In this document: in pieces, positions 1 through 64,000 of the stretch
Layout of the letters: each line of letters starts with the position of its first letter
How positions within the stretch are numbered: the stretch's first letter is position 1
Assembly: GCA_902774055.1 (NCBI GenBank)
Contig: CACYGX010000004.1
Coordinates: 49,271-113,270 of the forward strand
DNA length: 64,000 bases
Origin: an uncultured Bacteroidales bacterium
GTDB taxonomy: Bacteria; Bacteroidota; Bacteroidia; Bacteroidales; Muribaculaceae
Direction of reading: 5' to 3'
Program-made: the position numbers and the translations under genes
Notes under the pieces: generated by a model
The model's input: the letters and a program-made list of their open reading frames with translations, nothing else
Databases searched by the model: none
What the model was told of the DNA's origin: nothing

Positions 1-280
1 ATCCACGGAAACCCCGTTTCAGATATACATCACTATCGCCAGAACCGTTATTTCCAGAACTTGCATTGTTATCACGTTCAATGCGATCAACTTCGCTCAT
101 CTTATAAACGAACAAGCTGCCATCAGCAGTCTTAATCTTAAGAGACTCACTGGGTTTGATCTCCACAACTGATCCTTTAATCACACTTCCATTTTTCAGG
201 TAAACAACGTCCTGTGCCATAGCAAAGTTAGCTGCAACAGCAATCAAGAGGACAAAAAGGCAAGTAAAAAATCTTTTCAT
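1..280 (-). CDS. Secreted YLKNGS-domain outer-membrane protein, copy 2 (3' part outside window)
   Basis: Only the first 93 codons are in the window; the gene runs off the left edge. It begins MKRFFTCLFVLLIA and carries a signal peptide ending near AMAQ. A small domain (VVYLKNGSVIKGSVVEI, then FVYKMSEVDRIERD) and a Ser/Gly/Asn-rich linker follow, then YLKRGFRG. This matches the N-terminus of the complete paralogue at 942..1682 in order and spacing, with clear amino-acid divergence (roughly two thirds identical by eye). The rest is therefore expected to be an outer-membrane beta-barrel. Function unknown; envelope location inferred. Confidence 0.8.
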   Translation of the reverse strand, partial: MKRFFTCLFVLLIAVAANFAMAQDVVYLKNGSVIKGSVVEIKPSESLKIKTADGSLFVYKMSEVDRIERDNNASSGNNGSGDSDVYLKRGFRG

Positions 281-289
281 TTCAATATT

Positions 290-313
290 AAGTTTTTAAG
301 TTTTTAAGTTTTT
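290..313. repeat. Three tandem copies of AAGTTTTT
   Basis: The 8-bp unit AAGTTTTT occurs three times head to tail in the 5' leader of the leftward gene that starts at 280. A short AT-rich tandem repeat in a leader may vary by slippage; no function is evident. Confidence 0.7.
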
Positions 314-384
314 AAAATCTATCAGTATAAAACCGAAAACCGTTAGGAGGTCATCAGTTGAACAACGCTTTTATTTATAGGGTG

Positions 385-392
385 CAAATTTA
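385..392 (-). promoter_or_regulatory. Bacteroidota -7 box (TAAATTTG)
   Basis: TAAATTTG on the minus strand matches TAnnTTTG and lies about 105 nt upstream of the start at 280. No clear -33 element was seen. Confidence 0.45.
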
Positions 393-518
393 TTTTATTT
401 TTTTCATATCACCAAATTCTATGGTATGTTTTTGTTCACGCCAAGGTCCTCATAAAGTATTAGTGTAGCATTCATTCTCTCAATTACAACACATGAATCT
501 CAATACCATATCAAAAAT

Positions 519-550
519 CCCCTATCCGACATATTCCAGTCAGATAGGGG
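519..550 (-). terminator. Intrinsic terminator after groEL 3' copy
   Basis: CCCCTATC and GATAGGGG form an 8-bp stem extended by GAC/GTC across one mismatch. On the minus strand the stem is followed by ATTTTTGA. It sits just after the stop of the groEL fragment at 578; an A/T run on the other side could make it bidirectional. Confidence 0.7.
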
Positions 551-577
551 AAAACTCTCTTAATTATGAAAAGTGGT

Positions 578-908
578 TTACATCATGCCGCCCATGCCGC
601 CACCCATACCGGGGCCACCAGCGGGCATTGCGGGCTCGGGCTCCTTCTTCTCGGCGATGACACACTCGGTGGTAAGGATCATGCCGGCGATGCTGGCTGC
701 GTTCTCCAGAGCGATGCGTGCCACCTTGGCGGGATCGATGACGCCCGTCTCGAACAGGTTCTCGTAGTTCTCGGTGCGTGCGTTGTAACCGAAGTCACCC
801 TTGCCTTCCTTGACGGGGTTGACCACAACGGCACCCTCGAGGCCAGCGTTAGCAACAATCTGGCGCAGCGGCTCCTCGATGGCGCGCTGGATGATATGGA
901 TACCAGTG
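578..908 (-). pseudogene. Detached duplicate of the groEL 3' end
   Basis: About 327 nt (578-904) match the last part of groEL (2118-2444) at a constant offset of 1540 nt, with 8 mismatches by direct comparison (about 97.6% identity). The reading frame and stop are kept, including the GGM-rich tail. Two differences are non-synonymous (Phe to Ile, Arg to Pro). Similarity stops abruptly near 905 on one side and just past the stop codon on the other. An ATG at 925 would give 115 aa beginning MKYVLVTG, but this covers only the C-terminal part of GroEL (end of the equatorial domain and tail) and lacks apical and intermediate domains, so it cannot be a working chaperonin. It lies between two paralogous outer-membrane protein genes. 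Confidence 0.9.
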
Positions 909-941
909 ACTAATACGTATTTCATTCAGTGTCTTGAGAAA

Positions 942-1682
942 TTAGAACTCAAGGCCTATTCTTACCCCTGCAAAACCAAAGTCAAGATAATCATCGTAAA
1001 AATATCTAAAATAATCTCCGTCGTAACCAAAACTGTAATCATGACCTAAGTATTCTTTGCGTTGGAAAGTATAGCCAGCAGAAAGGCTCAATTTCTTGAT
1101 GCGACATCCTGCACCAATATAGGTGTATAATCCTCTGCAATCATCGGTCACACTGTAGCCAACTCGAGTGTCAAGAAATGGAGACACCTTTGCATTAACG
1201 AAATCAAAGCGAATTGCACCATAGATAGGCAGAATGAAGCCTGTTTCAATTTCATCATTATACTCGTTGTCATAAAGAGCTAACGTTGGTGAGCAGCCTG
1301 CACCAATATAAAAGAATCGATTTATCTGATAGCCCACAGTAAATGACGGCATGACCAACAGATTGTCTTCGGCATCACCAAACCCTGCATGGATTCCCAA
1401 GTCAACAAGACCTCTGAAACCTCGTTTCAAGTAATCCTCTGAAGAACCTCCCGTTTCTTGCTGTTTGTTTGCATCTCTTTGGATACGCTCAACCTCATTC
1501 ATCTGATAAACGAAGATGCTACCATCACTTGTTTGAATCTTGAGGGATTGTTCGGGTACGATTTCCAGAACAGAGCCTTTAATGATACTGCCGTTCTTCA
1601 GGTAAACAACATCTTGGGCGACAGCCATGCTGGCCAAAGCACTAATGACTAACACAAATAAGCTAATTGCAATTCTTTTCAT
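942..1682 (-). CDS. Secreted YLKNGS-domain outer-membrane beta-barrel protein, copy 1
   Basis: 246 aa. Signal peptide residues 1-22 (MKRIAISLFVLVISA...VAQ). Residues 24-68 form a small domain (DVVYLKNGSIIKGSV ... FVYQMNEVERIQRD) common in Bacteroidota envelope proteins. A polar linker near 70-83 leads to a C-terminal region of alternating aromatic/polar strands ending GLEF; a terminal Phe is the usual outer-membrane beta-barrel signal. Export by BAM is inferred. It is the paralogue of the partial gene at the left edge, and the two flank the groEL 3' duplicate. It has its own promoter box 100 nt upstream. Physiological role unknown. Confidence 0.8.
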   Translation of the reverse strand: MKRIAISLFVLVISALASMAVAQDVVYLKNGSIIKGSVLEIVPEQSLKIQTSDGSIFVYQMNEVERIQRDANKQQETGGSSEDYLKRGFRGLVDLGIHAGFGDAEDNLLVMPSFTVGYQINRFFYIGAGCSPTLALYDNEYNDEIETGFILPIYGAIRFDFVNAKVSPFLDTRVGYSVTDDCRGLYTYIGAGCRIKKLSLSAGYTFQRKEYLGHDYSFGYDGDYFRYFYDDYLDFGFAGVRIGLEF

Positions 1683-1781
1683 GTCAAATACTTATTAAAC
1701 AGTCTAAAAAGACATTAATGTGTATTTCATTATACAAAGACAAGTAATACGGCCGATAAATTGGCACGTTATTAAAACATG

Positions 1782-1813
1782 CAAAGATATAGTTTTTTAT
1801 TCAACTACCCAAA
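1782..1813 (-). promoter_or_regulatory. Promoter: TATCTTTG box with TTTG 20 nt upstream
   Basis: On the minus strand TATCTTTG (1782-1789) matches TAnnTTTG. TTTG at 1810-1813 lies 20 nt upstream, the spacing expected for the -33 element. It drives the gene starting at 1682 after a leader of about 100 nt. Confidence 0.65.
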
Positions 1814-1922
1814 AATAACGTCATGAGATTTATCAACAGCACAGTTTGATGAGTTGTTTGATGGAAAAATGCCTCATATGCACCACGCAAAAGCGCTAAG
1901 TTATGGTGACTGCTTCAAGAAT

Positions 1923-2000
1923 GGTGCATCGTTGGGACGGGTCTCTTGATAGCGTCGCTTCGCTTTGGCATCAAGCAGAACCGTCCCAGCCGATGGCACC
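1923..2000. repeat. Long imperfect palindrome (78-nt hairpin)
   Basis: From the outside in: GGTGC/GCACC; ATCG/CGAT; GGGACGG/CCGTCCC; TCT/AGA; CTTGAT/ATCAAG; and AGCG/CGCT around TCGCTT, with only small bulges. No U-run follows on either strand, so it is not a standard terminator. It lies between the groEL terminator and the promoter of the next gene. Architecture and loop-side sequence resemble the hairpin at 13758-13820. Confidence 0.7.
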
Positions 2001-2052
2001 CGTGCTATCACTGGTGAAACGTATTATAATTATTTGATGAGCGGGATTCATC

Positions 2053-2092
2053 ACAAAAAAAATCCCTGTCAAGCATCAAGCTCAACAGGGAA
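2053..2092 (-). terminator. Intrinsic terminator of groES-groEL
   Basis: TCCCTGT (2063-2069) pairs with ACAGGGA (2085-2091), with AGC/GCT inside. On the minus strand the stem is followed by a run of eight or more T. It lies about 26 nt after the groEL stop. Confidence 0.8.
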
Positions 2093-2117
2093 ACGCTTAC
2101 TAACAAAAGTGTTATTT

Positions 2118-3791
<1,674 letters not shown>

Positions 3792-3859
3792 TTAATGCGA
3801 ATTACGCTAAGTGGGCCAAATCACACTTTCTGTTCAAAACAGTGTGTTCCAGCCGTTTA

Positions 3860-4132
3860 TTAATCGATGACGATGGCCAGGATGTCGTTTTGGCGCATCA
3901 TGAGCAATTTCTCGCCGTCAATCTCGATTTCGTTACCGGCATACTTGCCATAGAGCACGGTATCGCCGGGTTTTACAATCATTTCCTCGTCCTTAGTGCC
4001 GTTGCCAGCTGCACGAACCTTGCCCTTGAGAGGTTTTTCCTTTGCACTGTCAGGGATGATGATACCGCCGACAACTTCTTCTGCCTTAGCCGGTTCGATG
4101 AGAACGCGGTCATTTAATGGTTTAATAGTCAT
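3860..4132 (-). CDS. groS: 10-kDa co-chaperonin GroES
   Basis: 90 aa, typical length. Opens [19 protein letters not shown]; the mobile loop is [13 protein letters not shown] and the protein ends in LAIVID, as in the family. It caps the GroEL cavity. First gene of a two-gene operon with groEL. Upstream there is no CIRCE element; instead a sigma54-like promoter at 4193-4208 and an inverted repeat at 4212-4243 are seen. Confidence 0.97.
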
Positions 4133-4192
4133 GATTTCTAAAAATGGTTTAAAAGTAGTTTTTTATTTGAGTTATCTTACGCCCTGCTAGTA

Positions 4193-4208
4193 TGCAACGA
4201 GTGTGCCA
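4193..4208 (-). promoter_or_regulatory. Sigma54-like -24/-12 promoter of groES-groEL
   Basis: On the minus strand TGGCACACTCGTTGCA matches the RpoN consensus TGGCACg-N4-TTGCa except for one base, with GG and GC separated by the required 10 nt. The -12 element lies about 60 nt upstream of the groES ATG. No TAnnTTTG box was found in this leader. Use of sigma54 here is inferred from the motif only. Confidence 0.55.
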
Positions 4209-4211
4209 ACA

Positions 4212-4243
4212 GACAAAAGGCGACACAAGTGCGCCATTTTGTC
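4212..4243. promoter_or_regulatory. Inverted repeat GACAAAA-GGCG / CGCC-A-TTTTGTC
   Basis: GACAAAAGGCG (4212-4222) and CGCCATTTTGTC (4232-4243) are inverted copies with a 1-nt bulge and a 9-nt spacer. It lies just upstream of the sigma54-like promoter of groES, where an activator or repressor could bind. The operator role is inferred. Confidence 0.5.
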
Positions 4244-4379
4244 ACCCCACCCTGCCATAAACGTCAACTCCATGAAAACAATAAGGCCGCGCGAAAAGGG
4301 AGATGACGCTTTTTTAATGCGAATTAGGCTAATTGAAACGAATTTATTTTTTTGCATTGCTGTAAATAATGGTTTTTTC

Positions 4380-4410
4380 TTGGCATTGTCTTCGACTTGC
4401 ACTACCTTTG
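4380..4410 (+). promoter_or_regulatory. Promoter of the WG-repeat lipoprotein gene
   Basis: TACCTTTG at 4403-4410 with TTG at 4380-4382, 20 nt upstream. It precedes the ATG at 4440 by 29 nt and argues against the longer in-frame start at 4203. Confidence 0.65.
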
Positions 4411-4439
4411 TCCCCGCAATTAAAACAATATTTCACATC

Positions 4440-5957
4440 ATGATCAAAAACTTTTTGAGAATCGCCTTCGCCGCAATTGTGGCCTTATTAATGACCGCTT
4501 GTGGCGGTAAGGACTCAGCCTACCAGTACAAGACGCAATACCTGCCCGTGCAACTCGTGGGCTCAGAGAAATGGAGCATCCTCGATATCAACAGTGGCGA
4601 GGTAGTGGCCAAAGACGCCTTTGAAAACGCGCCGTCGCCCATCGTGGATGGCATGTTCTATGTAATGAACAGCGAGGGCAGTTATGACTATTATGATGTG
4701 AGCGCTCCGACTCAACCCGTGGCAGGGCACTTTGGCAGCGTGACATCCTTCAGCGACGATGGCGTGGCACTCGCCAGCCGCGTGGGTGGCGAGTTGTGCG
4801 TGATTAACCGCAAGGGTGAAGTCGTCAAGGAACTGCCTAAAGACATTTCACAGTGTTCGATGTTTGCCCGTGGAATGGCGGCATTCCAGAACGATAATGG
4901 CTCATGGGGATACATCAACGCCAATGGCGACACAATAGTTCCCGCCAATTACAGGAGCGCCAACCTGTTCCTCTATGACGACTGCGCAGTGGTCATCGAC
5001 GAGAACCAGCCCAACGACAGTACCCTGAGCTTCAGCGTCATCGACAAGGGCGGCAAAGTCCTGTTCACTGCCAACAGCAACGAGTACCAACCCGTGCAGC
5101 CCTACTACATCAACGGCGTCATGCCTGTGGTGAAAGGTGACACCATCGTGTGCCTGAACAAGGACGGCAAAGAGGTACCCAACCCCATTGATGACAAACA
5201 GAAGGTGGAAAAAGGCGGTTATGCCGACTTCTCTCGCACGCCATCGGGCGACTATATCGTCTTCAAGGACAAGAAGACCGGCCTGGTGGATAAGAACAAT
5301 AATGTGCTGGTACCCATCGAGCATGACAACCTCATCGACATCAACGGTGAGCGCCTTATCGCCGTCGATGGAGACGTTTACCACATCATCGACCGAACTG
5401 GTAAAGCAGTGGGCAACGTCAAGTTCAACAACGCCCACGTGAGCGAAGACAACCCCTATGCCACCCGCGGGTTTATCGACACCGACCTGGCTGCGGCTGC
5501 CCTGATGATGATGTTTGACGAGACCTCGTGCTGCGGAGCCAATGCCTCAACAACCCTCATGGACATGAACGGCATGGTGGGCACCGACGCCCGAATGTAT
5601 GCCGGCAACAACACCCTCATCATGCCCCAGGGTCCCTACATCGTCCAGTATGTGTTTGACCGTGAATTGGCAACGGCCAGCGCCGACAGCACCAGCGCCG
5701 AGTTCAACTATGACGCCCGTGTGAAGTGCGTCATCATGTCGCTCAACGTCAACCATTGCCCAACGAACACCGAGCCCGCCATCGTCAACAAGGTGGAGAG
5801 CCGCTTGGGCACCAAGGGGTTTGTCCTGGCCCGTGACGGCATCTTCTGCAGCGACTACATGACCGCCTTGACCCTTGGCTACGACAAGGGCATCGTTAAC
5901 GGCATCTACTACATGCGCTTTAATGAATCGGTGCCTCAGGACAAGAAAAAGAGGTAA
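4440..5957 (+). CDS. WG-repeat lipoprotein
   Basis: 505 aa from the ATG at 4440. The frame is open back to 4203, but the promoter box at 4403 and the signal sequence fix the later start. MIKNFLRIAFAAIVALLMTACGG is a lipoprotein signal with Cys21 as the lipidated residue. The body has repeated short beta units typical of WG repeats: DNGSWGYINANGD, FSVIDKGGKVLF, KTGLVDKNNNVLVPIEHDN, YHIIDRTGKAVG. Such proteins are cell-surface or periplasmic; the ligand is unknown. The C-terminal third (after about residue 340) has no recognised repeat. It stands alone, followed by a palindrome and queD. Confidence 0.8.
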   Translation: MIKNFLRIAFAAIVALLMTACGGKDSAYQYKTQYLPVQLVGSEKWSILDINSGEVVAKDAFENAPSPIVDGMFYVMNSEGSYDYYDVSAPTQPVAGHFGSVTSFSDDGVALASRVGGELCVINRKGEVVKELPKDISQCSMFARGMAAFQNDNGSWGYINANGDTIVPANYRSANLFLYDDCAVVIDENQPNDSTLSFSVIDKGGKVLFTANSNEYQPVQPYYINGVMPVVKGDTIVCLNKDGKEVPNPIDDKQKVEKGGYADFSRTPSGDYIVFKDKKTGLVDKNNNVLVPIEHDNLIDINGERLIAVDGDVYHIIDRTGKAVGNVKFNNAHVSEDNPYATRGFIDTDLAAAALMMMFDETSCCGANASTTLMDMNGMVGTDARMYAGNNTLIMPQGPYIVQYVFDRELATASADSTSAEFNYDARVKCVIMSLNVNHCPTNTEPAIVNKVESRLGTKGFVLARDGIFCSDYMTALTLGYDKGIVNGIYYMRFNESVPQDKKKR

Positions 5958-5966
5958 TCAACAGAG

Positions 5967-5987
5967 GGCCGCGGCATAGCCACGGCA
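5967..5987. repeat. Dispersed palindrome type A, copy 1
   Basis: GCCGCGGC, ATA, GCCACGGC form an 8-bp stem (one mismatch) with a 3-nt loop, flanked by G and A. Two further copies with the same layout are at 29105-29125 and 31721-31741, all in spacers. Confidence 0.65.
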
Positions 5988-6020
5988 CAGAATAACATTG
6001 ACAACAAACAATAGAACGAT

Positions 6021-6377
6021 ATGTATTACGTACAGAAGACATTAGAAATCTCATCGGCCCACATGCTGTATCTCGACCACAACAGCAAGTGCGAGAACCT
6101 GCACGGCCACAACTGGATCGTGAACGTGTATTGCAAGGCCAAGGAACTGGACGATAACGGCATGGTCACCGACTTCACCATCATCAAGGAGATGGTGCAC
6201 GGCAAACTCGACCACCGCAACCTCAACGAGGTGCTCGACTTCAACCCCACCGCCGAGAATATCGCCCGCTGGATTGTCGAGACCGTGCCCAACTGCTACC
6301 GCGCCGACGTGCGCGAGAGCGCCAACAACCTGGCCATCTACGTCAAGGACGAGGACAACGATGTGGAAGATAAATGA
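6021..6377 (+). CDS. queD: 6-carboxy-5,6,7,8-tetrahydropterin synthase QueD
   Basis: 118 aa, family length. It converts 7,8-dihydroneopterin triphosphate to 6-carboxytetrahydropterin, the second step to preQ0. The Zn-binding histidines lie in EISSAH and ENLHGHNW; the Cys just before ENLHGH (KCENLHGH) is the catalytic one. VTDFTIIK, LDHRNLNE and NPTAENIA are further family motifs. The last 17 nt overlap the start of queE, so the pair is translationally coupled. No preQ1 riboswitch was seen in the short leader. Confidence 0.95.
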   Translation: MYYVQKTLEISSAHMLYLDHNSKCENLHGHNWIVNVYCKAKELDDNGMVTDFTIIKEMVHGKLDHRNLNEVLDFNPTAENIARWIVETVPNCYRADVRESANNLAIYVKDEDNDVEDK

Positions 6378-6951
6378 AATCTTCCACTCGCTGCAGGGCG
6401 AGGGCTACCACACCGGCACCGCCAGCGTGTTCATCAGGCTGAGCGGCTGCAATCTGCATTGCGCCTTCTGTGACACAAGACACGAGCAGGGCACATTGAT
6501 GTCGCTGCCCGAAATCGTCGAGCAGGTGATGCGTTACCCTAACGCACCACTCGTCGTGCTCACGGGGGGCGAGCCTTCGTTATGGATCGACGAGGATTTT
6601 GTGAACGGCCTCAAGGCCATGACGGGCAAACGCATCGCCATCGAGACCAACGGCACCCGTCCCCTGCCCCACGGCATCGACTGGGTGACACTGTCGCCCA
6701 AAACCGGCCTTGGTGACAGCGGCGACTTGCCAGTGGTGCTTACCCGTTGTGATGAGCTCAAAGTGGTCTATCTGGGTCAAGACTTGACCCAATACAACAA
6801 CATCGAGACCGACCACCGCTACCTGCAACCCTGCTGGGTGAGCGACCCTGAGCAATGCCGCCGCAACATGCAAGCCACCGTCCAAGCCGTGCTCGACAAC
6901 CCACAATGGCGGCTATCGCTACAGACCCACCGCATCCTGGGGATACAATAA
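6361..6951 (+). CDS. queE: 7-carboxy-7-deazaguanine synthase QueE (radical SAM)
   Basis: 196 aa from the ATG at 6361, which begins MWKINEIFHSLQGEG as in the family; the frame continues upstream to 6274 but only overlaps queD. Cys30, Cys34 and Cys37 (SGCNLHCAFCDT, CX3CX2C) bind the [4Fe-4S] cluster, and LTGGEPSL is the SAM-binding GGE motif. The product is 7-carboxy-7-deazaguanine, substrate of QueC. queC and queF are on the other strand at 12.5-13.65 kb, so the pathway is split within this window. Confidence 0.95.
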   Translation: MWKINEIFHSLQGEGYHTGTASVFIRLSGCNLHCAFCDTRHEQGTLMSLPEIVEQVMRYPNAPLVVLTGGEPSLWIDEDFVNGLKAMTGKRIAIETNGTRPLPHGIDWVTLSPKTGLGDSGDLPVVLTRCDELKVVYLGQDLTQYNNIETDHRYLQPCWVSDPEQCRRNMQATVQAVLDNPQWRLSLQTHRILGIQ

Positions 6952-7021
6952 TTAAATTTAAGTTTCGAAAGTTGTTAACTTTCTCACTGGATAATGTTTA
7001 ATGGTTAAAGTTTAAAGAACT

Positions 7022-7040
7022 CTCGGCCATTAGGCCGATT
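7022..7040 (+). repeat. Dispersed palindrome type B, copy 1
   Basis: TCGGCC-ATTA-GGCCGA within CTCGGCCATTAGGCCGATT. The same 19-mer with one change occurs on the minus strand at 37971-37989. Here it lies between two convergent genes and might also act as a weak terminator stem, but no U-run follows. Confidence 0.6.
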
Positions 7041-7067
7041 ATCAACGTCGGGTGCGCGCGGGAGTGA

Positions 7068-8798
7068 TTACTGTTGCGGCATGGTGGAGCGAAGGAATTC
7101 GTCGAGGTCGGCGACGTGGAGTTTCTTGGCGATTTGCAGTTTCTTGTTATAGACTGTGCCGACGTTCTTGTAGCCCATGGTGACCATCACCACCGTGCGT
7201 GAAAAACCGCAGCAATACAACGCCAGCATGTTCAATTCGCTGTCGTTCAGCGTGCCGCCAGCCACTTCTTGCGCCTTGATGAGCACATTATCGTGCAGGT
7301 CATTGACCAGAGCTTGCAGATTAGACCAGTAGTTGCTGTCATCGCCCATTCCTCCCAAGGTCATCATTTCCCTGAATTTGGCGGCAAACTTGTCGCTGTC
7401 ATATTGGTAGGACCATGACATCAACTGATGCACGGCGTCAATCTGCTGATTGATGATCGTTCGCAGTTCATCGTTCTGGGCTTTTTTGACATCATCGGCC
7501 TGCAGGTTTTGTTCACGGGAGTCAAGCCTTTTCTGCATCTGTTCCAGGCTCTCCAGCGAGGTGTTCAGGTCGGCCTTCAGCATCTCGATCTCGTTTTGTC
7601 TCATCTTCAGCTGGTTCCTGTATCTCCATACCAGGAAGACCAGTGTCAACAAGGCCAAAGCCATCAATGCTGCCAAGAGTAAAGTTCCCCTCAATTTGGA
7701 GTCATTCTTGACCCAATTCAACTCTGCCAACTGGACATCATATTTCTTCTCCACTTCCAGCAGGCGGTGGTTAAGGCTATTGATGGTCAGGGAGTCTGCT
7801 ATGCCATGGGCCAGTTGGATATAGTTTTTAGACTTTTCCTCATTCTTGCGGTACCGGTGTTCCAAATCGGACAACAGTTCATAATATACTATACTGTCCA
7901 TCGCACTTCTGGCAACAGGTGCTCTGTCAAGATAATAAACCGCCGAGTCAGGCTGTCCCAGAAACAAATAAGACGAAGCCAGCCGATAATGGGCACGGGG
8001 ATGGTCAATAATGGCCGGATTGGCCGAAATGGCCTGCAGCCCATATTTCTTACTTAACTGATAATTCTTTTCCCTCACCAGATAGTATTCTGACAGAATA
8101 TATCGATTGGCAAAAACGCTGTACTGATCACCTTCTTCCTGAGCCAGTTTGATAGCTTCGTCCAGATAGGACACCGCCGAATCGTGCTTTTCATCAATAT
8201 TGCGGTAAATGCCGCCGATGCTCGAGAGACACACCTGCTCAAAATGCTTGTCCCCGAGGGCTTTGAACAAGGGCAATGCTTCCTGGTATTTCTGCAGGGC
8301 GATGGTGGTGGTCCCTATCACCTGAGACTGGTAAAGGGTGCCCAGCCTCACCTTGGCATAGGCAATCATTGAGCTATCGGTGGTTAACGGCAGCCCTTCG
8401 GCTTGATGATAGCTGTCAACCGCCTTTTCAAGATTGCCCATGTCCTCATTGACACAGCCCTGGGCGACAAGCGCTTTCAGGTACTTCAAGTCATCGCCAG
8501 AGTGCTTGAAGTAACTAACGGCCTCGTTGATTGCCGAGTCGCTGGTGCATGGGATGTAGTTCTTATATAACGCCATCGATAACAACACCGCATGATAGGC
8601 GCGTTCCTCTTTGCTGAATTGTTCCGTGTTCATCTGCTGCAGCAAGGGCAATGCCTCCCGTTCCTGTTGATGATAGACCATCGAATCGATGCGGGAGAGC
8701 TCTAGCATGGTGGCGCTGTCGTGGTGGCAACCGACCATCAGGAGGGTAAAGGCGGTGGCTGCCGCAAGTAGAATGGTGATGTTTTTGACGTGTATCAT
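7068..8798 (-). CDS. TPR lipoprotein with transmembrane helix and LuxR-like C-terminal helices (putative membrane regulator)
   Basis: 576 aa. Residues 1-24 are a lipoprotein signal (LLMVGC). Residues about 30-330 contain helical TPR-type repeats (for example YLDEAIKLAQEEGDQYSV and YHQAEGLPLTTDSSM). A transmembrane segment is at about 368-390 (LLLAALMALALLTLVFLVW), then a coiled coil (about 395-455), then a C-terminal domain whose end (SELNMLALYCCGFSRTVVMVTMGYK... VYNKKLQIAKKL) looks like a degenerate LuxR-type HTH. This layout is common in Bacteroidales for proteins thought to sense envelope conditions and act on DNA from the membrane. Target unknown; the divergent dockerin gene at 9059 is a neighbour, not a proven target. 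Confidence 0.75.
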   Translation of the reverse strand: MIHVKNITILLAAATAFTLLMVGCHHDSATMLELSRIDSMVYHQQEREALPLLQQMNTEQFSKEERAYHAVLLSMALYKNYIPCTSDSAINEAVSYFKHSGDDLKYLKALVAQGCVNEDMGNLEKAVDSYHQAEGLPLTTDSSMIAYAKVRLGTLYQSQVIGTTTIALQKYQEALPLFKALGDKHFEQVCLSSIGGIYRNIDEKHDSAVSYLDEAIKLAQEEGDQYSVFANRYILSEYYLVREKNYQLSKKYGLQAISANPAIIDHPRAHYRLASSYLFLGQPDSAVYYLDRAPVARSAMDSIVYYELLSDLEHRYRKNEEKSKNYIQLAHGIADSLTINSLNHRLLEVEKKYDVQLAELNWVKNDSKLRGTLLLAALMALALLTLVFLVWRYRNQLKMRQNEIEMLKADLNTSLESLEQMQKRLDSREQNLQADDVKKAQNDELRTIINQQIDAVHQLMSWSYQYDSDKFAAKFREMMTLGGMGDDSNYWSNLQALVNDLHDNVLIKAQEVAGGTLNDSELNMLALYCCGFSRTVVMVTMGYKNVGTVYNKKLQIAKKLHVADLDEFLRSTMPQQ

Positions 8799-8861
8799 TA
8801 GATGCTTTATTGTGTAAAGTTTTCATGAGATTCACTCAAAAAAAGGAGCAAATCTTTAGTG

Positions 8862-8869
8862 CAAAATTA
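8862..8869 (-). promoter_or_regulatory. -7 box TAATTTTG
   Basis: TAATTTTG on the minus strand, about 63 nt upstream of the TPR gene start at 8798. Confidence 0.5.
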
Positions 8870-8984
8870 GCAATTTCAGCCTCATTTTCTAACGCGATGA
8901 GTGAAAAATGAGATTTTTATTTTTTAGACGCTTGATTTCCAGATATTTACAATATCGAAAATGAGGTGTGAATGTGCCAGGATT

Positions 8985-9018
8985 TTTGCCGATTTAACAA
9001 TAATCTGTAGTAACTTTG
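8985..9018 (+). promoter_or_regulatory. Promoter of the dockerin protein gene
   Basis: TAACTTTG at 9011-9018 with TTTG at 8985-8988, 22 nt upstream; the ATG follows at 9059. Confidence 0.6.
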
Positions 9019-9058
9019 CAAGTGAAAAAAATCTACATTCACTAAAACGAAACACATT

Positions 9059-11293
9059 ATGAAAACAACAAAAAAACTGATTACACTGCTATTGGCCCTG
9101 CTGGGCTTGACCCAGGCAGCAGCCCAGGAGTATGAGTACGTTCCGTTCGTTCGCGAAGGCGTAAAATGGGTATGTTACTATGGCGAAAATTATAATCCGG
9201 TGTACGATGACCCTAATAAATTAGACTATTTTAACCTTGAGTTCAAGGGTGATACGATAATCAATGGCAAGACCTATAAACTCATGCACAAATATCACGG
9301 AGATTCAATCAATACAGTGAATGACACTGTTGCCGTCTGCATGCGTGAGGAGGATAAGGTTGTGTATGCATTCGTTCCCGACGGAAAATTCTATTGCCCA
9401 ATAGGAAATTACTATAGGGAAAGTGATTTTAAGGCTATACAAGAGGGTCGGGAATTCGTTCTCTATGATTTCAAAAACCCGATAGCCTACTGGTCAAATT
9501 TTGCAGATTCATGTCAGATGTCTTATTATGACTTTATCGAAACCGATCTTATTTCTGTAGGCAATCATCTTGTTAAGGCATATTCTATGTATATGAGTGG
9601 TTTAGGTGGAGTGAATGTCATTGAAGGCATAGGCTTGGAAGCCACCAATTCATATCCCCTTGCCTTTTTCCTGCCAAGTTGGCCTGGCGCTGTTGAACAG
9701 ACTGTTGTTGGACTGAAGCATGTTATCGAGAATGGTGAAATCATCTACAATCGACATGATTATGATGGTGATAATCCCGACTGGTACGAGTATGAATACG
9801 TTCCGTTCGTTCGCGAAGGTGTCAAATGGGTATATGGCTACGACAATCCATTTTATGAAGATGTTTTGAATATGCCTGATGGATGTTGTTATTTCGCCTT
9901 TGAAATGAAGGGCGATACAGTATATGAGGGCAAACATTACAAGCCAGTGAAATTGTATTACATCAATTACGATGGCGAAGAAATAGAACAGGATTTTACA
10001 CCTATTTGGTTGCGTGAGGAAGATAAGGTGGTATATGCCTGTCATCTAGATGGAATGTGTTATCCTCAATGCCCAGTGGGGTATTTCAATTTTGTGGCAG
10101 AAGATGATAAAGCTCATTCAACAAGTAAAAATGAGTTTGTCCTCTATGATTTCAATAATCCTTTCACACTATATGATGAGTGGTGGAACTATATGGATTA
10201 TGATTATTTAGGCACAGATTATGTTAAGGTTGGTTCCCACAATTGTAAACGTCACAAGTACATGGATAATTACGGATTCGAATTCTTTATTACCGAAGGT
10301 GTAGGTTGTGACGGTAAGGGTATGCCATTGTTTTATTTCCCAGCTCCGATTACAGGTATGCAGGTTGGTTATGGGTTGAGTCATGTGATTGAGAATGGTG
10401 AAATTGTTTATAAGGGTAAATGGTTTAATGATGGGGATCTGTACATGCCTCTCTTGCGTGAGGGTGTCAAATGGGTTTACGAGAAAGTGATGGTCCATGA
10501 AGGTGACACCACTTGCTATTACTACACTTATGAAATCAGTGGTATGCATCCCAATCACCCAAATTATTCGCCAGATTATCATGCTTGCCACTATTACATC
10601 GGCAATGGCTATACTGATATGAATCTGGATAATGACAGTCTTATTGCGGCCGTTTATGAATTCTATAGCATCTTTGATTGTTATGAGAATCATGCTTTGA
10701 TTGCAACTGTAAATGCTGGGAAAAATATGTTGAATTATAGGACACCAACATCTGGTTTGCAGGTTTTATATTGGGGGCTTGGGCAATATGATAGTATGAT
10801 GGGATCTTTGAAAGATGATTTGATTGAAAATCAACGGGAGCCTTACTTCTCTGATGAAAACCTAGTTATGGCCGACCCCATTGTTATTGAGAATTGTAAG
10901 TGCAGCCGTCTTGCTTATTTGAACGAGCAGGGTGACACTTTGGCCTATGTGGTTGAGGGCATCGGCTTTGACAGTTACGATATGGGTGACTTGTTGACGC
11001 CGTTCACGCGCAAGCCCGATCCTAATGCTGATTATCAGGAGTATTGTGGCTTGAGTCATGTCATCAAGGACGGCAAGATCATCTATAAGGGCATGCGCTA
11101 CCGCGAACTGTACGGTGATGTGGATGGCGATGGCGAGGTCACCATTGCCGATGCCAATAGTGTGATTGATATCGTCATCATGGGCGGCAACTCAGCTCAC
11201 ACCCGCACACCCGCTGCCGACGTGAATAGTGACGGCGAAGTCAGCATCGCCGATGTAAACGCCATCATTGAAATAATCTTGGGCAAAAACTGA
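9059..11293 (+). CDS. Secreted three-repeat protein with C-terminal dockerin
   Basis: 744 aa. Signal peptide residues 1-22 (LLALLGLTQAAAQ). The body has three copies of a roughly 220-residue module, each opening with Y(V/M)P(F/L)(V/L)REGVKWV, at about residues 26, 246 and 462. Modules contain FKGDTIINGKTYK-type and REEDKVVYA-type beta strands and close with LSHVIENGEI(I/V)Y. Residues about 684-744 are a type I dockerin-like pair of Ca-binding loops (DVDGDGEVTIAD and DVNSDGEVSIAD). Dockerin-like ends on Bacteroidales secreted proteins occur without cohesins; none is in this window. The module is not one I recognise by name; adhesin or surface protein is only a guess. The third module is partly degenerate. 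Confidence 0.75.
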   Translation: MKTTKKLITLLLALLGLTQAAAQEYEYVPFVREGVKWVCYYGENYNPVYDDPNKLDYFNLEFKGDTIINGKTYKLMHKYHGDSINTVNDTVAVCMREEDKVVYAFVPDGKFYCPIGNYYRESDFKAIQEGREFVLYDFKNPIAYWSNFADSCQMSYYDFIETDLISVGNHLVKAYSMYMSGLGGVNVIEGIGLEATNSYPLAFFLPSWPGAVEQTVVGLKHVIENGEIIYNRHDYDGDNPDWYEYEYVPFVREGVKWVYGYDNPFYEDVLNMPDGCCYFAFEMKGDTVYEGKHYKPVKLYYINYDGEEIEQDFTPIWLREEDKVVYACHLDGMCYPQCPVGYFNFVAEDDKAHSTSKNEFVLYDFNNPFTLYDEWWNYMDYDYLGTDYVKVGSHNCKRHKYMDNYGFEFFITEGVGCDGKGMPLFYFPAPITGMQVGYGLSHVIENGEIVYKGKWFNDGDLYMPLLREGVKWVYEKVMVHEGDTTCYYYTYEISGMHPNHPNYSPDYHACHYYIGNGYTDMNLDNDSLIAAVYEFYSIFDCYENHALIATVNAGKNMLNYRTPTSGLQVLYWGLGQYDSMMGSLKDDLIENQREPYFSDENLVMADPIVIENCKCSRLAYLNEQGDTLAYVVEGIGFDSYDMGDLLTPFTRKPDPNADYQEYCGLSHVIKDGKIIYKGMRYRELYGDVDGDGEVTIADANSVIDIVIMGGNSAHTRTPAADVNSDGEVSIADVNAIIEIILGKN

Positions 11294-11370
11294 AAAAGAT
11301 TAATTGACGCAATAGATTCCCCCCACGGACAACAATAAAAGTATTTTTTTGATTTGGCTTCGCCTAGCTA

Positions 11371-11397
11371 AAGGTTCTCGCGCGTAGCGCGATCCTT
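11371..11397. repeat. Palindrome TCGCGC-GTA-GCGCGA
   Basis: AAGG ... TCGCGC-GTA-GCGCGA ... CCTT forms a nested hairpin in the spacer between the dockerin gene and fabD. No U-run follows. Confidence 0.5.
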
Positions 11398-11422
11398 GGT
11401 TCCGGACGAAACGGGAAAAGAG

Positions 11423-11462
11423 AAACGGTGCGGCTCGATTTGAGTCACACCGTTTATTTTTT
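11423..11462 (+). terminator. Intrinsic terminator between convergent genes
   Basis: AAACGGTG/CACCGTTT (8 bp) and an inner GGCTC/GAGTC stem, followed by ATTTTTTGG on the plus strand. It ends the dockerin transcript and lies 25 nt from the convergent fabD stop. Confidence 0.8.
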
Positions 11463-11487
11463 GGATTCGCCCTAACGAGGCCGTAGA

Positions 11488-12366
11488 TTACTGGCGGCCG
11501 GAGAGGATGACGTCGCGGCTGGTCTTGCCGATAAGGCCCTGGAGGACCTTACCGGGACCCAGTTCCTCGGCCTCGGTCATGCCGTCTGAGGTCATGTTGG
11601 CAACGATGTGGCTCCAGCGGACGGGAGCAGTCAGTTGTTGCAGCAGGTTGGCCTTGATTTCGGCAGGATCGGTGTGGGGCTTAGCGTCCACATCCTGGTA
11701 GATGGGGCAAACGGGGGCCGAGAAGTCGGCAGCCTCGATAGCCTCGGCCAACTCGGCACGGGCAGGCTCCATCAGGGGCGAGTGGAAGGCACCACCCACC
11801 TTGAGGGGCAACGCGCGGCGTGCGCCGGCCTCCTTGAATTTCTCACATGCGGCCTCGATGGCAGTGATCTCACCCGAGATGACCACCTGACCGGGGCAGT
11901 TATAGTTGGCGGGGACGCAGATGCCGTCGATAGTAGCACAGATTTCCTCTACCTTCTCGTCGGGCAGGCCGATGATGGCAGCCATCGTCGAGGGGGCAGC
12001 CTCACAAGCCTTCTGCATAGCGAGTGCACGAGCCTCGACCAACTTCAGGCCCTGATCAAAGGGCAGTGCGCCAGCGGCAACCAGAGCCGAGAACTCGCCC
12101 AGCGAGTGACCGGCTACCATGTCGGGTTTGAACTCGTCGCCCATGGTGAGGGCGAGAATTACCGAGTGAAGGAATACGGCGGGTTGAGTAACTTTGGTCT
12201 GCTTGAGGTCGTCCTCGGTGCCTTCAAACATCAGGTCGGTGATGCGAAAGCCCAGCACTTCATTGGCTTTTTCAAACAATTCTTTGGCCTGAGGGTTGTT
12301 GTCATACAGGTCCTTGCCCATACCGACAAACTGCGCGCCCTGACCAGGGAATACGAATGCTTTCAT
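11488..12366 (-). CDS. fabD: Malonyl-CoA:ACP transacylase FabD
   Basis: 292 aa. It transfers malonyl groups from CoA to acyl carrier protein for fatty-acid elongation. FVFPGQGAQFVGMG at the N-terminus and GHSLGE (nucleophile Ser88) are diagnostic; the catalytic His lies in GGAFHSPLM near residue 197. No other fab genes are adjacent. A TACCTTTG box lies 66 nt upstream. Confidence 0.95.
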   Translation of the reverse strand: MKAFVFPGQGAQFVGMGKDLYDNNPQAKELFEKANEVLGFRITDLMFEGTEDDLKQTKVTQPAVFLHSVILALTMGDEFKPDMVAGHSLGEFSALVAAGALPFDQGLKLVEARALAMQKACEAAPSTMAAIIGLPDEKVEEICATIDGICVPANYNCPGQVVISGEITAIEAACEKFKEAGARRALPLKVGGAFHSPLMEPARAELAEAIEAADFSAPVCPIYQDVDAKPHTDPAEIKANLLQQLTAPVRWSHIVANMTSDGMTEAEELGPGKVLQGLIGKTSRDVILSGRQ

Positions 12367-12431
12367 TGTTTCTTTATCTTTTATTTCTTGATATTAATGT
12401 TGATTACGGAATTTTTTCTGCAAATCGGCTG

Positions 12432-12439
12432 CAAAGGTA
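12432..12439 (-). promoter_or_regulatory. -7 box TACCTTTG for fabD
   Basis: TACCTTTG on the minus strand, 66 nt upstream of the fabD ATG. Confidence 0.55.
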
Positions 12440-12524
12440 CAAATTAGTTTTTAGTTAACAGGTAATAGTTCATAGTTTTTTTCGCGCTTACGCGCTAAAG
12501 TACTAATTATCAACCAGGTATCAA

Positions 12525-13178
12525 CTAGGCGAGGTATTCGGTGGGGTCGTCGATGCCGGCTTCGCGCAGGGCTTGACGGCGCTCGTTGCACGTGCCGCAG
12601 GTGCCGCAGTGCTTTTCGCCGCCCTTGTAGCAGGAGTAGGTTTCACTGTAATCCAAGCCCAAGGCAGCGCCATGGCGTGCGATTTCGGCCTTGCTCAAGT
12701 CGGTGTAAGGTGCATATACCTTGACATTCTCGTAGGTACCCGTCATCATCGCCGTACTCATCGCCTCGATGAAGGGTGAGCGGCAGTCGGGATAGATGGA
12801 GTGGTCACCAGCATGGTTGGCAATCATGACACGCTTGAGGCCGTTGCTCTCGGCAATACCGCAGGCAATCGCCAGCATGATGCCGTTGCGGAAGGGCACC
12901 ACCGTCGATTTCATGTTCTCGTCATTGTAATTGCCGTCTGGGATGGCATCGGCACTCTCGAGCAAGGCGCTCTTAAAGTATTGGTGCATGAAATCCAAGG
13001 GAATGATCAGGTGCTTGATGCCCAATCGCTTGCAGTGCATGATAGCACAACGGCGCTCACGGCCGTTCTGAGTGCTGCCATAGTCAAAAGTAATGGCCAT
13101 GGCAATCTGGTCCTTGTACTCATAGAGCATGGTCGTCGAGTCCATGCCGCCTGAGGTAATAATCACCGCGTCCTTCAT
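12525..13178 (-). CDS. queC: 7-cyano-7-deazaguanine synthase QueC
   Basis: 217 aa from the ATG at 13178, one nucleotide after the queF stop; the in-frame start at 13202 would only overlap queF. It makes preQ0 from 7-carboxy-7-deazaguanine with ATP and ammonia. The PP-loop is SGGMDST (residues 9-15). The C-terminal Zn site is a Cys cluster (SCYKGGEKHCGTCGTC, near residues 187-201). It is translated with queF. Confidence 0.95.
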   Translation of the reverse strand: MKDAVIITSGGMDSTTMLYEYKDQIAMAITFDYGSTQNGRERRCAIMHCKRLGIKHLIIPLDFMHQYFKSALLESADAIPDGNYNDENMKSTVVPFRNGIMLAIACGIAESNGLKRVMIANHAGDHSIYPDCRSPFIEAMSTAMMTGTYENVKVYAPYTDLSKAEIARHGAALGLDYSETYSCYKGGEKHCGTCGTCNERRQALREAGIDDPTEYLA

Positions 13179-13179
13179 G

Positions 13180-13650
13180 TCAATCGTTGTGGAAATTAGC
13201 AATCAGGCGGGCGCGCACCATGTCCTGGTGCTCGTCGTCGCCATAGTTGGCAAACGGCTTGATGCTGATACCGCCACGGGGATTAAACAAACCGATGACC
13301 TCGAGATACTTGGGATCCATCAACTTGACCAAGTCCTTCATGATAATGTTGACGCAATCCTCGTGGAAGTCACCATGATTGCGAAAGCTGAACAGGTAGA
13401 GCTTCAAGCTCTTGCTCTCGACCATGCGCTGGCGAGGAATGTAGTTGATGATAATGTGGCCAAAATCGGGCTGGCCCGTCTTGGGGCACAGCGAAGTGAA
13501 TTCGGGGCAGTCGAGTGTCACCACGTAGTCGTTACCAGGGTGCATATTCTCGAACGTCTCGAGCACGTCGGGGCGGTAGTCAAACTCATAAGAAGTGCCC
13601 TGGTTGCCCAGCAGCGTCACCCCTTCCAGTTCCTTATCGTTTCTAGACAT
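13180..13650 (-). CDS. queF: NADPH-dependent 7-cyano-7-deazaguanine reductase QueF
   Basis: 156 aa, the short unimodular form. It reduces preQ0 to preQ1 in the cytoplasm. The catalytic Cys55 lies in [13 protein letters not shown] with the paired Asp62, and the QueF motif is ESKSLKLY (78-85) followed by [11 protein letters not shown]. First gene of the queF-queC pair, with a TACATTTG box 30 nt upstream. No preQ1 riboswitch fits in the leader. Confidence 0.95.
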
Positions 13651-13679
13651 AAAACAGATGTATTTTGCGTTTAGGACTG

Positions 13680-13687
13680 CAAATGTA
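13680..13687 (-). promoter_or_regulatory. -7 box TACATTTG for queF-queC
   Basis: TACATTTG on the minus strand, 29 nt upstream of the queF ATG. Confidence 0.6.
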
Positions 13688-13757
13688 CAAAAAAGTTTTT
13701 ATAAAGATTTCCGTTCCTTGATTTACAAATGCTATTGGAGCAGGATTTTCTGTAAGA

Positions 13758-13820
13758 CGGTTTTCGGTGGCTTGGCAGCGGCAGGCTGTCGCCTCGCTTG
13801 TGCCAAACCACCGAGAACCG
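13758..13820. repeat. Long imperfect palindrome (63-nt hairpin)
   Basis: Positions 13758-13777 pair with 13801-13820 over 20 bp with one G-U and one mismatch. Inside, GCG/CGC and AGGC/GCCT close a TGTC loop. No U-run flanks it. It lies between the queF promoter and the end of the leftward gene at 13843. It shares its nested layout with the hairpin at 1923-2000. Confidence 0.7.
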
Positions 13821-13842
13821 ATGATCCTTCAAGGGAAAGGAC

Positions 13843-16269
13843 TTAGAGGGCTAGGCGGAAGCCTAAGCCATCGGCAGTTTGGTCAGCAGTAGTATGGTTA
13901 CGGAACCAAACACGTTGGCCAGTTTCAGCATTGAAGAATGCTCCACCACGGGCGACTCGTTCTGAGCCTGATGTGGGACCCGTGGGATTGGTTTGGGCAG
14001 CACTGCTGTAAGTATCATAATAATCGTTGCACCATTCCCAGACATTACCGCTCATGTCATACAGGCCCAACTCGTTGGGCTCCTTTTGCCCCACAGGTTG
14101 GGTGGTACTCTCTGAAGAGTTATACCATGCTACATCATCAAGCATGTTGCTGCCGGCATACGTGAATCCATGGCTCATGTTGCCACCACGGGCTGCGAAC
14201 TCCCATTCGGCCTCGGTGGGCAGGCGGAAAGTCATGCCCGTCATCTGGTTCAGTTGGGTGATGAACTGTTGACAGTCGTTCCAGGAGACACTCTCCACGG
14301 GCCTGTTCGCATCACCGGTGTAGTTACTCGGGTTGCTGCCCATCACAGCCACCCACAATGCCTGTGTCACCTCAGTCTCACCGATGCTGTATGACGACAG
14401 CGTCACTTGGTGAGCGGGCAAGGCGTTACTGTCATTGCTATCGGGAGTATCTCCAGTAAATCCCATTGTGAAGGTGCCTCCGGCAACAGGCACCATCTTG
14501 AATGTCACATCACCGACGGTTAAAGAAGTCCCAGGCCAACTGCCACTCAACAGGTAGTCGATCAGGACTGCCACGTCGCTGATAGACACATTGCCATTCT
14601 GATCACAGTCAGCATTGACGAGATTGATGCCCGAAGCATCTCCGCTCAGCAGGTAGTCGATCAGGGCTGCCACGTCGCTGATGGCCACGTCACCGTTGGC
14701 ATCCACATCACCTCGCTTCTCAACATTGCGAATGGTGAGATTGTCCACGGCGAAGTAGTCACCCGTGGGGTTGACGCTGCTGTCCTTGGCATATCGCCAC
14801 ATGAGCGTATGGGTGCCCGCTGTCAAAGGCATGGAATAGGTCTCCCAGTCGTTCTGGCGCGCGCCGTAAGCAAACTGGCTCACGCCATCGACAAAGAACT
14901 CACACTTGTCCCACACGTTGCTCGAGCCCTCGCCCCAGGCCTTGAAATCAAACGAGAGTAGGGACGATCTTTGAACCATAACGGTCGAGGTCATCTCAGA
15001 CGTGCTGCTGGCCACACCGGCATTGCCCGACTGGGCATAGGTGCGGGCCCCCTCGGTCACCTCAATCCACGGATACGCTCCAAAGGAGGTGACCATGAAA
15101 GCGCCATCGCTGACTGCCGCACTGAGGTCGGCACCTAAACAGACATTGTCCACGGCAAAGTAGTCGCCCGTGGGATTGATGCTGCTGTCCTTGGTATATT
15201 GCCACGTGAGCATGTGGGTGCCCGCTGTCAAAGGCACGGAATAGGTCTCCCAGTCGTTTTGGCGCGCGCCGTAAACAAACTGGCTCACGCCATCGATGAG
15301 GAACTCACACTTGTCCCACACGTTGCTCGAGCCCTCGCCCCAAGCCTTGAAATCAAAGAAGAGCGCCATAGAGCTGCTCAATGTCACCGTGGCAGTTAAT
15401 ATCGATGAGCTGCTGGCCTGGCCGGCATTGCCCGATTGGGCAAAGGTGCGGTCGCCCTGGGTCACTACCGTCCAGGGATAGTCGCCATTAGAAACGAAGT
15501 TAATGGTGCCACCCCCGACGTTGAGGGCGCTGTTCAATGATGCAACATCGATGTCGCCCACTACATTCGTGAACTTGTTCCAGTAATTGGTGGCCCTGTA
15601 GGCAGCAACAGAGGACGAAGGCACATGCAGCGTGGCAGTGGCATAGGTGCTCTCATCAAACATCGGCTCCTTGAACTCCCAAGCCTCGAGGCTGCGGCAG
15701 GTGATGTCCGTCAAGCTGGTACAGCCCGCGAAGATGTTCAAAGCCCAGTTGTTATTATCGAAACGGCAGTTCTCGCCCAAGTCAACAGTGGTGAGCGCCG
15801 AACAGTCATAGAATGCCATTCCACCCACATAGGTCACTGAATTGGGGATAACCACCCGGGTCAGGGAGGAACAATTTCCAAAAGCATAACCACCGATGGT
15901 GTTCAACGTGATAGGTAAAGTGACACTGGTCATGGCGCTGCAGCCTGCAAATGCATCATCGCCGATCTTTTCGACATTATCATTGATGGTAATACTAGTG
16001 ATCTGGGAACAATTCCGGAAGGCTCGATCTCCAATCTCAGTAACACGATATTGGGTACCCGTCGCAGAATTGGTAGCTGTACCGTAGATGACATAACCGC
16101 CGGTAGGCGATGCCACCACGTGACCGACAACCTTGGCCGTGTTGGTGCCAGTTATGACATACTGCAGATTATTGTAAATGAAGTCATAAGTGTCGGCGGC
16201 ACTGGCAGCCAGTGCGCACGTTAACCACACCGCGAGTACGGTCAACAGATGGAGGTAATTCTTTTTCAT
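13843..16269 (-). CDS. Secreted LRR / repeat / dockerin / SUMF1-fold multidomain protein
   Basis: 808 aa. Signal peptide 1-24 (LAASAA). Residues about 60-235 are BspA-type LRR_5 repeats (RAFRNCSQITSITI, GYAFGNCSSLTRVVIP). Two tandem 135-residue beta modules follow (about 255-390 and 390-525; both with SFDFKAWGEGSSNVWDKCEF or FFDFKAWGEGSSN, and ARQNDWETYS). Then comes a dockerin-like pair (DVDANGDVAISD, DCDQNGNVSISD; about 528-590) and a C-terminal formylglycine-generating-enzyme fold (about 595-808: GGTFTMGF, ETEVTQALW, RLPTEAEWEFAARGG, LGLYDMSGNVWEWC, GFRLAL). The SUMF1 part lacks the active-site cysteine pair of true FGE: the RGGAFF segment is followed by NAETGQRVWFR. A binding or structural role is more likely than sulfatase activation. 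Surface location inferred. Confidence 0.8.
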   Translation of the reverse strand: MKKNYLHLLTVLAVWLTCALAASAADTYDFIYNNLQYVITGTNTAKVVGHVVASPTGGYVIYGTATNSATGTQYRVTEIGDRAFRNCSQITSITINDNVEKIGDDAFAGCSAMTSVTLPITLNTIGGYAFGNCSSLTRVVIPNSVTYVGGMAFYDCSALTTVDLGENCRFDNNNWALNIFAGCTSLTDITCRSLEAWEFKEPMFDESTYATATLHVPSSSVAAYRATNYWNKFTNVVGDIDVASLNSALNVGGGTINFVSNGDYPWTVVTQGDRTFAQSGNAGQASSSSILTATVTLSSSMALFFDFKAWGEGSSNVWDKCEFLIDGVSQFVYGARQNDWETYSVPLTAGTHMLTWQYTKDSSINPTGDYFAVDNVCLGADLSAAVSDGAFMVTSFGAYPWIEVTEGARTYAQSGNAGVASSTSEMTSTVMVQRSSLLSFDFKAWGEGSSNVWDKCEFFVDGVSQFAYGARQNDWETYSMPLTAGTHTLMWRYAKDSSVNPTGDYFAVDNLTIRNVEKRGDVDANGDVAISDVAALIDYLLSGDASGINLVNADCDQNGNVSISDVAVLIDYLLSGSWPGTSLTVGDVTFKMVPVAGGTFTMGFTGDTPDSNDSNALPAHQVTLSSYSIGETEVTQALWVAVMGSNPSNYTGDANRPVESVSWNDCQQFITQLNQMTGMTFRLPTEAEWEFAARGGNMSHGFTYAGSNMLDDVAWYNSSESTTQPVGQKEPNELGLYDMSGNVWEWCNDYYDTYSSAAQTNPTGPTSGSERVARGGAFFNAETGQRVWFRNHTTADQTADGLGFRLAL
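14741..14952 (-). repeat. Internal DNA repeat, copy 1 (within the multidomain gene)
   Basis: Encodes the conserved core of the second 135-aa beta module. It is near-identical to 15146-15357 at a constant offset of 405 nt, exactly 135 codons, indicating a recent in-frame tandem duplication. Confidence 0.8.
15146..15357 (-). repeat. Internal DNA repeat, copy 2
   Basis: Partner of 14741-14952 at offset 405 nt; encodes the core of the first beta module. Confidence 0.8.
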
Positions 16270-16446
16270 AATCGATCAATTTAAAAGTTAATAATATCAA
16301 TTGTTTTTGTCAAACTCATTCGAGGAGATTGCGGTAGGCAGAAGAGTACAACTTGCTGCTGAAAATAAATCCCCCCCGCAAAAATATTGGAAATATTATT
16401 AAAAAGCAAGTTTTTTTATTCTATAATTATCCTCATCTTACCGAAT

Positions 16447-17154
16447 TTAATTCAGCAAATTGAGGGCGAAACGGGCTGCGGCGGGTCCCATTGGCGCCAT
16501 CTCTTCAAGGCTGCGCAGGGCCTTCTGTCTGACGTCCTGGTCAATGTCATCGCAGTGGTTCAAGAGCAGGTGACGGCTATAGGCTACCGTGAATTCGGGA
16601 TGCCCTTGAAAGGTAATCACCTGATGGCCGATGCGGAACGACTCGTTCAGGCAAAAATCGCTGGTGGCGCAACGCACGGCACCATCGGGTAGAGCGGTCA
16701 CCTGGTCATGATGGCTGTAGAGCAAACGCATCTCCCGGCCCGGGAAATAGGGCATCATGCACTCGTCAATCACTTGCGAGGCCCGCACTCCTGTCCCAAA
16801 GCCGCCTTCATATTGCCTGACTTCACCACCCAGCGCCCTGGCTATCGCCTGATGGCCGAAGCATACGCCCATCAACCGAGCACCACGACTATAGGCGCGC
16901 TCAATCCAATTCACCAGCGCGACAATCCACGGTTTGTCATCGTAGGCCGAATCCAGACTGCCGGGCACCAGATACAACTCATCGTCGTTGACCGATGAGG
17001 GCAATTCGCCCTGCCACGTTTGGAATATCTTGTATGAAACCTGTTCGCCGATAGAGGCAAACAGGTCCATAAACAGTGACTCGTAGTTGGGGATGAAGTC
17101 GGGCAACCTTCCGGGGAAGGTGTCACACAACAAAATGTTGATGTTGCGCATCAT
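16447..17154 (-). CDS. Class I glutamine amidotransferase-like protein
   Basis: 235 aa. The triad is visible: nucleophile Cys in GVCFGHQAIA (near residue 98), and His and Glu in QGHPEF (near residue 180). It resembles the GMP-synthase-like stand-alone amidotransferases and probably releases ammonia from glutamine, or cleaves a gamma-glutamyl bond, in the cytoplasm; the acceptor is unknown. Its ATG overlaps the upstream HD gene stop (ATGA). Last gene of the mlaE-mlaF-HD-GATase operon. Confidence 0.85.
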   Translation of the reverse strand: MMRNINILLCDTFPGRLPDFIPNYESLFMDLFASIGEQVSYKIFQTWQGELPSSVNDDELYLVPGSLDSAYDDKPWIVALVNWIERAYSRGARLMGVCFGHQAIARALGGEVRQYEGGFGTGVRASQVIDECMMPYFPGREMRLLYSHHDQVTALPDGAVRCATSDFCLNESFRIGHQVITFQGHPEFTVAYSRHLLLNHCDDIDQDVRQKALRSLEEMAPMGPAAARFALNLLN

Positions 17155-17783
17155 AACTCGTCAATCTCGGCGCCTGTGCTTTCCATGATGCTGGCAGCGA
17201 GACCGTCGGCAGTCTGTATAATGGCGACAAGGGGATAGAGCTTGCGAGCGGCATCATAATTCCTCACATCCTCATAACTGTTCTGGTTCACGCCCCAGGC
17301 GCCCATGTGCCAACGGATGGCCAGCATCTCGTCGTCGTTCAGGGGCAGGCCGCTGCACAACAGCAGCGTGAGTGACTTTTCACCATGCCCCATGGGAAAA
17401 TTCTTGTAAGTGATTTTATAGCCCTCGGCATCTTCCCAAATGCCTAGCGCATTCTTGCGCTTCTTGACCGAGCGCTTGTAGATGTCACACTTGCACACGT
17501 CATGCAAGAGGCTGGCGAGGATGATGCTGTCGCGCTTCACCTGATGTTCCAGACCCGGTTCCAGCGTCTTCATCGCCTCCCACACGGCAAGGGCAGCCTT
17601 GCAGGTGTTGAGCGAGTGCATCGCGAGGCCTCCTTCGACATTCAAGTGGTGGCCAGCCGAAGCCGGTGCAGTGAAGAAACCCCATGCCTCGAGGTCTCCA
17701 ATCACATCCTCGATGCCCTCGCGCTCGGTAGAACGTAGCAACTCGAGGATTTCTTCTTTACAGTTCTTATCGCTAGTTTTCAT
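17151..17783 (-). CDS. HD-domain phosphohydrolase-like protein
   Basis: 210 aa. LASLLHDVCKCD carries the HD doublet, with an upstream His (MHSLNTCKA) and the downstream MGHGEKSL and ALRWHMGAW-type histidines (here AIRWHMGAW) expected for a metal-binding HD fold. Substrate unknown (nucleotide phosphohydrolase is possible). It overlaps the ABC ATPase gene upstream and the amidotransferase downstream by 4 nt each, so all are coupled. Confidence 0.8.
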   Translation of the reverse strand: MKTSDKNCKEEILELLRSTEREGIEDVIGDLEAWGFFTAPASAGHHLNVEGGLAMHSLNTCKAALAVWEAMKTLEPGLEHQVKRDSIILASLLHDVCKCDIYKRSVKKRKNALGIWEDAEGYKITYKNFPMGHGEKSLTLLLCSGLPLNDDEMLAIRWHMGAWGVNQNSYEDVRNYDAARKLYPLVAIIQTADGLAASIMESTGAEIDEL

Positions 17784-18586
17784 TTGTTGCTTTTAATCTG
17801 AGTAGGTTTGTAGCCGTGTTCGCGGCGATACTTGCGAACGTCACGGAACAGGTCGGTCGCATAAACGAAATTGTTCAGGTCATCGTTGTCCACATCATAG
17901 ATTTCGTCCTTAGTGCCAATCCAGCCCAAATGACCCTTGTTGATGAACACAATGTTTTCGCCAATGCCCATCACAGAGTTCATGTCATGGGTATTGATGA
18001 TGGTGGTGATGCCAAACTCGTGGGTGATGTCACTCAAGAGTTCGTCGATGACGATTGACGTCTTGGGGTCAAGACCCGAGTTGGGCTCGTCGCAGAAGAG
18101 GTATTTGGGGTTCAAGGCGATGGCACGGGCGATGGCGCAGCGCTTCTGCATACCGCCCGACAACTCGCTGGGATACTTGTTCTCGCTACCGGTGAGATTC
18201 ACGCGATCGATACAAAACTGGGCACGATCCTTCATCTCGCTGTTGCTCATCTTGCTGAACATCACGAGCGGGAACATCACGTTGCCGAGCACCGTCTCGC
18301 TGTCAAAGAGGGCCGATCCCTGGAAGAGCATGCCTATTTCCTTGCGCAACTCCTTACGCTGCTTGCGGTCCATCTTGGTGATATCGCGACCGTCATACAG
18401 GATTTCGCCCTCATCGGGGTCAAACAGGCCCACAATGTTCTTGATCAATACCGTCTTACCCGAGCCCGACTGACCAATAATGAGGTTGGTCTTGCCGTCA
18501 TAGAGCTTGGCATTGATGTCAAACAGCACTTGCCGCTGGCCGCCTTCCTCATTAAATGTCTTGGATAGATGTTTGACTTCGATCAT
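17780..18586 (-). CDS. mlaF: MlaF-type ABC transporter ATPase
   Basis: 268 aa from the ATG at 18586 (MIEVKHLSKTF); a TTG at 18595 is in frame but abuts the mlaE stop. Walker A IIGQSGSGKT, signature LSGGMQKR, Walker B YLFCDEPNSGLD and the H-loop INTHDMNS are all present. It energises a MlaE-type permease for phospholipid traffic between inner and outer membranes. The MCE-domain partner MlaD is not in this operon. Confidence 0.9.
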   Translation of the reverse strand: MIEVKHLSKTFNEEGGQRQVLFDINAKLYDGKTNLIIGQSGSGKTVLIKNIVGLFDPDEGEILYDGRDITKMDRKQRKELRKEIGMLFQGSALFDSETVLGNVMFPLVMFSKMSNSEMKDRAQFCIDRVNLTGSENKYPSELSGGMQKRCAIARAIALNPKYLFCDEPNSGLDPKTSIVIDELLSDITHEFGITTIINTHDMNSVMGIGENIVFINKGHLGWIGTKDEIYDVDNDDLNNFVYATDLFRDVRKYRREHGYKPTQIKSNK

Positions 18587-18595
18587 AACTGTCAA

Positions 18596-19342
18596 TTAAA
18601 GTAATAACAGGGTTAAAATGACGTCTGCCACCAGAATCATGATATTGCTCATCACCACGGTGTCGGTACTGGCCTTACCCACCTCTACCGAGCCACCCTG
18701 GACCGTGTAGCCATAATAGCAAGCAATGGTTGACATCAGGAAAGCGAACACGAGCGACTTGATGAGCGCGAACCACACATACCACTCGATGAACAACGAC
18801 TGGATACCGAAAATAAAGGTATCAGGATCGACAATACCCGTGATGATACAGATTAGCCATCCACCAAACAGGCTGGTTGCCATACAGATAACCACCAAGA
18901 AAGGCAAGATGGTGATAAGGGCCAAAATCTTGGGCATCGCCAGGAAATTGGCGCTATTGACGCCCATAATGTCCAGGGCGTCAATCTGTTCTGTGGCACG
19001 CATGGTACCAATCTCGCTGGCGATATTGGAACCGATTTTACCCGACAGAATCAAGCATAAAATGGTGGATGAGAACTCAAGCAGAATGATTTCGCGCGTT
19101 GTCAGGCCCACGGTGTAACGAGGCAGCAACGGATTGGAAATGTTGAGCTTGATGAGGATGGTACACAACGAACCGATGAACAACGACACAATGATAATCA
19201 GCGGAATCGAATCAATTCCCAGTTTTGCAATCTCATCGGTATATCGCTTGAAGAATACGCGCCACTTGTCAGGGACGGCAATAACCCTCCACATGAACAT
19301 GCAGTACGCTCCAAACTTATCTAACATTCTGGTCAATAACAT
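18596..19342 (-). CDS. mlaE: MlaE-type ABC transporter permease
   Basis: 248 aa, with about five to six hydrophobic segments. The family signature is clear: EFSSTILCLILSGKIGSNIASEIGTM followed by EQIDALDIMGVN (given here in two parts). Inner-membrane subunit of the lipid transporter with the next gene. First gene of the four-gene operon, with a TATCTTTG box 24 nt upstream. An alternative start is the Met at 19327. Confidence 0.9.
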   Translation of the reverse strand: MLLTRMLDKFGAYCMFMWRVIAVPDKWRVFFKRYTDEIAKLGIDSIPLIIIVSLFIGSLCTILIKLNISNPLLPRYTVGLTTREIILLEFSSTILCLILSGKIGSNIASEIGTMRATEQIDALDIMGVNSANFLAMPKILALITILPFLVVICMATSLFGGWLICIITGIVDPDTFIFGIQSLFIEWYVWFALIKSLVFAFLMSTIACYYGYTVQGGSVEVGKASTDTVVMSNIMILVADVILTLLLL

Positions 19343-19366
19343 ACCCTTCTATAAGTTTTTAACTCA

Positions 19367-19374
19367 CAAAGATA
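19367..19374 (-). promoter_or_regulatory. -7 box TATCTTTG for the mlaE operon
   Basis: TATCTTTG on the minus strand, 24 nt upstream of the mlaE start. Confidence 0.6.
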
Positions 19375-19431
19375 GACATTTTTTAGTTTACAATGGCCTA
19401 TTGACGGCCATATTAAACCTATTTTGCAAAA

Positions 19432-20004
19432 TTACAAGAAGGAACTCTCGTCAATCAGGTTGTTGAGCATGGCATAAACGGTAAGACCTGCAACGCTCTT
19501 GATACCCGTCTTGTGGGTGATGTTCTTGCGGTGGCTGATGACCGTGTGGACACTCACATTGAGCGCATCGGCTACCTCCTTGTTGGTCTTGCCCTGGGCC
19601 AACTGGATGAGGACAGCCGTCTCGCGCTTGGTGAGTTCATAATTGCCACTGTTGCGATGCTCGCTTGTGGGAGAGGCCTGGGCCAGTGTTTCGATAATCA
19701 CCGAACGGCCGTCCCTGATTTCCACCACGCCGTCATAGGCCTTGAGCACATCCTTCTCAACATATTGATACACCAGAGCGACGACCGCCAGATTATACTC
19801 ATTGCGCAGCGATGAGACATTAACATGCATCAGCGTGGGGTTCACCAGCAGCACGTCAGGCCTTGAGGCCATGATGCGCTGCTCCAGGCGCTCGGCACTC
19901 ACCTCGGGCTCCAGAATCTTGAATCGTGATTGGCTCTCAAGCACCGCTTTGAGCCCCTCGACGATGACCTCGGACGGTTCAACAATCAACAACTTCTGTT
20001 TCAT
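19432..20004 (-). CDS. LuxR-family response-regulator-like transcription factor
   Basis: 190 aa. Residues 1-110 resemble a receiver fold (KLLIVEPSEVIVEGLKAVL) but the acidic pocket is reduced: position 9 is Glu and the usual phospho-Asp region reads DVLLVNPTL with Asn/Pro, so phosphorylation is doubtful. Residues about 122-185 are a standard LuxR HTH (LTKRETAVLIQLAQGKTNKEVA, SVHTVISHRKNI). It overlaps the hemerythrin gene by 4 nt, so the two are probably one functional unit. Confidence 0.85.
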   Translation of the reverse strand: MKQKLLIVEPSEVIVEGLKAVLESQSRFKILEPEVSAERLEQRIMASRPDVLLVNPTLMHVNVSSLRNEYNLAVVALVYQYVEKDVLKAYDGVVEIRDGRSVIIETLAQASPTSEHRNSGNYELTKRETAVLIQLAQGKTNKEVADALNVSVHTVISHRKNITHKTGIKSVAGLTVYAMLNNLIDESSFL

Positions 20005-20705
20005 GACAAATTAGCAAGCTCAAGGTGTTTAACCAGCGGCACCATGATTTTCTCCTCAATGAAGGTGTGCTTCTTGAGGTCCTCGCTCAGTCGCAGGATG
20101 TCATAGACCACATCAAGCACATTGTCATCATCGACTTGCGGCGGCAGGTACTTGAAGACGATGTTCAACAGGTCGTCCAGTTTGCCCTCGATGTCGCTAT
20201 GGGTCTGGAGGAACTTGCTGATGCTGTAGGATGTGTCGCGTTGTCCCATCATCAGCGCGCCAATGTGCGGAAAGACCTCTTTCTCCTCGTGCATGAAGTG
20301 GTCCACCACCTCCCTCTTGTACTCCTTAAAGAAACTGATGAACACCTTGCCGATGCGATCGTTTAACTTTTGAGCAATAGCATCGAGATGACGCTCGATG
20401 TGTGGCAAGCGCTTGTCCACATAGTACTTGTGGGACTTCTCGAGATAAGGCACAAGGCCATTCATGTCAGTACCCAAAATGGCAGCCGTGGAGGGCACAT
20501 AGTTGTTGAAGGTATAGACGTTGCAGATGAGCAAAAAGAAGTCGGTATCCACACCGCTGTTCTCACACACGTCGGCAATCGAACGGTCGCCAAAACCGAG
20601 AGATATGCCCAACCTCGTCAACAGGGAAAGCAGGGATGGATGGGCTGTAATCAAGTCACTCAGGCGGCTATCGCTCGAGAAGAGTCGAGATTTAGTATCT
20701 TTCAT
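20001..20705 (-). CDS. Hemerythrin-domain protein (RIC/ScdA-like)
   Basis: 234 aa. Residues 1-90 resemble the N-terminal part of the iron-centre repair protein family. The C-terminal four-helix bundle carries the di-iron ligands: SHKYY and LPHIERHL, FMHEEKEVFP, HSDIEG, HTFIEEKIMVP. A role in NO/oxidative stress or Fe-S repair is inferred from the family. First gene of an operon with the LuxR-type regulator (ATGA overlap). Confidence 0.85.
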   Translation of the reverse strand: MKDTKSRLFSSDSRLSDLITAHPSLLSLLTRLGISLGFGDRSIADVCENSGVDTDFFLLICNVYTFNNYVPSTAAILGTDMNGLVPYLEKSHKYYVDKRLPHIERHLDAIAQKLNDRIGKVFISFFKEYKREVVDHFMHEEKEVFPHIGALMMGQRDTSYSISKFLQTHSDIEGKLDDLLNIVFKYLPPQVDDDNVLDVVYDILRLSEDLKKHTFIEEKIMVPLVKHLELANLS

Positions 20706-20732
20706 TAGCTATAAATTTTAATCTTAAGACTA

Positions 20733-20764
20733 CAAAATTAGCACATTTTTCACAATCCTGCAAA
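20733..20764 (-). promoter_or_regulatory. Promoter of the hemerythrin-luxR operon
   Basis: TAATTTTG (20733-20740) with TTTG (20761-20764) 20 nt upstream on the minus strand. Confidence 0.65.
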
Positions 20765-20772
20765 AGGGCACG

Positions 20773-22533
20773 TCACTCCAAGCGCTTCTTAATGATTTGA
20801 GGGTCAAAAATCATCAGGCGGCTGATGTCCCAAGCGCGGCGCTGCTGGGGAGTGAGCGCCGTGCTATCCCCAATAACGGACATGTTGCGAGGAAATATTG
20901 CGCTAGCAACAGGATAGCGCAGGATGCTGTGGCCCAGTCCTTTCCAGGGATAGGCATTAGCGCCCATCACGTCGAGCAAGGTCGGGAAGACATCGACCTG
21001 ACCAATAACCTGTTCATAGCGCAACGTGGTGTCGCAGCCCCAGATAATCAAGGGTATGCCCCAGTCGATGGGTGTGGCAATGCTGTCATGGCGTCCCTCG
21101 ATGCGATTGAGATAGACCTGTGTGTGATCGCTCACGATGGCCACCAGGGTGTTGCAGGCCAGTCCCTGACGATGCAATTCGTCCATGAAAGCGCCGAGGC
21201 AACTGTCGGTAACATTCAGGCAGTTAAGATAGCCACGTGCTTCGGCATTCAGGGTGTCGCTGGCTGTAATCCACGATGGGCGCACCTTGTCGTCAGGATA
21301 AGGTGTGTGCATCGTCATTGTCACCATTTCCATGAAGAAAGGTTGCCGCAGATGTGGCAACAGCTTGGCCGCAAAGTCGGTCAGTGCCGCATCATCGACG
21401 TTGTTATGGCGCAAGAGCGCACCATCGGCCATCAAGTGGTCGCGGGTGTATAAGGTGTCAAAGCCATAGGTCCTTGCTGTCACATTCTGATTCCAGTTCA
21501 CGCCAGGCGTGCAGATGAGTTCGCGGCAATCATAGCCCTCAAGAGCATCGGCAATCGACGGAAAAGGCCCGTCTCCCCAATTGACCGCCACCACGCCGTC
21601 ACGCAGCGGCAACAAGCCCGTGTTGTAGATAAAATGGGCATCGCTGGAGTGGCCGTGGCTCGTCTGGAACATCACGTGAGGCGCATAGAGGACGCTGTCA
21701 CTCTCTACCAGACGATTGAGGACAGGTGTCACTTCACGCCCGTCAATTCTCATCCCGATGGGCCATGAATGCAGAGATTCCACGATGATGAGCACCAAAT
21801 TGCGCCGCTCAGTGCTGGAATAAGGGTTATCGGAATACTGCGGACACTGTTCATCGAGGAAACGTTCCACTTGGGCACGCTCTTCGTCGGTCACAGTGTG
21901 GCTCTTCATCATATCGTGAAACGTGAACACAGCATAGGGAATCAAGCCATTGCGGGCAAAATAACCACGGTTGCTGAAGTTGCGCAAGAACCTCTCGGTG
22001 AAATCCTGCTTGCCATTCAAGTAACCAGCCAGTGCAATGATGAGGCAAGCCAATAAAGTGAGCAGAAACGGTTTACGTCTCGATGGATTGTCTTGAGGAT
22101 AACGCCCCGCCAAGCAAAGGGGGATAAGCAGTATAAAAGGCACAGCAATGAGCAAATCCTGCCATCGCAACAGAGCCAAAGTGCTTGACGCCAGCGTCGG
22201 GTTGACGTTCTCGGTGTAAGTCAGGCTGCGCCACGGCATCAAGTCATCATAGGCGCGGCAGTAACAGGTCTGCATCAGGCACCACAGGGTGAGCAAGGTC
22301 AAGGGCACCCACACCAGCCACCGCCATCGTCGGTTCAGCAGCCAGTAGGGAGAGAGCAACAGCAGGGCATTAGCAATTGAGATGGCCACCACGTGCCACT
22401 CATGGAACAGGCGGCCCACGCCCCCTAACTGGGTGTCCAGCGCGACAGTAAAGCATTGCCATGCGACCACTGCCACACAGCAGATGAAAAATAGCGTCCC
22501 GTAGCGCTCAATATGTCCACAAGGCTTATCCAC
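20773..22533 (-). CDS. LtaS/sulfatase-family membrane phosphotransferase
   Basis: 586 aa, beginning with GTG directly after the umuD stop. About five N-terminal transmembrane segments (to residue 170), then an alkaline-phosphatase-fold catalytic domain: LVLIIVESL (metal Glu), QTSHGHSSDAHF (the nucleophile Thr of LtaS appears to be Ser here), HTPYP, and SDHTQ (metal Asp-His). It probably transfers phosphoethanolamine or a similar head group at the periplasmic face; lipid A or glycan targets are possible but not shown. It is unusual to find it coupled to a UmuD gene. Confidence 0.85.
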   Translation of the reverse strand: MDKPCGHIERYGTLFFICCVAVVAWQCFTVALDTQLGGVGRLFHEWHVVAISIANALLLLSPYWLLNRRWRWLVWVPLTLLTLWCLMQTCYCRAYDDLMPWRSLTYTENVNPTLASSTLALLRWQDLLIAVPFILLIPLCLAGRYPQDNPSRRKPFLLTLLACLIIALAGYLNGKQDFTERFLRNFSNRGYFARNGLIPYAVFTFHDMMKSHTVTDEERAQVERFLDEQCPQYSDNPYSSTERRNLVLIIVESLHSWPIGMRIDGREVTPVLNRLVESDSVLYAPHVMFQTSHGHSSDAHFIYNTGLLPLRDGVVAVNWGDGPFPSIADALEGYDCRELICTPGVNWNQNVTARTYGFDTLYTRDHLMADGALLRHNNVDDAALTDFAAKLLPHLRQPFFMEMVTMTMHTPYPDDKVRPSWITASDTLNAEARGYLNCLNVTDSCLGAFMDELHRQGLACNTLVAIVSDHTQVYLNRIEGRHDSIATPIDWGIPLIIWGCDTTLRYEQVIGQVDVFPTLLDVMGANAYPWKGLGHSILRYPVASAIFPRNMSVIGDSTALTPQQRRAWDISRLMIFDPQIIKKRLE

Positions 22534-22974
22534 TTACACCTTCTTGATGATATGAGACACCACGCCCCACACCTTGAAATTGCTTTCCTCGCCGACCTTC
22601 AATTCCGGAAATTTGGCGTTAGCGGGTGTCAAGAAGACGCCATCTTCCCTGACACTCAAGCGCTTAACAGTGAAATCGCCATCAATAAAGCAAACCGCAA
22701 TATTGCCGTCATGAGGCACGATTGAGCGGTCGATAATCAAGAGGTCGCCCTCGTTGATGCCTGCATCCACCATCGAATTGCCGATGACACGGGCACAAAA
22801 AGTGGCTGCAGGATTGGTAATAAGGGCACGGTTCAAGTCGATGCTGTCGGCATATTCATTCTGGGCAGGACTGGGAAAGCCAGCCTGCACCCTGTTCTCA
22901 AAGAACCGCAAACCAGCGGGTTGCTGGTCAGTGTCAATGGTCTGGATACCAGATATCTTGATTTCTTCTTGCAT
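22534..22974 (-). CDS. umuD: UmuD-like S24 self-cleaving protease
   Basis: 146 aa, UmuD length with no DNA-binding domain. The cleavage site is Ala31-Gly32 (QAGFPSPA), the nucleophile Ser67 (GNSMVDAGI), and the general base Lys104 (FTVKRL). UmuD is processed after RecA activation to support translesion polymerase V. No umuC is adjacent. The gene sits between an MBL hydrolase (3 nt upstream) and the LtaS-like gene (0 nt downstream). Confidence 0.9.
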   Translation of the reverse strand: MQEEIKISGIQTIDTDQQPAGLRFFENRVQAGFPSPAQNEYADSIDLNRALITNPAATFCARVIGNSMVDAGINEGDLLIIDRSIVPHDGNIAVCFIDGDFTVKRLSVREDGVFLTPANAKFPELKVGEESNFKVWGVVSHIIKKV

Positions 22975-22977
22975 AGC

Positions 22978-23748
22978 TCACACTTTTGCAATTAACCCAT
23001 CCCAAGCCAGTTCAACGCCATCAGGCAATATCTTGTGAGACTCGGCGTGGAGACCGATGCGGTCACTCATGTGGACCAGATAGGTCTTGTCGGGCTTGAT
23101 GCGCCTGACGACATCCAAGGTCTCGCTCAAGCACATGTGAGACAAGTGAGGCTCGATGCGCAGGGCATTAATCACCAACAGAGGGACGCCCTGCAATCGC
23201 TCTATCACATCATCGGCAATGTTCTTGGCATCAGTGATATAGGCCAGAGGCCCAATCTTGAAACCGATAATCGGCAACTTGTAGTGCATCACGGGAATGG
23301 GTTCGACCCGTACGCCCTCGACCAGGAACGGTTCATCACCAATCACATGTTCCTCAAACTGGGCCACACCAGGATAAGGATCAGAGGCAAAACAGTAAGG
23401 GATGCGCGCATGAAGATTGCGCAGCACATCGACACGGGCATATAAGGGGAAGGGACGCTCAAAGCAGTATGCCCGCAGGTCGTCCAACCCCGCCACGTGG
23501 TCATAGTGGATGTGGGTCAGCAATACCGCATCCAGGTTATCGTCGCTGGCACGCAGCATCTGGGTGCGGAAGTCAGGGCCGCAGTCGATAAGGATTCTAG
23601 CGCCCTGATAACGCACGATGGCCGATGTGCGCAACCGCTTGTCGCGCTCATCGCTACTCATGCACACGGGGCAATGGCAACGCAACATCGGCACCCCAGT
23701 CGAGGTGCCTGTTCCCAAAAATTCTATTTCCAGTGTAGTCGGTTTCAT
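22978..23748 (-). CDS. Metallo-beta-lactamase-fold hydrolase (PhnP-like)
   Basis: 256 aa. FLGTGTSTGVPMLRCHCPVC at the N-terminus and THIHYDHVAGLDDLR (metal site) place it with the PhnP/RNase Z-like phosphodiesterases; ITDAKN and the C-terminal HMSDRIGLHAE give further metal ligands. The CHCPVC cluster probably binds a structural Zn. It follows the lipoprotein gene by 3 nt. Substrate not predictable. Confidence 0.85.
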   Translation of the reverse strand: MKPTTLEIEFLGTGTSTGVPMLRCHCPVCMSSDERDKRLRTSAIVRYQGARILIDCGPDFRTQMLRASDDNLDAVLLTHIHYDHVAGLDDLRAYCFERPFPLYARVDVLRNLHARIPYCFASDPYPGVAQFEEHVIGDEPFLVEGVRVEPIPVMHYKLPIIGFKIGPLAYITDAKNIADDVIERLQGVPLLVINALRIEPHLSHMCLSETLDVVRRIKPDKTYLVHMSDRIGLHAESHKILPDGVELAWDGLIAKV

Positions 23749-23751
23749 GAT

Positions 23752-24717
23752 TTATCTCCTGAACTGACGAAGCAACCCATCCACAAAGAACAGGTATGCT
23801 CCGCCATCATAATACCAATACTCCCTCATGCCTCCCTGCTCGGGGATCTCGTTGATGCGCTTGGGGCTACCCATCGCCAGGCTGCATTCAACCTTTGTCA
23901 TGTCCACAGCGACCTCGCCACGGGTAATCTTCAACCAATTGGCATCAGAAATGTCAGGATAGGCCAAATGCGGGTCGGTGGCGGCAAACAGGGCGTCAAA
24001 GTCCCTGCCATGCATCGTCGAAGCGTTGTCACTCATCCACACCATGGCCCGTTCGTGGGCATCATCGGTCGTGAAAAGCACCCGCAGGGGCATTACGGCA
24101 TTTCCAGGCAAGACGCTATCGATTCTCACCTTGATATACCGTCGTCCATTGCGCATCTGCTCGCTAGACCTATCGTACCAGATGGGAGTGCGGATATAGA
24201 AGTCCTTGCCCTCGATCTGGTGGGCGACGTGCTCCACCATATCAAGGTCGATGAGCATGGGCAGCGATAAACCAGGACGAAAAGCATCGACATCCTTACC
24301 GTAGCGATACACAAAGTGCTGACCCGTAGAAGAGTCGGTAAAGCGGATGTCCACCTTGCGGTTATCGTCGGTAAACAAGCCGCTCGACACCCAGTCGTCA
24401 AACTCCAGCACATGGCCAGCAAGATGCAATGAGTCCAGATCAACGCCATTGTACTGCAGCATCTGCCTCACCTGGTCGTCGGCGACCCAAAAACGCTTAC
24501 CCACTTTCCATGCCGCAAGGGAGTCCACATAGGTCTCGAGCGACACCGTAGCCTGCTTGCTGTCAACTTGTTCGATGACCTTGCGCACATCCTTATCGGT
24601 CACGTGCTCGGTCACTTCAATGCCTGTGCCACATGAGTTCATGAGGACACAAGCAAGAAAGGCAATCGGCGCACAAAGGCGAACGAAGCCCAACCCCTGA
24701 TGCGACAGCAGCGGCAT
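23752..24717 (-). CDS. Lipoprotein of unknown function
   Basis: 321 aa. N-terminal hydrophobic stretch with lipobox LMNSCGTG (Cys29). The rest is soluble alpha/beta with no motif I recognise (VTDKDVRKVIEQVDS, RYIKVRIDSVLPGNA, ending FFVDGLLRQFRR). It lies 6 nt after another small lipoprotein gene within the long leftward operon. Envelope location inferred. Confidence 0.65.
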   Translation of the reverse strand: MPLLSHQGLGFVRLCAPIAFLACVLMNSCGTGIEVTEHVTDKDVRKVIEQVDSKQATVSLETYVDSLAAWKVGKRFWVADDQVRQMLQYNGVDLDSLHLAGHVLEFDDWVSSGLFTDDNRKVDIRFTDSSTGQHFVYRYGKDVDAFRPGLSLPMLIDLDMVEHVAHQIEGKDFYIRTPIWYDRSSEQMRNGRRYIKVRIDSVLPGNAVMPLRVLFTTDDAHERAMVWMSDNASTMHGRDFDALFAATDPHLAYPDISDANWLKITRGEVAVDMTKVECSLAMGSPKRINEIPEQGGMREYWYYDGGAYLFFVDGLLRQFRR

Positions 24718-24723
24718 ATAATC

Positions 24724-25140
24724 TTACTTTTTATTCTTTGAATTCTTCTGCAGTTCGAGAAGCGAATCGATACTGGCCGATACAGCATTGATGTCCACAT
24801 CGCCCTCCAGTGCATCTTGCACCACGTCTTGAACGGTAGCTTCAGCGTCTTGGCCATTCTGCACCTTGATTTTTGAGATATAAGCGGCATTGCGGGCGCG
24901 GGCGTCCTTGAGTGCATTACGGAAATCGACAACAGCGGTAGAATCGCCCTTGTCAGCAATCTCCTTCTCGATGTTACGGATGCTCTCATCGAGTTCCAGC
25001 ACTGCATTAGCATCCTGTTTTTGGCACAATTCATCGAGTTGTTTTGCCAGTTGTTCGCCTTTAGCCTTGTAATCGTTGTTTTCGCAGCTCACCAGTGACA
25101 AGGTCACAACTGCTGCCATCACAATAAAAAATTTCTTCAT
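24724..25140 (-). CDS. Small helical lipoprotein
   Basis: 138 aa. Signal MKKFFIVMAAVVTLSLVSCENND, lipidated Cys19. The remainder is charged and helical, probably coiled coil (KAKGEQLAKQLDELCQKQ, IRNIEKEIADKGDST). No known catalytic motif. Between a TSCPD gene and another lipoprotein gene on the same strand. Confidence 0.7.
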   Translation of the reverse strand: MKKFFIVMAAVVTLSLVSCENNDYKAKGEQLAKQLDELCQKQDANAVLELDESIRNIEKEIADKGDSTAVVDFRNALKDARARNAAYISKIKVQNGQDAEATVQDVVQDALEGDVDINAVSASIDSLLELQKNSKNKK

Positions 25141-25162
25141 CTCTATAAAATATTTGATAATA

Positions 25163-25423
25163 TTATTTACTATTATTATTCAATGCCTCGTGTAGAGCCG
25201 TTGCCAGTTGGTCGGGGCACGAGGTGTTCTTGTATCCACAACGGAGGCCCCTCAATTTTTCAATCACATCACTGGCCTTCATGCCACGCACGAGGATGGC
25301 TATGCCCTGTAGATTTCCATGGCATCCACCCATGAATTGAACATCGCGGATAATGCCCTGGTCATCTATTTCAAAATCTATCTGGGAAGAGCAAGTCCCA
25401 TGAGTATAATAGGTGTAACGCAT
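25163..25423 (-). CDS. TSCPD-domain protein (TIGR03905 family)
   Basis: 86 aa. The C-terminal NTSCPDQLA motif and the FMGGCHGNLQGI segment match the small stand-alone TSCPD proteins; four Cys (with RCGYKNTSC) could bind metal. TSCPD domains also end ribonucleotide reductases. Function of the stand-alone form unknown. 9 nt after the Crp-like gene. Confidence 0.85.
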   Translation of the reverse strand: MRYTYYTHGTCSSQIDFEIDDQGIIRDVQFMGGCHGNLQGIAILVRGMKASDVIEKLRGLRCGYKNTSCPDQLATALHEALNNNSK

Positions 25424-25432
25424 CTTGAATGA

Positions 25433-26110
25433 TTAATCCTTAATCATGTCCATTAATCCCCTGAAATCCAGAATTCTCAACTCATTGCTGTCATACTCCA
25501 GGATTTCTTGCTCGCTCAACTTATCAAGCGAGGTGACCAGCGTTGTGCGCTGGGTACTTAATAGGGTGCATAGATCTTTCTGCTTGAAACGCAAAACAAT
25601 GTCATAAGCGCCCGAAATCGTGAGCATATCCATCAGTGTGGCGAGACGTTCGGCGACCGATCCGTCCTTGATAGACAGGGAGGAATCAACGCCGCGTTGA
25701 CTTCCTGATGACAAATAGTTCAAAATGTTGAACAAGAACACCTTATCACTATTAATCATCTTGATGTAATCGCTCTTGCGCAACTGCAAGATGCCACACG
25801 ACCCGTCGGCAACAGCCGTATAAGGATATACGGTCCCACGGCCAAACAGGTATTCAGGAGCCAACACGTTGGGTGTTGACAAGGTCTGTACGAGCGAGAC
25901 TTTCAGGTATTTACACGGCGTTTCGAGCCGCACCGTTCCCGAGACGATGAACTTGATGTGAGTGCACGCGTCACCCGCTTGCAGAATCTGCTCCCCATTG
26001 CGGTACTTGAGAAAATGGAAAGGCAATTTCTCGACAAGCTGCGTGATACTATCAGCACTAACCCCTTGAAACAGGGGTAACTGCATCAACTGTTGATACA
26101 TGCTGTTCAT
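25433..26110 (-). CDS. Crp/Fnr-family transcriptional regulator
   Basis: 225 aa from the Met at 26110, chosen because it clears the hisS stop; a start at 26158 would overlap hisS by 20 nt. Residues about 15-120 form the cyclic-nucleotide-type beta barrel (LQAGDACTHIKFIVSGTVRL). The C-terminal part is a winged helix (FKQKDLCTLLSTQRTTLVTSLDKL) in place of the usual Crp helix. Effector and targets unknown. Confidence 0.8.
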   Translation of the reverse strand: MNSMYQQLMQLPLFQGVSADSITQLVEKLPFHFLKYRNGEQILQAGDACTHIKFIVSGTVRLETPCKYLKVSLVQTLSTPNVLAPEYLFGRGTVYPYTAVADGSCGILQLRKSDYIKMINSDKVFLFNILNYLSSGSQRGVDSSLSIKDGSVAERLATLMDMLTISGAYDIVLRFKQKDLCTLLSTQRTTLVTSLDKLSEQEILEYDSNELRILDFRGLMDMIKD

Positions 26111-26138
26111 AATCGAGGGATCGTGTACTACACTTTGG

Positions 26139-27503
26139 TTATTTACCCAATTGTTCAATCACTTGCTCTACCGTCAAGGTCTGCTGCTCGCCAGTGACCA
26201 TGTTCTTGAGAGCGATGGTGCCGTTCTCGACTTCGTCGGCGCCCACAATGGCCACGAACGGGATTTTGCGATCGTTGGCATAGTTCATCTGCTTCTTCAT
26301 CTTGGAACTGTCAGGGTACAGTTCAGCACTGATGCCAGCACGACGCAACGCCATAATGTGGCCCAGGGAAGCAGAGGCTTCAGCCTCACCAAAGTTGACA
26401 AACATCACCCGTGTGGTCGCCATGGTGTCGGCAGGATAGAGGTCAAGTGCATTAAGGACATCATAGATGCGGTCTGCACCAAAGCTGATACCCACACCCG
26501 ACAGGCCCGGCATACCGAATACGCCCGTGAGGTTATCATACCGTCCACCGCCAGTAATGCTGCCGATGGCTACATCCAGCGCCTTAACCTCGAGGATGGT
26601 GCCCGTGTAGTAATTCAGGCCGCGAGCCAACGACACGTCAAGTTCGACATGCGCACGGGTACCCAATTTGGCCACATGGTCAAGGACATAGCGCATCTCC
26701 TCAATGCCTTTCATACCCACCTCGCTACCGGCAAGCATACCTGCCAAAGCCGCGAGACGCTCCTCATTGGTGCCCTCCAGGGCCAATAGCGGCTGCAACG
26801 TAGCAATAGCGTCGTCGCTGAGGCCTTTCTCCTTGAGTTCGGCATTCACATTGTCGATGCCGATTTTATCCAGTTTGTCGATGGCGACAGTAATGTCTAT
26901 AATCTTGTCAGCAGCCCCGATAATTTCGGCAATGCCGCTGAGGATCTTGCGGTTGTTGAGTTTGATGGCAACATTGATGTTGAATCGGTTGAACACCTCA
27001 TCAATCATGGTTACCAGTTCGACCTCGTTCAACAACGAATCGCTGCCCACGATGTCGGCATCACACTGATAGAACTCACGATAGCGACCCTTCTGGGGAC
27101 GGTCGGCACGCCACACGGGCTGTACCTGATAGCGCTTGAAGGGCATCTGCAGGTCGTTGCGGTGCTGGACAACATAGCGCGCAAAGGGCACCGTCAGGTC
27201 ATAACGCAAGCCCTTCTCACTGATTTTTGTCGTCAAGTGTAGGGAGTCGTGAGCCGCAAGCAGGTCGTCAGGAGCGTCTTTCAGGTAATCGCCACTGTTC
27301 AGGATCTTGAACAACAGTTTGTCACCTTCCTCGCCATACTTGCCCATCAACGTGGACAGGTTCTCGACAGCAGGGGTCTCAATCTGCTGGAAACCGTAGA
27401 GCAAAAAGACGTCCTTGATTGTGTTAAATATATAATTGCGACGCGCCATTTCGATAGGCGAAAAGTCGCGTGTCCCCTTGGGGATAGATGGTTTTTGTGC
27501 CAT
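26139..27503 (-). CDS. hisS: Histidyl-tRNA synthetase
   Basis: 454 aa. Class II motif 1 ([27 protein letters not shown]), motif 2 ([26 protein letters not shown]) and the histidine-binding [11 protein letters not shown] and GGGRYDNL are all present (quoted as family segments). The C-terminal anticodon-binding domain is about residues 360-454. Charges tRNA-His. 44 nt after the metallopeptidase gene, same strand. Confidence 0.95.
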
Positions 27504-27547
27504 TATTTTATTGAATATTGTATGTCTAAATATATATGTGTTTTTAA

Positions 27548-28237
27548 TTAACGACGGCTACCACCAAAGATCATAGCAACGTAATATAATAATGTAGCCA
27601 ATGAGCCGATAGCGGCTACCACATAGGTATAGGCAGCGGCATGCAGTGCGTCCTTAGCATACTCCAACTGCTGGCCACTGACGATACCCGACCCTTGGAG
27701 CCACTGTACAGCGCGGCGGCTGGCATCCACCTCAACAGGAAGCGTAACAAAGCTGAACAGCACCGTGGTGGCAAACAGAGCGATAGCGATATAAAGGGGT
27801 ATCGGGGTCCACTGGGCCACTACAATACCGGCAAGCAAGAGCCACTGGATAGTGCTTGAAGCGAACGACACGATAGGCACCATCTTGGTGCGCAGCTGCA
27901 ACATGCTATAACCCACCTTGTGCTGCACGGCATGGCCACACTCATGGGCTGCCACCGCAGCGGCAGCGATACTGTTGGTGGCATAGACGGGTTCACTCAA
28001 GTTCACCGTCCTGTTAGCGGGATTGAAGTGATCGGTCAACTGGCCGCTGACGCTGGTTACCTGAACGTCGCCACAGCCATTCTGTTGCAACATGGCGTTG
28101 GCGATGTCACGACCTGCCATAGGTACGCCCAGGGGCACTTTGCTATATTTTGCGAACTTTGACTTGAGGGAGTTCTGAACAATCATGCTCAGGATAAAAA
28201 TGCCTCCCATTAAAATGTAGATAAACATATGATTCAA
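27548..28237 (-). CDS. YugP-type zinc metallopeptidase (membrane)
   Basis: 229 aa. Transmembrane segments at the N-terminus ([16 protein letters not shown]) and C-terminal half; the Zn motif is [11 protein letters not shown] (HEXXH), with [11 protein letters not shown] supplying the third ligand region. Family of neutral membrane proteases found widely in bacteria; substrate unknown. First gene of the long leftward run. Confidence 0.85.
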
Positions 28238-28307
28238 AAATTTTTAGTACACTTAACAACTTGGCACGGAAATTGTAACAAACCGTGCTGGGCAATAATC
28301 TGCACTG

Positions 28308-28315
28308 CAAAGTTA
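28308..28315 (-). promoter_or_regulatory. -7 box TAACTTTG
   Basis: TAACTTTG on the minus strand, 70 nt upstream of the metallopeptidase gene; probable promoter of the run ending at 20773. Confidence 0.55.
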
Positions 28316-28386
28316 TAGTTTTTTGCCCGCAAAACGCCCTAAAAGGCAAATAAAAGTGCTAAAAAATGAAAATTATGACCAAAAAA

Positions 28387-28417
28387 TTTGTCAATTCAAA
28401 AATAGCCGCTACATTTG
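28387..28417 (+). promoter_or_regulatory. Promoter: TTTG-N19-TACATTTG
   Basis: TTTG (28387-28390) and TACATTTG (28410-28417) with the optimal 19-nt spacing; it drives the alanine-rich lipoprotein starting at 28472. Confidence 0.75.
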
Positions 28418-28471
28418 CGGCGTTGAATTTATCGTTTTATTATTAATTTTTTATTTAAAAGTTGTTTTATT

Positions 28472-29026
28472 ATGAAGAAGTTTTTATTGATGTTTGCAGC
28501 TGTTGCTGCTATCGCATTTGTTGGTTGCAAGACTGAGACCAAGCCCGCTGAGGAAGTTGTTGAGGAGCCCGCAGCTGTTGAGTACACTGTTGACGGTGTA
28601 GCTGCTGACCTGCTGAACTGCGCTGATGAGGCTGCTGCTGTTAGCCTGCTTGATGGTATCAAGGCTAAGGCTGAGGAACTGCTGAATGGTGGTGACGAGG
28701 CTGGTTACTTCAACATCATCAACATCCTGAAGACCGTTTGGGAGAACAACAAGGAAGCCATCCTTGCCAAGATCCCGACCCTGGCCGAGAAGATGACCAA
28801 CTATGTTGAGGTTCCTGAGGCTCTGAAGGCTGGTTTTGCTGACTATGTAGCTAAGGCTGCTGCCGAGAAGGTTGGTGAGGCTGTTGACGCTGCCACCGAT
28901 GCTGCTGCTGAGAAGGTTGACGCTGCTAAGGGTGCCGTTGAAGACGCTGCCGCTAATGCAGTTGACGCTGCTAAGGAGAAAGGCGCTGAGGCTGCTCAGG
29001 CTGTAGCTGACGAGCTGAAGAAGTAA
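28472..29026 (+). CDS. Alanine-rich helical lipoprotein
   Basis: 184 aa. Signal MKKFLLMFAAVAAIAFVGCK, lipidated Cys19. The C-terminal 60 residues are an Ala/Glu/Lys helix with an 11-residue-like periodicity (DAATDAAAEKVDAAKGAVED), as in LEA-like or Lpp-like coiled coils. A strong promoter, strongly biased codon use (GCT, GTT, AAG) and its own terminator suggest high expression. Probably structural or stress-related in the envelope; inferred. Confidence 0.75.
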   Translation: MKKFLLMFAAVAAIAFVGCKTETKPAEEVVEEPAAVEYTVDGVAADLLNCADEAAAVSLLDGIKAKAEELLNGGDEAGYFNIINILKTVWENNKEAILAKIPTLAEKMTNYVEVPEALKAGFADYVAKAAAEKVGEAVDAATDAAAEKVDAAKGAVEDAAANAVDAAKEKGAEAAQAVADELKK

Positions 29027-29054
29027 TCAAAGAAAAAGATTAACCCTTTATACT

Positions 29055-29094
29055 AATCAGGGCTGGCCCGTGCGGGTCGGCCCTGATTGTTTTT
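29055..29094 (+). terminator. Intrinsic terminator
   Basis: AATCAGGGC pairs with GCCCTGATT, with further inner GC pairing, followed by GTTTTTA. Ends the lipoprotein transcript. Confidence 0.85.
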
Positions 29095-29104
29095 ATGGGT
29101 TGAT

Positions 29105-29125
29105 GGCCGTGACTGAGTCACGGCA
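29105..29125. repeat. Dispersed palindrome type A, copy 2
   Basis: GCCGTGAC-TGA-GTCACGGC, a perfect 8-bp stem with a 3-nt loop, flanked by G and A like the copies at 5967 and 31721. Confidence 0.7.
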
Positions 29126-29135
29126 TGGTGGACTC

Positions 29136-29633
29136 TTAGCTCTTGCCTAATTGATAGGCGAGGCGTTCGTCTCCGTTAGCGAGATAGATGATGCCGCAGT
29201 AGGTGAAGCCGTAACGGTCAATGACGTGGCGCATGATGACATTGTCGCGGTGGGTGTCGATACGCAGGTTGCCCGCTACGTCCATGCAGTAGTCCATCAC
29301 ATCATTGAACACGCCATGACTGGCGGCAGTGCTGGCCAAGCGATGAACCACATGGTAGGGTTTATCGTCGAGCCATTCGCCCTCAAATATTTCCTTGTAG
29401 GTCGGCTCAGGGCCTGGAATGAAAGCAAATGAGGCGACCACTTCCCCACCCTGCTCCACACACAGGTAGCAATGTCCATTGTTAATGTCGTTCTCGATGG
29501 TCTCCTTGCTGGGATAGCCGTCAATCCACTGGTTGACATTACCACATGACCGCATGATGGCCCGCGCCAGGTCGATGAGACTCATAATCACCGGCACATC
29601 TTCCATCCTCGCTTTTCTAATCATCCTTTCCAT
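29136..29633 (-). CDS. GNAT-family N-acetyltransferase
   Basis: 165 aa. RKARMEDVPVIMSLIDLAR at the N-terminus and the acetyl-CoA-fold strands (HCYLCVEQGGEVVASFAFI, RIDTHRDNVIMRHVIDRYGF) are typical. Acceptor unknown. It lies 17 nt after the M3 peptidase gene in the mutS2 operon. Confidence 0.85.
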   Translation of the reverse strand: MERMIRKARMEDVPVIMSLIDLARAIMRSCGNVNQWIDGYPSKETIENDINNGHCYLCVEQGGEVVASFAFIPGPEPTYKEIFEGEWLDDKPYHVVHRLASTAASHGVFNDVMDYCMDVAGNLRIDTHRDNVIMRHVIDRYGFTYCGIIYLANGDERLAYQLGKS

Positions 29634-29650
29634 ATCAATACTATCAGTTG

Positions 29651-31702
29651 TTATTTATTTGCTGGTAAAATGCCGTCGCGGCGCATCATGGCATCAATGC
29701 CGGGTTCCTGGCCACGGAAGCGCTTGTAGAGCGTCATCGGTGGCTCGGTGCCACCTCGCGACAGGACGTTCTCGACCCAGGACTTTGCGGTTTGGCGGTT
29801 GAAGATGCCGTCCTGCTTGAATTTATCAAAGGCATCACACTCAATCATTTCGGCCCACTTGTAGCCGTAGTAACCAGCAGCATAACCGCCAGAGAAGATA
29901 TGGGTAAACTGTGAAGACATGATGCAGCCCTCGACGGGTTCAAAGGCCTGCACATCCTTGACAGCGTCGTACTCGAACCGGAAATCGTCGCCCTGATAGG
30001 GCTCGGTGATGCTGTGCCAGGCCATGTCGATGAAGCCGAAGCCCAACTGTCGCACACATGCATAGGCCGCACCATACTGAGACGAGGCCAGCAAGCGATC
30101 GATTAATTCCTGTGGCACTGGCTCACCCGTCTGGTAATGGCGGGCGAAACTGTCCAGAAATTCGCGCTCATAGACATAGTTCTCGTTGAACTGCGAGGGC
30201 ACCTCGACAAAGTCACGATAGACGTTAGTACCCGACAGAGACTGGTACTTGCAGCGGGTCAACAGTTGATGCAAAGCGTGGCCGAACTCGTGCATAAACG
30301 TTTCCACCTCACGTACGGTGAGTAGCGATGGCTTGGTGTCGGTGGGACGGGTGAAATTCATCGTCAGCGTTACCAACGGGCGCACATCGTTGCCATTGTC
30401 ATCGATGTACTGCTCGCGGAAACTCGTCATCCATGCCCCACTCTGCTTGGTTGCCCGCGGGAAGAAATCCACATAAAGCATCCCGACGGTCTTGCCGTCC
30501 TCGTCGGTCACATCATAGACTTCGACCTCGGGATGGAAGACTTGGGCATCGTGATTGGGGGTGAAATGCAGGCCGTACATCTTGGTTGCAAAACCAAAAA
30601 CTCCCTTCGTCACCTGACTTAACTCGAAATAAGGCCTCAACAACTCGTCGTTGATGTCAAACATCGAGTCCTTCTCCTTATTACTATAATAAGCGTAATC
30701 CCATGGCATAATTTCCACAGGCTTACCCTCGAGTTGACTCGCGAAATCGGTCAGACGCTGCATCTCGCGGCGTTCCACTGGCAGATAAGCGTCACGCAGG
30801 CGATTGAGCATCTGATAGACTGCATCGGGCCTTTCGGCCATCGTGTGCTGCAACTTATATTCAGCAAAGGTCTTGCACCCCATGAGACGGGCGACCTCAA
30901 GCCTGGTGTTGGCAATGTCACGCAGGATGTCCAGATTATTGTATTCTCCACTGGTACACTGACGGTTATACATCTTGTACAACTTCTCGCGCAGGTCGCG
31001 ACGGTCGGAATATTTCATGAAGGGACCGTAACTGGGTGCATCGAGCGTTACCAGCCAAGCATCTTCACGACCTTTTTCACGGGCTGCCTGTTTTGCGGCA
31101 TCAAGGGCCGTCTCGGGCAAGCCGGCAATGTCGTCCACGGTGAGCCACAATTCATACCGTGGCGTCTCTTTCAGGGCATTCTGGTCAAACTTCAAGGTCA
31201 ATTCAGTCAAGCGCTTGGACAACTGACGGTAACGCTCGCGATCCTCGCCTAGCAGATTGGCACCACTGCGAACAAAGCCCTCATAGGTCTCGCGCATGAG
31301 CATCTGGTCCTCCACATCATGCTGTGTAGCATCAAAGTTGTCGTGCACACATTTCACGCGTTGCCACAAGCGCTCGTTGAGCGTGATGCTGTTATAGTGC
31401 TCGCTCAGCACGGGAGCCATGCGCTCACTCACGGCCATCAATGCGTCATCGGCATGAGCCGACAGCATGGGATAAAAGACGCCCAGGACGCGGTTAAGCG
31501 TAGCTCCGGAACGGTCAAGGGCCACGATGGTATTCTCGAACGTCGCCTCAGCTTCATTCTCGACTATGGCATTGACCTCGGCATCGTGTTCTTTGATTCC
31601 CTGACGGATGGCCGGCTCGAAGTCGGCCGTGGTGATGCGGTCAAAGGGGATGGCACCACCTGTGGTCTTGAAAGGACTGAAAAATATATTGTTCTGTTTC
31701 AT
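29651..31702 (-). CDS. M3-family metallopeptidase (oligopeptidase A / dipeptidyl carboxypeptidase)
   Basis: 683 aa, family length. Zn site HEFGHALHQLL, then the Glu-bearing FVEVPSQF, and the substrate-binding RHYQTGEP and FSGGYAAGYYGYKWAE segments. It cleaves oligopeptides; no signal peptide is seen, so it is probably cytoplasmic. 60 nt downstream of mutS2 with a palindrome in the gap. Confidence 0.92.
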   Translation of the reverse strand: MKQNNIFFSPFKTTGGAIPFDRITTADFEPAIRQGIKEHDAEVNAIVENEAEATFENTIVALDRSGATLNRVLGVFYPMLSAHADDALMAVSERMAPVLSEHYNSITLNERLWQRVKCVHDNFDATQHDVEDQMLMRETYEGFVRSGANLLGEDRERYRQLSKRLTELTLKFDQNALKETPRYELWLTVDDIAGLPETALDAAKQAAREKGREDAWLVTLDAPSYGPFMKYSDRRDLREKLYKMYNRQCTSGEYNNLDILRDIANTRLEVARLMGCKTFAEYKLQHTMAERPDAVYQMLNRLRDAYLPVERREMQRLTDFASQLEGKPVEIMPWDYAYYSNKEKDSMFDINDELLRPYFELSQVTKGVFGFATKMYGLHFTPNHDAQVFHPEVEVYDVTDEDGKTVGMLYVDFFPRATKQSGAWMTSFREQYIDDNGNDVRPLVTLTMNFTRPTDTKPSLLTVREVETFMHEFGHALHQLLTRCKYQSLSGTNVYRDFVEVPSQFNENYVYEREFLDSFARHYQTGEPVPQELIDRLLASSQYGAAYACVRQLGFGFIDMAWHSITEPYQGDDFRFEYDAVKDVQAFEPVEGCIMSSQFTHIFSGGYAAGYYGYKWAEMIECDAFDKFKQDGIFNRQTAKSWVENVLSRGGTEPPMTLYKRFRGQEPGIDAMMRRDGILPANK

Positions 31703-31720
31703 TTTCTTGGTTTTTTGATT

Positions 31721-31741
31721 GGCCGTGACGATGTCGCGGCA
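31721..31741. repeat. Dispersed palindrome type A, copy 3
   Basis: GCCGTGAC-GAT-GTCGCGGC (one mismatch) flanked by G and A, in the gap between mutS2 and the M3 peptidase gene. Confidence 0.65.
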
Positions 31742-31762
31742 CAGGGACTTTTATTGGGACTT

Positions 31763-34216
31763 TTATTCCAACTCGACGACGGTGATTCCAGCGCCACCAA
31801 ACTGAACATGCTCGTCGCGATAGGATTTCACACCACCCACCGTGTGCAGGTACTCACGGATGGCCACTTTGAGGGCTCCAGTGCCTGTGCCGTGCAGGAT
31901 GCGGACACGCTGAGCGCTGAACTGGATGGCATCGTCGATGAAATAGGTAATCGCTTGAAGCGCCTCGTCGGCACGCATACCGCGCACGTCGATATCGGGT
32001 TTGAAATTCAGTTGTCGTGTCCTGATTTCGTCACTTGTAGTACGACCCAGGGACTCAGCCTTGGGAAGCGACTCCTTGCGCATCGTGCGCTCGACCTGGC
32101 CAGCCTCGATACGCGTCTTGATGTTTCCAAAGGCCACCAGTGCATATTTCTCATCGATACTGATGAGCGTGCCCACAGTCTTGGTGCCCTTGAGCACCAC
32201 ATTGTCACCAGCCTGCAACGGGCGATCCTTGGCCGCTGGTTGCGGTGTCTTCTTCTTGGGTTGCTTGCGGCGTGGCTTGTCTTTAGGTGTTAATTCCTTG
32301 AGGCGCTCGGGTTCAATAGGTTCCTCGGCATTGAGGCGCTGCTTGAACTCGTCTAACTGTCGGCGCAACTCCTTAGTACGCTCTTTTTCAGCCTGCTGCT
32401 CACGTATTTCCTTAATGGTGCGCTCAATCTGGGCGTTACTGCCTCGCAGTATCTCCTCGGCCTCATGACGGGCATCATGAATGATCTGGCGGTGCTCGGC
32501 ACGGATGTTGTCCAGGCGCTCGTCATAATCCTCAATCATCTGGTCAAGGCGTTTCTCCTTGGCCCTTACATCCTGGCGCTTGTTCTCCCAATATCGGCGG
32601 TCACGCACGATATCGAGCAGATACTTGTCCATGTTGATGTAATCACTGCCCACGATTTCGCTGGCCTTGTCAATCACCTGCTGTGGCAGTCCCGTCTTGC
32701 GGGCAATCTCGATGGCAAATGAACTGCCAGGATAGCCCATCGACAACTGGAACAACGGCTGCATGCGCTGTCGGTCATAAAGCATGGCGCCATTGACCAC
32801 GCCATCGGTCTCGTCGGCAAAGTGTTTCAGATTCTGATAATGGGTCGTGACAATACCCATCACCTGGTTGTTATTCAGTTGTTCCAGGATGGACTGAGCG
32901 ATGGCTCCACCAATCTGGGGCTCGGTGCCGCTACCCATCTCGTCGATCAGGATAAGCGTCTCCTTGCCGCCCTTGGAGAGGAACAATTTCATGTTCTGCA
33001 AGTGACTGCTATAGGTACTCAGGTCATTCTCGATGCTTTGCTGGTCGCCGATGTCGATGAAAATATCGCGGAAGATGCCCATGTGGGAATTGTCGCGCAA
33101 TGTGGGCAACAATCCGCACTGCATCATGTACTGCACCACGCCCACCGTCTTGAGGCACACCGATTTACCACCGGCATTGGGGCCCGAGATGACCAGGATG
33201 CGGTTTTGCTTATTCAGGGCTATATTCAAGGGCACGACTTCCTTGCCTTGACTCCTCAACGAGAGCATCAAAGCAGGATGCTTGGCCGTGTACCACTCAA
33301 TTACCGGTTTGCGGTCAACATGGCACATCTGAGCACCCACGTCCTGGGCAAATAGCGCCTTGGCACGGATGAAGTCCAGTTGTCCTAACGTCTCAAGTAC
33401 AGCGGCCAATTCATCGAGGTGAGGACGAATCTGGTCGGTCACTTCGGTGAGGATGCGGATGATTTCGCGGGCAATCTCGGCCTCGGTCTCGCGGATGCGG
33501 TTATTGGCCTCAACAATGGCGTCAGGCTCGATAAACACGGTCTTTCCTGTTGCGCTCTCATCATGAACGATACCGCGCAACTTGCGCTTGTTCATGGCGC
33601 TCACGGGCAATACCAGACGACCGTCTCGCAACGACGGTTGCACGTCATTGTCGAGGATTCCATCTTGTTTTCCTTGAGAAATAATGCGGCGCAGGGTGCC
33701 ATTGATGCTGCTGGTCACGCGGGCGATGGACGTACGCAGTTCCTGCAGGTGAGGCGAAGCGGTGTCCTTGATGTTACCCGCCTTATCCAACACATGCCCA
33801 ATGGCTGCACTGAGTTCAGGGAAGGCCTGCAAGCCGCTCGTCAACTCACGCAGGCGTGGATAGGGCGACTGACCGTCACCATCGGCAGCAAAGAATCGAA
33901 CCACCTGGTTCACGGTCACCAGCAGTCGTTGCAAGTCGAACAAACGCTCGGCCGACAAGAAGGTGCCAGGAGTAGAAACCTCCTTGAGCACCACGCGCAG
34001 GTCGAAATAGTAACTTAACGGGAACTCCCTGCCAGTCAAGACAATAGACAAGAACTCGTTGGTCTCCTCGAGCCAACGGATCACCTCGTCGCGACGGGTC
34101 GAGAAACGCAGTCGCGGCACATTGGCAGCACCCAAGGCGCTCACGCAATGTCGCTCCACTTCCCGCCTCACGGCATCAAAGCCTATCTTGCTCTCAAAAT
34201 TTGAGGGATAAATCAT
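31763..34216 (-). CDS. mutS2: MutS2 (ribosome-rescue/anti-recombination ATPase with Smr domain)
   Basis: 817 aa from the ATG at 34216 (MIYPSNFESKIGF). The in-frame Met at 34306 lies upstream of the only promoter box and would add 30 atypical residues. Walker A ISGPNAGGKS, Walker B LILIDEMGSGTEP, a long coiled coil (about 520-620), and a C-terminal Smr nuclease domain (DVRGMRADEALQ, ILHGTGTGALK). In other bacteria MutS2 acts on collided ribosomes or recombination intermediates. Confidence 0.93.
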   Translation of the reverse strand: MIYPSNFESKIGFDAVRREVERHCVSALGAANVPRLRFSTRRDEVIRWLEETNEFLSIVLTGREFPLSYYFDLRVVLKEVSTPGTFLSAERLFDLQRLLVTVNQVVRFFAADGDGQSPYPRLRELTSGLQAFPELSAAIGHVLDKAGNIKDTASPHLQELRTSIARVTSSINGTLRRIISQGKQDGILDNDVQPSLRDGRLVLPVSAMNKRKLRGIVHDESATGKTVFIEPDAIVEANNRIRETEAEIAREIIRILTEVTDQIRPHLDELAAVLETLGQLDFIRAKALFAQDVGAQMCHVDRKPVIEWYTAKHPALMLSLRSQGKEVVPLNIALNKQNRILVISGPNAGGKSVCLKTVGVVQYMMQCGLLPTLRDNSHMGIFRDIFIDIGDQQSIENDLSTYSSHLQNMKLFLSKGGKETLILIDEMGSGTEPQIGGAIAQSILEQLNNNQVMGIVTTHYQNLKHFADETDGVVNGAMLYDRQRMQPLFQLSMGYPGSSFAIEIARKTGLPQQVIDKASEIVGSDYINMDKYLLDIVRDRRYWENKRQDVRAKEKRLDQMIEDYDERLDNIRAEHRQIIHDARHEAEEILRGSNAQIERTIKEIREQQAEKERTKELRRQLDEFKQRLNAEEPIEPERLKELTPKDKPRRKQPKKKTPQPAAKDRPLQAGDNVVLKGTKTVGTLISIDEKYALVAFGNIKTRIEAGQVERTMRKESLPKAESLGRTTSDEIRTRQLNFKPDIDVRGMRADEALQAITYFIDDAIQFSAQRVRILHGTGTGALKVAIREYLHTVGGVKSYRDEHVQFGGAGITVVELE

Positions 34217-34220
34217 GTGA

Positions 34221-34228
34221 CAAAAGTA
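34221..34228 (-). promoter_or_regulatory. -7 box TACTTTTG, 4 nt from the mutS2 ATG
   Basis: TACTTTTG on the minus strand ends only 4 nt before the ATG at 34216, so the transcript would start at or next to the start codon (leaderless). Confidence 0.55.
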
Positions 34229-34258
34229 ATCATTTTTCGCCATTCTGCGAAATCTTTG

Positions 34259-34378
34259 TATCTTTGCAGCAATAATCGGGAGAAATCCCATTATATCATC
34301 AATCAAATCTTATCTATCTGATCCCGAGAAAACGGTGCCCTCACGATGGTTCAGCAGACCACCACAGGGCATTTTTTT
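34259..34378 (+). ncRNA. Candidate small RNA with own promoter and terminator
   Basis: TATCTTTG at 34259-34266 predicts a start near 34271. No ORF follows. TCGGGA (34276-34281) pairs with TCCCGA (34322-34327), and TGCCCT (34336-34341) pairs with AGGGCA (34366-34371) just before a run of seven T. That gives a structured transcript of about 108 nt, divergent from mutS2. No -33 TTTG is present, and no known RNA family was recognised. Confidence 0.45.
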
Positions 34379-34420
34379 CTTTTTATCATGCAAAATGGCT
34401 GAGATTCCAAAAATAATAAC

Positions 34421-34428
34421 TACATTTG
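34421..34428 (+). promoter_or_regulatory. -7 box TACATTTG
   Basis: TACATTTG lies 54 nt upstream of the C1 peptidase ATG at 34483 and after the terminator of the candidate sRNA. Confidence 0.6.
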
Positions 34429-34482
34429 CAAGTTATAACTAGAGAAACTATTAACCTAACATTAATAACTAACTTAATTTTT

Positions 34483-35688
34483 ATGAAGAAATTATTTTTA
34501 GCATTGCTCGCTTCGGTCGTTGCTATCAACGTTATGGCCGATGACAAAGTTGTCATTCCCGACAGCACCGGTTTCAAGTTCACCGATACTAAGGTGATTA
34601 AGCACACTCCCGTCAAGGACCAGAACAAGTCTGGCACATGCTGGTGCTACTCGACCAACTCCTTCTTTGAGAATGAGATCATTCGCCTCACGGGCAAGGA
34701 GGTTCACCTGAGCGAGGGTTTTGTTGTTAACCACTGCTACTATGACAAGGCTATCAAGTACGTCCGCATGGATGGCGAGATCAACTTTGCCGAGGGTGGT
34801 GCAGCCGAAGACGTACCCTACGTATGGCGCAACTACGGTATGGTGCCCAACGAGGTTTATACCGGCATGACCTATGGCGACAAGAAGTTCGATACCAGCG
34901 AGTTGACCGCACTGCTGAGCGGCTATGTTGGCACTATCAACAAGCGCAGCCTCAGGAAGCTCACTCCCGCTTGGAAGGACGGTTTGCAGGCTATCCTCGA
35001 CAGCTACATGGGCAAGATGCCCGAGACCTTTGTCTATGAGGGCAAGACCTACACCCCGCAGACTTGGGCCGCCAGTCTGGGTATCAACCTGGATGACTAT
35101 GTGCCTATCTGCTCATTCAACCACCACCCCTACTATCAGCCCTTCATCCTTGAGGTGGCCGACAACTGGTTGTGGTCCAGCTATCAGAATGTGCCCATCG
35201 ATGAATTGATGGAAATCGCTAACTATGCTATCGACAACGGCTACAGCATCGCTTGGGGTGCTGACGTGAGCGAGAAGGGCTTCAAGTGGCGCAATGGTTA
35301 CGCCATCCTCCCCGTCGAGAAGGAAGTTCCCGATGCTGCTGGTACCGACATGGCTCGCTGGGCTCAACTCAGCGACAAGGACCGCGAGGCCGAACTCTGG
35401 GACATCAAGGGCCCGGTGAAGGAGCAGTGGGTGACCCAAGAGGAGCGTCAGGAGATGTTTGACAACAAGCAGACCACCGACGACCACGGTATGGTTATCA
35501 TGGGTAAGGCCGTTGACCAGGAAGGCAACAAGTACTTCAAGGTTCAGAACAGCTGGGACACCAACCAGCTCTATGAGGGCTACTTCTATTGCAGTGAGGC
35601 CTTCTTCCGCGCTAAGACCCTGAACATCCTCGTTCACAAGGATGCCATCCCCGCCAAGATTGCCAAGAAGATGGGCATCAAGAAATAA
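34483..35688 (+). CDS. Secreted C1-family aminopeptidase (bleomycin-hydrolase/PepC-like)
   Basis: 401 aa from the ATG at 34483 (MKKLFLALLASVVAINVMA, signal peptide); an in-frame Met at 34426 is only 5 nt after the promoter box and would mask the signal. VKDQNKSGTCWCYSTNSF holds the oxyanion Gln and nucleophile Cys53; DDHGMVIMG and VQNSWD give His and Asn. Family members are cysteine aminopeptidases; export suggests periplasmic peptide use. Strong codon bias suggests good expression. Confidence 0.9.
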   Translation: MKKLFLALLASVVAINVMADDKVVIPDSTGFKFTDTKVIKHTPVKDQNKSGTCWCYSTNSFFENEIIRLTGKEVHLSEGFVVNHCYYDKAIKYVRMDGEINFAEGGAAEDVPYVWRNYGMVPNEVYTGMTYGDKKFDTSELTALLSGYVGTINKRSLRKLTPAWKDGLQAILDSYMGKMPETFVYEGKTYTPQTWAASLGINLDDYVPICSFNHHPYYQPFILEVADNWLWSSYQNVPIDELMEIANYAIDNGYSIAWGADVSEKGFKWRNGYAILPVEKEVPDAAGTDMARWAQLSDKDREAELWDIKGPVKEQWVTQEERQEMFDNKQTTDDHGMVIMGKAVDQEGNKYFKVQNSWDTNQLYEGYFYCSEAFFRAKTLNILVHKDAIPAKIAKKMGIKK

Positions 35689-35723
35689 TTGAAGACCCGC
35701 TTCTGTCAGTTTGACAAGAAATC

Positions 35724-35795
35724 ATCAGCACAACAGATACACTTCTTTTAACCATTAAAAGTGTTTATGGTATCTGTTGTGCTGATTGCTTTTAT
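35724..35795 (+). terminator. Long-stem intrinsic terminator
   Basis: Positions 35724-35740 and 35770-35786 are a perfect 17-bp inverted repeat enclosing a second stem, followed by TGCTTTTA. It ends the C1 peptidase transcript 35 nt after its stop. Confidence 0.8.
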
Positions 35796-35807
35796 CATTG
35801 CACTATC

Positions 35808-37355
35808 ATGACCATTGACCGATACGACAGCCCCCGCTACAAATTGCCAGTCGTTATAGCGCTCGCATGCTTTGCCGTGCTCGCGCTATTGCTCACATCA
35901 TGGGATTCTTACCTCTATGACCTGTGGCAACACCGCGATGTAATCTGGTTCTACAGTTGTGGCAAGGCTTGGATGAACGGGCTAACCCCCTACGTTGACT
36001 TCGCCGACAGCAAGGGGCCGCTGTTGTGGCTCATCTACGGCATCGGGTACCTGTTGAGCCCTCACGACTATGTGGGTTGCTACTGGATTGCCTGTGTCCT
36101 ATACGCGGTCATCTTCTACTGGTGCTACAAGTGCGCGCTCCTGTACACCCGCAACCAAGTATTGGCGGTTGCTGCGGTAGTGATATCGGCGCTGTTTTTC
36201 CTTGGCAGTCTCACCCACGTTGAGGTACGCACCGAAGACTACTGCTATCCGCCGATGCTGGCGGTGTTCTACCGCTTCCTGCAACACTCTGTGGCACGGT
36301 GCCATAGCCGTCGGTTTGTTAAGCGGGCGGCAATCGTGTTGGGAATAGCGCTCGGCGTCACCCTGCTGATCAAGTATAGCTGCACGTTGATGCTTGCAGT
36401 GTTCATCCCCTACTTCTGCATCGTGGTGCCACGCCGCAGCGGCTATTCGGCCTGGCGTGCTACAGGATGGTGTGCCCTGGCTGGCATGCTCACAGTAGCG
36501 CCCATGCTCATCGTGTTGGCACTGCAGGGTTGCCTTGTGGCATTCATCAACGAGTATTTCTTGGTAACGGCCAGCACGTTCGACAACTTGCATGGCAGCG
36601 CCATCACCTTCAAGGGAATACTGCTGATGTTTATGGGCATGCGCCTTGGCATCTTCATGCTTGCCATTGTGGTGGGTATGCTGGTTTACCTCTTGCAGTC
36701 CTACATGGACCGCTGGTATGCACTGCTGGTGTTCTTTTGGTTCCTGGCCGTGGTTTGGCTTAATGGCACCGATCGCATTTACTTCAATGTATTGGCCCTG
36801 TTCACGGTATTGTTTGCCGGACTCATCGTCATCCCGCTAGCCCGCTGGTTACAGCGCAAGGGCGTTGTTGCCCTACTGGCGATTGGCGTGCTCGCGTCAC
36901 TGTTCTTCATGACCGACCGGGAGTCGTTATTCAACCAGCGCTCTGCCGAACAGACGGCTTGGCACTACTATGCCTCACTCATGGCCCAGTATGACAAGCC
37001 GCGCACCCTCTATCTCATGTGCCACGACCACGGCGAGGGCGTCCCTGCCCGCAGTCTGCCTGCCTGCAAGTACTGGAGCCTGCAGATGGGGCACACCCAG
37101 GCCATGCTCGACAATCAACTGGAGGCCGTTAAGCAAGGGCAATGTGACGTGGTGTTTGTCATGTCGAACAATGTCAAGATGGCAATGCTGATGGAGTCCA
37201 TGGGCTATCACCGATATGACTTTACTGATATCGGTGTAGGCGAAAAGGATTTCCCGCACACCTTTATGTACAGCCGTCGTCCGCTCCATGCCACAGCCGA
37301 GTGCGTCCCGTCGTCAAGCGACATTCTGTTCAAGCGCCACCTCTATGGCCAGTAG
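35808..37355 (+). CDS. Multi-spanning GT-C-type glycosyltransferase-like membrane protein
   Basis: 515 aa with about ten hydrophobic segments. GLTPYVDFADSKGPLLW in the first periplasmic loop has the Asp typical of GT39/GT83-like (ArnT-type) glycosyltransferases. The C-terminal 130 residues are soluble. It probably moves a sugar from a polyprenyl-phosphate donor to an envelope acceptor; substrate unknown. No glycan gene cluster surrounds it. Confidence 0.7.
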   Translation: MTIDRYDSPRYKLPVVIALACFAVLALLLTSWDSYLYDLWQHRDVIWFYSCGKAWMNGLTPYVDFADSKGPLLWLIYGIGYLLSPHDYVGCYWIACVLYAVIFYWCYKCALLYTRNQVLAVAAVVISALFFLGSLTHVEVRTEDYCYPPMLAVFYRFLQHSVARCHSRRFVKRAAIVLGIALGVTLLIKYSCTLMLAVFIPYFCIVVPRRSGYSAWRATGWCALAGMLTVAPMLIVLALQGCLVAFINEYFLVTASTFDNLHGSAITFKGILLMFMGMRLGIFMLAIVVGMLVYLLQSYMDRWYALLVFFWFLAVVWLNGTDRIYFNVLALFTVLFAGLIVIPLARWLQRKGVVALLAIGVLASLFFMTDRESLFNQRSAEQTAWHYYASLMAQYDKPRTLYLMCHDHGEGVPARSLPACKYWSLQMGHTQAMLDNQLEAVKQGQCDVVFVMSNNVKMAMLMESMGYHRYDFTDIGVGEKDFPHTFMYSRRPLHATAECVPSSSDILFKRHLYGQ

Positions 37356-37394
37356 TTTTTGTCGTTTTTTAAGGACAATTTCAGGAAAAAACAC

Positions 37395-37402
37395 TAACTT
37401 TG
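37395..37402 (+). promoter_or_regulatory. -7 box TAACTTTG for ridA
   Basis: TAACTTTG, 49 nt upstream of the ridA ATG. Confidence 0.55.
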
Positions 37403-37451
37403 CAACATCTGATTAACTCACATTATTAACTATAACACAATTTATCAATTA

Positions 37452-37829
37452 ATGAAAGCATTAAACACCGACAAGGCACCTGCTGCCATTGGACCTTACA
37501 GCCAAGCTATTCGCACCGGTAACATCGTATTCGTTTCGGGCCAGCTGCCTATCAACCCCGAGACTGGCGCCTTCCCCGAGGGCGGAGTTCAGGAGCAGAC
37601 CCGTCAAAGCCTGATGAACGCGCGTGCCATCCTGCAGAGCGAAGGCCTTGACCTCAAGGACGTTGTGAAGACTACTGTCCTGCTGAGTGACATCGCCAAC
37701 TTCGGCCCCATGAACGAAATTTACGCTGAATTCTTCACCAAGCCTTTCCCCGCACGTAGCGCTTTTGCCGTACGCGATCTGCCCAAGGGCGCCCTCGTTG
37801 AAATTGAACTTATCGCCGAGGCTCATTGA
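37452..37829 (+). CDS. ridA: RidA-family enamine/imine deaminase
   Basis: 125 aa. AIGPYSQAI, FVSGQLPINPETG and the conserved Arg in FPARSAFAV with the Glu of VEIELIAEA are diagnostic. Hydrolyses reactive enamines such as 2-aminoacrylate from PLP enzymes. Single-gene unit. Confidence 0.95.
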   Translation: MKALNTDKAPAAIGPYSQAIRTGNIVFVSGQLPINPETGAFPEGGVQEQTRQSLMNARAILQSEGLDLKDVVKTTVLLSDIANFGPMNEIYAEFFTKPFPARSAFAVRDLPKGALVEIELIAEAH

Positions 37830-37882
37830 GCCGCGTTAGCCTAGCGTGGAATTAACCACAAGAAGGCGCAGATATAGATTTA

Positions 37883-37917
37883 GAGACACAACCTTCAGGG
37901 GCTGTGTCTCTTCTATT
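37883..37917 (+). terminator. Intrinsic terminator of ridA
   Basis: GAGACACA/TGTGTCTC stem with inner CC/GG, followed by TTCTATTT. Confidence 0.65.
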
Positions 37918-37970
37918 TACGGGCTTGCATGACGTTGAGGTTGCTGCAAAGCTCTATATGACTCAGTTTT

Positions 37971-37989
37971 AATCGGCCTAACGGCCGAG
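37971..37989 (-). repeat. Dispersed palindrome type B, copy 2
   Basis: On the minus strand CTCGGCCGTTAGGCCGATT, differing at one base from 7022-7040. Confidence 0.6.
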
Positions 37990-38034
37990 AAATCAAAAAA
38001 GGGTAATAATATTAATGATTTTATTTGATTTCTC
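37987..38034. repeat. Inverted repeat GAGAAATCAAA / TTTGATTTCTC
   Basis: A perfect 11-bp inverted repeat with a 26-nt AT-rich centre, directly joined to the type B palindrome, in the ridA-dedA spacer. No gene is seen in this spacer. Confidence 0.55.
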
Positions 38035-38096
38035 GAGTAGCGCGTTTAATTAGAGGCATTAGTTTGGCATAACCCTCGAAATTAGGCTGCGCCTTG

Positions 38097-38144
38097 GAAA
38101 TGCTCAAATAAATTTGGCATTTCGCTCGGCTTGCACTAATTTTG
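38097..38144 (+). promoter_or_regulatory. Promoter of dedA embedded in a palindrome
   Basis: TTTG (38113-38116) and TAATTTTG (38137-38144), 20-nt spacing. The upstream half is an imperfect inverted repeat (GAAATG-CT-CAAAT, AA, ATTTG-G-CATTTC). The ATG follows after only 9 nt. Confidence 0.65.
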
Positions 38145-38153
38145 CTGGCGATT

Positions 38154-38882
38154 ATGAAAAAGGATACAATTCAACTTATTGTGATACTCGCGGTGCTGCT
38201 AGCAGTGGTGGTAGCCATCGTGATGTATATGCCTCACGACATTGTCACCATCTACAACTGGTACAAGGACCATCTGACCTATGGCACGATACTGCTGCTG
38301 ATGGCGATTGAGAGTTCATTCATTCCCTTCCCGAGCGAGGTAGTGATTCCTCCCGCAGCCTACTTTGCGGCTCGCAATGGCGACATGAACATCATCATGA
38401 TTGTCGTTATCGCCACGTTGGGTGCCCTTATCGGCGCCGTCATCAACTACGTGCTCTCGTTGCTCATTGGGCGGCCCGTGGTCTATGCCTTTGCCAACAG
38501 CCGCATCGGCCACATGTGCCTCATCGATGCCGAGAAGGTGCAGAAGGCCGAGGCCTACTTCGACCGTCATGGTGCCATCTCGACGTTCCTGGGGCGCCTA
38601 ATTCCCGCCATCCGCCAACTCATCTCGATTCCCGCTGGCCTGTCGCGCATGAACTTCGGCACATTCGCCCTGTTCACGTCATTGGGCGCTGGCATCTGGA
38701 ACGTTGTGTTGGCATCATTGGGCTATTGGCTGAGCCAGCACTTCCCCGAGGAAGAACTGCTTGCCCAATTGGAGCACTACAACCGTTACCTGTCCTGGGC
38801 TGGATATGCGCTTGCCATCTTCATCGTCCTGTTCCTCGCCTATCAGGCCATCAAGAAACGACCCACGCAGCAAACCAAATAA
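38154..38882 (+). CDS. DedA-family membrane protein
   Basis: 242 aa from the ATG at 38154 (MKKDTIQLIV); Met at 38142 overlaps the promoter box. Motifs ESSFIPFPSEVVIPPAAYFA and FLGRLIPAIRQLISIPAG define the DedA (SNARE-associated/VTT) family, putative undecaprenyl-phosphate or phospholipid flippases of the inner membrane. rpe follows 19 nt downstream. Confidence 0.92.
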   Translation: MKKDTIQLIVILAVLLAVVVAIVMYMPHDIVTIYNWYKDHLTYGTILLLMAIESSFIPFPSEVVIPPAAYFAARNGDMNIIMIVVIATLGALIGAVINYVLSLLIGRPVVYAFANSRIGHMCLIDAEKVQKAEAYFDRHGAISTFLGRLIPAIRQLISIPAGLSRMNFGTFALFTSLGAGIWNVVLASLGYWLSQHFPEEELLAQLEHYNRYLSWAGYALAIFIVLFLAYQAIKKRPTQQTK

Positions 38883-38901
38883 CAAACAACAAGATATCAT
38901 T

Positions 38902-39549
38902 ATGATGCAAGTTTCTCCCTCCCTGTTATCGGCCGACTTTGGCAATCTGGCCAAGGATATCGACATGATCAACCGCAGCAATGCTGACCTGCTTCACCTC
39001 GATGTGATGGACGGCGTGTTTGTGCCTAACATCTCCTTCGGATTTCCCGTCATCAAGCATGTGCAACGCCTGTGCGAAAAGCCTCTTGACATGCACCTGA
39101 TGATCGTTGAACCCCAGAAGTTTATACCCCAAGTGAGGGACTGCGGCACACGCATCATGACCGTGCACCAGGAAGCGTGCATCCACCTCAACCGCGTGGT
39201 GCAGCAAATCCACGACGCTGGCATGCTGGCAGGCGTGGCACTCAACCCCGCCACCCCCGTGATGATGCTCCGCGACATCATTTGTGACGTTGACTTGGTG
39301 CTGTTGATGTCGGTCAACCCCGGTTTTGGCGGCCAACAGTTTATCGTCCAGACGTTGAACAAGGTGCGCGAACTGCGCCAACTCATCATCCTCAGCGGTT
39401 CTAACGCCCTGATTGAGATTGACGGCGGCGTCAATAATGCGACTGGGGCACAACTCGCTGAGGCAGGTGCTGATATCCTCGTAGCCGGCAGCTACGTGTT
39501 CGGCGCCGATGACCCCATTAAGACGATTGACGGGTTAAAAAATCTATAA
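38902..39549 (+). CDS. rpe: Ribulose-phosphate 3-epimerase
   Basis: 215 aa from the first of two adjacent ATGs (38902, 38905). TIM-barrel pentose-phosphate enzyme interconverting ribulose-5-P and xylulose-5-P. Motifs: SPSLLSADF, HLDVMDGVFVPNISFG (metal ligands), MHLMI, SVNPGFGGQ, and DGGVNN for phosphate binding. Its pathway partner transketolase is at 48.2 kb. Confidence 0.96.
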   Translation: MMQVSPSLLSADFGNLAKDIDMINRSNADLLHLDVMDGVFVPNISFGFPVIKHVQRLCEKPLDMHLMIVEPQKFIPQVRDCGTRIMTVHQEACIHLNRVVQQIHDAGMLAGVALNPATPVMMLRDIICDVDLVLLMSVNPGFGGQQFIVQTLNKVRELRQLIILSGSNALIEIDGGVNNATGAQLAEAGADILVAGSYVFGADDPIKTIDGLKNL

Positions 39550-39605
39550 TAACAAGGTTATGCGAACTGTAGAAAGTGTGTTGCTGTAAAAATCCTCAAA
39601 AATAT

Positions 39606-39636
39606 TTTGTCAGGTGGAAAATTTGCCCTAACTTTG
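39606..39636 (+). promoter_or_regulatory. Promoter of tRNA-Ser(CGA)
   Basis: TTTG (39606-39609), 19 nt, TAACTTTG (39629-39636); the tRNA begins at 39673. Confidence 0.75.
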
Positions 39637-39672
39637 CACCCGCTTTTGGGCAAGTTACCCGATAGCAAGACT

Positions 39673-39758
39673 GGAAAGGTGCCGGAGTGGTCGATCGGGG
39701 CGGTCTCGAAAACCGTTGTACGCTTTGCGTACCGTGGGTTCGAATCCCTCCCTTTCCG
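39673..39758 (+). tRNA. tRNA-Ser (anticodon CGA)
   Basis: 86 nt with a class II long variable arm. Acceptor GGAAAGG/CCTTTCC; anticodon loop CTCGAAA gives CGA (reads UCG); T-loop GGTTCGAATCC; discriminator G. The CCA end is not encoded. Confidence 0.97.
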
Positions 39759-39764
39759 CACAAC

Positions 39765-39802
39765 AATGTAATGAATTGTTTTTCAATTCATTACATTAAT
39801 TT
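39765..39802 (+). terminator. Perfect 14-bp hairpin terminator of tRNA-Ser
   Basis: AATGTAATGAATTG and its exact inverse (39784-39797) around TTTTT, followed by AATTTTTC. Confidence 0.75.
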
Positions 39803-39814
39803 TTCATATCCACT

Positions 39815-39832
39815 GGAACGCCATAGGGACGA
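39815..39832 (+). repeat. Direct repeat GGAACGCCATAGGGACGA
   Basis: 18-nt repeat matched at 16 of 18 positions by 39916-39933, 101 nt away, just after tRNA-Ser. Possible recombinase arm sites or remnants of an integrated element. Confidence 0.55.
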
Positions 39833-39915
39833 TTCCCACACTCATCTCTAGCAAAGTACACTTTTTAATTTACTAAATCCCAATCTGTTAACTATAGTTC
39901 AAATTTCGAACTTTT

Positions 39916-39933
39916 GGGACGCTATAGGGACGA
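39916..39933 (+). repeat. Direct repeat GGGACGCTATAGGGACGA
   Basis: Partner of 39815-39832; itself contains GGGACG twice. Confidence 0.55.
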
Positions 39934-39956
39934 AAAATCACAAAAACATAATACAA

Positions 39957-39989
39957 GCGGTTGATTTGCCTTTGTGGCAAATCAACCGC
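39957..39989 (-). terminator. Perfect 14-bp hairpin after the TlpA-like gene
   Basis: GCGGTTGATTTGCC and its exact inverse around a 5-nt loop; on the minus strand TTGTATTATGTTTTTG follows. About 31 nt beyond the stop of the gene ending at 40021. Confidence 0.65.
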
Positions 39990-40020
39990 AGATGTCTTAA
40001 TAAAAAGTACGCCTATTCCA

Positions 40021-40770
40021 TTATTGTTCTAACTGTTGGATGCATTCGAGAATAGATGCACGTATCTCTTCACTTGTCCCATGAACAAGATGACGGACTA
40101 TTCCGTTCTTATCAACAACAATCGTTAATGGGAAACCCTCACCTTGAATCCACGACATCATGTCTTTAGCTTCAATTAAGTGAGTCCAGGTGAAATTATG
40201 CTGTTCAGTTATCTTGCGAGTTAAAGTTTCATCGTGATATGTTGCTGAAAAGAACTGAACATTTGGATACATTTCTTTCCATGTAGATAAGATCGGCATT
40301 TCCTTGCGGCAAGGTCCACATCCTGAGTACCATAAATTCACTACCATTACCTTACCCTTTACATCCTCGTTGGTCCACTTGTTACCATCAATATCAGTTT
40401 CACAGAATTGAGGGAACGGCTCTCCTACTACTGGCTTTGATAACTCACTTGACAGTGTTGTTATACGCATCATTTCGGTCTGCTCTTGATATTTTTCAAG
40501 AAACAGTTTCCCGTGAAAGACCTTCTCAACTGGAATTGCATACTTAATCATCTCCTCAGGCAAAGTCATGTCATAAGTATAAGCAAGCAAGCGATTCTTC
40601 TGCCCATCATTAACCATGGTAATGTTAGGACTTACATCTTCAGGCAATTTGATGTCGTCCTTGAAAAAATACCCGTTTACTATCATTTTCGCCTGAATCG
40701 AGCCATCTTCTTGAGCCGTTGTGCCAAGAACAGAAAAGATAGCCACAATAAAAAATACTAAATATCTCAT
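40021..40770 (-). CDS. TlpA-like thiol-disulfide oxidoreductase
   Basis: 249 aa from Met at 40770 (MRYLVFFIVAIFSVLGTTAQ, signal peptide); Met at 40782 or 40794 are alternatives. An N-terminal DUF4369-like region (about 25-115) precedes a thioredoxin fold with active site WYSGCGPCRKEMP and the cis-Pro loop GFPLTIVVDKNG. Periplasmic reductase for cytochrome or other disulfides. Lies in the accessory patch next to tRNA-Ser; TATCTTTG at 40808-40815 (minus) is its likely promoter. Confidence 0.85.
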   Translation of the reverse strand: MRYLVFFIVAIFSVLGTTAQEDGSIQAKMIVNGYFFKDDIKLPEDVSPNITMVNDGQKNRLLAYTYDMTLPEEMIKYAIPVEKVFHGKLFLEKYQEQTEMMRITTLSSELSKPVVGEPFPQFCETDIDGNKWTNEDVKGKVMVVNLWYSGCGPCRKEMPILSTWKEMYPNVQFFSATYHDETLTRKITEQHNFTWTHLIEAKDMMSWIQGEGFPLTIVVDKNGIVRHLVHGTSEEIRASILECIQQLEQ

Positions 40771-40953
40771 ATTAAGTTTCATTTTATACCTCATTGAAAT
40801 CAGCAGGCAAAGATATAGACTTTCTCTTGATTAACTATTGTTTTTGGAAGTTTTATTTTTAATTAACCTTTGGATACCAATCAGAGTCATGATAGAAATG
40901 TTAACGCCATTTAAGTACAAAAATGTTTTTTGGCAAGATTATTGTAATATCAT

Positions 40954-40985
40954 TTTGGATGGTAACTATTTTTTAGTTACATTTG
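40954..40985 (+). promoter_or_regulatory. Promoter of hicAB
   Basis: TTTG (40954-40957), 20 nt, TACATTTG (40978-40985); hicA starts at 41006. Confidence 0.7.
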
Positions 40986-41005
40986 CGGCATCAAAAAGCA
41001 ATGAC

Positions 41006-41263
41006 ATGAGTACTAAAGAGAAACTCAGAAAGCGATTTCTTTCTATGCCGTCGGATTTTACATTCGATGAGATGCAGCAACTCTTGGCTGGTTATGGCTA
41101 TGTGCGAGGTGAAAAAGGCCACACATCTGGTTCTCGAGTGATTTTCAAGAACGGTGACAAACGACCTATCATGTTGCACAAACCACATCCAGGCAATATC
41201 GTCAAGCGATATGCGATGCAGCAAGTATTGGAAGAATTGAAAGAAGCAGGATTTATTAAATAA
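41006..41263 (+). CDS. hicA: HicA-family toxin
   Basis: 85 aa from the ATG at 41006, after the promoter; the frame stays open upstream. Double-stranded-RBD-like mRNA interferase: LLAGYGYVRGEKGHTSGSRVIF ... LHKPHPG is the HicA core (quoted as two segments). The usual catalytic His of the GSH motif is Arg here (SGSR), with His three residues earlier, so activity should be tested. 7 nt before hicB. Confidence 0.85.
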   Translation: MSTKEKLRKRFLSMPSDFTFDEMQQLLAGYGYVRGEKGHTSGSRVIFKNGDKRPIMLHKPHPGNIVKRYAMQQVLEELKEAGFIK

Positions 41264-41270
41264 GAATAAT

Positions 41271-41615
41271 ATGAATACAATGAGTTATAAGGGCTATTTA
41301 GGCTCAGTCGCTTTTAGCGAACAGGATGGTGTTTTCTACGGCAAGGTGGAGGGCATCAACGGTTTGGTGAACTTTGAGGGCGAGAGCGTCAAGGAACTGA
41401 CCGAAGCATTTCATGAGGCTGTGGATGATTACCTCGCCTACTGCGCCGACGAGGGTATCGAACCGGATAAGAGTTATTCAGGTGCTCTGAATGTGAGGTT
41501 GACACCTGCCATCCACAGGCGAATCGCCATGCTTGCCAAACAAGCTGGGCTCACCATCAATGCCTTTATCCGAAAGACGCTTGAAGAGAAAGCAGAATCA
41601 GAAATGGTCGTATAA
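41271..41615 (+). CDS. hicB: HicB-family antitoxin
   Basis: 114 aa. Partly degraded RNase H-like N-terminus (YLGSVAFSEQDGVFYGKV, INFEGESV-type segment) and a C-terminal ribbon-helix-helix (LNVRLTPAIHRRIAMLAKQ, NAFIRKTLEE) that binds the hicAB promoter and HicA. Second gene of the toxin-antitoxin operon. Confidence 0.9.
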   Translation: MNTMSYKGYLGSVAFSEQDGVFYGKVEGINGLVNFEGESVKELTEAFHEAVDDYLAYCADEGIEPDKSYSGALNVRLTPAIHRRIAMLAKQAGLTINAFIRKTLEEKAESEMVV

Positions 41616-41664
41616 CAATCGAATGCGAAATAAAGAATAATTAACTGTCAACAGGCTACCTCGT

Positions 41665-43317
41665 TTAGAGTGACTTGATGTCTCCGGAGCTTTCGGGCAT
41701 CTGGTAACGGGTACCGGTGTCCTTGCTGATCTGTTCACGGTAGTGCTGGTCATAGCCAGGTGTGGTATAGCGGCCCGGAACGACGGCACCATTTTCTGAA
41801 GGCTTCATGATCTGGTCGTTGTGTTTGACGGCTATGAGGCGGAAGAGCTTGTCCCAACGCTTCATCATCTGGTCGGTGTAAGCAGCACTCTTGCTGGTGA
41901 GGTAGCTGACGCGCTCTCGCTTGGTGAGAGGTTCTATGTCTTTTAACACTTGCGCCTGGTCGGCAGCATAGTAGTCCTCCAACTCCTGCTGGGCATCACG
42001 CAGGTCTCCTATCATGACGCTGTAGCGCGGATAAATCATGTTGGCCACTATATTGTTCAGCCAGAAAGCGCTGTGCTCGCTGAACTCGTTGCTCAAGTTG
42101 TTCTCTCGGCGGAAGGCTTCGGGCACCTCATTCACGCAGCAATACACTGGCACGTAGGCTATCATGTTAGCATCGTCGCAGTTGAAGTACATGATGCCGC
42201 CCACCTCGTCGGGCAACCAGCTGCGAAGCTGTGACACGAGCGTGAAGCCCGACTGCGGGGTGCCGATGGCACGCTCACGGAAATAGCTCTTTCCATCGAC
42301 TTCCCAGTTCATGGGCATCGGGCGGTAAGGTGAGCTCCAAGGTCCTGCACTCATGTCGGCTGTCATGTCAAGCGGGGTGCCCTCGTAATGGTCGCGCATG
42401 TCATTCATGATGTCACGCACAGACACCTTATGGTCGGGCTTGATGTAAAGCGGCAGATGGTCGCAAACGTCATGCTGGCCGTTGATGTAGGGCAGGTACT
42501 TGTCCATCTCGGCCTGGTCGTAGTGGTGGCGGAAGAAACTCCACACACGGGCATCGGCATAGCGCACCGAGGAGAATGAGATCGGGCAATAGGCATCGCG
42601 GAAGCTGAAGTCCTCGTCCTTGCCGCTGAAATAGCCTTTCTGTCGGGCAAACGAAATCACGTCCTTGGAATACAGGCAGTTCTTGGGGTCCTTCATGGGG
42701 AACTGGCGTATGCGGGAAAGATTGGCATGGGCACAGATGCAGTCATCAGGGATGCGAACGGCGACCCACACGGCACCTTTCACGCCAGGGCCCTTGCCCA
42801 CGATTTCGAGAATCCAAGCCTCGTTCTTGTCGCACACGGTTATCGTCTCTCCCGTGCTGCAGTAACCATATTCCTGCACAAGGTCGGTCATGATGGTGAT
42901 CGCCTCGCGCGCTGTAGCAGCACGCTCCAACCCCAGATGCATCATGGTGAAATAGTCGAGCAATCCTTCAGGATTCTGCAATTCAAGGCGTCCATCGAAG
43001 GTGGTTTCCACAATGCTCACCTGCTTCTCATTAATAAAGCCGATGACGTCATAGGTGTATTCCACTTGAGGCACATAGCCTCTCACGGGTCCCCGTCCCC
43101 ACTCACGAATGGCAATCTTCTCGCCTTTCTCATGCCTGCCGCCTGGAGTGCGCGACAAGGAACCGGCGAAGCCATAGCCATCACAATTATACGTACAAAT
43201 CACAGAGCCATCAGCAGAGGCCGCCTTGCCAACGATAAGGTTGGTACAAGCCCATGATGGAGTGACCGCCAGCGCCAACGTCGCCACGAGGAAAGAGAGA
43301 AATCGTTTAGTATTCAT
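41665..43317 (-). CDS. C69-family dipeptidase (secreted)
   Basis: 550 aa from the ATG at 43317 (MNTKRFLSFLVATLALAVTPSWA). Signal cleavage would expose Cys24 (CTNLIVGKAASADGS), the N-terminal nucleophile of the Ntn fold. Other motifs: EWGRGPVRGYVPQ, WILEIVGKGPG, and DVISFARQKG. Hydrolyses dipeptides in the envelope. TACCTTTG lies 27 nt upstream. Confidence 0.9.
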   Translation of the reverse strand: MNTKRFLSFLVATLALAVTPSWACTNLIVGKAASADGSVICTYNCDGYGFAGSLSRTPGGRHEKGEKIAIREWGRGPVRGYVPQVEYTYDVIGFINEKQVSIVETTFDGRLELQNPEGLLDYFTMMHLGLERAATAREAITIMTDLVQEYGYCSTGETITVCDKNEAWILEIVGKGPGVKGAVWVAVRIPDDCICAHANLSRIRQFPMKDPKNCLYSKDVISFARQKGYFSGKDEDFSFRDAYCPISFSSVRYADARVWSFFRHHYDQAEMDKYLPYINGQHDVCDHLPLYIKPDHKVSVRDIMNDMRDHYEGTPLDMTADMSAGPWSSPYRPMPMNWEVDGKSYFRERAIGTPQSGFTLVSQLRSWLPDEVGGIMYFNCDDANMIAYVPVYCCVNEVPEAFRRENNLSNEFSEHSAFWLNNIVANMIYPRYSVMIGDLRDAQQELEDYYAADQAQVLKDIEPLTKRERVSYLTSKSAAYTDQMMKRWDKLFRLIAVKHNDQIMKPSENGAVVPGRYTTPGYDQHYREQISKDTGTRYQMPESSGDIKSL

Positions 43318-43343
43318 ATTATTTGTCGTTTTTTCTATAGGGG

Positions 43344-43351
43344 CAAAGGTA
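43344..43351 (-). promoter_or_regulatory. -7 box TACCTTTG for the C69 dipeptidase
   Basis: TACCTTTG on the minus strand, 26 nt before the ATG at 43317. Confidence 0.6.
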
Positions 43352-43623
43352 GCGATTATTTTGTTAAACACTTCACTTTAGTTTAGATTTAAGTGATTTT
43401 GATAAACGGCTCATGCTATCTGGATAGTGAAAAAGTCCGTTTCAAAGAAAAAGACATCTGATAAATGTAGGATTTAGGGATCTTAACCCCTTCCTATCCG
43501 CTGAAATGAAAAAAGTGTGCTCTTTTCTAAAAAATGAAGAATCATAATAGCTATCTATCAGCACTTTTTGTGATATTGAAAGAAAAAAAGCGTTGAAAAT
43601 GAGAAAATGTGATAAAAACTGAG
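43352..43623. other. AT-rich divergent spacer
   Basis: Spacer between the divergent dipeptidase and deoD promoters. Apart from a loose inverted repeat (AAAAAGTG at 43510, CACTTTTT at 43562) no gene, RNA or operator is evident. Confidence 0.5.
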
Positions 43624-43631
43624 TACCTTTG
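43624..43631 (+). promoter_or_regulatory. -7 box TACCTTTG for deoD
   Basis: TACCTTTG, 30 nt before the deoD ATG. Confidence 0.6.
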
Positions 43632-43661
43632 TCTTCGAGAAAATATAAAAATTAGAATATT

Positions 43662-44372
43662 ATGGCAGATAAAACACCTACTCCGCACATCGGCGCCAAG
43701 TATGGCGAGATTGCACCCACAGTGATTATGGCTGGCGACCCCTTGCGCGCCAAGTTGATGGCTGAACGCTATTTGGAGAATCCCGTACTTTACAACCAGG
43801 TGCGCGGTATGCTCGGTTACACAGGCCTGTATAAGGGCCAGCGCGTTTCGGTCCAGGGCCATGGTATGGGCATCCCCTCAATAGGCATCTACTCCTATGA
43901 GTTGTTCAACTTCTACGACGTGAAGACGATTATCCGCGTGGGCTCGGCAGGCTCGATGCACCCCGACCTGCACATCGGCGACCTTGTGATGGCTATGGGC
44001 GCTTGCACCAACAGCGCATACGCTGAACAGTTCCGCTTGCCCGGCACCTATGCTCCAATTGCCGACTTCGGCCTGCTGCGCGCTGCCGTCGAGAAGGCCG
44101 AGGAATTAGGCTACCGCTACAAGGTGGGCAACGTGTATTCATCAGACACCTTCTATGATGACAGCCCCGATACCGACCAGTGGCAGAAGATGGGCGTGCT
44201 TGCCGTCGAGATGGAAGCACCCGCACTGTACATGAACGCAGCCCGCAGTGGCGCCCGTGCCCTGTGCCTGTGCACCATTAGCGATTCGCTGGTGACTGGT
44301 GAGGTGACTACCGCCGAGGAGCGCCAAAACAACTTCACCCAGATGATGGACGTAGCATTTGGTATTATCTGA
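43662..44372 (+). CDS. deoD: Purine-nucleoside phosphorylase (hexameric type)
   Basis: 236 aa. [25 protein letters not shown] opens the protein as in DeoD (quoted in parts), with phosphate-binding GSAGS, nucleoside-binding VEMEAPALY, and the catalytic Asp in ISDSLVTGE. Phosphorolysis of purine (deoxy)nucleosides for salvage. Short gap to the next gene, possibly co-transcribed. Confidence 0.96.
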
Positions 44373-44427
44373 TAATTTTTGATACACAAGATATTGTATA
44401 TCTAAATTTAAAGCAATACTTTAAATT

Positions 44428-45414
44428 ATGGCAATGCTATCAAGAATCACCGAACTGTTTGAGATCGACTATCCAGTGATTTCGGGCGGTATGGTGTGGT
44501 GCAGCGGGTGGGAACTCGCTGCTGCCGTGAGTAATGCGGGCGGTTTGGGATTGATAGGCGCCGGCTCCATGACACCCGACGTGCTACGCGAGCACATCAT
44601 CAAGTGCCGTGAAGCGACAAGATACAACTTTGGCGTAAACGTGCCCCTGATGCGCCCACAAGCGGCAGAATTGATGGAGATTATCGCCGAGCAGAAGGTT
44701 CCTATTGTATTCACCTCGGCCGGAAGTCCCAAGAAATGGACCAGTTGGCTCCATGACCACAAAATCAAGGTCGCCCACGTCGTCTCGTCGTCGGCATTTG
44801 CCGCTAAATGCGAGGCTGCAGGGGTTGATGCCGTCGTGGCCGAAGGTTTTGAAGCCGGAGGACATAACGGCAAGGAGGAGACAACGACCATGTGCCTGAT
44901 TCCCGCTGTGCGCCGTGTCACTAACCTTCCTCTTATTGCTGCTGGAGGTATCGTTACTGGTGACGCCATGCTGGCAGCAGAGGCGATGGGCGCCGACGGT
45001 GTTCAAGTAGGCACTCTGTTCGCCCTGACCCAAGAGAGTTCAGCACATGAGAACTTCAAGCGCTTGTGCCTCAACCTCAACGAGGGCGACACCCTGCTCC
45101 ACTTCAGGAAACTCTCGCCCACTCGACTGGTCAAAAACGGTTTCCAAAGTGCCATTCAAGAGGCTGAGAACCGTGGCGCCACCGAGGAAGAATTGCTGGA
45201 GCTCATCGGCATCGGCAAAACCAAGGTCGGCATATTTGATGGCGACGTTGAGAACGGAGAGCTGGAAATCGGACAAGCAGCGAGCCTGCTCAAGGGGCGT
45301 GACATCGAACCCGTTGAAGTCGTGATGAACCGTTTCGTTGCTGAGTATTACTCATATCGCAAACAGCTCATCAACCAAGCCATGGAGGAGCAAATGTCAA
45401 GAAGGTCTTATTAA
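44428..45414 (+). CDS. NAD(P)H-dependent flavin oxidoreductase (nitronate monooxygenase/FabK-like)
   Basis: 328 aa FMN TIM barrel. IDYPVISGGMVWCSGWELAAAVSNAGG is the family start (seen over residues 12-38); GFEAGGHNG and LIAAGGIVTGDAM bind FMN phosphate, and ADGVQVGTLFALT follows. Either detoxification of nitronates or enoyl-ACP reduction is possible; family cannot be resolved by eye. Confidence 0.88.
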   Translation: MAMLSRITELFEIDYPVISGGMVWCSGWELAAAVSNAGGLGLIGAGSMTPDVLREHIIKCREATRYNFGVNVPLMRPQAAELMEIIAEQKVPIVFTSAGSPKKWTSWLHDHKIKVAHVVSSSAFAAKCEAAGVDAVVAEGFEAGGHNGKEETTTMCLIPAVRRVTNLPLIAAGGIVTGDAMLAAEAMGADGVQVGTLFALTQESSAHENFKRLCLNLNEGDTLLHFRKLSPTRLVKNGFQSAIQEAENRGATEEELLELIGIGKTKVGIFDGDVENGELEIGQAASLLKGRDIEPVEVVMNRFVAEYYSYRKQLINQAMEEQMSRRSY

Positions 45415-45499
45415 TGAATGAATTCTTCTCTTTAAGAATAGGAAATATAATTCAAAAAAAACTTAAATAATCACTTTAAAATTATAAAATCAAAATACT

Positions 45500-45976
45500 A
45501 TGTCACAGTGGTTTGAATGCAAAGTCAAATTTGACCGCATGATGGAAAACGGGGTATTGAAGACCGTTTCAGAGTCCTATCTCGTTGACGCACTATCGTT
45601 TACTGAGGCCGAGGCCCGCATAACCGACAAAATGCAGCCTTACATTTCAGGCGAGTTCAGTGTGGACACGGTTAAGCGTGTTAAATTGAGCGACATATTT
45701 TATAATGAGGTTGGGGATCGCTGGTATAAGGTGAAAACCAATTTCATCACCATCGACGAGAAGACCGCAGTCGAGAAAAAGACAGCCTGTTTCCAGATGG
45801 TACAAGCCAGCGACTTCAAGGGAGCACTGGCCACCTTTATGGAAGGCATGCACGACACGATGGCCGACTTTGAAATCGCCTCTATCACCGAGACCCCGTT
45901 GATGGACGTGTTCCCCGCCGACCTGGACGAGACCAAAGCCGACCGCGAAGCCCGTCAAAAAGCTCAAAACCAATAA
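45500..45976 (+). CDS. DUF4494-family protein
   Basis: 158 aa. MSQWFECKVKFDRMMENG, SFTEAEARI and the EMASITETPLMDVF-type end (here EIASITETPLMDVFP) match this Bacteroidota family of unknown function. No signal peptide. yggS starts 16 nt later. Confidence 0.9.
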   Translation: MSQWFECKVKFDRMMENGVLKTVSESYLVDALSFTEAEARITDKMQPYISGEFSVDTVKRVKLSDIFYNEVGDRWYKVKTNFITIDEKTAVEKKTACFQMVQASDFKGALATFMEGMHDTMADFEIASITETPLMDVFPADLDETKADREARQKAQNQ

Positions 45977-45992
45977 CACGCTTAATCTCACC

Positions 45993-46664
45993 ATGGCAAG
46001 CATTCAAGAAAATCTCGAAAAAGTCAAGGCGCAACTACCTGGAGGAGTGCGTCTTGTAGCCGTTTCCAAGTTCCATCCCGTCGAGGAACTTGCCGCAGCC
46101 TACGAGGCCGGTCAACGCCTATTCGGCGAGAACCGCGCCCAAGAACTCATTGCCAAGGCGCCTGAACTGCCCAACGACATCCGCTGGCACTTTATCGGGC
46201 ACTTGCAAAAGAACAAGGTTCGCGCCATTATGCCTCATGTCAGCGTCATTGAGAGCATCGACAGCGTGGAATTGCTCAAACTCGTCGAAAAAGAGGCTGC
46301 CCGCATCGACCGCACCGTTGACGTGCTGTTGCAACTGCATGTAGCCCAGGAAGAAACCAAGAGTGGATTCAGTGTTGACGAAGTGATTGAGGCTGGCGAA
46401 AACGGCTTGTTGACTTGCTATCCCCATGTGCGCGTGTGTGGCGTGATGGCTATGGCCTCGCTTACCGAGGACATGGAACAGGTGGCACAGGAATTTGACC
46501 TGGTTAGGCGCACCTATCTGACGCTAAAAGACGGCTGCTTTGACGAGAGCCCAGACTTCAACGAACTGAGCATGGGCATGAGCGACGACTGGCAAGTGGC
46601 CGTAAAATATGGCGCTACACTGGTGCGCATTGGCACAGCCATTTTCGGGCCCAGGGTTTATTGA
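45993..46664 (+). CDS. YggS-family PLP-homeostasis protein
   Basis: 223 aa. Lys26 in VAVSKFHPVEEL is the PLP lysine; FGENRAQEL, WHFIGHLQKNK and the C-terminal SMGMSDDW with VRIGTAIFGPR are diagnostic. Binds and buffers PLP in the cytoplasm. Confidence 0.95.
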   Translation: MASIQENLEKVKAQLPGGVRLVAVSKFHPVEELAAAYEAGQRLFGENRAQELIAKAPELPNDIRWHFIGHLQKNKVRAIMPHVSVIESIDSVELLKLVEKEAARIDRTVDVLLQLHVAQEETKSGFSVDEVIEAGENGLLTCYPHVRVCGVMAMASLTEDMEQVAQEFDLVRRTYLTLKDGCFDESPDFNELSMGMSDDWQVAVKYGATLVRIGTAIFGPRVY

Positions 46665-46768
46665 TTTCACGAAAAATATTAAAAAAATACGGCATTTTGA
46701 AGAAAATGTCGTATTTTTGCCAAAAATTAACACAAAACCAAGATTAATAACTAATTAAAAGAGACAAA

Positions 46769-48022
46769 ATGACAACAGAAAAGAAAAACGGAGCGTTGGT
46801 GTCAATTATCGCCATGATGTTCCTTTTTGCCATGATCGCTTTTGTAACGAACATGGCTGCGCCTTTTGGCACGATATGGGATGATCACTACAGTTGGGCT
46901 GGCATGGTGGGCAATATGATGAACTTTGCCGCCTACCTTTTCATGGGCATCCCCGCCGGTCTTCTCATCACCAAGATCGGTTACAAGAAGACAGCCCTGG
47001 TTGCTCTGGCCCTTGGCTTCATCGGCATGGCCATCCAATACTTGTCCAGCACCATGAGTGCAACTGACATCAGCACCTACTTTATCTATTTGTTGGGTGC
47101 CTTCATCTGCGGTTTCTGCGTGTGCATCCTCAACACGGTTGTTAACCCAATGCTTAACCAGTTGGGTGGTGGAGGCAACCGTGGCAACCAGCTGATTCAG
47201 GCCGGTGGCTCATTCAACTCCCTTGCCGCTACCCTGACCCCCTTGCTGGTGGGTATGCTCATTGGAGAGACCACCGAGAAGACCAGCCTTGAGGTCGTTC
47301 AGCCGTTGCTGTTTATCGCTATGGGCATCTTCCTGATCTCGTTCCTGATCATCTTCTTCACCAAGTTGCAAGAGCCTAAGACCGAGGCCCAAAACGTGAT
47401 GGATGGTGTGAAGGGCGCCTTGAGCCACCGTCATCTGTTGCTGGGTATTATCGCCATCTTCTTCTATGTGGGAATTGAGGTGGGCATTCCTGGCCAGCTG
47501 TTGTTCTACCTGACCGAGCCTGTTGCCGATGGCGGCGTGCTGGGCAGTGCACCCATCGCTGGTGCCATCGCCGGCATCTATTGGCTGCTCATGCTTGTGG
47601 GCCGATTCTGCAGCTCATTGATCTCGGGCAAGGTATCTCCCCGCACCCAGCTCACTATTACGTCATCACTTGCCATCATCCTCCTGTTGGCTGCAATCTT
47701 CATGCCCGAGTCGATAAAGATGTCCTTGAAGGGTGCAGAAGTACCTATTAAGGTATTATTCATCATCCTTTGCGGTATCTGCACGTCGGTAATGTGGGGT
47801 GTTATCTTCAACCTCGCAACCGAGGGCCTTGGCAAATTCACTGCTGCTGCATCTGGTCTGTTCATGACCATGGTTGTTGGTGGTGGCATTATGCCTCTTA
47901 TCCAACACTTAACATCAGAGGAGATTGGCGACATCCAGAGCTACTGGATAGTTATCGCAATGCTCGGCTACCTGTTGTTCTATGCACTGATTGGCTGCAA
48001 GCCCAACAAAGTAGAAGAATAA
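46769..48022 (+). CDS. MFS transporter (FucP/sugar-type)
   Basis: 417 aa, about 12 transmembrane segments. N-terminal FAMIAFVTNMAAPFGTIWDD, Gly-rich GGGGNRGNQLIQAGGSFNSL loop and the second-half pattern are those of the sugar:proton branch of the MFS in Bacteroidales. Substrate not assignable. Followed by a strong terminator. Confidence 0.85.
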   Translation: MTTEKKNGALVSIIAMMFLFAMIAFVTNMAAPFGTIWDDHYSWAGMVGNMMNFAAYLFMGIPAGLLITKIGYKKTALVALALGFIGMAIQYLSSTMSATDISTYFIYLLGAFICGFCVCILNTVVNPMLNQLGGGGNRGNQLIQAGGSFNSLAATLTPLLVGMLIGETTEKTSLEVVQPLLFIAMGIFLISFLIIFFTKLQEPKTEAQNVMDGVKGALSHRHLLLGIIAIFFYVGIEVGIPGQLLFYLTEPVADGGVLGSAPIAGAIAGIYWLLMLVGRFCSSLISGKVSPRTQLTITSSLAIILLLAAIFMPESIKMSLKGAEVPIKVLFIILCGICTSVMWGVIFNLATEGLGKFTAAASGLFMTMVVGGGIMPLIQHLTSEEIGDIQSYWIVIAMLGYLLFYALIGCKPNKVEE

Positions 48023-48052
48023 GCATTAATTGCTGATTATCAAACACATCAT

Positions 48053-48087
48053 TGTGGTCACGCCTCATCGGTGTGGCCACATTTTTT
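48053..48087 (+). terminator. Intrinsic terminator of the MFS gene
   Basis: TGTGGTCACGCC and GGTGTGGCCACA form a 12-bp stem (two G-U) around TCATC, followed by TTTTTT. Confidence 0.85.
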
Positions 48088-48140
48088 ATTATTGTTTAAA
48101 AAACCTCATTGAGATACCCCGCCATTTCAAAATAAAGCCG

Positions 48141-48148
48141 TATATTTG
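48141..48148 (+). promoter_or_regulatory. -7 box TATATTTG for transketolase
   Basis: TATATTTG, 30 nt before the ATG at 48179. Confidence 0.6.
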
Positions 48149-48178
48149 TAGGTTAGAAAAAGAACTTTAAAAACCTCA

Positions 48179-50215
48179 ATGATTATGATTGACTCCAAAT
48201 TGATGACACGCGCGGCGGACAATATCCGCATTCTGGCCGCTTCGATGGTAGAACAGGCCAAGTCAGGACATCCTGGTGGCGCCATGGGCGGTGCCGATTT
48301 TGTCAACGTCCTCTTCTCTAAGTATCTAGTGGCAAATCCCGACAACCCCTCGTGGTTTGCTCGAGACAGGTTCTTCCTGGATCCAGGCCACATGTCACCC
48401 ATGCTCTACAGCGTGCTGCACCTTGCCGGATACTACACGACCGATGACCTGAAGGCGTTCCGCTCGTGGGGCAGCATCACGCCCGGCCATCCCGAGCTCG
48501 ATGTCGAGCATGGCGTGGAAAACACATCGGGTCCGTTGGGACAAGGCCATGTGATGGCCGTGGGATGTGCTATCGCCGAGCGTTTCATCGCCACACATTA
48601 TAGTGAAGTGTTTGCCCATAAGACTTATGCCTTTATCAGCGACGGCGGCGTCCAAGAGGGCATTTCTCAAGAGGCCGCCCGCATAGCAGGCTATCTGGGA
48701 CTGAGCAATCTGATTATGTTCTATGACAGCAACACCGTGCAGCTGTCCACCGACTGTGACGCGGTGAGCAACGAAGACACTGCCATGAAATACCGTGCCT
48801 GGAACTGGAATGTCATCGAGTGTGATGGCACTGACCCAGTCGCACTGGCCGGGGCACTTGATAAAGCCATTGCTGAGACCCAGCGCCCCACCATCATTAT
48901 CGGCCGCACTATCATGGGTCGTGGCGCCGTAACGGCTGAGGGCGAGAACTTTGAAGGCAAATGCAGCACCCACGGCAACCCGCTAAGCAAGTCGGGCGCC
49001 GATTATGGGAAAACCATTGAGAACCTGGGCGGTAACCCCGAAAATCCTTGGGTAGTGTTCCCCGAGGTGGCAGAACTATACGCCCAACGTGCGGCAGAAC
49101 AACGACAAATCGTCGCACAACGCCAGAAGGCTATCGACGATTGGGCACATCAAAACCCCGACCGCATGAAGATTCTGCAAGACTTCATTGACGGCAAGGC
49201 GCCGAATGTGGATTATTCGGCCATCGAACACAAGCCTGGCATCGCCACCCGCGCCGCCTCGGCCAATGTGCTTGCTACCCTGGCCCGAGACGTTGAGAAC
49301 ATGATCGTCTCGTCGGCCGACCTTGCCAACAGCGACAAGACCGACGGCTTCCTCAAGGTGCGAGGGGCCTTTAAAACCCACGATTTCTCGGGCGCATTCC
49401 TCCACGCCGGTGTTTCGGAACTTGCCATGGCCGCCATTATCAACGGTATGGTCCTGCATGGTGGCGTAATCGCTGCTTGCGGCACATTCTTCGTCTTCAG
49501 CGACTATATCAAACCGGCAGCTCGCCTGTCGGCCCTCATGGAGTTGCCCGTCAAGTTCATCTGGACTCACGATGCGTTCCGTGTGGGTGAAGACGGCCCC
49601 ACACACGAGCCTGTTGAGCAAGAAGCCCAAATCCGTTTGATGGAGGAACTCAAGAATCACCATGGGCGCAACAGCATGCTCGTGCTTCGCCCAGCCGATG
49701 CCGCTGAGACCTCGGTAGCCTGGAAGATGGCAATGGAGAACAACCTCACACCCACAGCGCTCATCCTGTCCCGACAGAATATCGACGACCTGCCTTCGGC
49801 CTCCGGCAATCGCTACGCCGACGCCCTGGGTGCAGAACGAGGCGGATACATTATTCTTAAAGAGACTAATCCCGACATTATTCTTGTGGGCAATGGTTCG
49901 GAAGTGGCCACACTGGTAGCCGCAAATGACATCATCAAGGAGGAAGGCATCAAGGCACAGATTGTATCTATTCCCTCTATCGGGTTATTCCTCGATCAGG
50001 ATGCCGAATATCGCAATCAGGTCATTCCCAATGACATACCAGCCTTTGGCCTGACTTCGGGTCTTCCTTCAACGCTCAGGCGCGTTGTTCCCACGGGAAC
50101 CATTTTCGGTCTCGATCACTTCGGCGCATCTGCCCCCTACAAGGTGCTTGATGAGAAATTCGGTTTCACTGCCGAAAATGTCGCCATGCTGATCAAAGAA
50201 AGTTTGAAGCGTTGA
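48179..50215 (+). CDS. tkt: Transketolase
   Basis: 678 aa. TPP- and Mg-dependent two-carbon transfer in the pentose phosphate pathway. AKSGHPGGAMGGAD, GPLGQGHVMAVG, the TPP/Mg motif around SDGGVQEG ... YDSNTVQLSTDC, the central STHGNPLS, and THDAFRVGEDGPTHEPVEQ in the pyrimidine domain are present. Works with Rpe encoded 9 kb upstream. Confidence 0.97.
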   Translation: MIMIDSKLMTRAADNIRILAASMVEQAKSGHPGGAMGGADFVNVLFSKYLVANPDNPSWFARDRFFLDPGHMSPMLYSVLHLAGYYTTDDLKAFRSWGSITPGHPELDVEHGVENTSGPLGQGHVMAVGCAIAERFIATHYSEVFAHKTYAFISDGGVQEGISQEAARIAGYLGLSNLIMFYDSNTVQLSTDCDAVSNEDTAMKYRAWNWNVIECDGTDPVALAGALDKAIAETQRPTIIIGRTIMGRGAVTAEGENFEGKCSTHGNPLSKSGADYGKTIENLGGNPENPWVVFPEVAELYAQRAAEQRQIVAQRQKAIDDWAHQNPDRMKILQDFIDGKAPNVDYSAIEHKPGIATRAASANVLATLARDVENMIVSSADLANSDKTDGFLKVRGAFKTHDFSGAFLHAGVSELAMAAIINGMVLHGGVIAACGTFFVFSDYIKPAARLSALMELPVKFIWTHDAFRVGEDGPTHEPVEQEAQIRLMEELKNHHGRNSMLVLRPADAAETSVAWKMAMENNLTPTALILSRQNIDDLPSASGNRYADALGAERGGYIILKETNPDIILVGNGSEVATLVAANDIIKEEGIKAQIVSIPSIGLFLDQDAEYRNQVIPNDIPAFGLTSGLPSTLRRVVPTGTIFGLDHFGASAPYKVLDEKFGFTAENVAMLIKESLKR

Positions 50216-50254
50216 TTTTTATGGTAAAAAACAAAACTTTTTTCAAAATATTTT

Positions 50255-50283
50255 TTTGATTTGAAAAAAAAAGTTTAATTTTG
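50255..50283 (+). promoter_or_regulatory. Promoter of the OmpA-family gene
   Basis: TAATTTTG at 50276-50283 with TTTG at 50255-50258 (17 nt). Leader of about 80 nt to the ATG. Confidence 0.55.
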
Positions 50284-50368
50284 CAGGATAAAACAGGCCT
50301 AAAGTAAGGTTTCAACCTACTATTATTGACAATAAAAAGTTTAACAAAATACTAAAAAGCAGTTCATT

Positions 50369-51619
50369 ATGAAAAAGATTGCATTACTCGTTCTCTTATG
50401 TGTTGCTTATCTTGCCCCCACTATGACGAGCGCACAGGAGGTAACTTATGTTGAGGATCCGTCCCAAGGTTACCTTTTCAACCGAATGAGGGACAATTGG
50501 TTCATCCAAGCCGATGGTGGTGTCGGCCTTCTGATGTCCCCCTATGACAAGCATGAGCACTTTGGTCACCGTTTGGGTGCAAAGGCTGATTTGTTCGTTG
50601 GTAAGTGGTTCTCGCCACTGATCGGTCTGCGTGCCGGTTTTGACTATGAGCAGCTCAAGGGTGCCACTTTCACTGGCAACTATGGCGCTCTGGGTTATCG
50701 CAGCTGGCCCCGCACCTTCGACAACGGCAACTTTGTTCCCCAGCACTTCAACAACTTCGGTTTAGTTGGTGACGTCCTGTTCAATGTTTCCAACTGGCTG
50801 GCAGGATACAAGCCCTACCGTTTCTATAACTGCATTTTCTACGTGGGTATGGCTGTTAACTGGGTATATGCCCGTGACGGTGCCCGCCCCGTATCTGACG
50901 GAAAGTGGAAATATGGTGCAAATGATGACCCCGACCACTGCCGTAACTACAGCATGCAGTGCGGTTTGCTCAACTCTTTCGCTATCACCAAGAAGCTCGA
51001 CTTTAACGTTGATATCCGCTTCGACCTGATGCAGGAGCACGTTGATGGTGCCGACCTGTGGAAGAAGACTTGGAATGAGTATCCTGGCCTCTTGCTGGGT
51101 CTCACCTACAAGCTGGGCAAGAGCGAGTGGAATGCTCCTGTTACCGCTGTATGCCCCACCTACAGGTACTCCGACGCCGAGGGTGATGCACTTGTTGCTA
51201 ACCTGAACGACGCTAACCGCAAGATTGCTGACCTCGAGGATCAGCTGCGCAAGTGTCTGGAAGAAAGACCTCTTGTAGATCCCGCCCGCAAGCCCGAGGC
51301 TCCTCTTGCAACCGTTTACTTCCCCATCAACCGCACCGAGGTTCTGGGTGTACAGCGCAATGTAGTTGACGCTGTTGCTGAGGTAATGAAGAATGAAAAT
51401 CGCGACTACCTGCTCACCGGTTGGGCCGACAACTACACTGGCAACGATCAGATCAACGTTCGCCTGCGTAAGGGTCGTGTAGCTACCGTAAAGAGCGAGC
51501 TCGTGAAGAAGGGTGTTGCTGACAGCCGTCTCGAGACTCAAATCAACAATGGCGAGCTGACCGATTACGGTCCCAAGGCCGCTTCTCTCGACCGCGCCGT
51601 TACCATCCACCGCAAGTAA
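50369..51619 (+). CDS. OmpA-family outer-membrane protein
   Basis: 416 aa. Signal peptide 1-22 (TMTSAQ). An N-terminal beta-barrel-like region to about residue 250 (FIQADGGVGLLMSPY, FVGKWFSPLIGLRAGFDYEQ), a short coiled coil (ANRKIADLEDQLRKCLEE), and a C-terminal peptidoglycan-binding OmpA domain (TVYFPINRTEV, LTGWADNYTGNDQINVRLRK, DRAVTIHRK). Links outer membrane to the wall. Strong codon bias and own terminator suggest an abundant protein. Confidence 0.92.
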   Translation: MKKIALLVLLCVAYLAPTMTSAQEVTYVEDPSQGYLFNRMRDNWFIQADGGVGLLMSPYDKHEHFGHRLGAKADLFVGKWFSPLIGLRAGFDYEQLKGATFTGNYGALGYRSWPRTFDNGNFVPQHFNNFGLVGDVLFNVSNWLAGYKPYRFYNCIFYVGMAVNWVYARDGARPVSDGKWKYGANDDPDHCRNYSMQCGLLNSFAITKKLDFNVDIRFDLMQEHVDGADLWKKTWNEYPGLLLGLTYKLGKSEWNAPVTAVCPTYRYSDAEGDALVANLNDANRKIADLEDQLRKCLEERPLVDPARKPEAPLATVYFPINRTEVLGVQRNVVDAVAEVMKNENRDYLLTGWADNYTGNDQINVRLRKGRVATVKSELVKKGVADSRLETQINNGELTDYGPKAASLDRAVTIHRK

Positions 51620-51662
51620 TTATTCTTAGAGAGATTTCTCATAAGCAATCATTTTAATTGTT

Positions 51663-51696
51663 CCCGTGAGCTCATTTGGGCTCACGGGATTTTTTT
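51663..51696 (+). terminator. Intrinsic terminator of the OmpA gene
   Basis: CCCGTGAGC/GCTCACGGG stem followed by ATTTTTTT. Confidence 0.9.
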
Positions 51697-51731
51697 CCGC
51701 CAGTGGATTTTACGCACTAAATTATTTGCAC

Positions 51732-51739
51732 TATCTTTG
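51732..51739 (+). promoter_or_regulatory. -7 box TATCTTTG for the MATE gene
   Basis: TATCTTTG, 46 nt before the ATG at 51786. Confidence 0.6.
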
Positions 51740-51785
51740 CGCTCCAATTTGGGGTTCAACCCACATTATATAATATACAACATTG

Positions 51786-53216
51786 ATGGCCCGTCAAACC
51801 AGCAAAGACACCCTGCTATTGCTCATACGTGAGAAGAAACCGTTGTCTTTCCAGCAACAGTTGACCCTCACGTTCCAGTTGAGCATGCCCGCCATCCTAG
51901 CTAGCGCATCGGCGATGCTCATGCAGTTTATCGATGCGTCTATGGTGGGACAACTTGGCGCTGATGATTCGGCATCAGTGGGTCTGTTGGCGACCACATG
52001 GTGGCTATTTGAGGGAGTCATCAGTTCGTTTGTCGCGGGTTATGGGGTGCAAGTCGCTCACCTATTGGGGGCAAACCGCCCGGCTGACGCCAGGCAAGTA
52101 GTACGGCAAGCGCTGGTGGTGTGTTCCTTGTTCGGCCTCTTCATGGCTGCTCTGGGATTGGCGCTGAGCATTCCACTGCCCATCTGGTTAGGAGCACAGC
52201 CTCATATCCGCGCCCACGCAACGCTATATTTCGGCACGTTCATGCTGTTTATCCCATTCCTGATGATTGACTTTATCGGGAGTTCGATGCTGCGCTGCAG
52301 CGGCAACATGCGAGTTCCCAGCATGCTCAACGTGCTCATGTGTGTGCTGGATGTCATTTTCAACTTTTTCCTCATCTTTCCTACACGCGAGGTCACTTTA
52401 TTGGGCCACACGATGACCATGCCCGGAGCGGGATTAGGCGTGCTGGGCGCTGCACTAGGATCGGCTAGTGCTGGACTAATAGTCGCCGCAATAATGCTCT
52501 ACTACTTGGTTTTCCGTTCTGGAGAACTAAGGTTGACCCTTGATAAGGGAACATTCAAACCCTCATTAAATTACTTCAAGAAATCCTTGAAGATTTCATC
52601 TCCAATGGCACTGCAACACACGATGTTATGCAGCGCATCTATCGTTATCACTGGCATCGTGGCACCACTGGGAAGCATCGCCCTTGCAGCCAACTCGTTT
52701 GGCATCACAGCCGAGAGTCTGTGCTTCATGCCCGGGTATGGCATCGCCGATGCTGCCACGACTCTAGTCGGACAGAGCCTGGGCGCTGGACGCAAAAGAT
52801 TGACCCGAAGCTTCGCGTGGATAACGGTATTGTCTGGCATGGCAATTATGGGCGCATTGGCTATACTCATGTATGTCTTTGCACCTGAACTGATGGCCAT
52901 CATGTCGCCCGTTCCCGAAGTCGTCGAACTGGGCGCACGTTGCTTGCGCGTTGAAGCCTGGGCCGAACCCTTATTTGCCGCATCCATTATCAGCTATGGC
53001 GTGTTTGTCGGTGCCGGCAGCACATTATTGCCATGCGGCATCAATTTGGTAAGCATGTGGATTGTCCGTCTCGGTCTCTCGGCATGGATGATGACAACCA
53101 TGGGCCTGTACGGCGTGTGGATGGCTATGGCTATCGAGCTGTGCTTCCGTGGTGCAGTTTATCTGATTGCCTTGTCGTCAAAGCGATGGCTCAAAACAGG
53201 CATTCAGCATTCATAA
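51786..53216 (+). CDS. MATE-family efflux transporter
   Basis: 476 aa from ATG 51786 (a TTG at 51783 precedes it). About 12 transmembrane helices in two similar halves; MPAILASASAMLMQFIDASMVGQLG opens the first and GYGIADAATTLVGQSLGAGR is the second-half signature (positions about 320). Probable cation-coupled drug or metabolite exporter. Confidence 0.92.
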   Translation: MARQTSKDTLLLLIREKKPLSFQQQLTLTFQLSMPAILASASAMLMQFIDASMVGQLGADDSASVGLLATTWWLFEGVISSFVAGYGVQVAHLLGANRPADARQVVRQALVVCSLFGLFMAALGLALSIPLPIWLGAQPHIRAHATLYFGTFMLFIPFLMIDFIGSSMLRCSGNMRVPSMLNVLMCVLDVIFNFFLIFPTREVTLLGHTMTMPGAGLGVLGAALGSASAGLIVAAIMLYYLVFRSGELRLTLDKGTFKPSLNYFKKSLKISSPMALQHTMLCSASIVITGIVAPLGSIALAANSFGITAESLCFMPGYGIADAATTLVGQSLGAGRKRLTRSFAWITVLSGMAIMGALAILMYVFAPELMAIMSPVPEVVELGARCLRVEAWAEPLFAASIISYGVFVGAGSTLLPCGINLVSMWIVRLGLSAWMMTTMGLYGVWMAMAIELCFRGAVYLIALSSKRWLKTGIQHS

Positions 53217-54125
53217 TCAAGCGTTGTCAGGTTTGCGCTTGAATTTCTCGGCGATGATGACGCCGGACAAAATCAGTACACATCCGATATAGGCTACCGC
53301 ATTGGTGCGTTCACCGAACCAAATCGCGGCAGCAATCATTGAAATGATGGGGCTCAAGTAGAAGTAGTTGCTGGCACGAACAGCACCGATGCGCTTTACG
53401 GTAATGCCCCAAATAAAGTAGGCCGCCATTGAACATATCAAGCCCAGATAGAGCAAATTGCCCCATACTTCTGGTTGTTTTAACGTTGCCCAGTTGGGGT
53501 GCGAATTCTCTAAAGCCAACAGGGGCAATGCTGACAAGATGCCATAGAAGAACAGCTTGCGGGTGATGAAAAGGGTCGTATAAGTGCGATTCAGCCGCTT
53601 CAATGCCATCGAGTAGAACGCCCACACCAAGGCCGCCAGCATCGCCAGCAGGTCGCCGACCACACTGTCTCCCCACACGAAGCCATCCTTCAATGCCAGC
53701 ATCACCGAGCCAACAAAGGCGATGACCATGCCCAGGCACGTCATCCATGTGATGCGCTCGTCACGGTAAAAAATCGCTCCCATCAAGGCCGTCGTTAGCG
53801 GCGCAATGCTCACTAGCACGGCAACATCGCTGATGAGAGTGAGTTCCAGGGCTGTATTCTCGGCAATGAAGTAGGCCGACCCACCCGCGATGCCACACAC
53901 CACAAACAGCAATTCGTCGCGCCACCCTGTGAAACGCACCTTAAAACGGCTAACGACAAGCAGTGAGAAATACGCAATGGTAAATCGGGCTACAAAAATC
54001 TCGGTCGGTGTCAGCCCCGCATCAAGCAGCACTCGGGTGTTGAGGAACGAAATGCCCCACACCAGAATCATGGCAAACGCTGCCACATGATACCAAAAAT
54101 CGCTGTTTTTCTTGATTTGTCCCAT
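53217..54125 (-). CDS. EamA/DMT-family transporter
   Basis: 302 aa from the ATG at 54125 (MGQIKKNSDFWYHVAAF). Ten predicted helices in two EamA halves (WGISFLNTRVLLDAGLTPTEIF; PLTTALMGAIFYRDERIT; FGERTNAVAYIGCVLILSGV). Substrate unknown. Its stop abuts the stop of the convergent MATE gene with no spacer. Its -7 box lies 13 nt upstream. Confidence 0.9.
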   Translation of the reverse strand: MGQIKKNSDFWYHVAAFAMILVWGISFLNTRVLLDAGLTPTEIFVARFTIAYFSLLVVSRFKVRFTGWRDELLFVVCGIAGGSAYFIAENTALELTLISDVAVLVSIAPLTTALMGAIFYRDERITWMTCLGMVIAFVGSVMLALKDGFVWGDSVVGDLLAMLAALVWAFYSMALKRLNRTYTTLFITRKLFFYGILSALPLLALENSHPNWATLKQPEVWGNLLYLGLICSMAAYFIWGITVKRIGAVRASNYFYLSPIISMIAAAIWFGERTNAVAYIGCVLILSGVIIAEKFKRKPDNA

Positions 54126-54138
54126 GAGAATTATGGCA

Positions 54139-54146
54139 CAAAGGTA
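54139..54146 (-). promoter_or_regulatory. -7 box TACCTTTG for the EamA gene
   Basis: TACCTTTG on the minus strand, 13 nt from the ATG at 54125; its partner on the plus strand is only 22 bp away. Confidence 0.6.
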
Positions 54147-54168
54147 CAATATAGTTTTGAAAAAACAC

Positions 54169-54176
54169 TACCTTTG
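54169..54176 (+). promoter_or_regulatory. -7 box TACCTTTG, 5 nt from the tilS ATG
   Basis: TACCTTTG ends 5 nt before the tilS ATG, predicting a leaderless transcript. Confidence 0.55.
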
Positions 54177-54181
54177 CGTCA

Positions 54182-55492
54182 ATGAATCGCGAGGAATTCA
54201 TCAATAGAGTACGTGATGGCCTGGAAACCATCGACATCAATCACAAGCCGGTGCTGGTTGCATTGAGTGGCGGCGCCGATTCGGTGGCGTTGCTGCGCGC
54301 ACTATTGGAACTGCAATGTGACTGCCGCGCCGCACACTGCAATTTCCACCTCAGGGATGATGAATCTTACCGTGATGAGCAATTTGTCCGCCAACTGTGC
54401 CAACAACTTAACGTGCCGTTGACCGTCAAGGACTTTGACGTAGCCGCTTGGCAGCAAGAACATGGCGGCTCGGTCGAGATGGCATGTCGCGAGTTGCGCT
54501 ACCAGTGGTTCGAGCAAGAGCGGCAACGACAAGAGTGCGCTTACATTGCAGTAGCCCACCACGCCGACGACCAGGTGGAAACCTTTTTCTTGAACCTGCT
54601 ACGGGGCACAGGCATTAAGGGGCTGACGGGCATGGAACGCTTGAATCACAAGATCTGGCGCCCACTACTAAGCGTGACCCGAGCCGACATCCTCGACTAT
54701 CTGGCATCCATCGGACAAGACTATGTCACGGACAGCACTAACGCCCAAAACACATACCGCCGCAACCGCCTGCGCAACATCGTGCTACCCAACATCGAGC
54801 ACCAATTCCCACACGGGACCTCACGCATCATCAACACAATGGAAAACCTGTCACGAGACAACAGATTACTGACAACACTTGTCAACAATTTGATTCCCAA
54901 TGAGTCTCATATCGACATCGCGACCCTTCTGGGGCAGTCCGAGGCGCCTACCCTACTCTATCACCGCATCCGCCACCTGGGTTTCAACCGTGAGCAGTGC
55001 GAGCAAGCCATCGAAGCAGCGCATCAGAGCCACACAGGGCGACAATTTGCCGGCAAGGGCCACTTACTCATCGTTAATAGGCTCACCCTTGACATCGAGA
55101 AGATGAACGAGCTCCAAGACGTGGAAATCCCCATCGACCTGACAACAAATGTGCTCAGCCCCGTCCACATCAGCATTTCCCGTAACAACCCACCATTTTC
55201 GCCCCTCATGTGCGACGGCAAACGCAAGGTGGCATTCAGCACACAACTACTTGAATGCCAGCAGATCGTCTTGCGCCATTGGCGCAGGGGGGACAGAATC
55301 AACCCCTTCGGGCTGAAAGGATCCAAACTCGTGAGCGACCTGTTTGCCGACCTCAAACTCGACCATGCCGCCAAACGAGACGCGTGGCTGCTAGTAGCCG
55401 ATGACAAGATCCTGTGGGTGTTAGGATACCGAGCCGCAGCACAATACACCGTTGACCCAGAGTCCCAAGAGTACCTGCTGCTCAGCCTATAA
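54182..55492 (+). CDS. tilS: tRNA(Ile)-lysidine synthase TilS
   Basis: 436 aa. PP-loop LSGGADSVALL, HCNFHLRDDES, VAHHADDQVETFFLNLLRGTG and NRLRNIVLP define TilS, which modifies C34 of tRNA-Ile(CAU) to lysidine with ATP and lysine. C-terminal tRNA-binding domains include WRRGDRINPFGLKGSK. Divergent from the EamA gene. Confidence 0.95.
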   Translation: MNREEFINRVRDGLETIDINHKPVLVALSGGADSVALLRALLELQCDCRAAHCNFHLRDDESYRDEQFVRQLCQQLNVPLTVKDFDVAAWQQEHGGSVEMACRELRYQWFEQERQRQECAYIAVAHHADDQVETFFLNLLRGTGIKGLTGMERLNHKIWRPLLSVTRADILDYLASIGQDYVTDSTNAQNTYRRNRLRNIVLPNIEHQFPHGTSRIINTMENLSRDNRLLTTLVNNLIPNESHIDIATLLGQSEAPTLLYHRIRHLGFNREQCEQAIEAAHQSHTGRQFAGKGHLLIVNRLTLDIEKMNELQDVEIPIDLTTNVLSPVHISISRNNPPFSPLMCDGKRKVAFSTQLLECQQIVLRHWRRGDRINPFGLKGSKLVSDLFADLKLDHAAKRDAWLLVADDKILWVLGYRAAAQYTVDPESQEYLLLSL

Positions 55493-55558
55493 CGACCCGT
55501 TTTCACAACCAAAATAATCCTACTTGGAAAATACATTATCAAAAAACAGCCAAAAAAC

Positions 55559-55589
55559 TTGCATAAAACGAAAGTTAGTAGTACTTTTG
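55559..55589 (+). promoter_or_regulatory. Promoter of the tRNA-Ser/tRNA-Arg unit
   Basis: TTG (55559-55561), 20 nt, TACTTTTG (55582-55589). Confidence 0.7.
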
Positions 55590-55628
55590 CAGCCCAAATG
55601 GGTGAGTTAACAACATTGGCTCACTTCC

Positions 55629-55714
55629 GGAGAGATGGCAGAGTGGTCGAATGCGGCGGTCTTGAAAACCGTTGAGGCTAACTACCTCCAGGGGTTCGAA
55701 TCCCTTTCTCTCCG
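55629..55714 (+). tRNA. tRNA-Ser (anticodon UGA)
   Basis: 86 nt, class II variable arm. Acceptor GGAGAGA/TCTCTCC, anticodon loop CTTGAAA (UGA), T-loop GGTTCGAATCC, discriminator G; no encoded CCA. Confidence 0.97.
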
Positions 55715-55749
55715 CATTTTTTTGCCCTTTCGTGAGGCAAAAACAGGAT

Positions 55750-55823
55750 GGTCCTGTAGCTCAGCTGGATAGAGCAACAGCCTTCTAAGCTGTGGGCCCT
55801 GGGTTCGAATCCCAGCAGGATCA
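55750..55823 (+). tRNA. tRNA-Arg (anticodon UCU)
   Basis: 74 nt. Acceptor GGTCCTG/CAGGATC with one G-U; anticodon stem ACAGC/GCTGT around CTTCTAA (UCU); discriminator A; no encoded CCA. It borders the accessory island, so is the likely integration site. Confidence 0.97.
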
Positions 55824-55835
55824 CGCTTCCAATTC

Positions 55836-55881
55836 AGGCGCTGGATTTCTGCGGTTTACCAAAGAAATTCCGCGCCTTTTG
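55836..55881 (+). terminator. Hairpin terminator after tRNA-Arg
   Basis: AGGCGC/GCGCCT and ATTTCT/AGAAAT with a short imperfect middle, then TTTTG. Confidence 0.7.
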
Positions 55882-56073
55882 TATTAATACAATTTATTTC
55901 CCTCACAGAGAGTCAAGGACGGGTTTATCTCTCAACGGTTGCAAATAATCCGATATCTCTGCGGTGTGTTTCAAAGAATTGTATTACTTTTGCGGTGCGG
56001 AATGAGTGAGGGAGGTAATGCCCCCGCATACTGCCCCCAAAACGGACGGCCTCGATGGACGTCCGTTGGCTTT
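55882..56073. other. Left junction of the island: promoter-like box, TGCCCCC repeats and hairpin
   Basis: No gene is supported here. TACTTTTG (55985-55992) resembles a promoter but no credible ORF follows. TGCCCCC occurs at 56019 and 56032, 13 bp apart, the kind of spacing seen for recombinase arm sites. AACGGACG (56041-56048) and CGTCCGTT (56060-56067) form a hairpin with T-rich flanks on both sides, likely the terminator of the leftward gene ending at 56074. Integrase itself is missing from this end. Confidence 0.45.
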
Positions 56074-56418
56074 TTAAAGGATTCCCAATTCCTTGAGTTC
56101 ATTGTTTTTCCACTCTGTGATGTTGATGCATTCGGCATAGATGTCAAGGTTCTGCGGACAGTCTGCCAGGGACAGTTCTATCTCCATACTGTAGTCATCG
56201 GCATCGATGAAGATGCGATTCACTAATACATACTCTATTGACGAGCCTTTCTTGAGGGCGGCTTGCTGCCCGTTGATGGTGAGTATTATATGACATTCGG
56301 CTGGTTTACACAAAGGTAAGCCAACCGAGTGATGCCATAAAAGACGAGAAAAACGATACGGGACATCAAAAATTCGTAATATCGTCCAATTCTCCTTCCT
56401 GTACTGAAACGGCTTCAA
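56074..56418 (-). CDS. Hypothetical protein of the island
   Basis: 114 aa, not recognised. The C-terminal 75 residues (CHIILTINGQQAALKKG, RIFIDADDYSMEIELSL) look like a compact alpha/beta fold; the first 30 residues are aromatic and basic, and might be fortuitous. 25 nt downstream of the LRR fragment on the same strand and followed by a hairpin at the stop. Confidence 0.5.
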   Translation of the reverse strand: MKPFQYRKENWTILRIFDVPYRFSRLLWHHSVGLPLCKPAECHIILTINGQQAALKKGSSIEYVLVNRIFIDADDYSMEIELSLADCPQNLDIYAECINITEWKNNELKELGIL

Positions 56419-56443
56419 AGAATAGGAAAAAATAACTTCAAAA

Positions 56444-57547
56444 TTATCTCCTAATTACTTTACAACCATAAGGAATTGCATCATATCCAATTTCATTTAC
56501 ACTCTTAGGTATGACTATACTTTTCAAATTCTGACATCCTTCGAACGCTCTGCCACCTATTTCGTTAACAGATTCAGGAATAACTACATTCATCAAGTTA
56601 ATACAATTAGTAAACGCATTATCTCCGATACGGGTGATGGAATGCGGAATGACTATATTTCTTAAGCCCCTACATCCATAAAATGCATTCCATCCTATTT
56701 CAGTGACAGATTCTGGAATCACTGTGTTGCTGCAACCTTGAATCAAAATATTCTTTGATGTTTGAATAATCGCATTACAGTTATTTCGGGAGTCATACAC
56801 CTTATTATCTTTGGCAACTTCTATTCTCTCTAAATTACTACATCTCAAGAATGCATATTCACGAATTTCGTTAACCGATTCTGGTATAAAAATAGCCTTA
56901 AGGTTGCAACATCCTTGAAAAACTGAAGGATTTATTCTTGAAATAGTATTTGGTATCTCGACTCTTGATAAGCCGACACATCCTTCGAATGCTGAAAAGC
57001 CAATATCAGTGATGGTTTTCGGTATTATTATTTCAGTTAAATCTAGGCATCCCCAAAATGCTGCATAATCGATAACTGAGACAGAATTGGGAAAAGTAGT
57101 GCTCTTACATCCAAGAATCAATTTATTAGTATTTGTCTCAATAATGGCATTACAATTCTCGCGGCTGTCATATCTTCTATTTCCTTTTGCCACATTGATT
57201 GTCTCTAGCGCAGCACAATCAGCAAAAGCCATTCCGTCGATATCTGATATAGTCTCAATAATAAACAAATTGTTTAAACGCTGGCCACGGAAAGCTTCTT
57301 TGCCAATTCTAACTACAGATTCAGGAATTATTGTTTCTTTGCATCCAGTAACAAGAGTATTTGTGTCTGTCTCTATAATGGCATTACAATTCTCGCGGCT
57401 ATCATATCTTCTATTTCCCTCAGCGACACTAATTGCCTCAAGCGCAGTACAACCTGCGAATGCTGAGGCATACAACGATGTGACATTCATTGGTAAATCT
57501 ATGCTTATTAATTTACTACACTTATAGTATCTGTAACTTATTGTATT
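56444..57547 (-). pseudogene. 5'-truncated BspA-type LRR protein gene
   Basis: From the first ATG (57490) the frame encodes 348 aa of LRR_5 repeats (AFAGCTALEAISVAEGNR, AFRGQRLNNLFII, AFEGCVGLSRVEIPN) with a recurring insert YDSRENCNAII. The frame stays open upstream to a stop at 57548, and those 19 codons still encode an LRR unit (YYKCSKLISIDLP) with no ATG/GTG/TTG, signal peptide or promoter. The gene has therefore lost its 5' end. The remaining protein could only be cytoplasmic, whereas complete homologues are secreted adhesin-like proteins. Confidence 0.65.
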
Positions 57548-57550
57548 TCA

Positions 57551-57915
57551 ATTAATTTGGATTGAAATGGTAGAAAAGTGATGGCTGAAATACTGTGGAA
57601 TACGAAAAATGTAAAGATTTAACGTTTTTAACCTTCTATAACAGTGTGCAAATCCAATAAGCAAATAAGCAAGTGCAAAAGTTCTTTAGCAAATATCGTT
57701 TCCTTCGTTATTTGCCCCATCTAAATGATGGGTAAAAAATCTTCATTGGATTCTAAAATTATCCTTCTTTCATTCCGAATACCTTAATTATTTAGTTTAA
57801 TTACGAAAAATGCAGAAAACAGCTACAAGTTCCCTCAATGATCAAATGAATTATAGTATTCTTTCTGCGTCTCAACTTATCATGTCCGAGTATCTACGAT
57901 ACTAGAGTGAAAAAA
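57551..57915. other. AT-rich spacer without a recognisable feature
   Basis: About 365 nt of AT-rich sequence between the truncated LRR gene and the next terminator. No ORF with homology, RNA gene or clear repeat was seen; it may contain decayed coding sequence. Confidence 0.5.
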
Positions 57916-57941
57916 GCCATAGCGATTTATCTCGCTATGGC
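57916..57941 (-). terminator. Intrinsic terminator of the HNH-like/DUF2188 unit
   Basis: GCCATAGCGA/TCGCTATGGC perfect 10-bp stem; on the minus strand TTTTTTCAC follows. 11 nt after the stop at 57953. Confidence 0.85.
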
Positions 57942-57952
57942 ACATCCTGTTT

Positions 57953-58255
57953 TCACCAAAGGATTACACTTGGGTCTGTCGCAGATACCAATGGTCCTCT
58001 AACTGTGAAGTGTGCTCCAAACTGGCAGTTGCATTTATGACAAAGTGGCACAATGTACCAGTGGTTGTCATTAGGGGCGTCTAATTGAACATGTGCACCA
58101 TCTGTTGCTTTAGCTAGCAGTTGGGGACAATCAACTCTGTGACACCAATTGGCTTTCATTCCAGTTGCTTTTTCCCAGTAATCCAACCATGATGAATAAC
58201 CGACAGGGGCTGGCCTTGCTCCCTCTCCTAAATTATGAACCGTGAACAAACTCAT
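57953..58255 (-). CDS. HNH-like zinc-finger protein
   Basis: 100 aa. WCHRVDCPQ, DGAHVQLD and WYIVPLCHKCN give the Cys-Cys, AHV and PLCxxCN pattern of a minimal HNH/treble-clef Zn fold; a full catalytic HNH cannot be confirmed by eye. A nuclease or nucleic-acid-binding role is plausible. Downstream of the DUF2188 gene on the same strand, sharing its terminator. No signal peptide. Confidence 0.6.
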   Translation of the reverse strand: MSLFTVHNLGEGARPAPVGYSSWLDYWEKATGMKANWCHRVDCPQLLAKATDGAHVQLDAPNDNHWYIVPLCHKCNCQFGAHFTVRGPLVSATDPSVILW

Positions 58256-58344
58256 AAATTTTTATTCTAAAGTTATTGTACTTTACTACATCCTGTCCCT
58301 GTAGTATTAGGACTCCTCACTAAGCGGAGAGAATGCTGAGGAAC

Positions 58345-58566
58345 TTATCCTCTTGGAGGAAATGGGTCTTTTCCATGAGAATCCCTTTCTCGAATCTGGC
58401 CATTGCGACCATGAATGAAAAGTTCGGAATTCTGGTTTCTTGTTATTTGCCGAGCAGCGGCAATTGCATCAGACTGCCTATCAAATGTTGATGTAAGTCT
58501 CGAATTGCCCTCACCTCTGATACCCCATCTTCCTCCTGTTGGAACGACATGTTGGTTCTTACCCAT
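58345..58566 (-). CDS. DUF2188-family small protein
   Basis: 73 aa. KNQHVVPTGGRWGIRGEGNS, DRQSDAIAAARQITRNQNSE and IHGRNGQIRERDSHGKDPFP match the DUF2188 pattern (phage- and plasmid-associated; function unknown). It is preceded by a near-perfect Shine-Dalgarno sequence, atypical of Bacteroidota. Divergent from rloA across a 236-bp control region. Confidence 0.8.
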   Translation of the reverse strand: MGKNQHVVPTGGRWGIRGEGNSRLTSTFDRQSDAIAAARQITRNQNSELFIHGRNGQIRERDSHGKDPFPPRG

Positions 58567-58572
58567 CTGTTA

Positions 58573-58582
58573 CACCTCCTTT
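58573..58582 (-). promoter_or_regulatory. Strong Shine-Dalgarno AAAGGAGGTG
   Basis: On the minus strand AAAGGAGGTG lies 6 nt before the DUF2188 ATG (58566), fully complementary to the canonical anti-SD. None of the core genes inspected here has one. Confidence 0.75.
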
Positions 58583-58643
58583 CTGCGCCCTGTTTTGACA
58601 TATATGCCATAGCACACTTTATCTCCAACAAAAATCGTGCCAT

Positions 58644-58659
58644 TGTCATATAAATGACA
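58644..58659. promoter_or_regulatory. Operator-like inverted repeat TGTCAT-ATAA-ATGACA
   Basis: Perfect 6-bp inverted repeat with a 4-nt centre, in the divergent rloA/DUF2188 spacer; same half-site as 58692-58715 in the opposite arrangement. Confidence 0.6.
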
Positions 58660-58691
58660 CAACGTCGTTAAGAAGCGACAAAAATTACATA

Positions 58692-58715
58692 ATACATGAC
58701 AAAAATGTCATGTAT
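58692..58715. promoter_or_regulatory. Operator-like inverted repeat ATACATGACA-AAAA-TGTCATGTAT
   Basis: Perfect 10-bp inverted repeat with a 4-nt centre, 45 bp upstream of the rloA -7 box. Its centre is 52 bp (about five helical turns) from that of the repeat at 58644. Confidence 0.7.
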
Positions 58716-58760
58716 CAACAAATTAACCAATAAAATGTGACGATTTTTGAAATTTGTTAT

Positions 58761-58768
58761 TATCTTTG
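58761..58768 (+). promoter_or_regulatory. -7 box TATCTTTG for rloA-rloB
   Basis: TATCTTTG, 34 nt before the rloA ATG at 58803. Confidence 0.65.
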
Positions 58769-58802
58769 CAGCGAATATTCACACAATATCAAGATTAGCC
58801 AT

Positions 58803-60146
58803 ATGTTATTATCTGCCAAATTTGAAAACATTTACTCGTTCAACGAGGAAACTCGCATCTTGTTCACGGCCAGCAAGAGCGATCAATTGCCAATGCATGT
58901 TTCACGCGCGGAGAAACGAGATGACATCTCGGTGCTTCGTATGGGATTGATTTATGGTGCCAATGCTTCTGGGAAGTCTAATATCATAAAGTGCCTGGCC
59001 ATTATTAAGGCCTTTGCTCTGAATGGTTGGAGCAACCGCAAGTACAACTATTTTAAAATGACGGACGAGCCGCAGGAGAGGTCGAGCATCGAATTGGAGT
59101 TTAAAGTGTCTGGTCAGTTCTTTGCTTATGGTGTCGCGTTCTCGAAGGGAGGCTTATTAGAAGAGTGGTTGTACAAGACCGGAAGCCGTAATGATGCAAT
59201 GATCTTTGAACGCAAACGTTCTGGTGATGTCTGGGAAAATGTGATAGCGCCACAATTTACGAAGGAAGAAGATGGGCAATTTTTGAAGTTTTTGATTGAT
59301 GGTACCCCAACGAAGGGCACTTTTTTAAGTGAGTACATTGAGCGCAATGGAAAAGGAATCGAAGCCATAAAGTTGGCGAGAAAGTGGTTTGAAAATTTGA
59401 ATATTATCTTCCCGGAAACGCACAGAACTGACTTTCCTTTCAGAGTAGTGGGCGATACTCAGTTCAGAACTGTAATGCGTGAACTGCTTGGATATTTTGG
59501 TACGGGTATCTCAGATCTTTGTCGTGTTGAATCGAAGCCCGAAGAACTGGGCATCCCTGACGAAATAAGACAGAAAATTGAAGAAATTCTTGAAAGTAAG
59601 GGAGCAAAAACTGGTATAATGATTCACAACGAGAGTCGTTTTATCTTTGCAGAAAAGGATGAGTCGAGAAATATGAAATGGTATGAGTTGAAAACTATCC
59701 ACAAGAAGGAAGACAGTGATTCGGATTATATATTTGAGATGTTTGAAGAGTCTGATGGAACTTCACGCCTGTTTGACTTCATACCAATGCTTATTGATAT
59801 GCGTGCTAACGACGCAGTCTATGTTGTTGACGAGATAGACAGGAGCCTGCATCCCATGCTGACATTGAAGTTGTTGGAGATGTACGATAGTCTGCTTCGA
59901 GGAGATTCGCATATGCAGTTGATATGCACAACCCATGAGTCAAGCCTGCTTTCTACTGCTCCCATCCGTCAAGACGAGGTATGGTTTGTTGAAAAGGATA
60001 AAAAAGGAGAAAGTCATTTATCTTCGCTCTGTGAATACAAACCAAGAGAGAATGTACAGAAAGGTTATCTAAATGGTCGCTACGGTGCGATTCCGTTTTT
60101 TGGTGAGTTGGACAATATTCATTGGGACGATGCGAAACAGGAATAG
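58803..60146 (+). CDS. rloA: AAA15-family ATPase, RloA/AbiLi-like
   Basis: 447 aa from the ATG at 58803 (MLLSAKFENIYSFNEE); upstream in-frame codons run into the promoter. Walker A GLIYGANASGKSN (near residues 53-65), Walker B DAVYVVDEIDRSLHP, and the following THESSLLS are typical of the SMC/ABC-like AAA15 ATPases of abortive-infection systems. It overlaps rloB by 17 nt. By family, ATPase sensing or gating of the RloB effector during phage attack; inferred, not shown. Confidence 0.88.
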   Translation: MLLSAKFENIYSFNEETRILFTASKSDQLPMHVSRAEKRDDISVLRMGLIYGANASGKSNIIKCLAIIKAFALNGWSNRKYNYFKMTDEPQERSSIELEFKVSGQFFAYGVAFSKGGLLEEWLYKTGSRNDAMIFERKRSGDVWENVIAPQFTKEEDGQFLKFLIDGTPTKGTFLSEYIERNGKGIEAIKLARKWFENLNIIFPETHRTDFPFRVVGDTQFRTVMRELLGYFGTGISDLCRVESKPEELGIPDEIRQKIEEILESKGAKTGIMIHNESRFIFAEKDESRNMKWYELKTIHKKEDSDSDYIFEMFEESDGTSRLFDFIPMLIDMRANDAVYVVDEIDRSLHPMLTLKLLEMYDSLLRGDSHMQLICTTHESSLLSTAPIRQDEVWFVEKDKKGESHLSSLCEYKPRENVQKGYLNGRYGAIPFFGELDNIHWDDAKQE

Positions 60147-60792
60147 TTTGATACGCGAACGTCGTGAGGCATTTCGTGACGCCCGCCTGATAGTCATAGC
60201 CTCTGAGGGCAAAGACACCGAACGAATATATTTCAAAGCCTTGGCAAAAGAATATACCAACCCTCGCGTGCATGTACATATATTAGAAAGGAGTGAAAAT
60301 GAACAGAACAACTCCAGTCCAGAGCATGTATTGAAGCAACTTAACGATTATAAAGGGCAGTATGCACTGGAGTCTGATGATGAGCTCTGGTTGGTGGTAG
60401 ATAGAGATCGTTGGACCGAAGCGATGCTGTCGCGTGTTGCCATGGAATGTGCCCAGGATGAGTTTATGCATGTAGCCCTGAGTAATCCTTGCATCGAGCT
60501 TTGGCTGTTGCTGCATCTGGTGGATGCTTCTTTGCTTGCACCGGAGGAGCAACAACTATGGATGGAGAATCGCCGAAGGACGAAGAGTGCAGATCCATAT
60601 CTAAAGATTCGGTTGCGTCAGGAGATGGGTTCCTATCATGAGTCATCATATGATGCTCAAATGCTGATAGAGCATGTAGAGACCGCAATAGAGCGAGCAA
60701 GAGCGTTGGATAAGAATTCCACTGACCGTTGGCCACAAACTCTCGGTACACGAGTGTATCTGCTGGCAGAAAGTGTGATGAACAGGAATTAA
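60130..60792 (+). CDS. rloB: RloB/AbiLii-like effector
   Basis: 220 aa from the ATG at 60130. IASEGKDTERIYFKAL near the start is the conserved TOPRIM-like acidic motif, with DDELWLVVDRDRW and NPCIELWLLLHL completing the RloB pattern. Members pair with AAA15 ATPases (RloA, AbiLi); nuclease activity is suspected from the TOPRIM-like fold. Overlaps rloA by 17 nt. Confidence 0.88.
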   Translation: MRNRNSLIRERREAFRDARLIVIASEGKDTERIYFKALAKEYTNPRVHVHILERSENEQNNSSPEHVLKQLNDYKGQYALESDDELWLVVDRDRWTEAMLSRVAMECAQDEFMHVALSNPCIELWLLLHLVDASLLAPEEQQLWMENRRRTKSADPYLKIRLRQEMGSYHESSYDAQMLIEHVETAIERARALDKNSTDRWPQTLGTRVYLLAESVMNRN

Positions 60793-60851
60793 TATCTTGA
60801 TGTTCTTCCACGATATCTCACATTTTTACTAAAATCAGAATCCGTTGTTCA

Positions 60852-61061
60852 ATGACCAGAACAGATGAGCAGAGTGTCGGAACGATAGATTTCTTCATTA
60901 AGTGCAAAAGACTTCATAGTTACTTTGAGCGAAATGCTGGTAGCTTTGAAAAGGCGATGGTTAATGCCGATAGATCAATGGAAGAGAAACTTTCTTCGGG
61001 AAGGAATTATACCTTCTTGGAACTCGCTAGGCTGATGGGAGAACATAAGAAGTTAGAATGA
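60852..61061 (+). CDS. Small hypothetical protein of the defence cluster
   Basis: 69 aa: charged, helical (KRLHSYFERNAGSFEKAMVN), no recognised domain. Same strand, 59 nt after rloB and before the SEFIR gene. Could be a regulator or a remnant; weak support. Confidence 0.4.
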   Translation: MTRTDEQSVGTIDFFIKCKRLHSYFERNAGSFEKAMVNADRSMEEKLSSGRNYTFLELARLMGEHKKLE

Positions 61062-61184
61062 CAAGTTATAAAACAAATTATATCACCAGTAAGTGTTGGC
61101 ATATAGATGTAAATATCATCATTTGACGATTGGGCCTTTGTGAGGATCGTAAACTCGCGCGAAACTTATTATATTAAAATAATA

Positions 61185-62642
61185 ATGGAAAATCCAAAAG
61201 TTTTTATATCATATAGTTGGACAACACCTGAACATGAACAAAGGGTGTTGAATATTGCGACGGAACTTGTTGAGAGTGGTATTGATGTGATTCTAGACAA
61301 ATGGGACCTGAAAGAAGGGGATGATGCAGATGTGTTCATGGAACAAATGGTGTCGGATCCTTCAATTCAGAAGGTTCTGATAATCTGTGATAAAATGTAC
61401 TCCGAGAAGTCTGACAAGCGTAAAGGTGGTGCTGGCACGGAGGCGCAGATTATATCAAGAAGGGTCTATGAGCAGCAGAGTAATGAGAACAAATTCGTTG
61501 TTGCTGCATTTGAGGTGAACGAAGATACAGGCAAACCTTACCTGCCAGTTTACTATGGCTCGCGTAAGTACATAGACTTCACCGACCCAAACAAGTATGC
61601 ACAGAAGATTGAGGAGCTTGTTCGATGGATATATAACAAGCCTTTGTTTGTGAAACCAAAATTGGGACGTGTGCCTGATTACATCCTTGCTGATAACAAG
61701 AAAACATTAGGAACAACAGCCTCATATAGAAGAGCTATCTCTTTTGTTGTAGAAGGTAGGATGAATGCTGCAGGTGCTGTTCGGGAATATTTGGACACAT
61801 TCTCTGAGAATCTCCAATCTTTTCAACTACCTTCATGTGATAATCATTCAGATTACTATGATCAATTTATAACGAGCATAAAGGATTTTGTGCCTTATCG
61901 TGATGAGTGGCTAGAGTTACTGAAAAATGTATGTAGGAATGACTTGATAGAAGCAACCTTTGATAGTTATATGCGTTTCTTCGAGAGTATTCATCTTTAT
62001 ACAAAGGTGAGACGCGAAGTGACGTATGTGTATCAAGAGGAAGAGGATAATATGAAGTTTATTGAATATGAGCTAATGTTATGTTTCATCGCTATTCTTC
62101 TCAAAAACGAATGCTTTGTTGCGGTAGCAGACCTGTTTAACACGTCATTTTATAACGAACTGGGTAATACGGAGTATGATGCTACCTATACCTACAGAGA
62201 GTTTGAACACTTTCTGTACACTACATATAACGAAAATCAGTATGCTTCGCAGCGCTACTATTCATTACAAGCAAAAATTGTTAATGATAGGATGGAATCA
62301 TGTCCAGCCCTTTCGATGGAAAATATTTGTCAGGCTGATTTCGTGGCGTGGTTGTATCATCTCGCGCATAAGCCTGATGAGAGCAGGTTTAGCCGTTGGT
62401 TCCCCCATAGTATACTATATGCCTGTAATCAGAGACGTCCATTTGAGATATTTGCGCGTGCCGAATCAAACAACTATCTGGACAGGATAAAGGTGATTTT
62501 CGGATATGATGGTCTTGATGACTTCAAAACATTGTATGCTTACATTAAGCAAAATGCGCAGAGTATAGTACCACGATGGGAGTTTGAATCACCTAATGTC
62601 AAACTTCTGATGAATGTGGAGAAGTTGGGATTAAAGAAGTAA
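61185..62642 (+). CDS. SEFIR-domain (TIR-like) immune protein
   Basis: 485 aa from the ATG at 61185 (MENPKVFISYSWTTPEHEQ). Residues about 4-140 form a SEFIR domain: FISYSW, LVESGIDVILDKWDLKEGDD, QKVLIICDKMYSEK and GAGTEAQII. Bacterial SEFIR/TIR proteins act as phage-triggered NAD-depleting effectors; that activity is inferred here. Residues 200-485 are a helical region with no recognised domain, probably the sensor. Located directly after rloAB. AT-rich coding compared with the core genes. Confidence 0.82.
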   Translation: MENPKVFISYSWTTPEHEQRVLNIATELVESGIDVILDKWDLKEGDDADVFMEQMVSDPSIQKVLIICDKMYSEKSDKRKGGAGTEAQIISRRVYEQQSNENKFVVAAFEVNEDTGKPYLPVYYGSRKYIDFTDPNKYAQKIEELVRWIYNKPLFVKPKLGRVPDYILADNKKTLGTTASYRRAISFVVEGRMNAAGAVREYLDTFSENLQSFQLPSCDNHSDYYDQFITSIKDFVPYRDEWLELLKNVCRNDLIEATFDSYMRFFESIHLYTKVRREVTYVYQEEEDNMKFIEYELMLCFIAILLKNECFVAVADLFNTSFYNELGNTEYDATYTYREFEHFLYTTYNENQYASQRYYSLQAKIVNDRMESCPALSMENICQADFVAWLYHLAHKPDESRFSRWFPHSILYACNQRRPFEIFARAESNNYLDRIKVIFGYDGLDDFKTLYAYIKQNAQSIVPRWEFESPNVKLLMNVEKLGLKK

Positions 62643-62725
62643 TACTAACAAACAAAGGATAAAAAATGAAAAAACCATCATGAAATGAATTTTTAGGTAA
62701 CGGAACTATTGAAAAAACGGGGGGA

Positions 62726-62795
62726 CTGTTACAGCAAAATGGAGGTGGCTGTTACAGTTTTGATGGCGAAAAATTATTTTGGCTCCACTAAATCA
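62726..62795. mobile_element. Possible IS-end remnant (CTGTTACAG repeats)
   Basis: CTGTTACAG occurs at 62726-62734 and 62749-62757 (23 bp apart), followed by TTTTGATGGCGAAAAA. Repeated terminal motifs of this kind occur at IS21-family ends. No transposase is nearby, and the assignment is from resemblance only. Confidence 0.35.
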
Positions 62796-62804
62796 GACGA
62801 TACA

Positions 62805-63626
62805 ATGAAGCTTCACTTCAAAATAAGATTAACTGCTTTGGCGATAGGTATATTATCCTTTACGTCCAACGCCCAAACATCCGAAGAGCCTATGCGTCAT
62901 TGGCAAGCCAGCATTGAAGTTTCTACTTACAACACGCTTGATTGGGGGCTTGAACTGGGTATCAATTACCGTCCAATCAAATATGTGGGTGTGAAAGCAT
63001 CATTAGGCTTAGCCTCAAATTTCACCAGCGGAGAACGCTCTTTTAGTGTGGGAAATATGCTGGTGAAAACCGATAATGTGGATAATGCCTTGTGGCTGAA
63101 CACAGGCATCCAACTGCAAAGTCCAGCCTTGTGGCGTAACACTGACGGCGACCTGCAACTGTCGCTCAAAGCCGATGCCGGCATATCTCTACCGTTCCCG
63201 ACAAATGGCAAGGTAGGCTATATCACTATTCCCAACCAACCGGGTACTTATGTAGAGCAGCCAAAGGAATACGAGAAAAACCATGGTGGAACAGGCTGCT
63301 TCTTCCACCTCAAACCAGCCGTGGCGTTGGACATCGACCGATGTCAAGTGTGGGCAGGCTACACGTGGAGCAACATGGATGTATATAGCAATGTGCGTAA
63401 CGTAGTCATCATGGGTCATCCGTTGAATCTGCCCCACAAACGGACAATGCACGGCCTCACAGTTGGTTTTGGCTACAATGAATTTTTAATTTTGTCATTC
63501 AAATCTGAGCCTCGGCGTTGCCGGGGCTTTTTTCGCATACCAACCGCCGGGAGGCGGTGGTTTGCCTTCAAGGTAGTGGGCGTGGCCGTCCACTTTTTAT
63601 GTCTTTATGCACGGCCCTCTGCTTGA
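62805..63626 (+). CDS. Outer-membrane beta-barrel protein with probable 3' frameshift
   Basis: As read, 273 aa from the ATG at 62805 (MKLHFKIRLTALAIGILSFTSNAQ, signal peptide). Alternating beta strands (WGLELGINYRPIKYVGVKASLGL, LQLSLKADAGISLPF) lead to LTVGFGYNEF at residue 227, a perfect barrel end with C-terminal Phe. The frame then runs on through T5 (63483-63487) and across a terminator, adding 46 Arg/Phe-rich residues. One T fewer would give a stop right after that Phe. So the true product is probably 227 aa. Function unknown. Confidence 0.65.
   Translation: MKLHFKIRLTALAIGILSFTSNAQTSEEPMRHWQASIEVSTYNTLDWGLELGINYRPIKYVGVKASLGLASNFTSGERSFSVGNMLVKTDNVDNALWLNTGIQLQSPALWRNTDGDLQLSLKADAGISLPFPTNGKVGYITIPNQPGTYVEQPKEYEKNHGGTGCFFHLKPAVALDIDRCQVWAGYTWSNMDVYSNVRNVVIMGHPLNLPHKRTMHGLTVGFGYNEFLILSFKSEPRRCRGFFRIPTAGRRWFAFKVVGVAVHFLCLYARPSA
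63509..63533 (+). terminator. Intrinsic terminator GCCTCGGC-GTT-GCCGGGGC
   Basis: 8-bp stem (one T-G), 3-nt loop, followed by TTTTTT. It lies inside the read-through tail of the barrel gene, which supports an earlier stop. Confidence 0.8.
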
Positions 63627-63699
63627 CGGGAGAGGAATGATACCGTGAAGCCGCATTGATGAAACAAAATGTCATCATTGCCCTTGCCGCCTGTCGCTC

Positions 63700-63867
63700 A
63701 TGTACAATTTTTTCCGATGCAAAGTTAGTGCGGGCCGCTGCGACTACAAGACCGTGAGCGTCATATTGGGCCACGCCAACATCGGCACGACGCTCGATCT
63801 CTATGTCCATCCCAACCTGGAACAGAAACAGAAGTGCATCAACCGCATGTTCAAATCCCTCCGTTGA
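63700..63867 (+). pseudogene. Tyrosine recombinase C-terminal fragment
   Basis: Codons 63742-63867 encode DYKTVSVILGHANIGTTLDLYVHP and the downstream QKCINRMFKSL (described in parts), the C-terminal box of phage-type integrases with the conserved LGH and the nucleophile Tyr. The catalytic Arg region and the rest of the enzyme are absent; upstream sequence is unrelated. Remnant of an integrase, marking mobility of the region. Confidence 0.8.
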
Positions 63868-63916
63868 TGATGTTTCTGCTTATATCGTAGTCATAAGCAA
63901 GAAATACCGTAAATTA

Positions 63917-63944
63917 GCCGTGCCGATAAAACGACACGGCTTTT
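63917..63944 (+). terminator. Hairpin terminator after the integrase fragment
   Basis: GCCGTG/CACGGC with an inner CG/CG, followed by TTTTATG. Confidence 0.7.
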
Positions 63945-64000
63945 ATGCAATGACATAGATGGATGAAGCACGAAGTAGAGAGCGGCTCAAATCACATCGT

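What the first reader, a model, noticed from the sequence alone, without database searches (positions are those of the whole stretch)
58345..62642. Compact defence cluster: DUF2188 + HNH-like protein divergent from RloAB, followed by a SEFIR protein
rloA-rloB (AAA15 ATPase plus RloB, the AbiL/RloAB type) overlap by 17 nt; a SEFIR-domain protein follows on the same strand; and a divergent unit encodes a DUF2188 protein and an HNH-like Zn protein. RloAB and SEFIR proteins are each linked to anti-phage defence. The pairing with DUF2188/HNH across a shared operator region is not one I recognise and could be a regulated composite system.
Basis: partly seen in the sequence, partly recalled or inferred. 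Interest (0 to 1): 0.75.

Follow-up and report, generated by a model that had tools for sequence, protein, structure and literature searches.

The report
Inducible zinc-protein cassette beside AbiL genes
A bacterial anti-virus gene pair of a known type (AbiL) sits back to back with a small portable unit, made of a DUF2188 gene and a gene for an unknown zinc protein, whose relatives recur beside the same kind of defence gene and share a control region that looks switchable; the neighbouring SEFIR defence gene appears to be a separate system.

Summary
All the genes described are present; the HNH-like gene (57953-58255) lies just outside the given interval. RloA-RloB is an AbiL-type pair (17-nt overlap); the downstream protein is a bSEFIR. 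The hunch of a composite unit is partly right. Relatives of the HNH-like protein are rare (9 of 393 genomes of the order), yet 3 of those 9 adjoin an RloA-type AAA gene, and 24 of 80 loci fetched with it do (21 head to head). DUF2188 accompanies it in 11 of 80 but is promiscuous. SEFIR is gained independently. TGACA/TGTCA boxes are fivefold enriched in 23 divergent regions (84 against 16.3), not enriched at 53 RloA genes without HNH, and tied to sigma54-like elements (25 of 26 loci against 12 of 46). The control region thus travels with the HNH/DUF2188 unit, which looks like a portable, activator-driven accessory docked onto AAA defence genes. In some relatives a covarying pseudoknotted RNA leader precedes HNH; it was not found in the window. 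What the HNH-like protein does is inferred; its HNH fold is not confirmed.

The parts
57953..58255 (-). HNH-like small putative Zn protein (100 aa), pattern CHRVDC...DGAHV...PLCHKCN
   Evidence: no family hit; in 83 aligned family members C43, G53, H55, V56, P70, C72, N76 are in 83 of 83; AlphaFold mean pLDDT 91.6
58256..58344 (-). DUF2188-HNH intergenic stretch, conserved between loci (6-12% differences from the window)
   Evidence: a pseudoknot-like reading is possible by eye, no covariation shown
58345..58566 (-). DUF2188 protein (73 aa), PADLOC candidate PDC-S16
58596..58600 (.). TGACA box between the -12 element and the DUF2188 start
58627..58642 (-). sigma54-like -24/-12 element TGGCACGATTTTTGTT, 60 nt before the DUF2188 start
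   Evidence: 10 of 11 positions of a recalled consensus; 30 of 1000 shuffles reach it; elements of another spelling at 62 nt in L083, L085 and G098
58644..58659 (.). inverted TGTCA/TGACA pair upstream of the -24 element
58692..58715 (.). inverted repeat, 10-nt perfect arms around AAAA, holding two further boxes (58697-58701, 58706-58710)
58803..60146 (+). rloA, AAA ATPase of AbiLi type (447 aa from this ATG)
60130..60792 (+). rloB, RloB/AbiLii protein (220 aa)
   Evidence: relation of RloB to OLD_TOPRIM from PMC10440598, passages
60852..61061 (+). 69-aa ORF, no family, may be spurious
61188..62642 (+). SEFIR protein (bSEFIR, 484 aa), taken as a separate system

Best explanation
An AbiL-type abortive-infection pair (AAA sensor RloA holding the effector RloB) stands head to head with a portable and inducible accessory cassette. 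The cassette is: TGACA/TGTCA activator boxes, a sigma54-like promoter, DUF2188, and the HNH-like Zn protein. Shown here: the repeated docking of the HNH family beside AAA genes, exchange of parts of the cassette between loci, and that boxes and promoter go with the HNH/DUF2188 unit and not with the AAA gene. Inferred: an enhancer-binding activator on the boxes switches the cassette on under stress or infection; the HNH-like protein binds or cuts nucleic acid as a second effector or modulator working with the AAA protein; RloB cuts RNA, as AriB of PARIS cuts tRNA. SEFIR is an independent neighbour in the same island.
For: HNH-AAA adjacency in 24 of 80 loci, 21 divergent, in three main parts of the HNH tree as I read it; the AAA label needs 7 changes against 20.8 in shuffles. 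Even sample: 3 of 9 HNH genomes, with RloA in 132 of 393 genomes. TGACA/TGTCA: 84 observed, 16.3 expected in 23 divergent regions, the most over-represented pentamer; RloA without HNH 27 against 25.4 (53 regions), HNH without AAA, CapHP or DUF2188 48 against 21.5 (45 regions). At least two boxes in 25 of 26 loci with a sigma54-like element, in 12 of 46 without (Fisher 2.6e-9; 17 of 18 against 8 of 36 after an 85% identity filter, 3.3e-7; 9 of 10 against 6 of 33 among those without AAA, 7.5e-5). rpoN in the genome, E 2.1e-45. Portability: L086 (G083) carries a 94% identical DUF2188 and an 89% identical HNH protein behind another AAA gene, with unrelated upstream DNA; window against L083 differs at 12% of fourfold sites in HNH but 41% in DUF2188.
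Against: 56 of 80 fetched HNH loci have no adjacent RloA-type gene, 47 of them none of the linked classes, so the HNH gene does not need the AAA gene. Most RloA genes lack it: HNH in 2 of 30 order-level loci (L166, L167) and 1 of 29 genus-level loci (L036) examined. One of the three adjacent copies in the even sample (G324) is cut to 40 aa. G098 keeps boxes and promoter-like element with DUF2188 but has no HNH, so the signature is not strictly HNH's. Three HNH genes behind an AAA gene on the same strand have no box, and within AAA loci alone the box-promoter link is not significant (8 of 8 against 2 of 3, p 0.27). Fold search finds no relative (best E 4.5), and Tyr stands where HNH nucleases have the middle Asn (recalled). 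The window's sigma54-like element alone is weak (30 of 1000 shuffles). No activator gene was noticed in the locus and none was sought in the genome.
Confidence: 0.42

Rival explanations
1. The HNH-like protein and/or DUF2188 is the transcription regulator of the divergent AAA(-RloB) operon: a portable regulatory unit that binds the TGACA/TGTCA boxes, in the manner of CapH/CapP for CBASS (recalled).
For: Divergent placement, shared boxes and inverted repeats; small Zn-type protein; boxes also upstream of HNH genes without AAA, as an autoregulator would have.
Against: Boxes follow the sigma54-like element more than the protein: 12 of 46 HNH loci without the element have at least two, against 25 of 26 with it; HNH genes next to CapHP-type genes have none above chance (5 against 3.6 in 7 regions). 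The HNH gene can lie behind the AAA gene on the same strand (L086, L115, L117).
Confidence: 0.22
2. Septu-like pair: the AAA protein is the sensor and the HNH-like protein its nuclease effector, RloB being a second or alternative effector.
For: AAA with HNH partners are described in PMC10440598 (passages); in L125, L141, L153, L156 and L157 no RloB-cluster gene follows the AAA gene, which is divergent from HNH and DUF2188; His55 and Asn76 in 83 of 83.
Against: PtuA equivalog score 27.7 against a cut-off of 500; no PtuB hit for the HNH protein; middle HNH Asn missing; 56 of 80 HNH genes have no adjacent RloA-type AAA.
Confidence: 0.18
3. Defence-island coincidence: unrelated cargo genes collected behind a tRNA-Arg integration hotspot.
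For: The cluster lies downstream of tRNA-Arg; of 22 other genus loci with at least 480 nt readable behind that tRNA, 6 begin with integrase-like ORFs (by eye); SEFIR is independent.
Against: It does not explain the head-to-head order in 21 of 80 loci, or at least two boxes within 260 nt upstream of the AAA gene in 20 of 21 such loci. It does hold for SEFIR.
Confidence: 0.13

Closest known systems
AbiL (AbiLi/AbiLii; RloA-RloB)
   Same: AAA plus RloB pair in an overlapping operon; PADLOC AbiLi and AbiLii models hit them
   Different: AbiL is described as bicistronic (PMC10440598, passage); here a divergent DUF2188-HNH unit with its own control signature is attached
PARIS (AriA/AriB)
   Same: AAA plus TOPRIM architecture; RloA also matches AriA models; AriB is a tRNA nuclease (PMC12409363, abstract and passages)
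   Different: RloB matches AbiLii and no AriB model at E 0.1
Septu (PtuA/PtuB)
   Same: AAA ATPase with a small HNH-type partner
   Different: PtuA cut-off missed by far, no PtuB model hit, mostly divergent and not co-directional
CapH/CapP-type portable regulators of immune operons (role recalled; listing only)
   Same: small unit at changing defence operons; HNH genes of this family occur beside genes of the clusters that hold CapH- and CapP-like proteins in 7 of 80 loci (models tested in L095 only)
   Different: no HTH or peptidase family found in DUF2188 or the HNH protein; role not shown

Membership tests
AbiL / RloAB | AAA ATPase of AbiLi/RloA type | tested here: met
   AbiLi 1.6e-76, AAA_21 7.5e-26
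AbiL / RloAB | RloB/AbiLii partner in the same operon | tested here: met
   PF13707 6.4e-35, AbiLii 2.5e-21, 17-nt overlap
AbiL / RloAB | abortive infection against phage | not testable with these tools
   needs plaque and survival assays
PARIS | AriB-type TOPRIM (DUF4435, recalled) | tested here: not met
   RloB hits only AbiLii in PADLOC and only PF13707 in Pfam
Septu | PtuA equivalog score | tested here: not met
   27.7 bits, cut-off 500
Septu | PtuB partner | tested here: not met
   no PADLOC hit at E 0.1 for the HNH protein
HNH endonuclease superfamily | sequence family match | tested here: not met
   0 Pfam families for the window protein; of 59 relatives 2 match HNH_5 weakly, best 0.0073
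HNH endonuclease superfamily | conserved His and Asn/His with a Cys4 treble clef | tested here: inconclusive
   H55 and N76 83 of 83, C43 and C72 83 of 83, C38 78, C75 81; middle Asn place is Tyr67 by my alignment to a recalled pattern; Foldseek pdb no match
bSEFIR | SEFIR domain and bSEFIR model | tested here: met
   PF08357 6.7e-18, bSEFIR 2.2e-100
sigma54-dependent operon | TGGCAC-N5-TTGCW element (recalled) and rpoN in the genome | tested here: inconclusive
   10 of 11 positions, similar place in 4 loci, 30 of 1000 shuffles reach it; rpoN present; promoter activity not testable

The most novel reading that the evidence does not exclude
The HNH-like genes are a new class of inducible immune module: activator boxes, sigma54 promoter, and in part of the family a so far undescribed pseudoknotted RNA lying between the promoter and the HNH start codon. 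The RNA would sense the infection signal or act with the HNH protein (cis switch or RNA partner), and the whole cassette is plugged into AAA, AAA-RloB, protease or, without boxes, CapHP-type defence genes. The window holds a variant with DUF2188 between promoter and HNH.
Probability: 0.28. Interest if true: 0.82.

Novelty: new variant of a known kind. Interest (0 to 1): 0.58.

Why it matters
If right, it links an unannotated family of small Zn-type proteins to AAA/RloB abortive-infection genes through a shared, switchable control region, and suggests that sigma54 activators control some anti-phage genes in Bacteroidota. That is testable by transcript mapping with and without rpoN. It also gives DUF2188, a defence candidate without a known role, a recurrent partner.

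Tried and rejected
DUF2188 as the fixed partner of RloAB: rejected, 1 of 22 order-level places and other neighbours on the two plasmids read. SEFIR as a part: rejected. HNH identity by fold: Foldseek pdb best E 4.5; a sequence profile against solved structures gave bL32m ribosomal proteins at E 0.26 or more and one HNH endonuclease at 0.96. DUF2188: best Foldseek match E 0.022 to a Cas1, TM 0.35, taken as no match; profile against solved structures one chain (8erw, 19 residues, E 0.0026), taken as chance. Rfam: in window 55500-64000 matches lay only at the two tRNA genes, none in the cluster; ten relatives' whole loci gave two tRNAs, a group II intron and an abiF RNA, none in a leader; leader of L166 three matches at E 0.78 or more, all below gathering score, of L156 none. 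RNA model R1 found nothing in 101 genus genomes under stricter filters, which the tool says shows little without a known positive, nor in the window with E up to 5. A pseudoknot search in single leaders beat all 12 shuffles in only 4 of 22, so the argument rests on the comparison between loci. MAFFT alignment A6 misplaces L101 and L103 in the stem, so column pair counts were not used; R1, built on it, is imperfect. Papers: DUF2188 in 7, none on defence by title, none read; a loose RloB/AbiL/phage search; PDC-S16 in 0; bSEFIR with phage defense 0; SEFIR listing of 17, none read; AbiL/RloB/HNH/TOPRIM combinations and HNH/AbiL/Septu/PARIS combinations gave listings of 2 and 4; HNH/sigma54/pseudoknot combination 0. 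PMC10440598 and PMC12409363 were seen as abstract start and passages only.
Full report
What is there. The window is the end of one contig of a 3.17 Mb genome in 54 contigs. RloA (58803-60146) and RloB (60130-60792) overlap by 17 nt, and both match AbiL models. A 69-aa ORF without family and a bSEFIR protein (61188-62642) follow.

Is the association real? I searched 101 genomes of the genus with four of the proteins: DUF2188 matched in 6, HNH in 5, SEFIR in 5 (4 over the whole length), RloA in 24 at any similarity, with three close copies (window, G098, G006). G098 and G006 have DUF2188 divergent from RloA and no HNH or SEFIR match; in G006 (72% complete) RloA is split over two contigs and DUF2188 has a stop inside. 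G048 has HNH and DUF2188, in the opposite order, divergent from a more distant RloA-type AAA of 432 aa. G083 has a different AAA followed on the same strand by DUF2188 and HNH. SEFIR relatives occur in G071, G078 and G095, none of which has an RloA match.

A wider scan with an alignment of seven HNH proteins found 115 relatives in genome contigs, of which the tool kept the best 80; one more came from viral contigs. My profile re-found the gene in 79 of the 80, so with the viral one 80 loci were classed (L157 and L082 were set by hand after reading them). 24 of 80 have an RloA-type AAA gene within 700 bases, 21 head to head and 3 on the same strand. In 11 of 80 a DUF2188 gene is beside HNH. Seven of 80 have genes of the clusters that hold CapH- and CapP-like proteins or the gene before them (for L095: CapP 7.8e-54, CapH 5.4e-5); that first gene looks sigma-like by eye but has no Pfam hit. 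47 of 80 have no gene of these classes. The ranking favours close relatives of the window. At 90% identity the loci form 62 HNH clusters, 15 of them with an AAA-adjacent member; at 70%, 5 of 41. In an even sample of 393 genomes of the order HNH was found in 9 and RloA in 132; 3 of the 9 HNH genes (window, G285, G324) adjoin RloA, that of G324 being cut to 40 aa. No background rate was computed; by guess (a few hundred RloA places in some 1.5 billion bases) a random gene would adjoin one far less than once in 1000. DUF2188, a defence-linked gene of similar size, adjoins RloA in 1 of 22 places in the same sample, some with short flanks. Conversely, of RloA loci examined, 2 of 30 at order level and 1 of 29 at genus level have HNH in the flank. 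On the HNH tree the AAA label needs 7 changes (20.8 in shuffles) and lies, as I read it, in three main parts; many forks are unresolved.

The types of docking. AAA followed by a gene of the RloB cluster, with divergent HNH: L088-L092, L097, L101, L103, L106, L108, L109 (Pfam RloB tested in L088, 1.2e-17). AAA not followed by such a gene, with divergent HNH-DUF2188: L125, L141, L153, L156, L157; L152 ends inside the AAA gene. AAA with divergent DUF2188-HNH: window, L083, L085, the last two ending inside the AAA gene. AAA with HNH and a trypsin-like protease (Trypsin_2 9.7e-9 in L115): L111, L115, L117. L086 (= G083) and L087 (two HNH genes in tandem) are further variants.

Parts of the cassette move. 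Between window and L083 the HNH gene differs at 12% of fourfold sites and the stretch before it at 7%, but DUF2188 at 41%; between window and L086 the DNA upstream of DUF2188 is unrelated (48% differences, 36 gaps) while the proteins are 94% and 89% identical.

The shared control region. In 23 divergent regions (21 loci, window, G098) TGACA/TGTCA occurs 84 times against 16.3 expected (200 dinucleotide-preserving shuffles, most 31), and TGACA is the most over-represented pentamer. Controls: 53 upstream regions of RloA genes without HNH, 27 against 25.4; 45 regions upstream of HNH genes without AAA, CapHP or DUF2188, 48 against 21.5; 7 CapHP-type HNH genes, 5 against 3.6; 3 HNH genes behind an AAA gene on the same strand, 0 against 1.4. 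So the boxes go with the HNH/DUF2188 unit and not with RloA; G098, with DUF2188 and no HNH, has three. They also go with a sigma54-like element (at least 9 of 11 consensus positions): 25 of 26 loci with it have at least two boxes, 12 of 46 without it; without AAA and after an 85% filter 9 of 10 against 6 of 33; within AAA loci 8 of 8 against 2 of 3, not significant (72 loci, L082-L086 and loci with under 200 nt upstream left out). In the 14 of 26 AAA loci that reach 9, the element lies 87-116 nt before the HNH start; 12 of 50 other loci reach 9. In the window it is at 58627-58642, 60 nt before DUF2188, and in L083, L085 and G098 a differently spelled element sits at 62 nt. Alone it is weak: 30 of 1000 shuffles reach its score. 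The genome encodes rpoN (Sigma54_DBD, 2.1e-45). The sigma54 consensus and the enhancer-binding activator are recalled knowledge.

An RNA leader in relatives. Between promoter and HNH start, several loci carry a leader in which a loop pairs with the seven bases before the anchor CTG[AT]ACT[AG]T. I saw this by eye first. To test it I took the 15 loci with the anchor (L109 dropped as a near copy) and compared pairing of own loop and own strand with swapped partners: 190 against a mean of 99.6 (most 172 of 20,000); with ten less similar loci 154 against 75.2 (most 137). Eight different loop sequences (L087, L093, L097, L101, L103, L106, L125, L166) pair at all seven places, G-U counted, for example CTTCAGC/GCTGAAG, CTCTTGC/GCAAGAG and CCCTGCT/AGCAGGG; L108 has a mismatch, and the five L141-type loci pair poorly (score 8). 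A covariance model from seven leaders, searched over 88 sources of 977 kb, gave hits with E under 0.01 only upstream of HNH genes, among them three loci not used in training: L093 1.9e-13, L087 2.8e-6, L126 0.0039. It found nothing in the window or in 101 genus genomes (stricter filters). Rfam gave nothing above chance for the leaders of L166 and L156. The window's own DUF2188-HNH stretch is well conserved but shows no covariation, so I do not claim the RNA there.

What the proteins may do. RloB and AbiL are described in PMC10440598 (passages), and AriB of PARIS cuts tRNA (PMC12409363, abstract and passages). By analogy RloA would hold RloB until phage is sensed; nothing here tests that. The HNH-like family keeps C43, G53, H55, V56, P70, C72 and N76 in 83 of 83 sequences and C75 in 81; AlphaFold gives a confident model (mean pLDDT 91.6), but Foldseek finds no relative in the PDB. 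The pattern fits a zinc treble clef with a His and an Asn in HNH-like places, the middle Asn being Tyr; whether it cuts is open. DUF2188 has a modest model (mean pLDDT 80.3) without a convincing match.

Verdict. Ordinary part: an AbiL-type pair beside an independent SEFIR gene downstream of a tRNA-Arg that serves as an integration hotspot in the genus. Unusual part: a portable HNH unit with a dedicated control region that repeatedly docks head to head onto AAA defence genes. I rate it a new variant of a known kind.

Noticed in passing
L087, L093, L097, L101, L103, L106, L108, L109, L126, L166, just upstream of the HNH start: Leader RNA with a covarying loop stem; Rfam gave nothing above chance in the one leader of this set searched at a lax threshold (L166). 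Not found in the window.
   Followed up: partly
L089, L090, L101, L103, between AAA and HNH: Inverted repeats of 46-48 nt with perfect arms of 21-24 nt in the divergent region.
   Followed up: no
window 55750-55824 and downstream; L248, L249, L251, L252, L261, L266: tRNA-Arg looks like an integration hotspot: 6 of 22 other genus loci with enough sequence have an integrase-like ORF right behind it (by eye).
   Followed up: partly
window 63700-63867: Short ORF that reads like the C-terminal end of a tyrosine recombinase, close to the contig end (by eye, not searched).
   Followed up: no
L163 176-3398 (G000 contig C25): The same genome has a second RloA-RloB pair, head to head with an HNH-SAVED protein (SAVED 1.2e-37, HNH 5.7e-5, RloB 7.9e-16).
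   Followed up: partly
L095, L099, L100, L102, L110, L131: HNH family genes divergent from a sigma-like gene (by eye), followed in L095, L100, L102 and L131 by genes of the CapH-like and CapP-like clusters.
   Followed up: partly
plasmids and phages collections: DUF2188 relatives on 499 plasmid records (387 at 60-80% identity; 342 of the 499 Klebsiella) and in 29 phage records (18 Streptococcus).
   Followed up: partly
L087 6618-7285: Two different HNH family genes in tandem, divergent from one AAA gene.
   Followed up: no
L111 7560-7596: abiF RNA (RF03085, above gathering score) next to the start of a 309-aa gene near the HNH locus.
   Followed up: no
window 56444-57490; L083, L084: BspA-type leucine-rich repeat gene downstream of HNH in the window (LRR_5 2.7e-64); genes of one repeat-protein cluster at the same place in L083 and L084 (by eye).
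   Followed up: no
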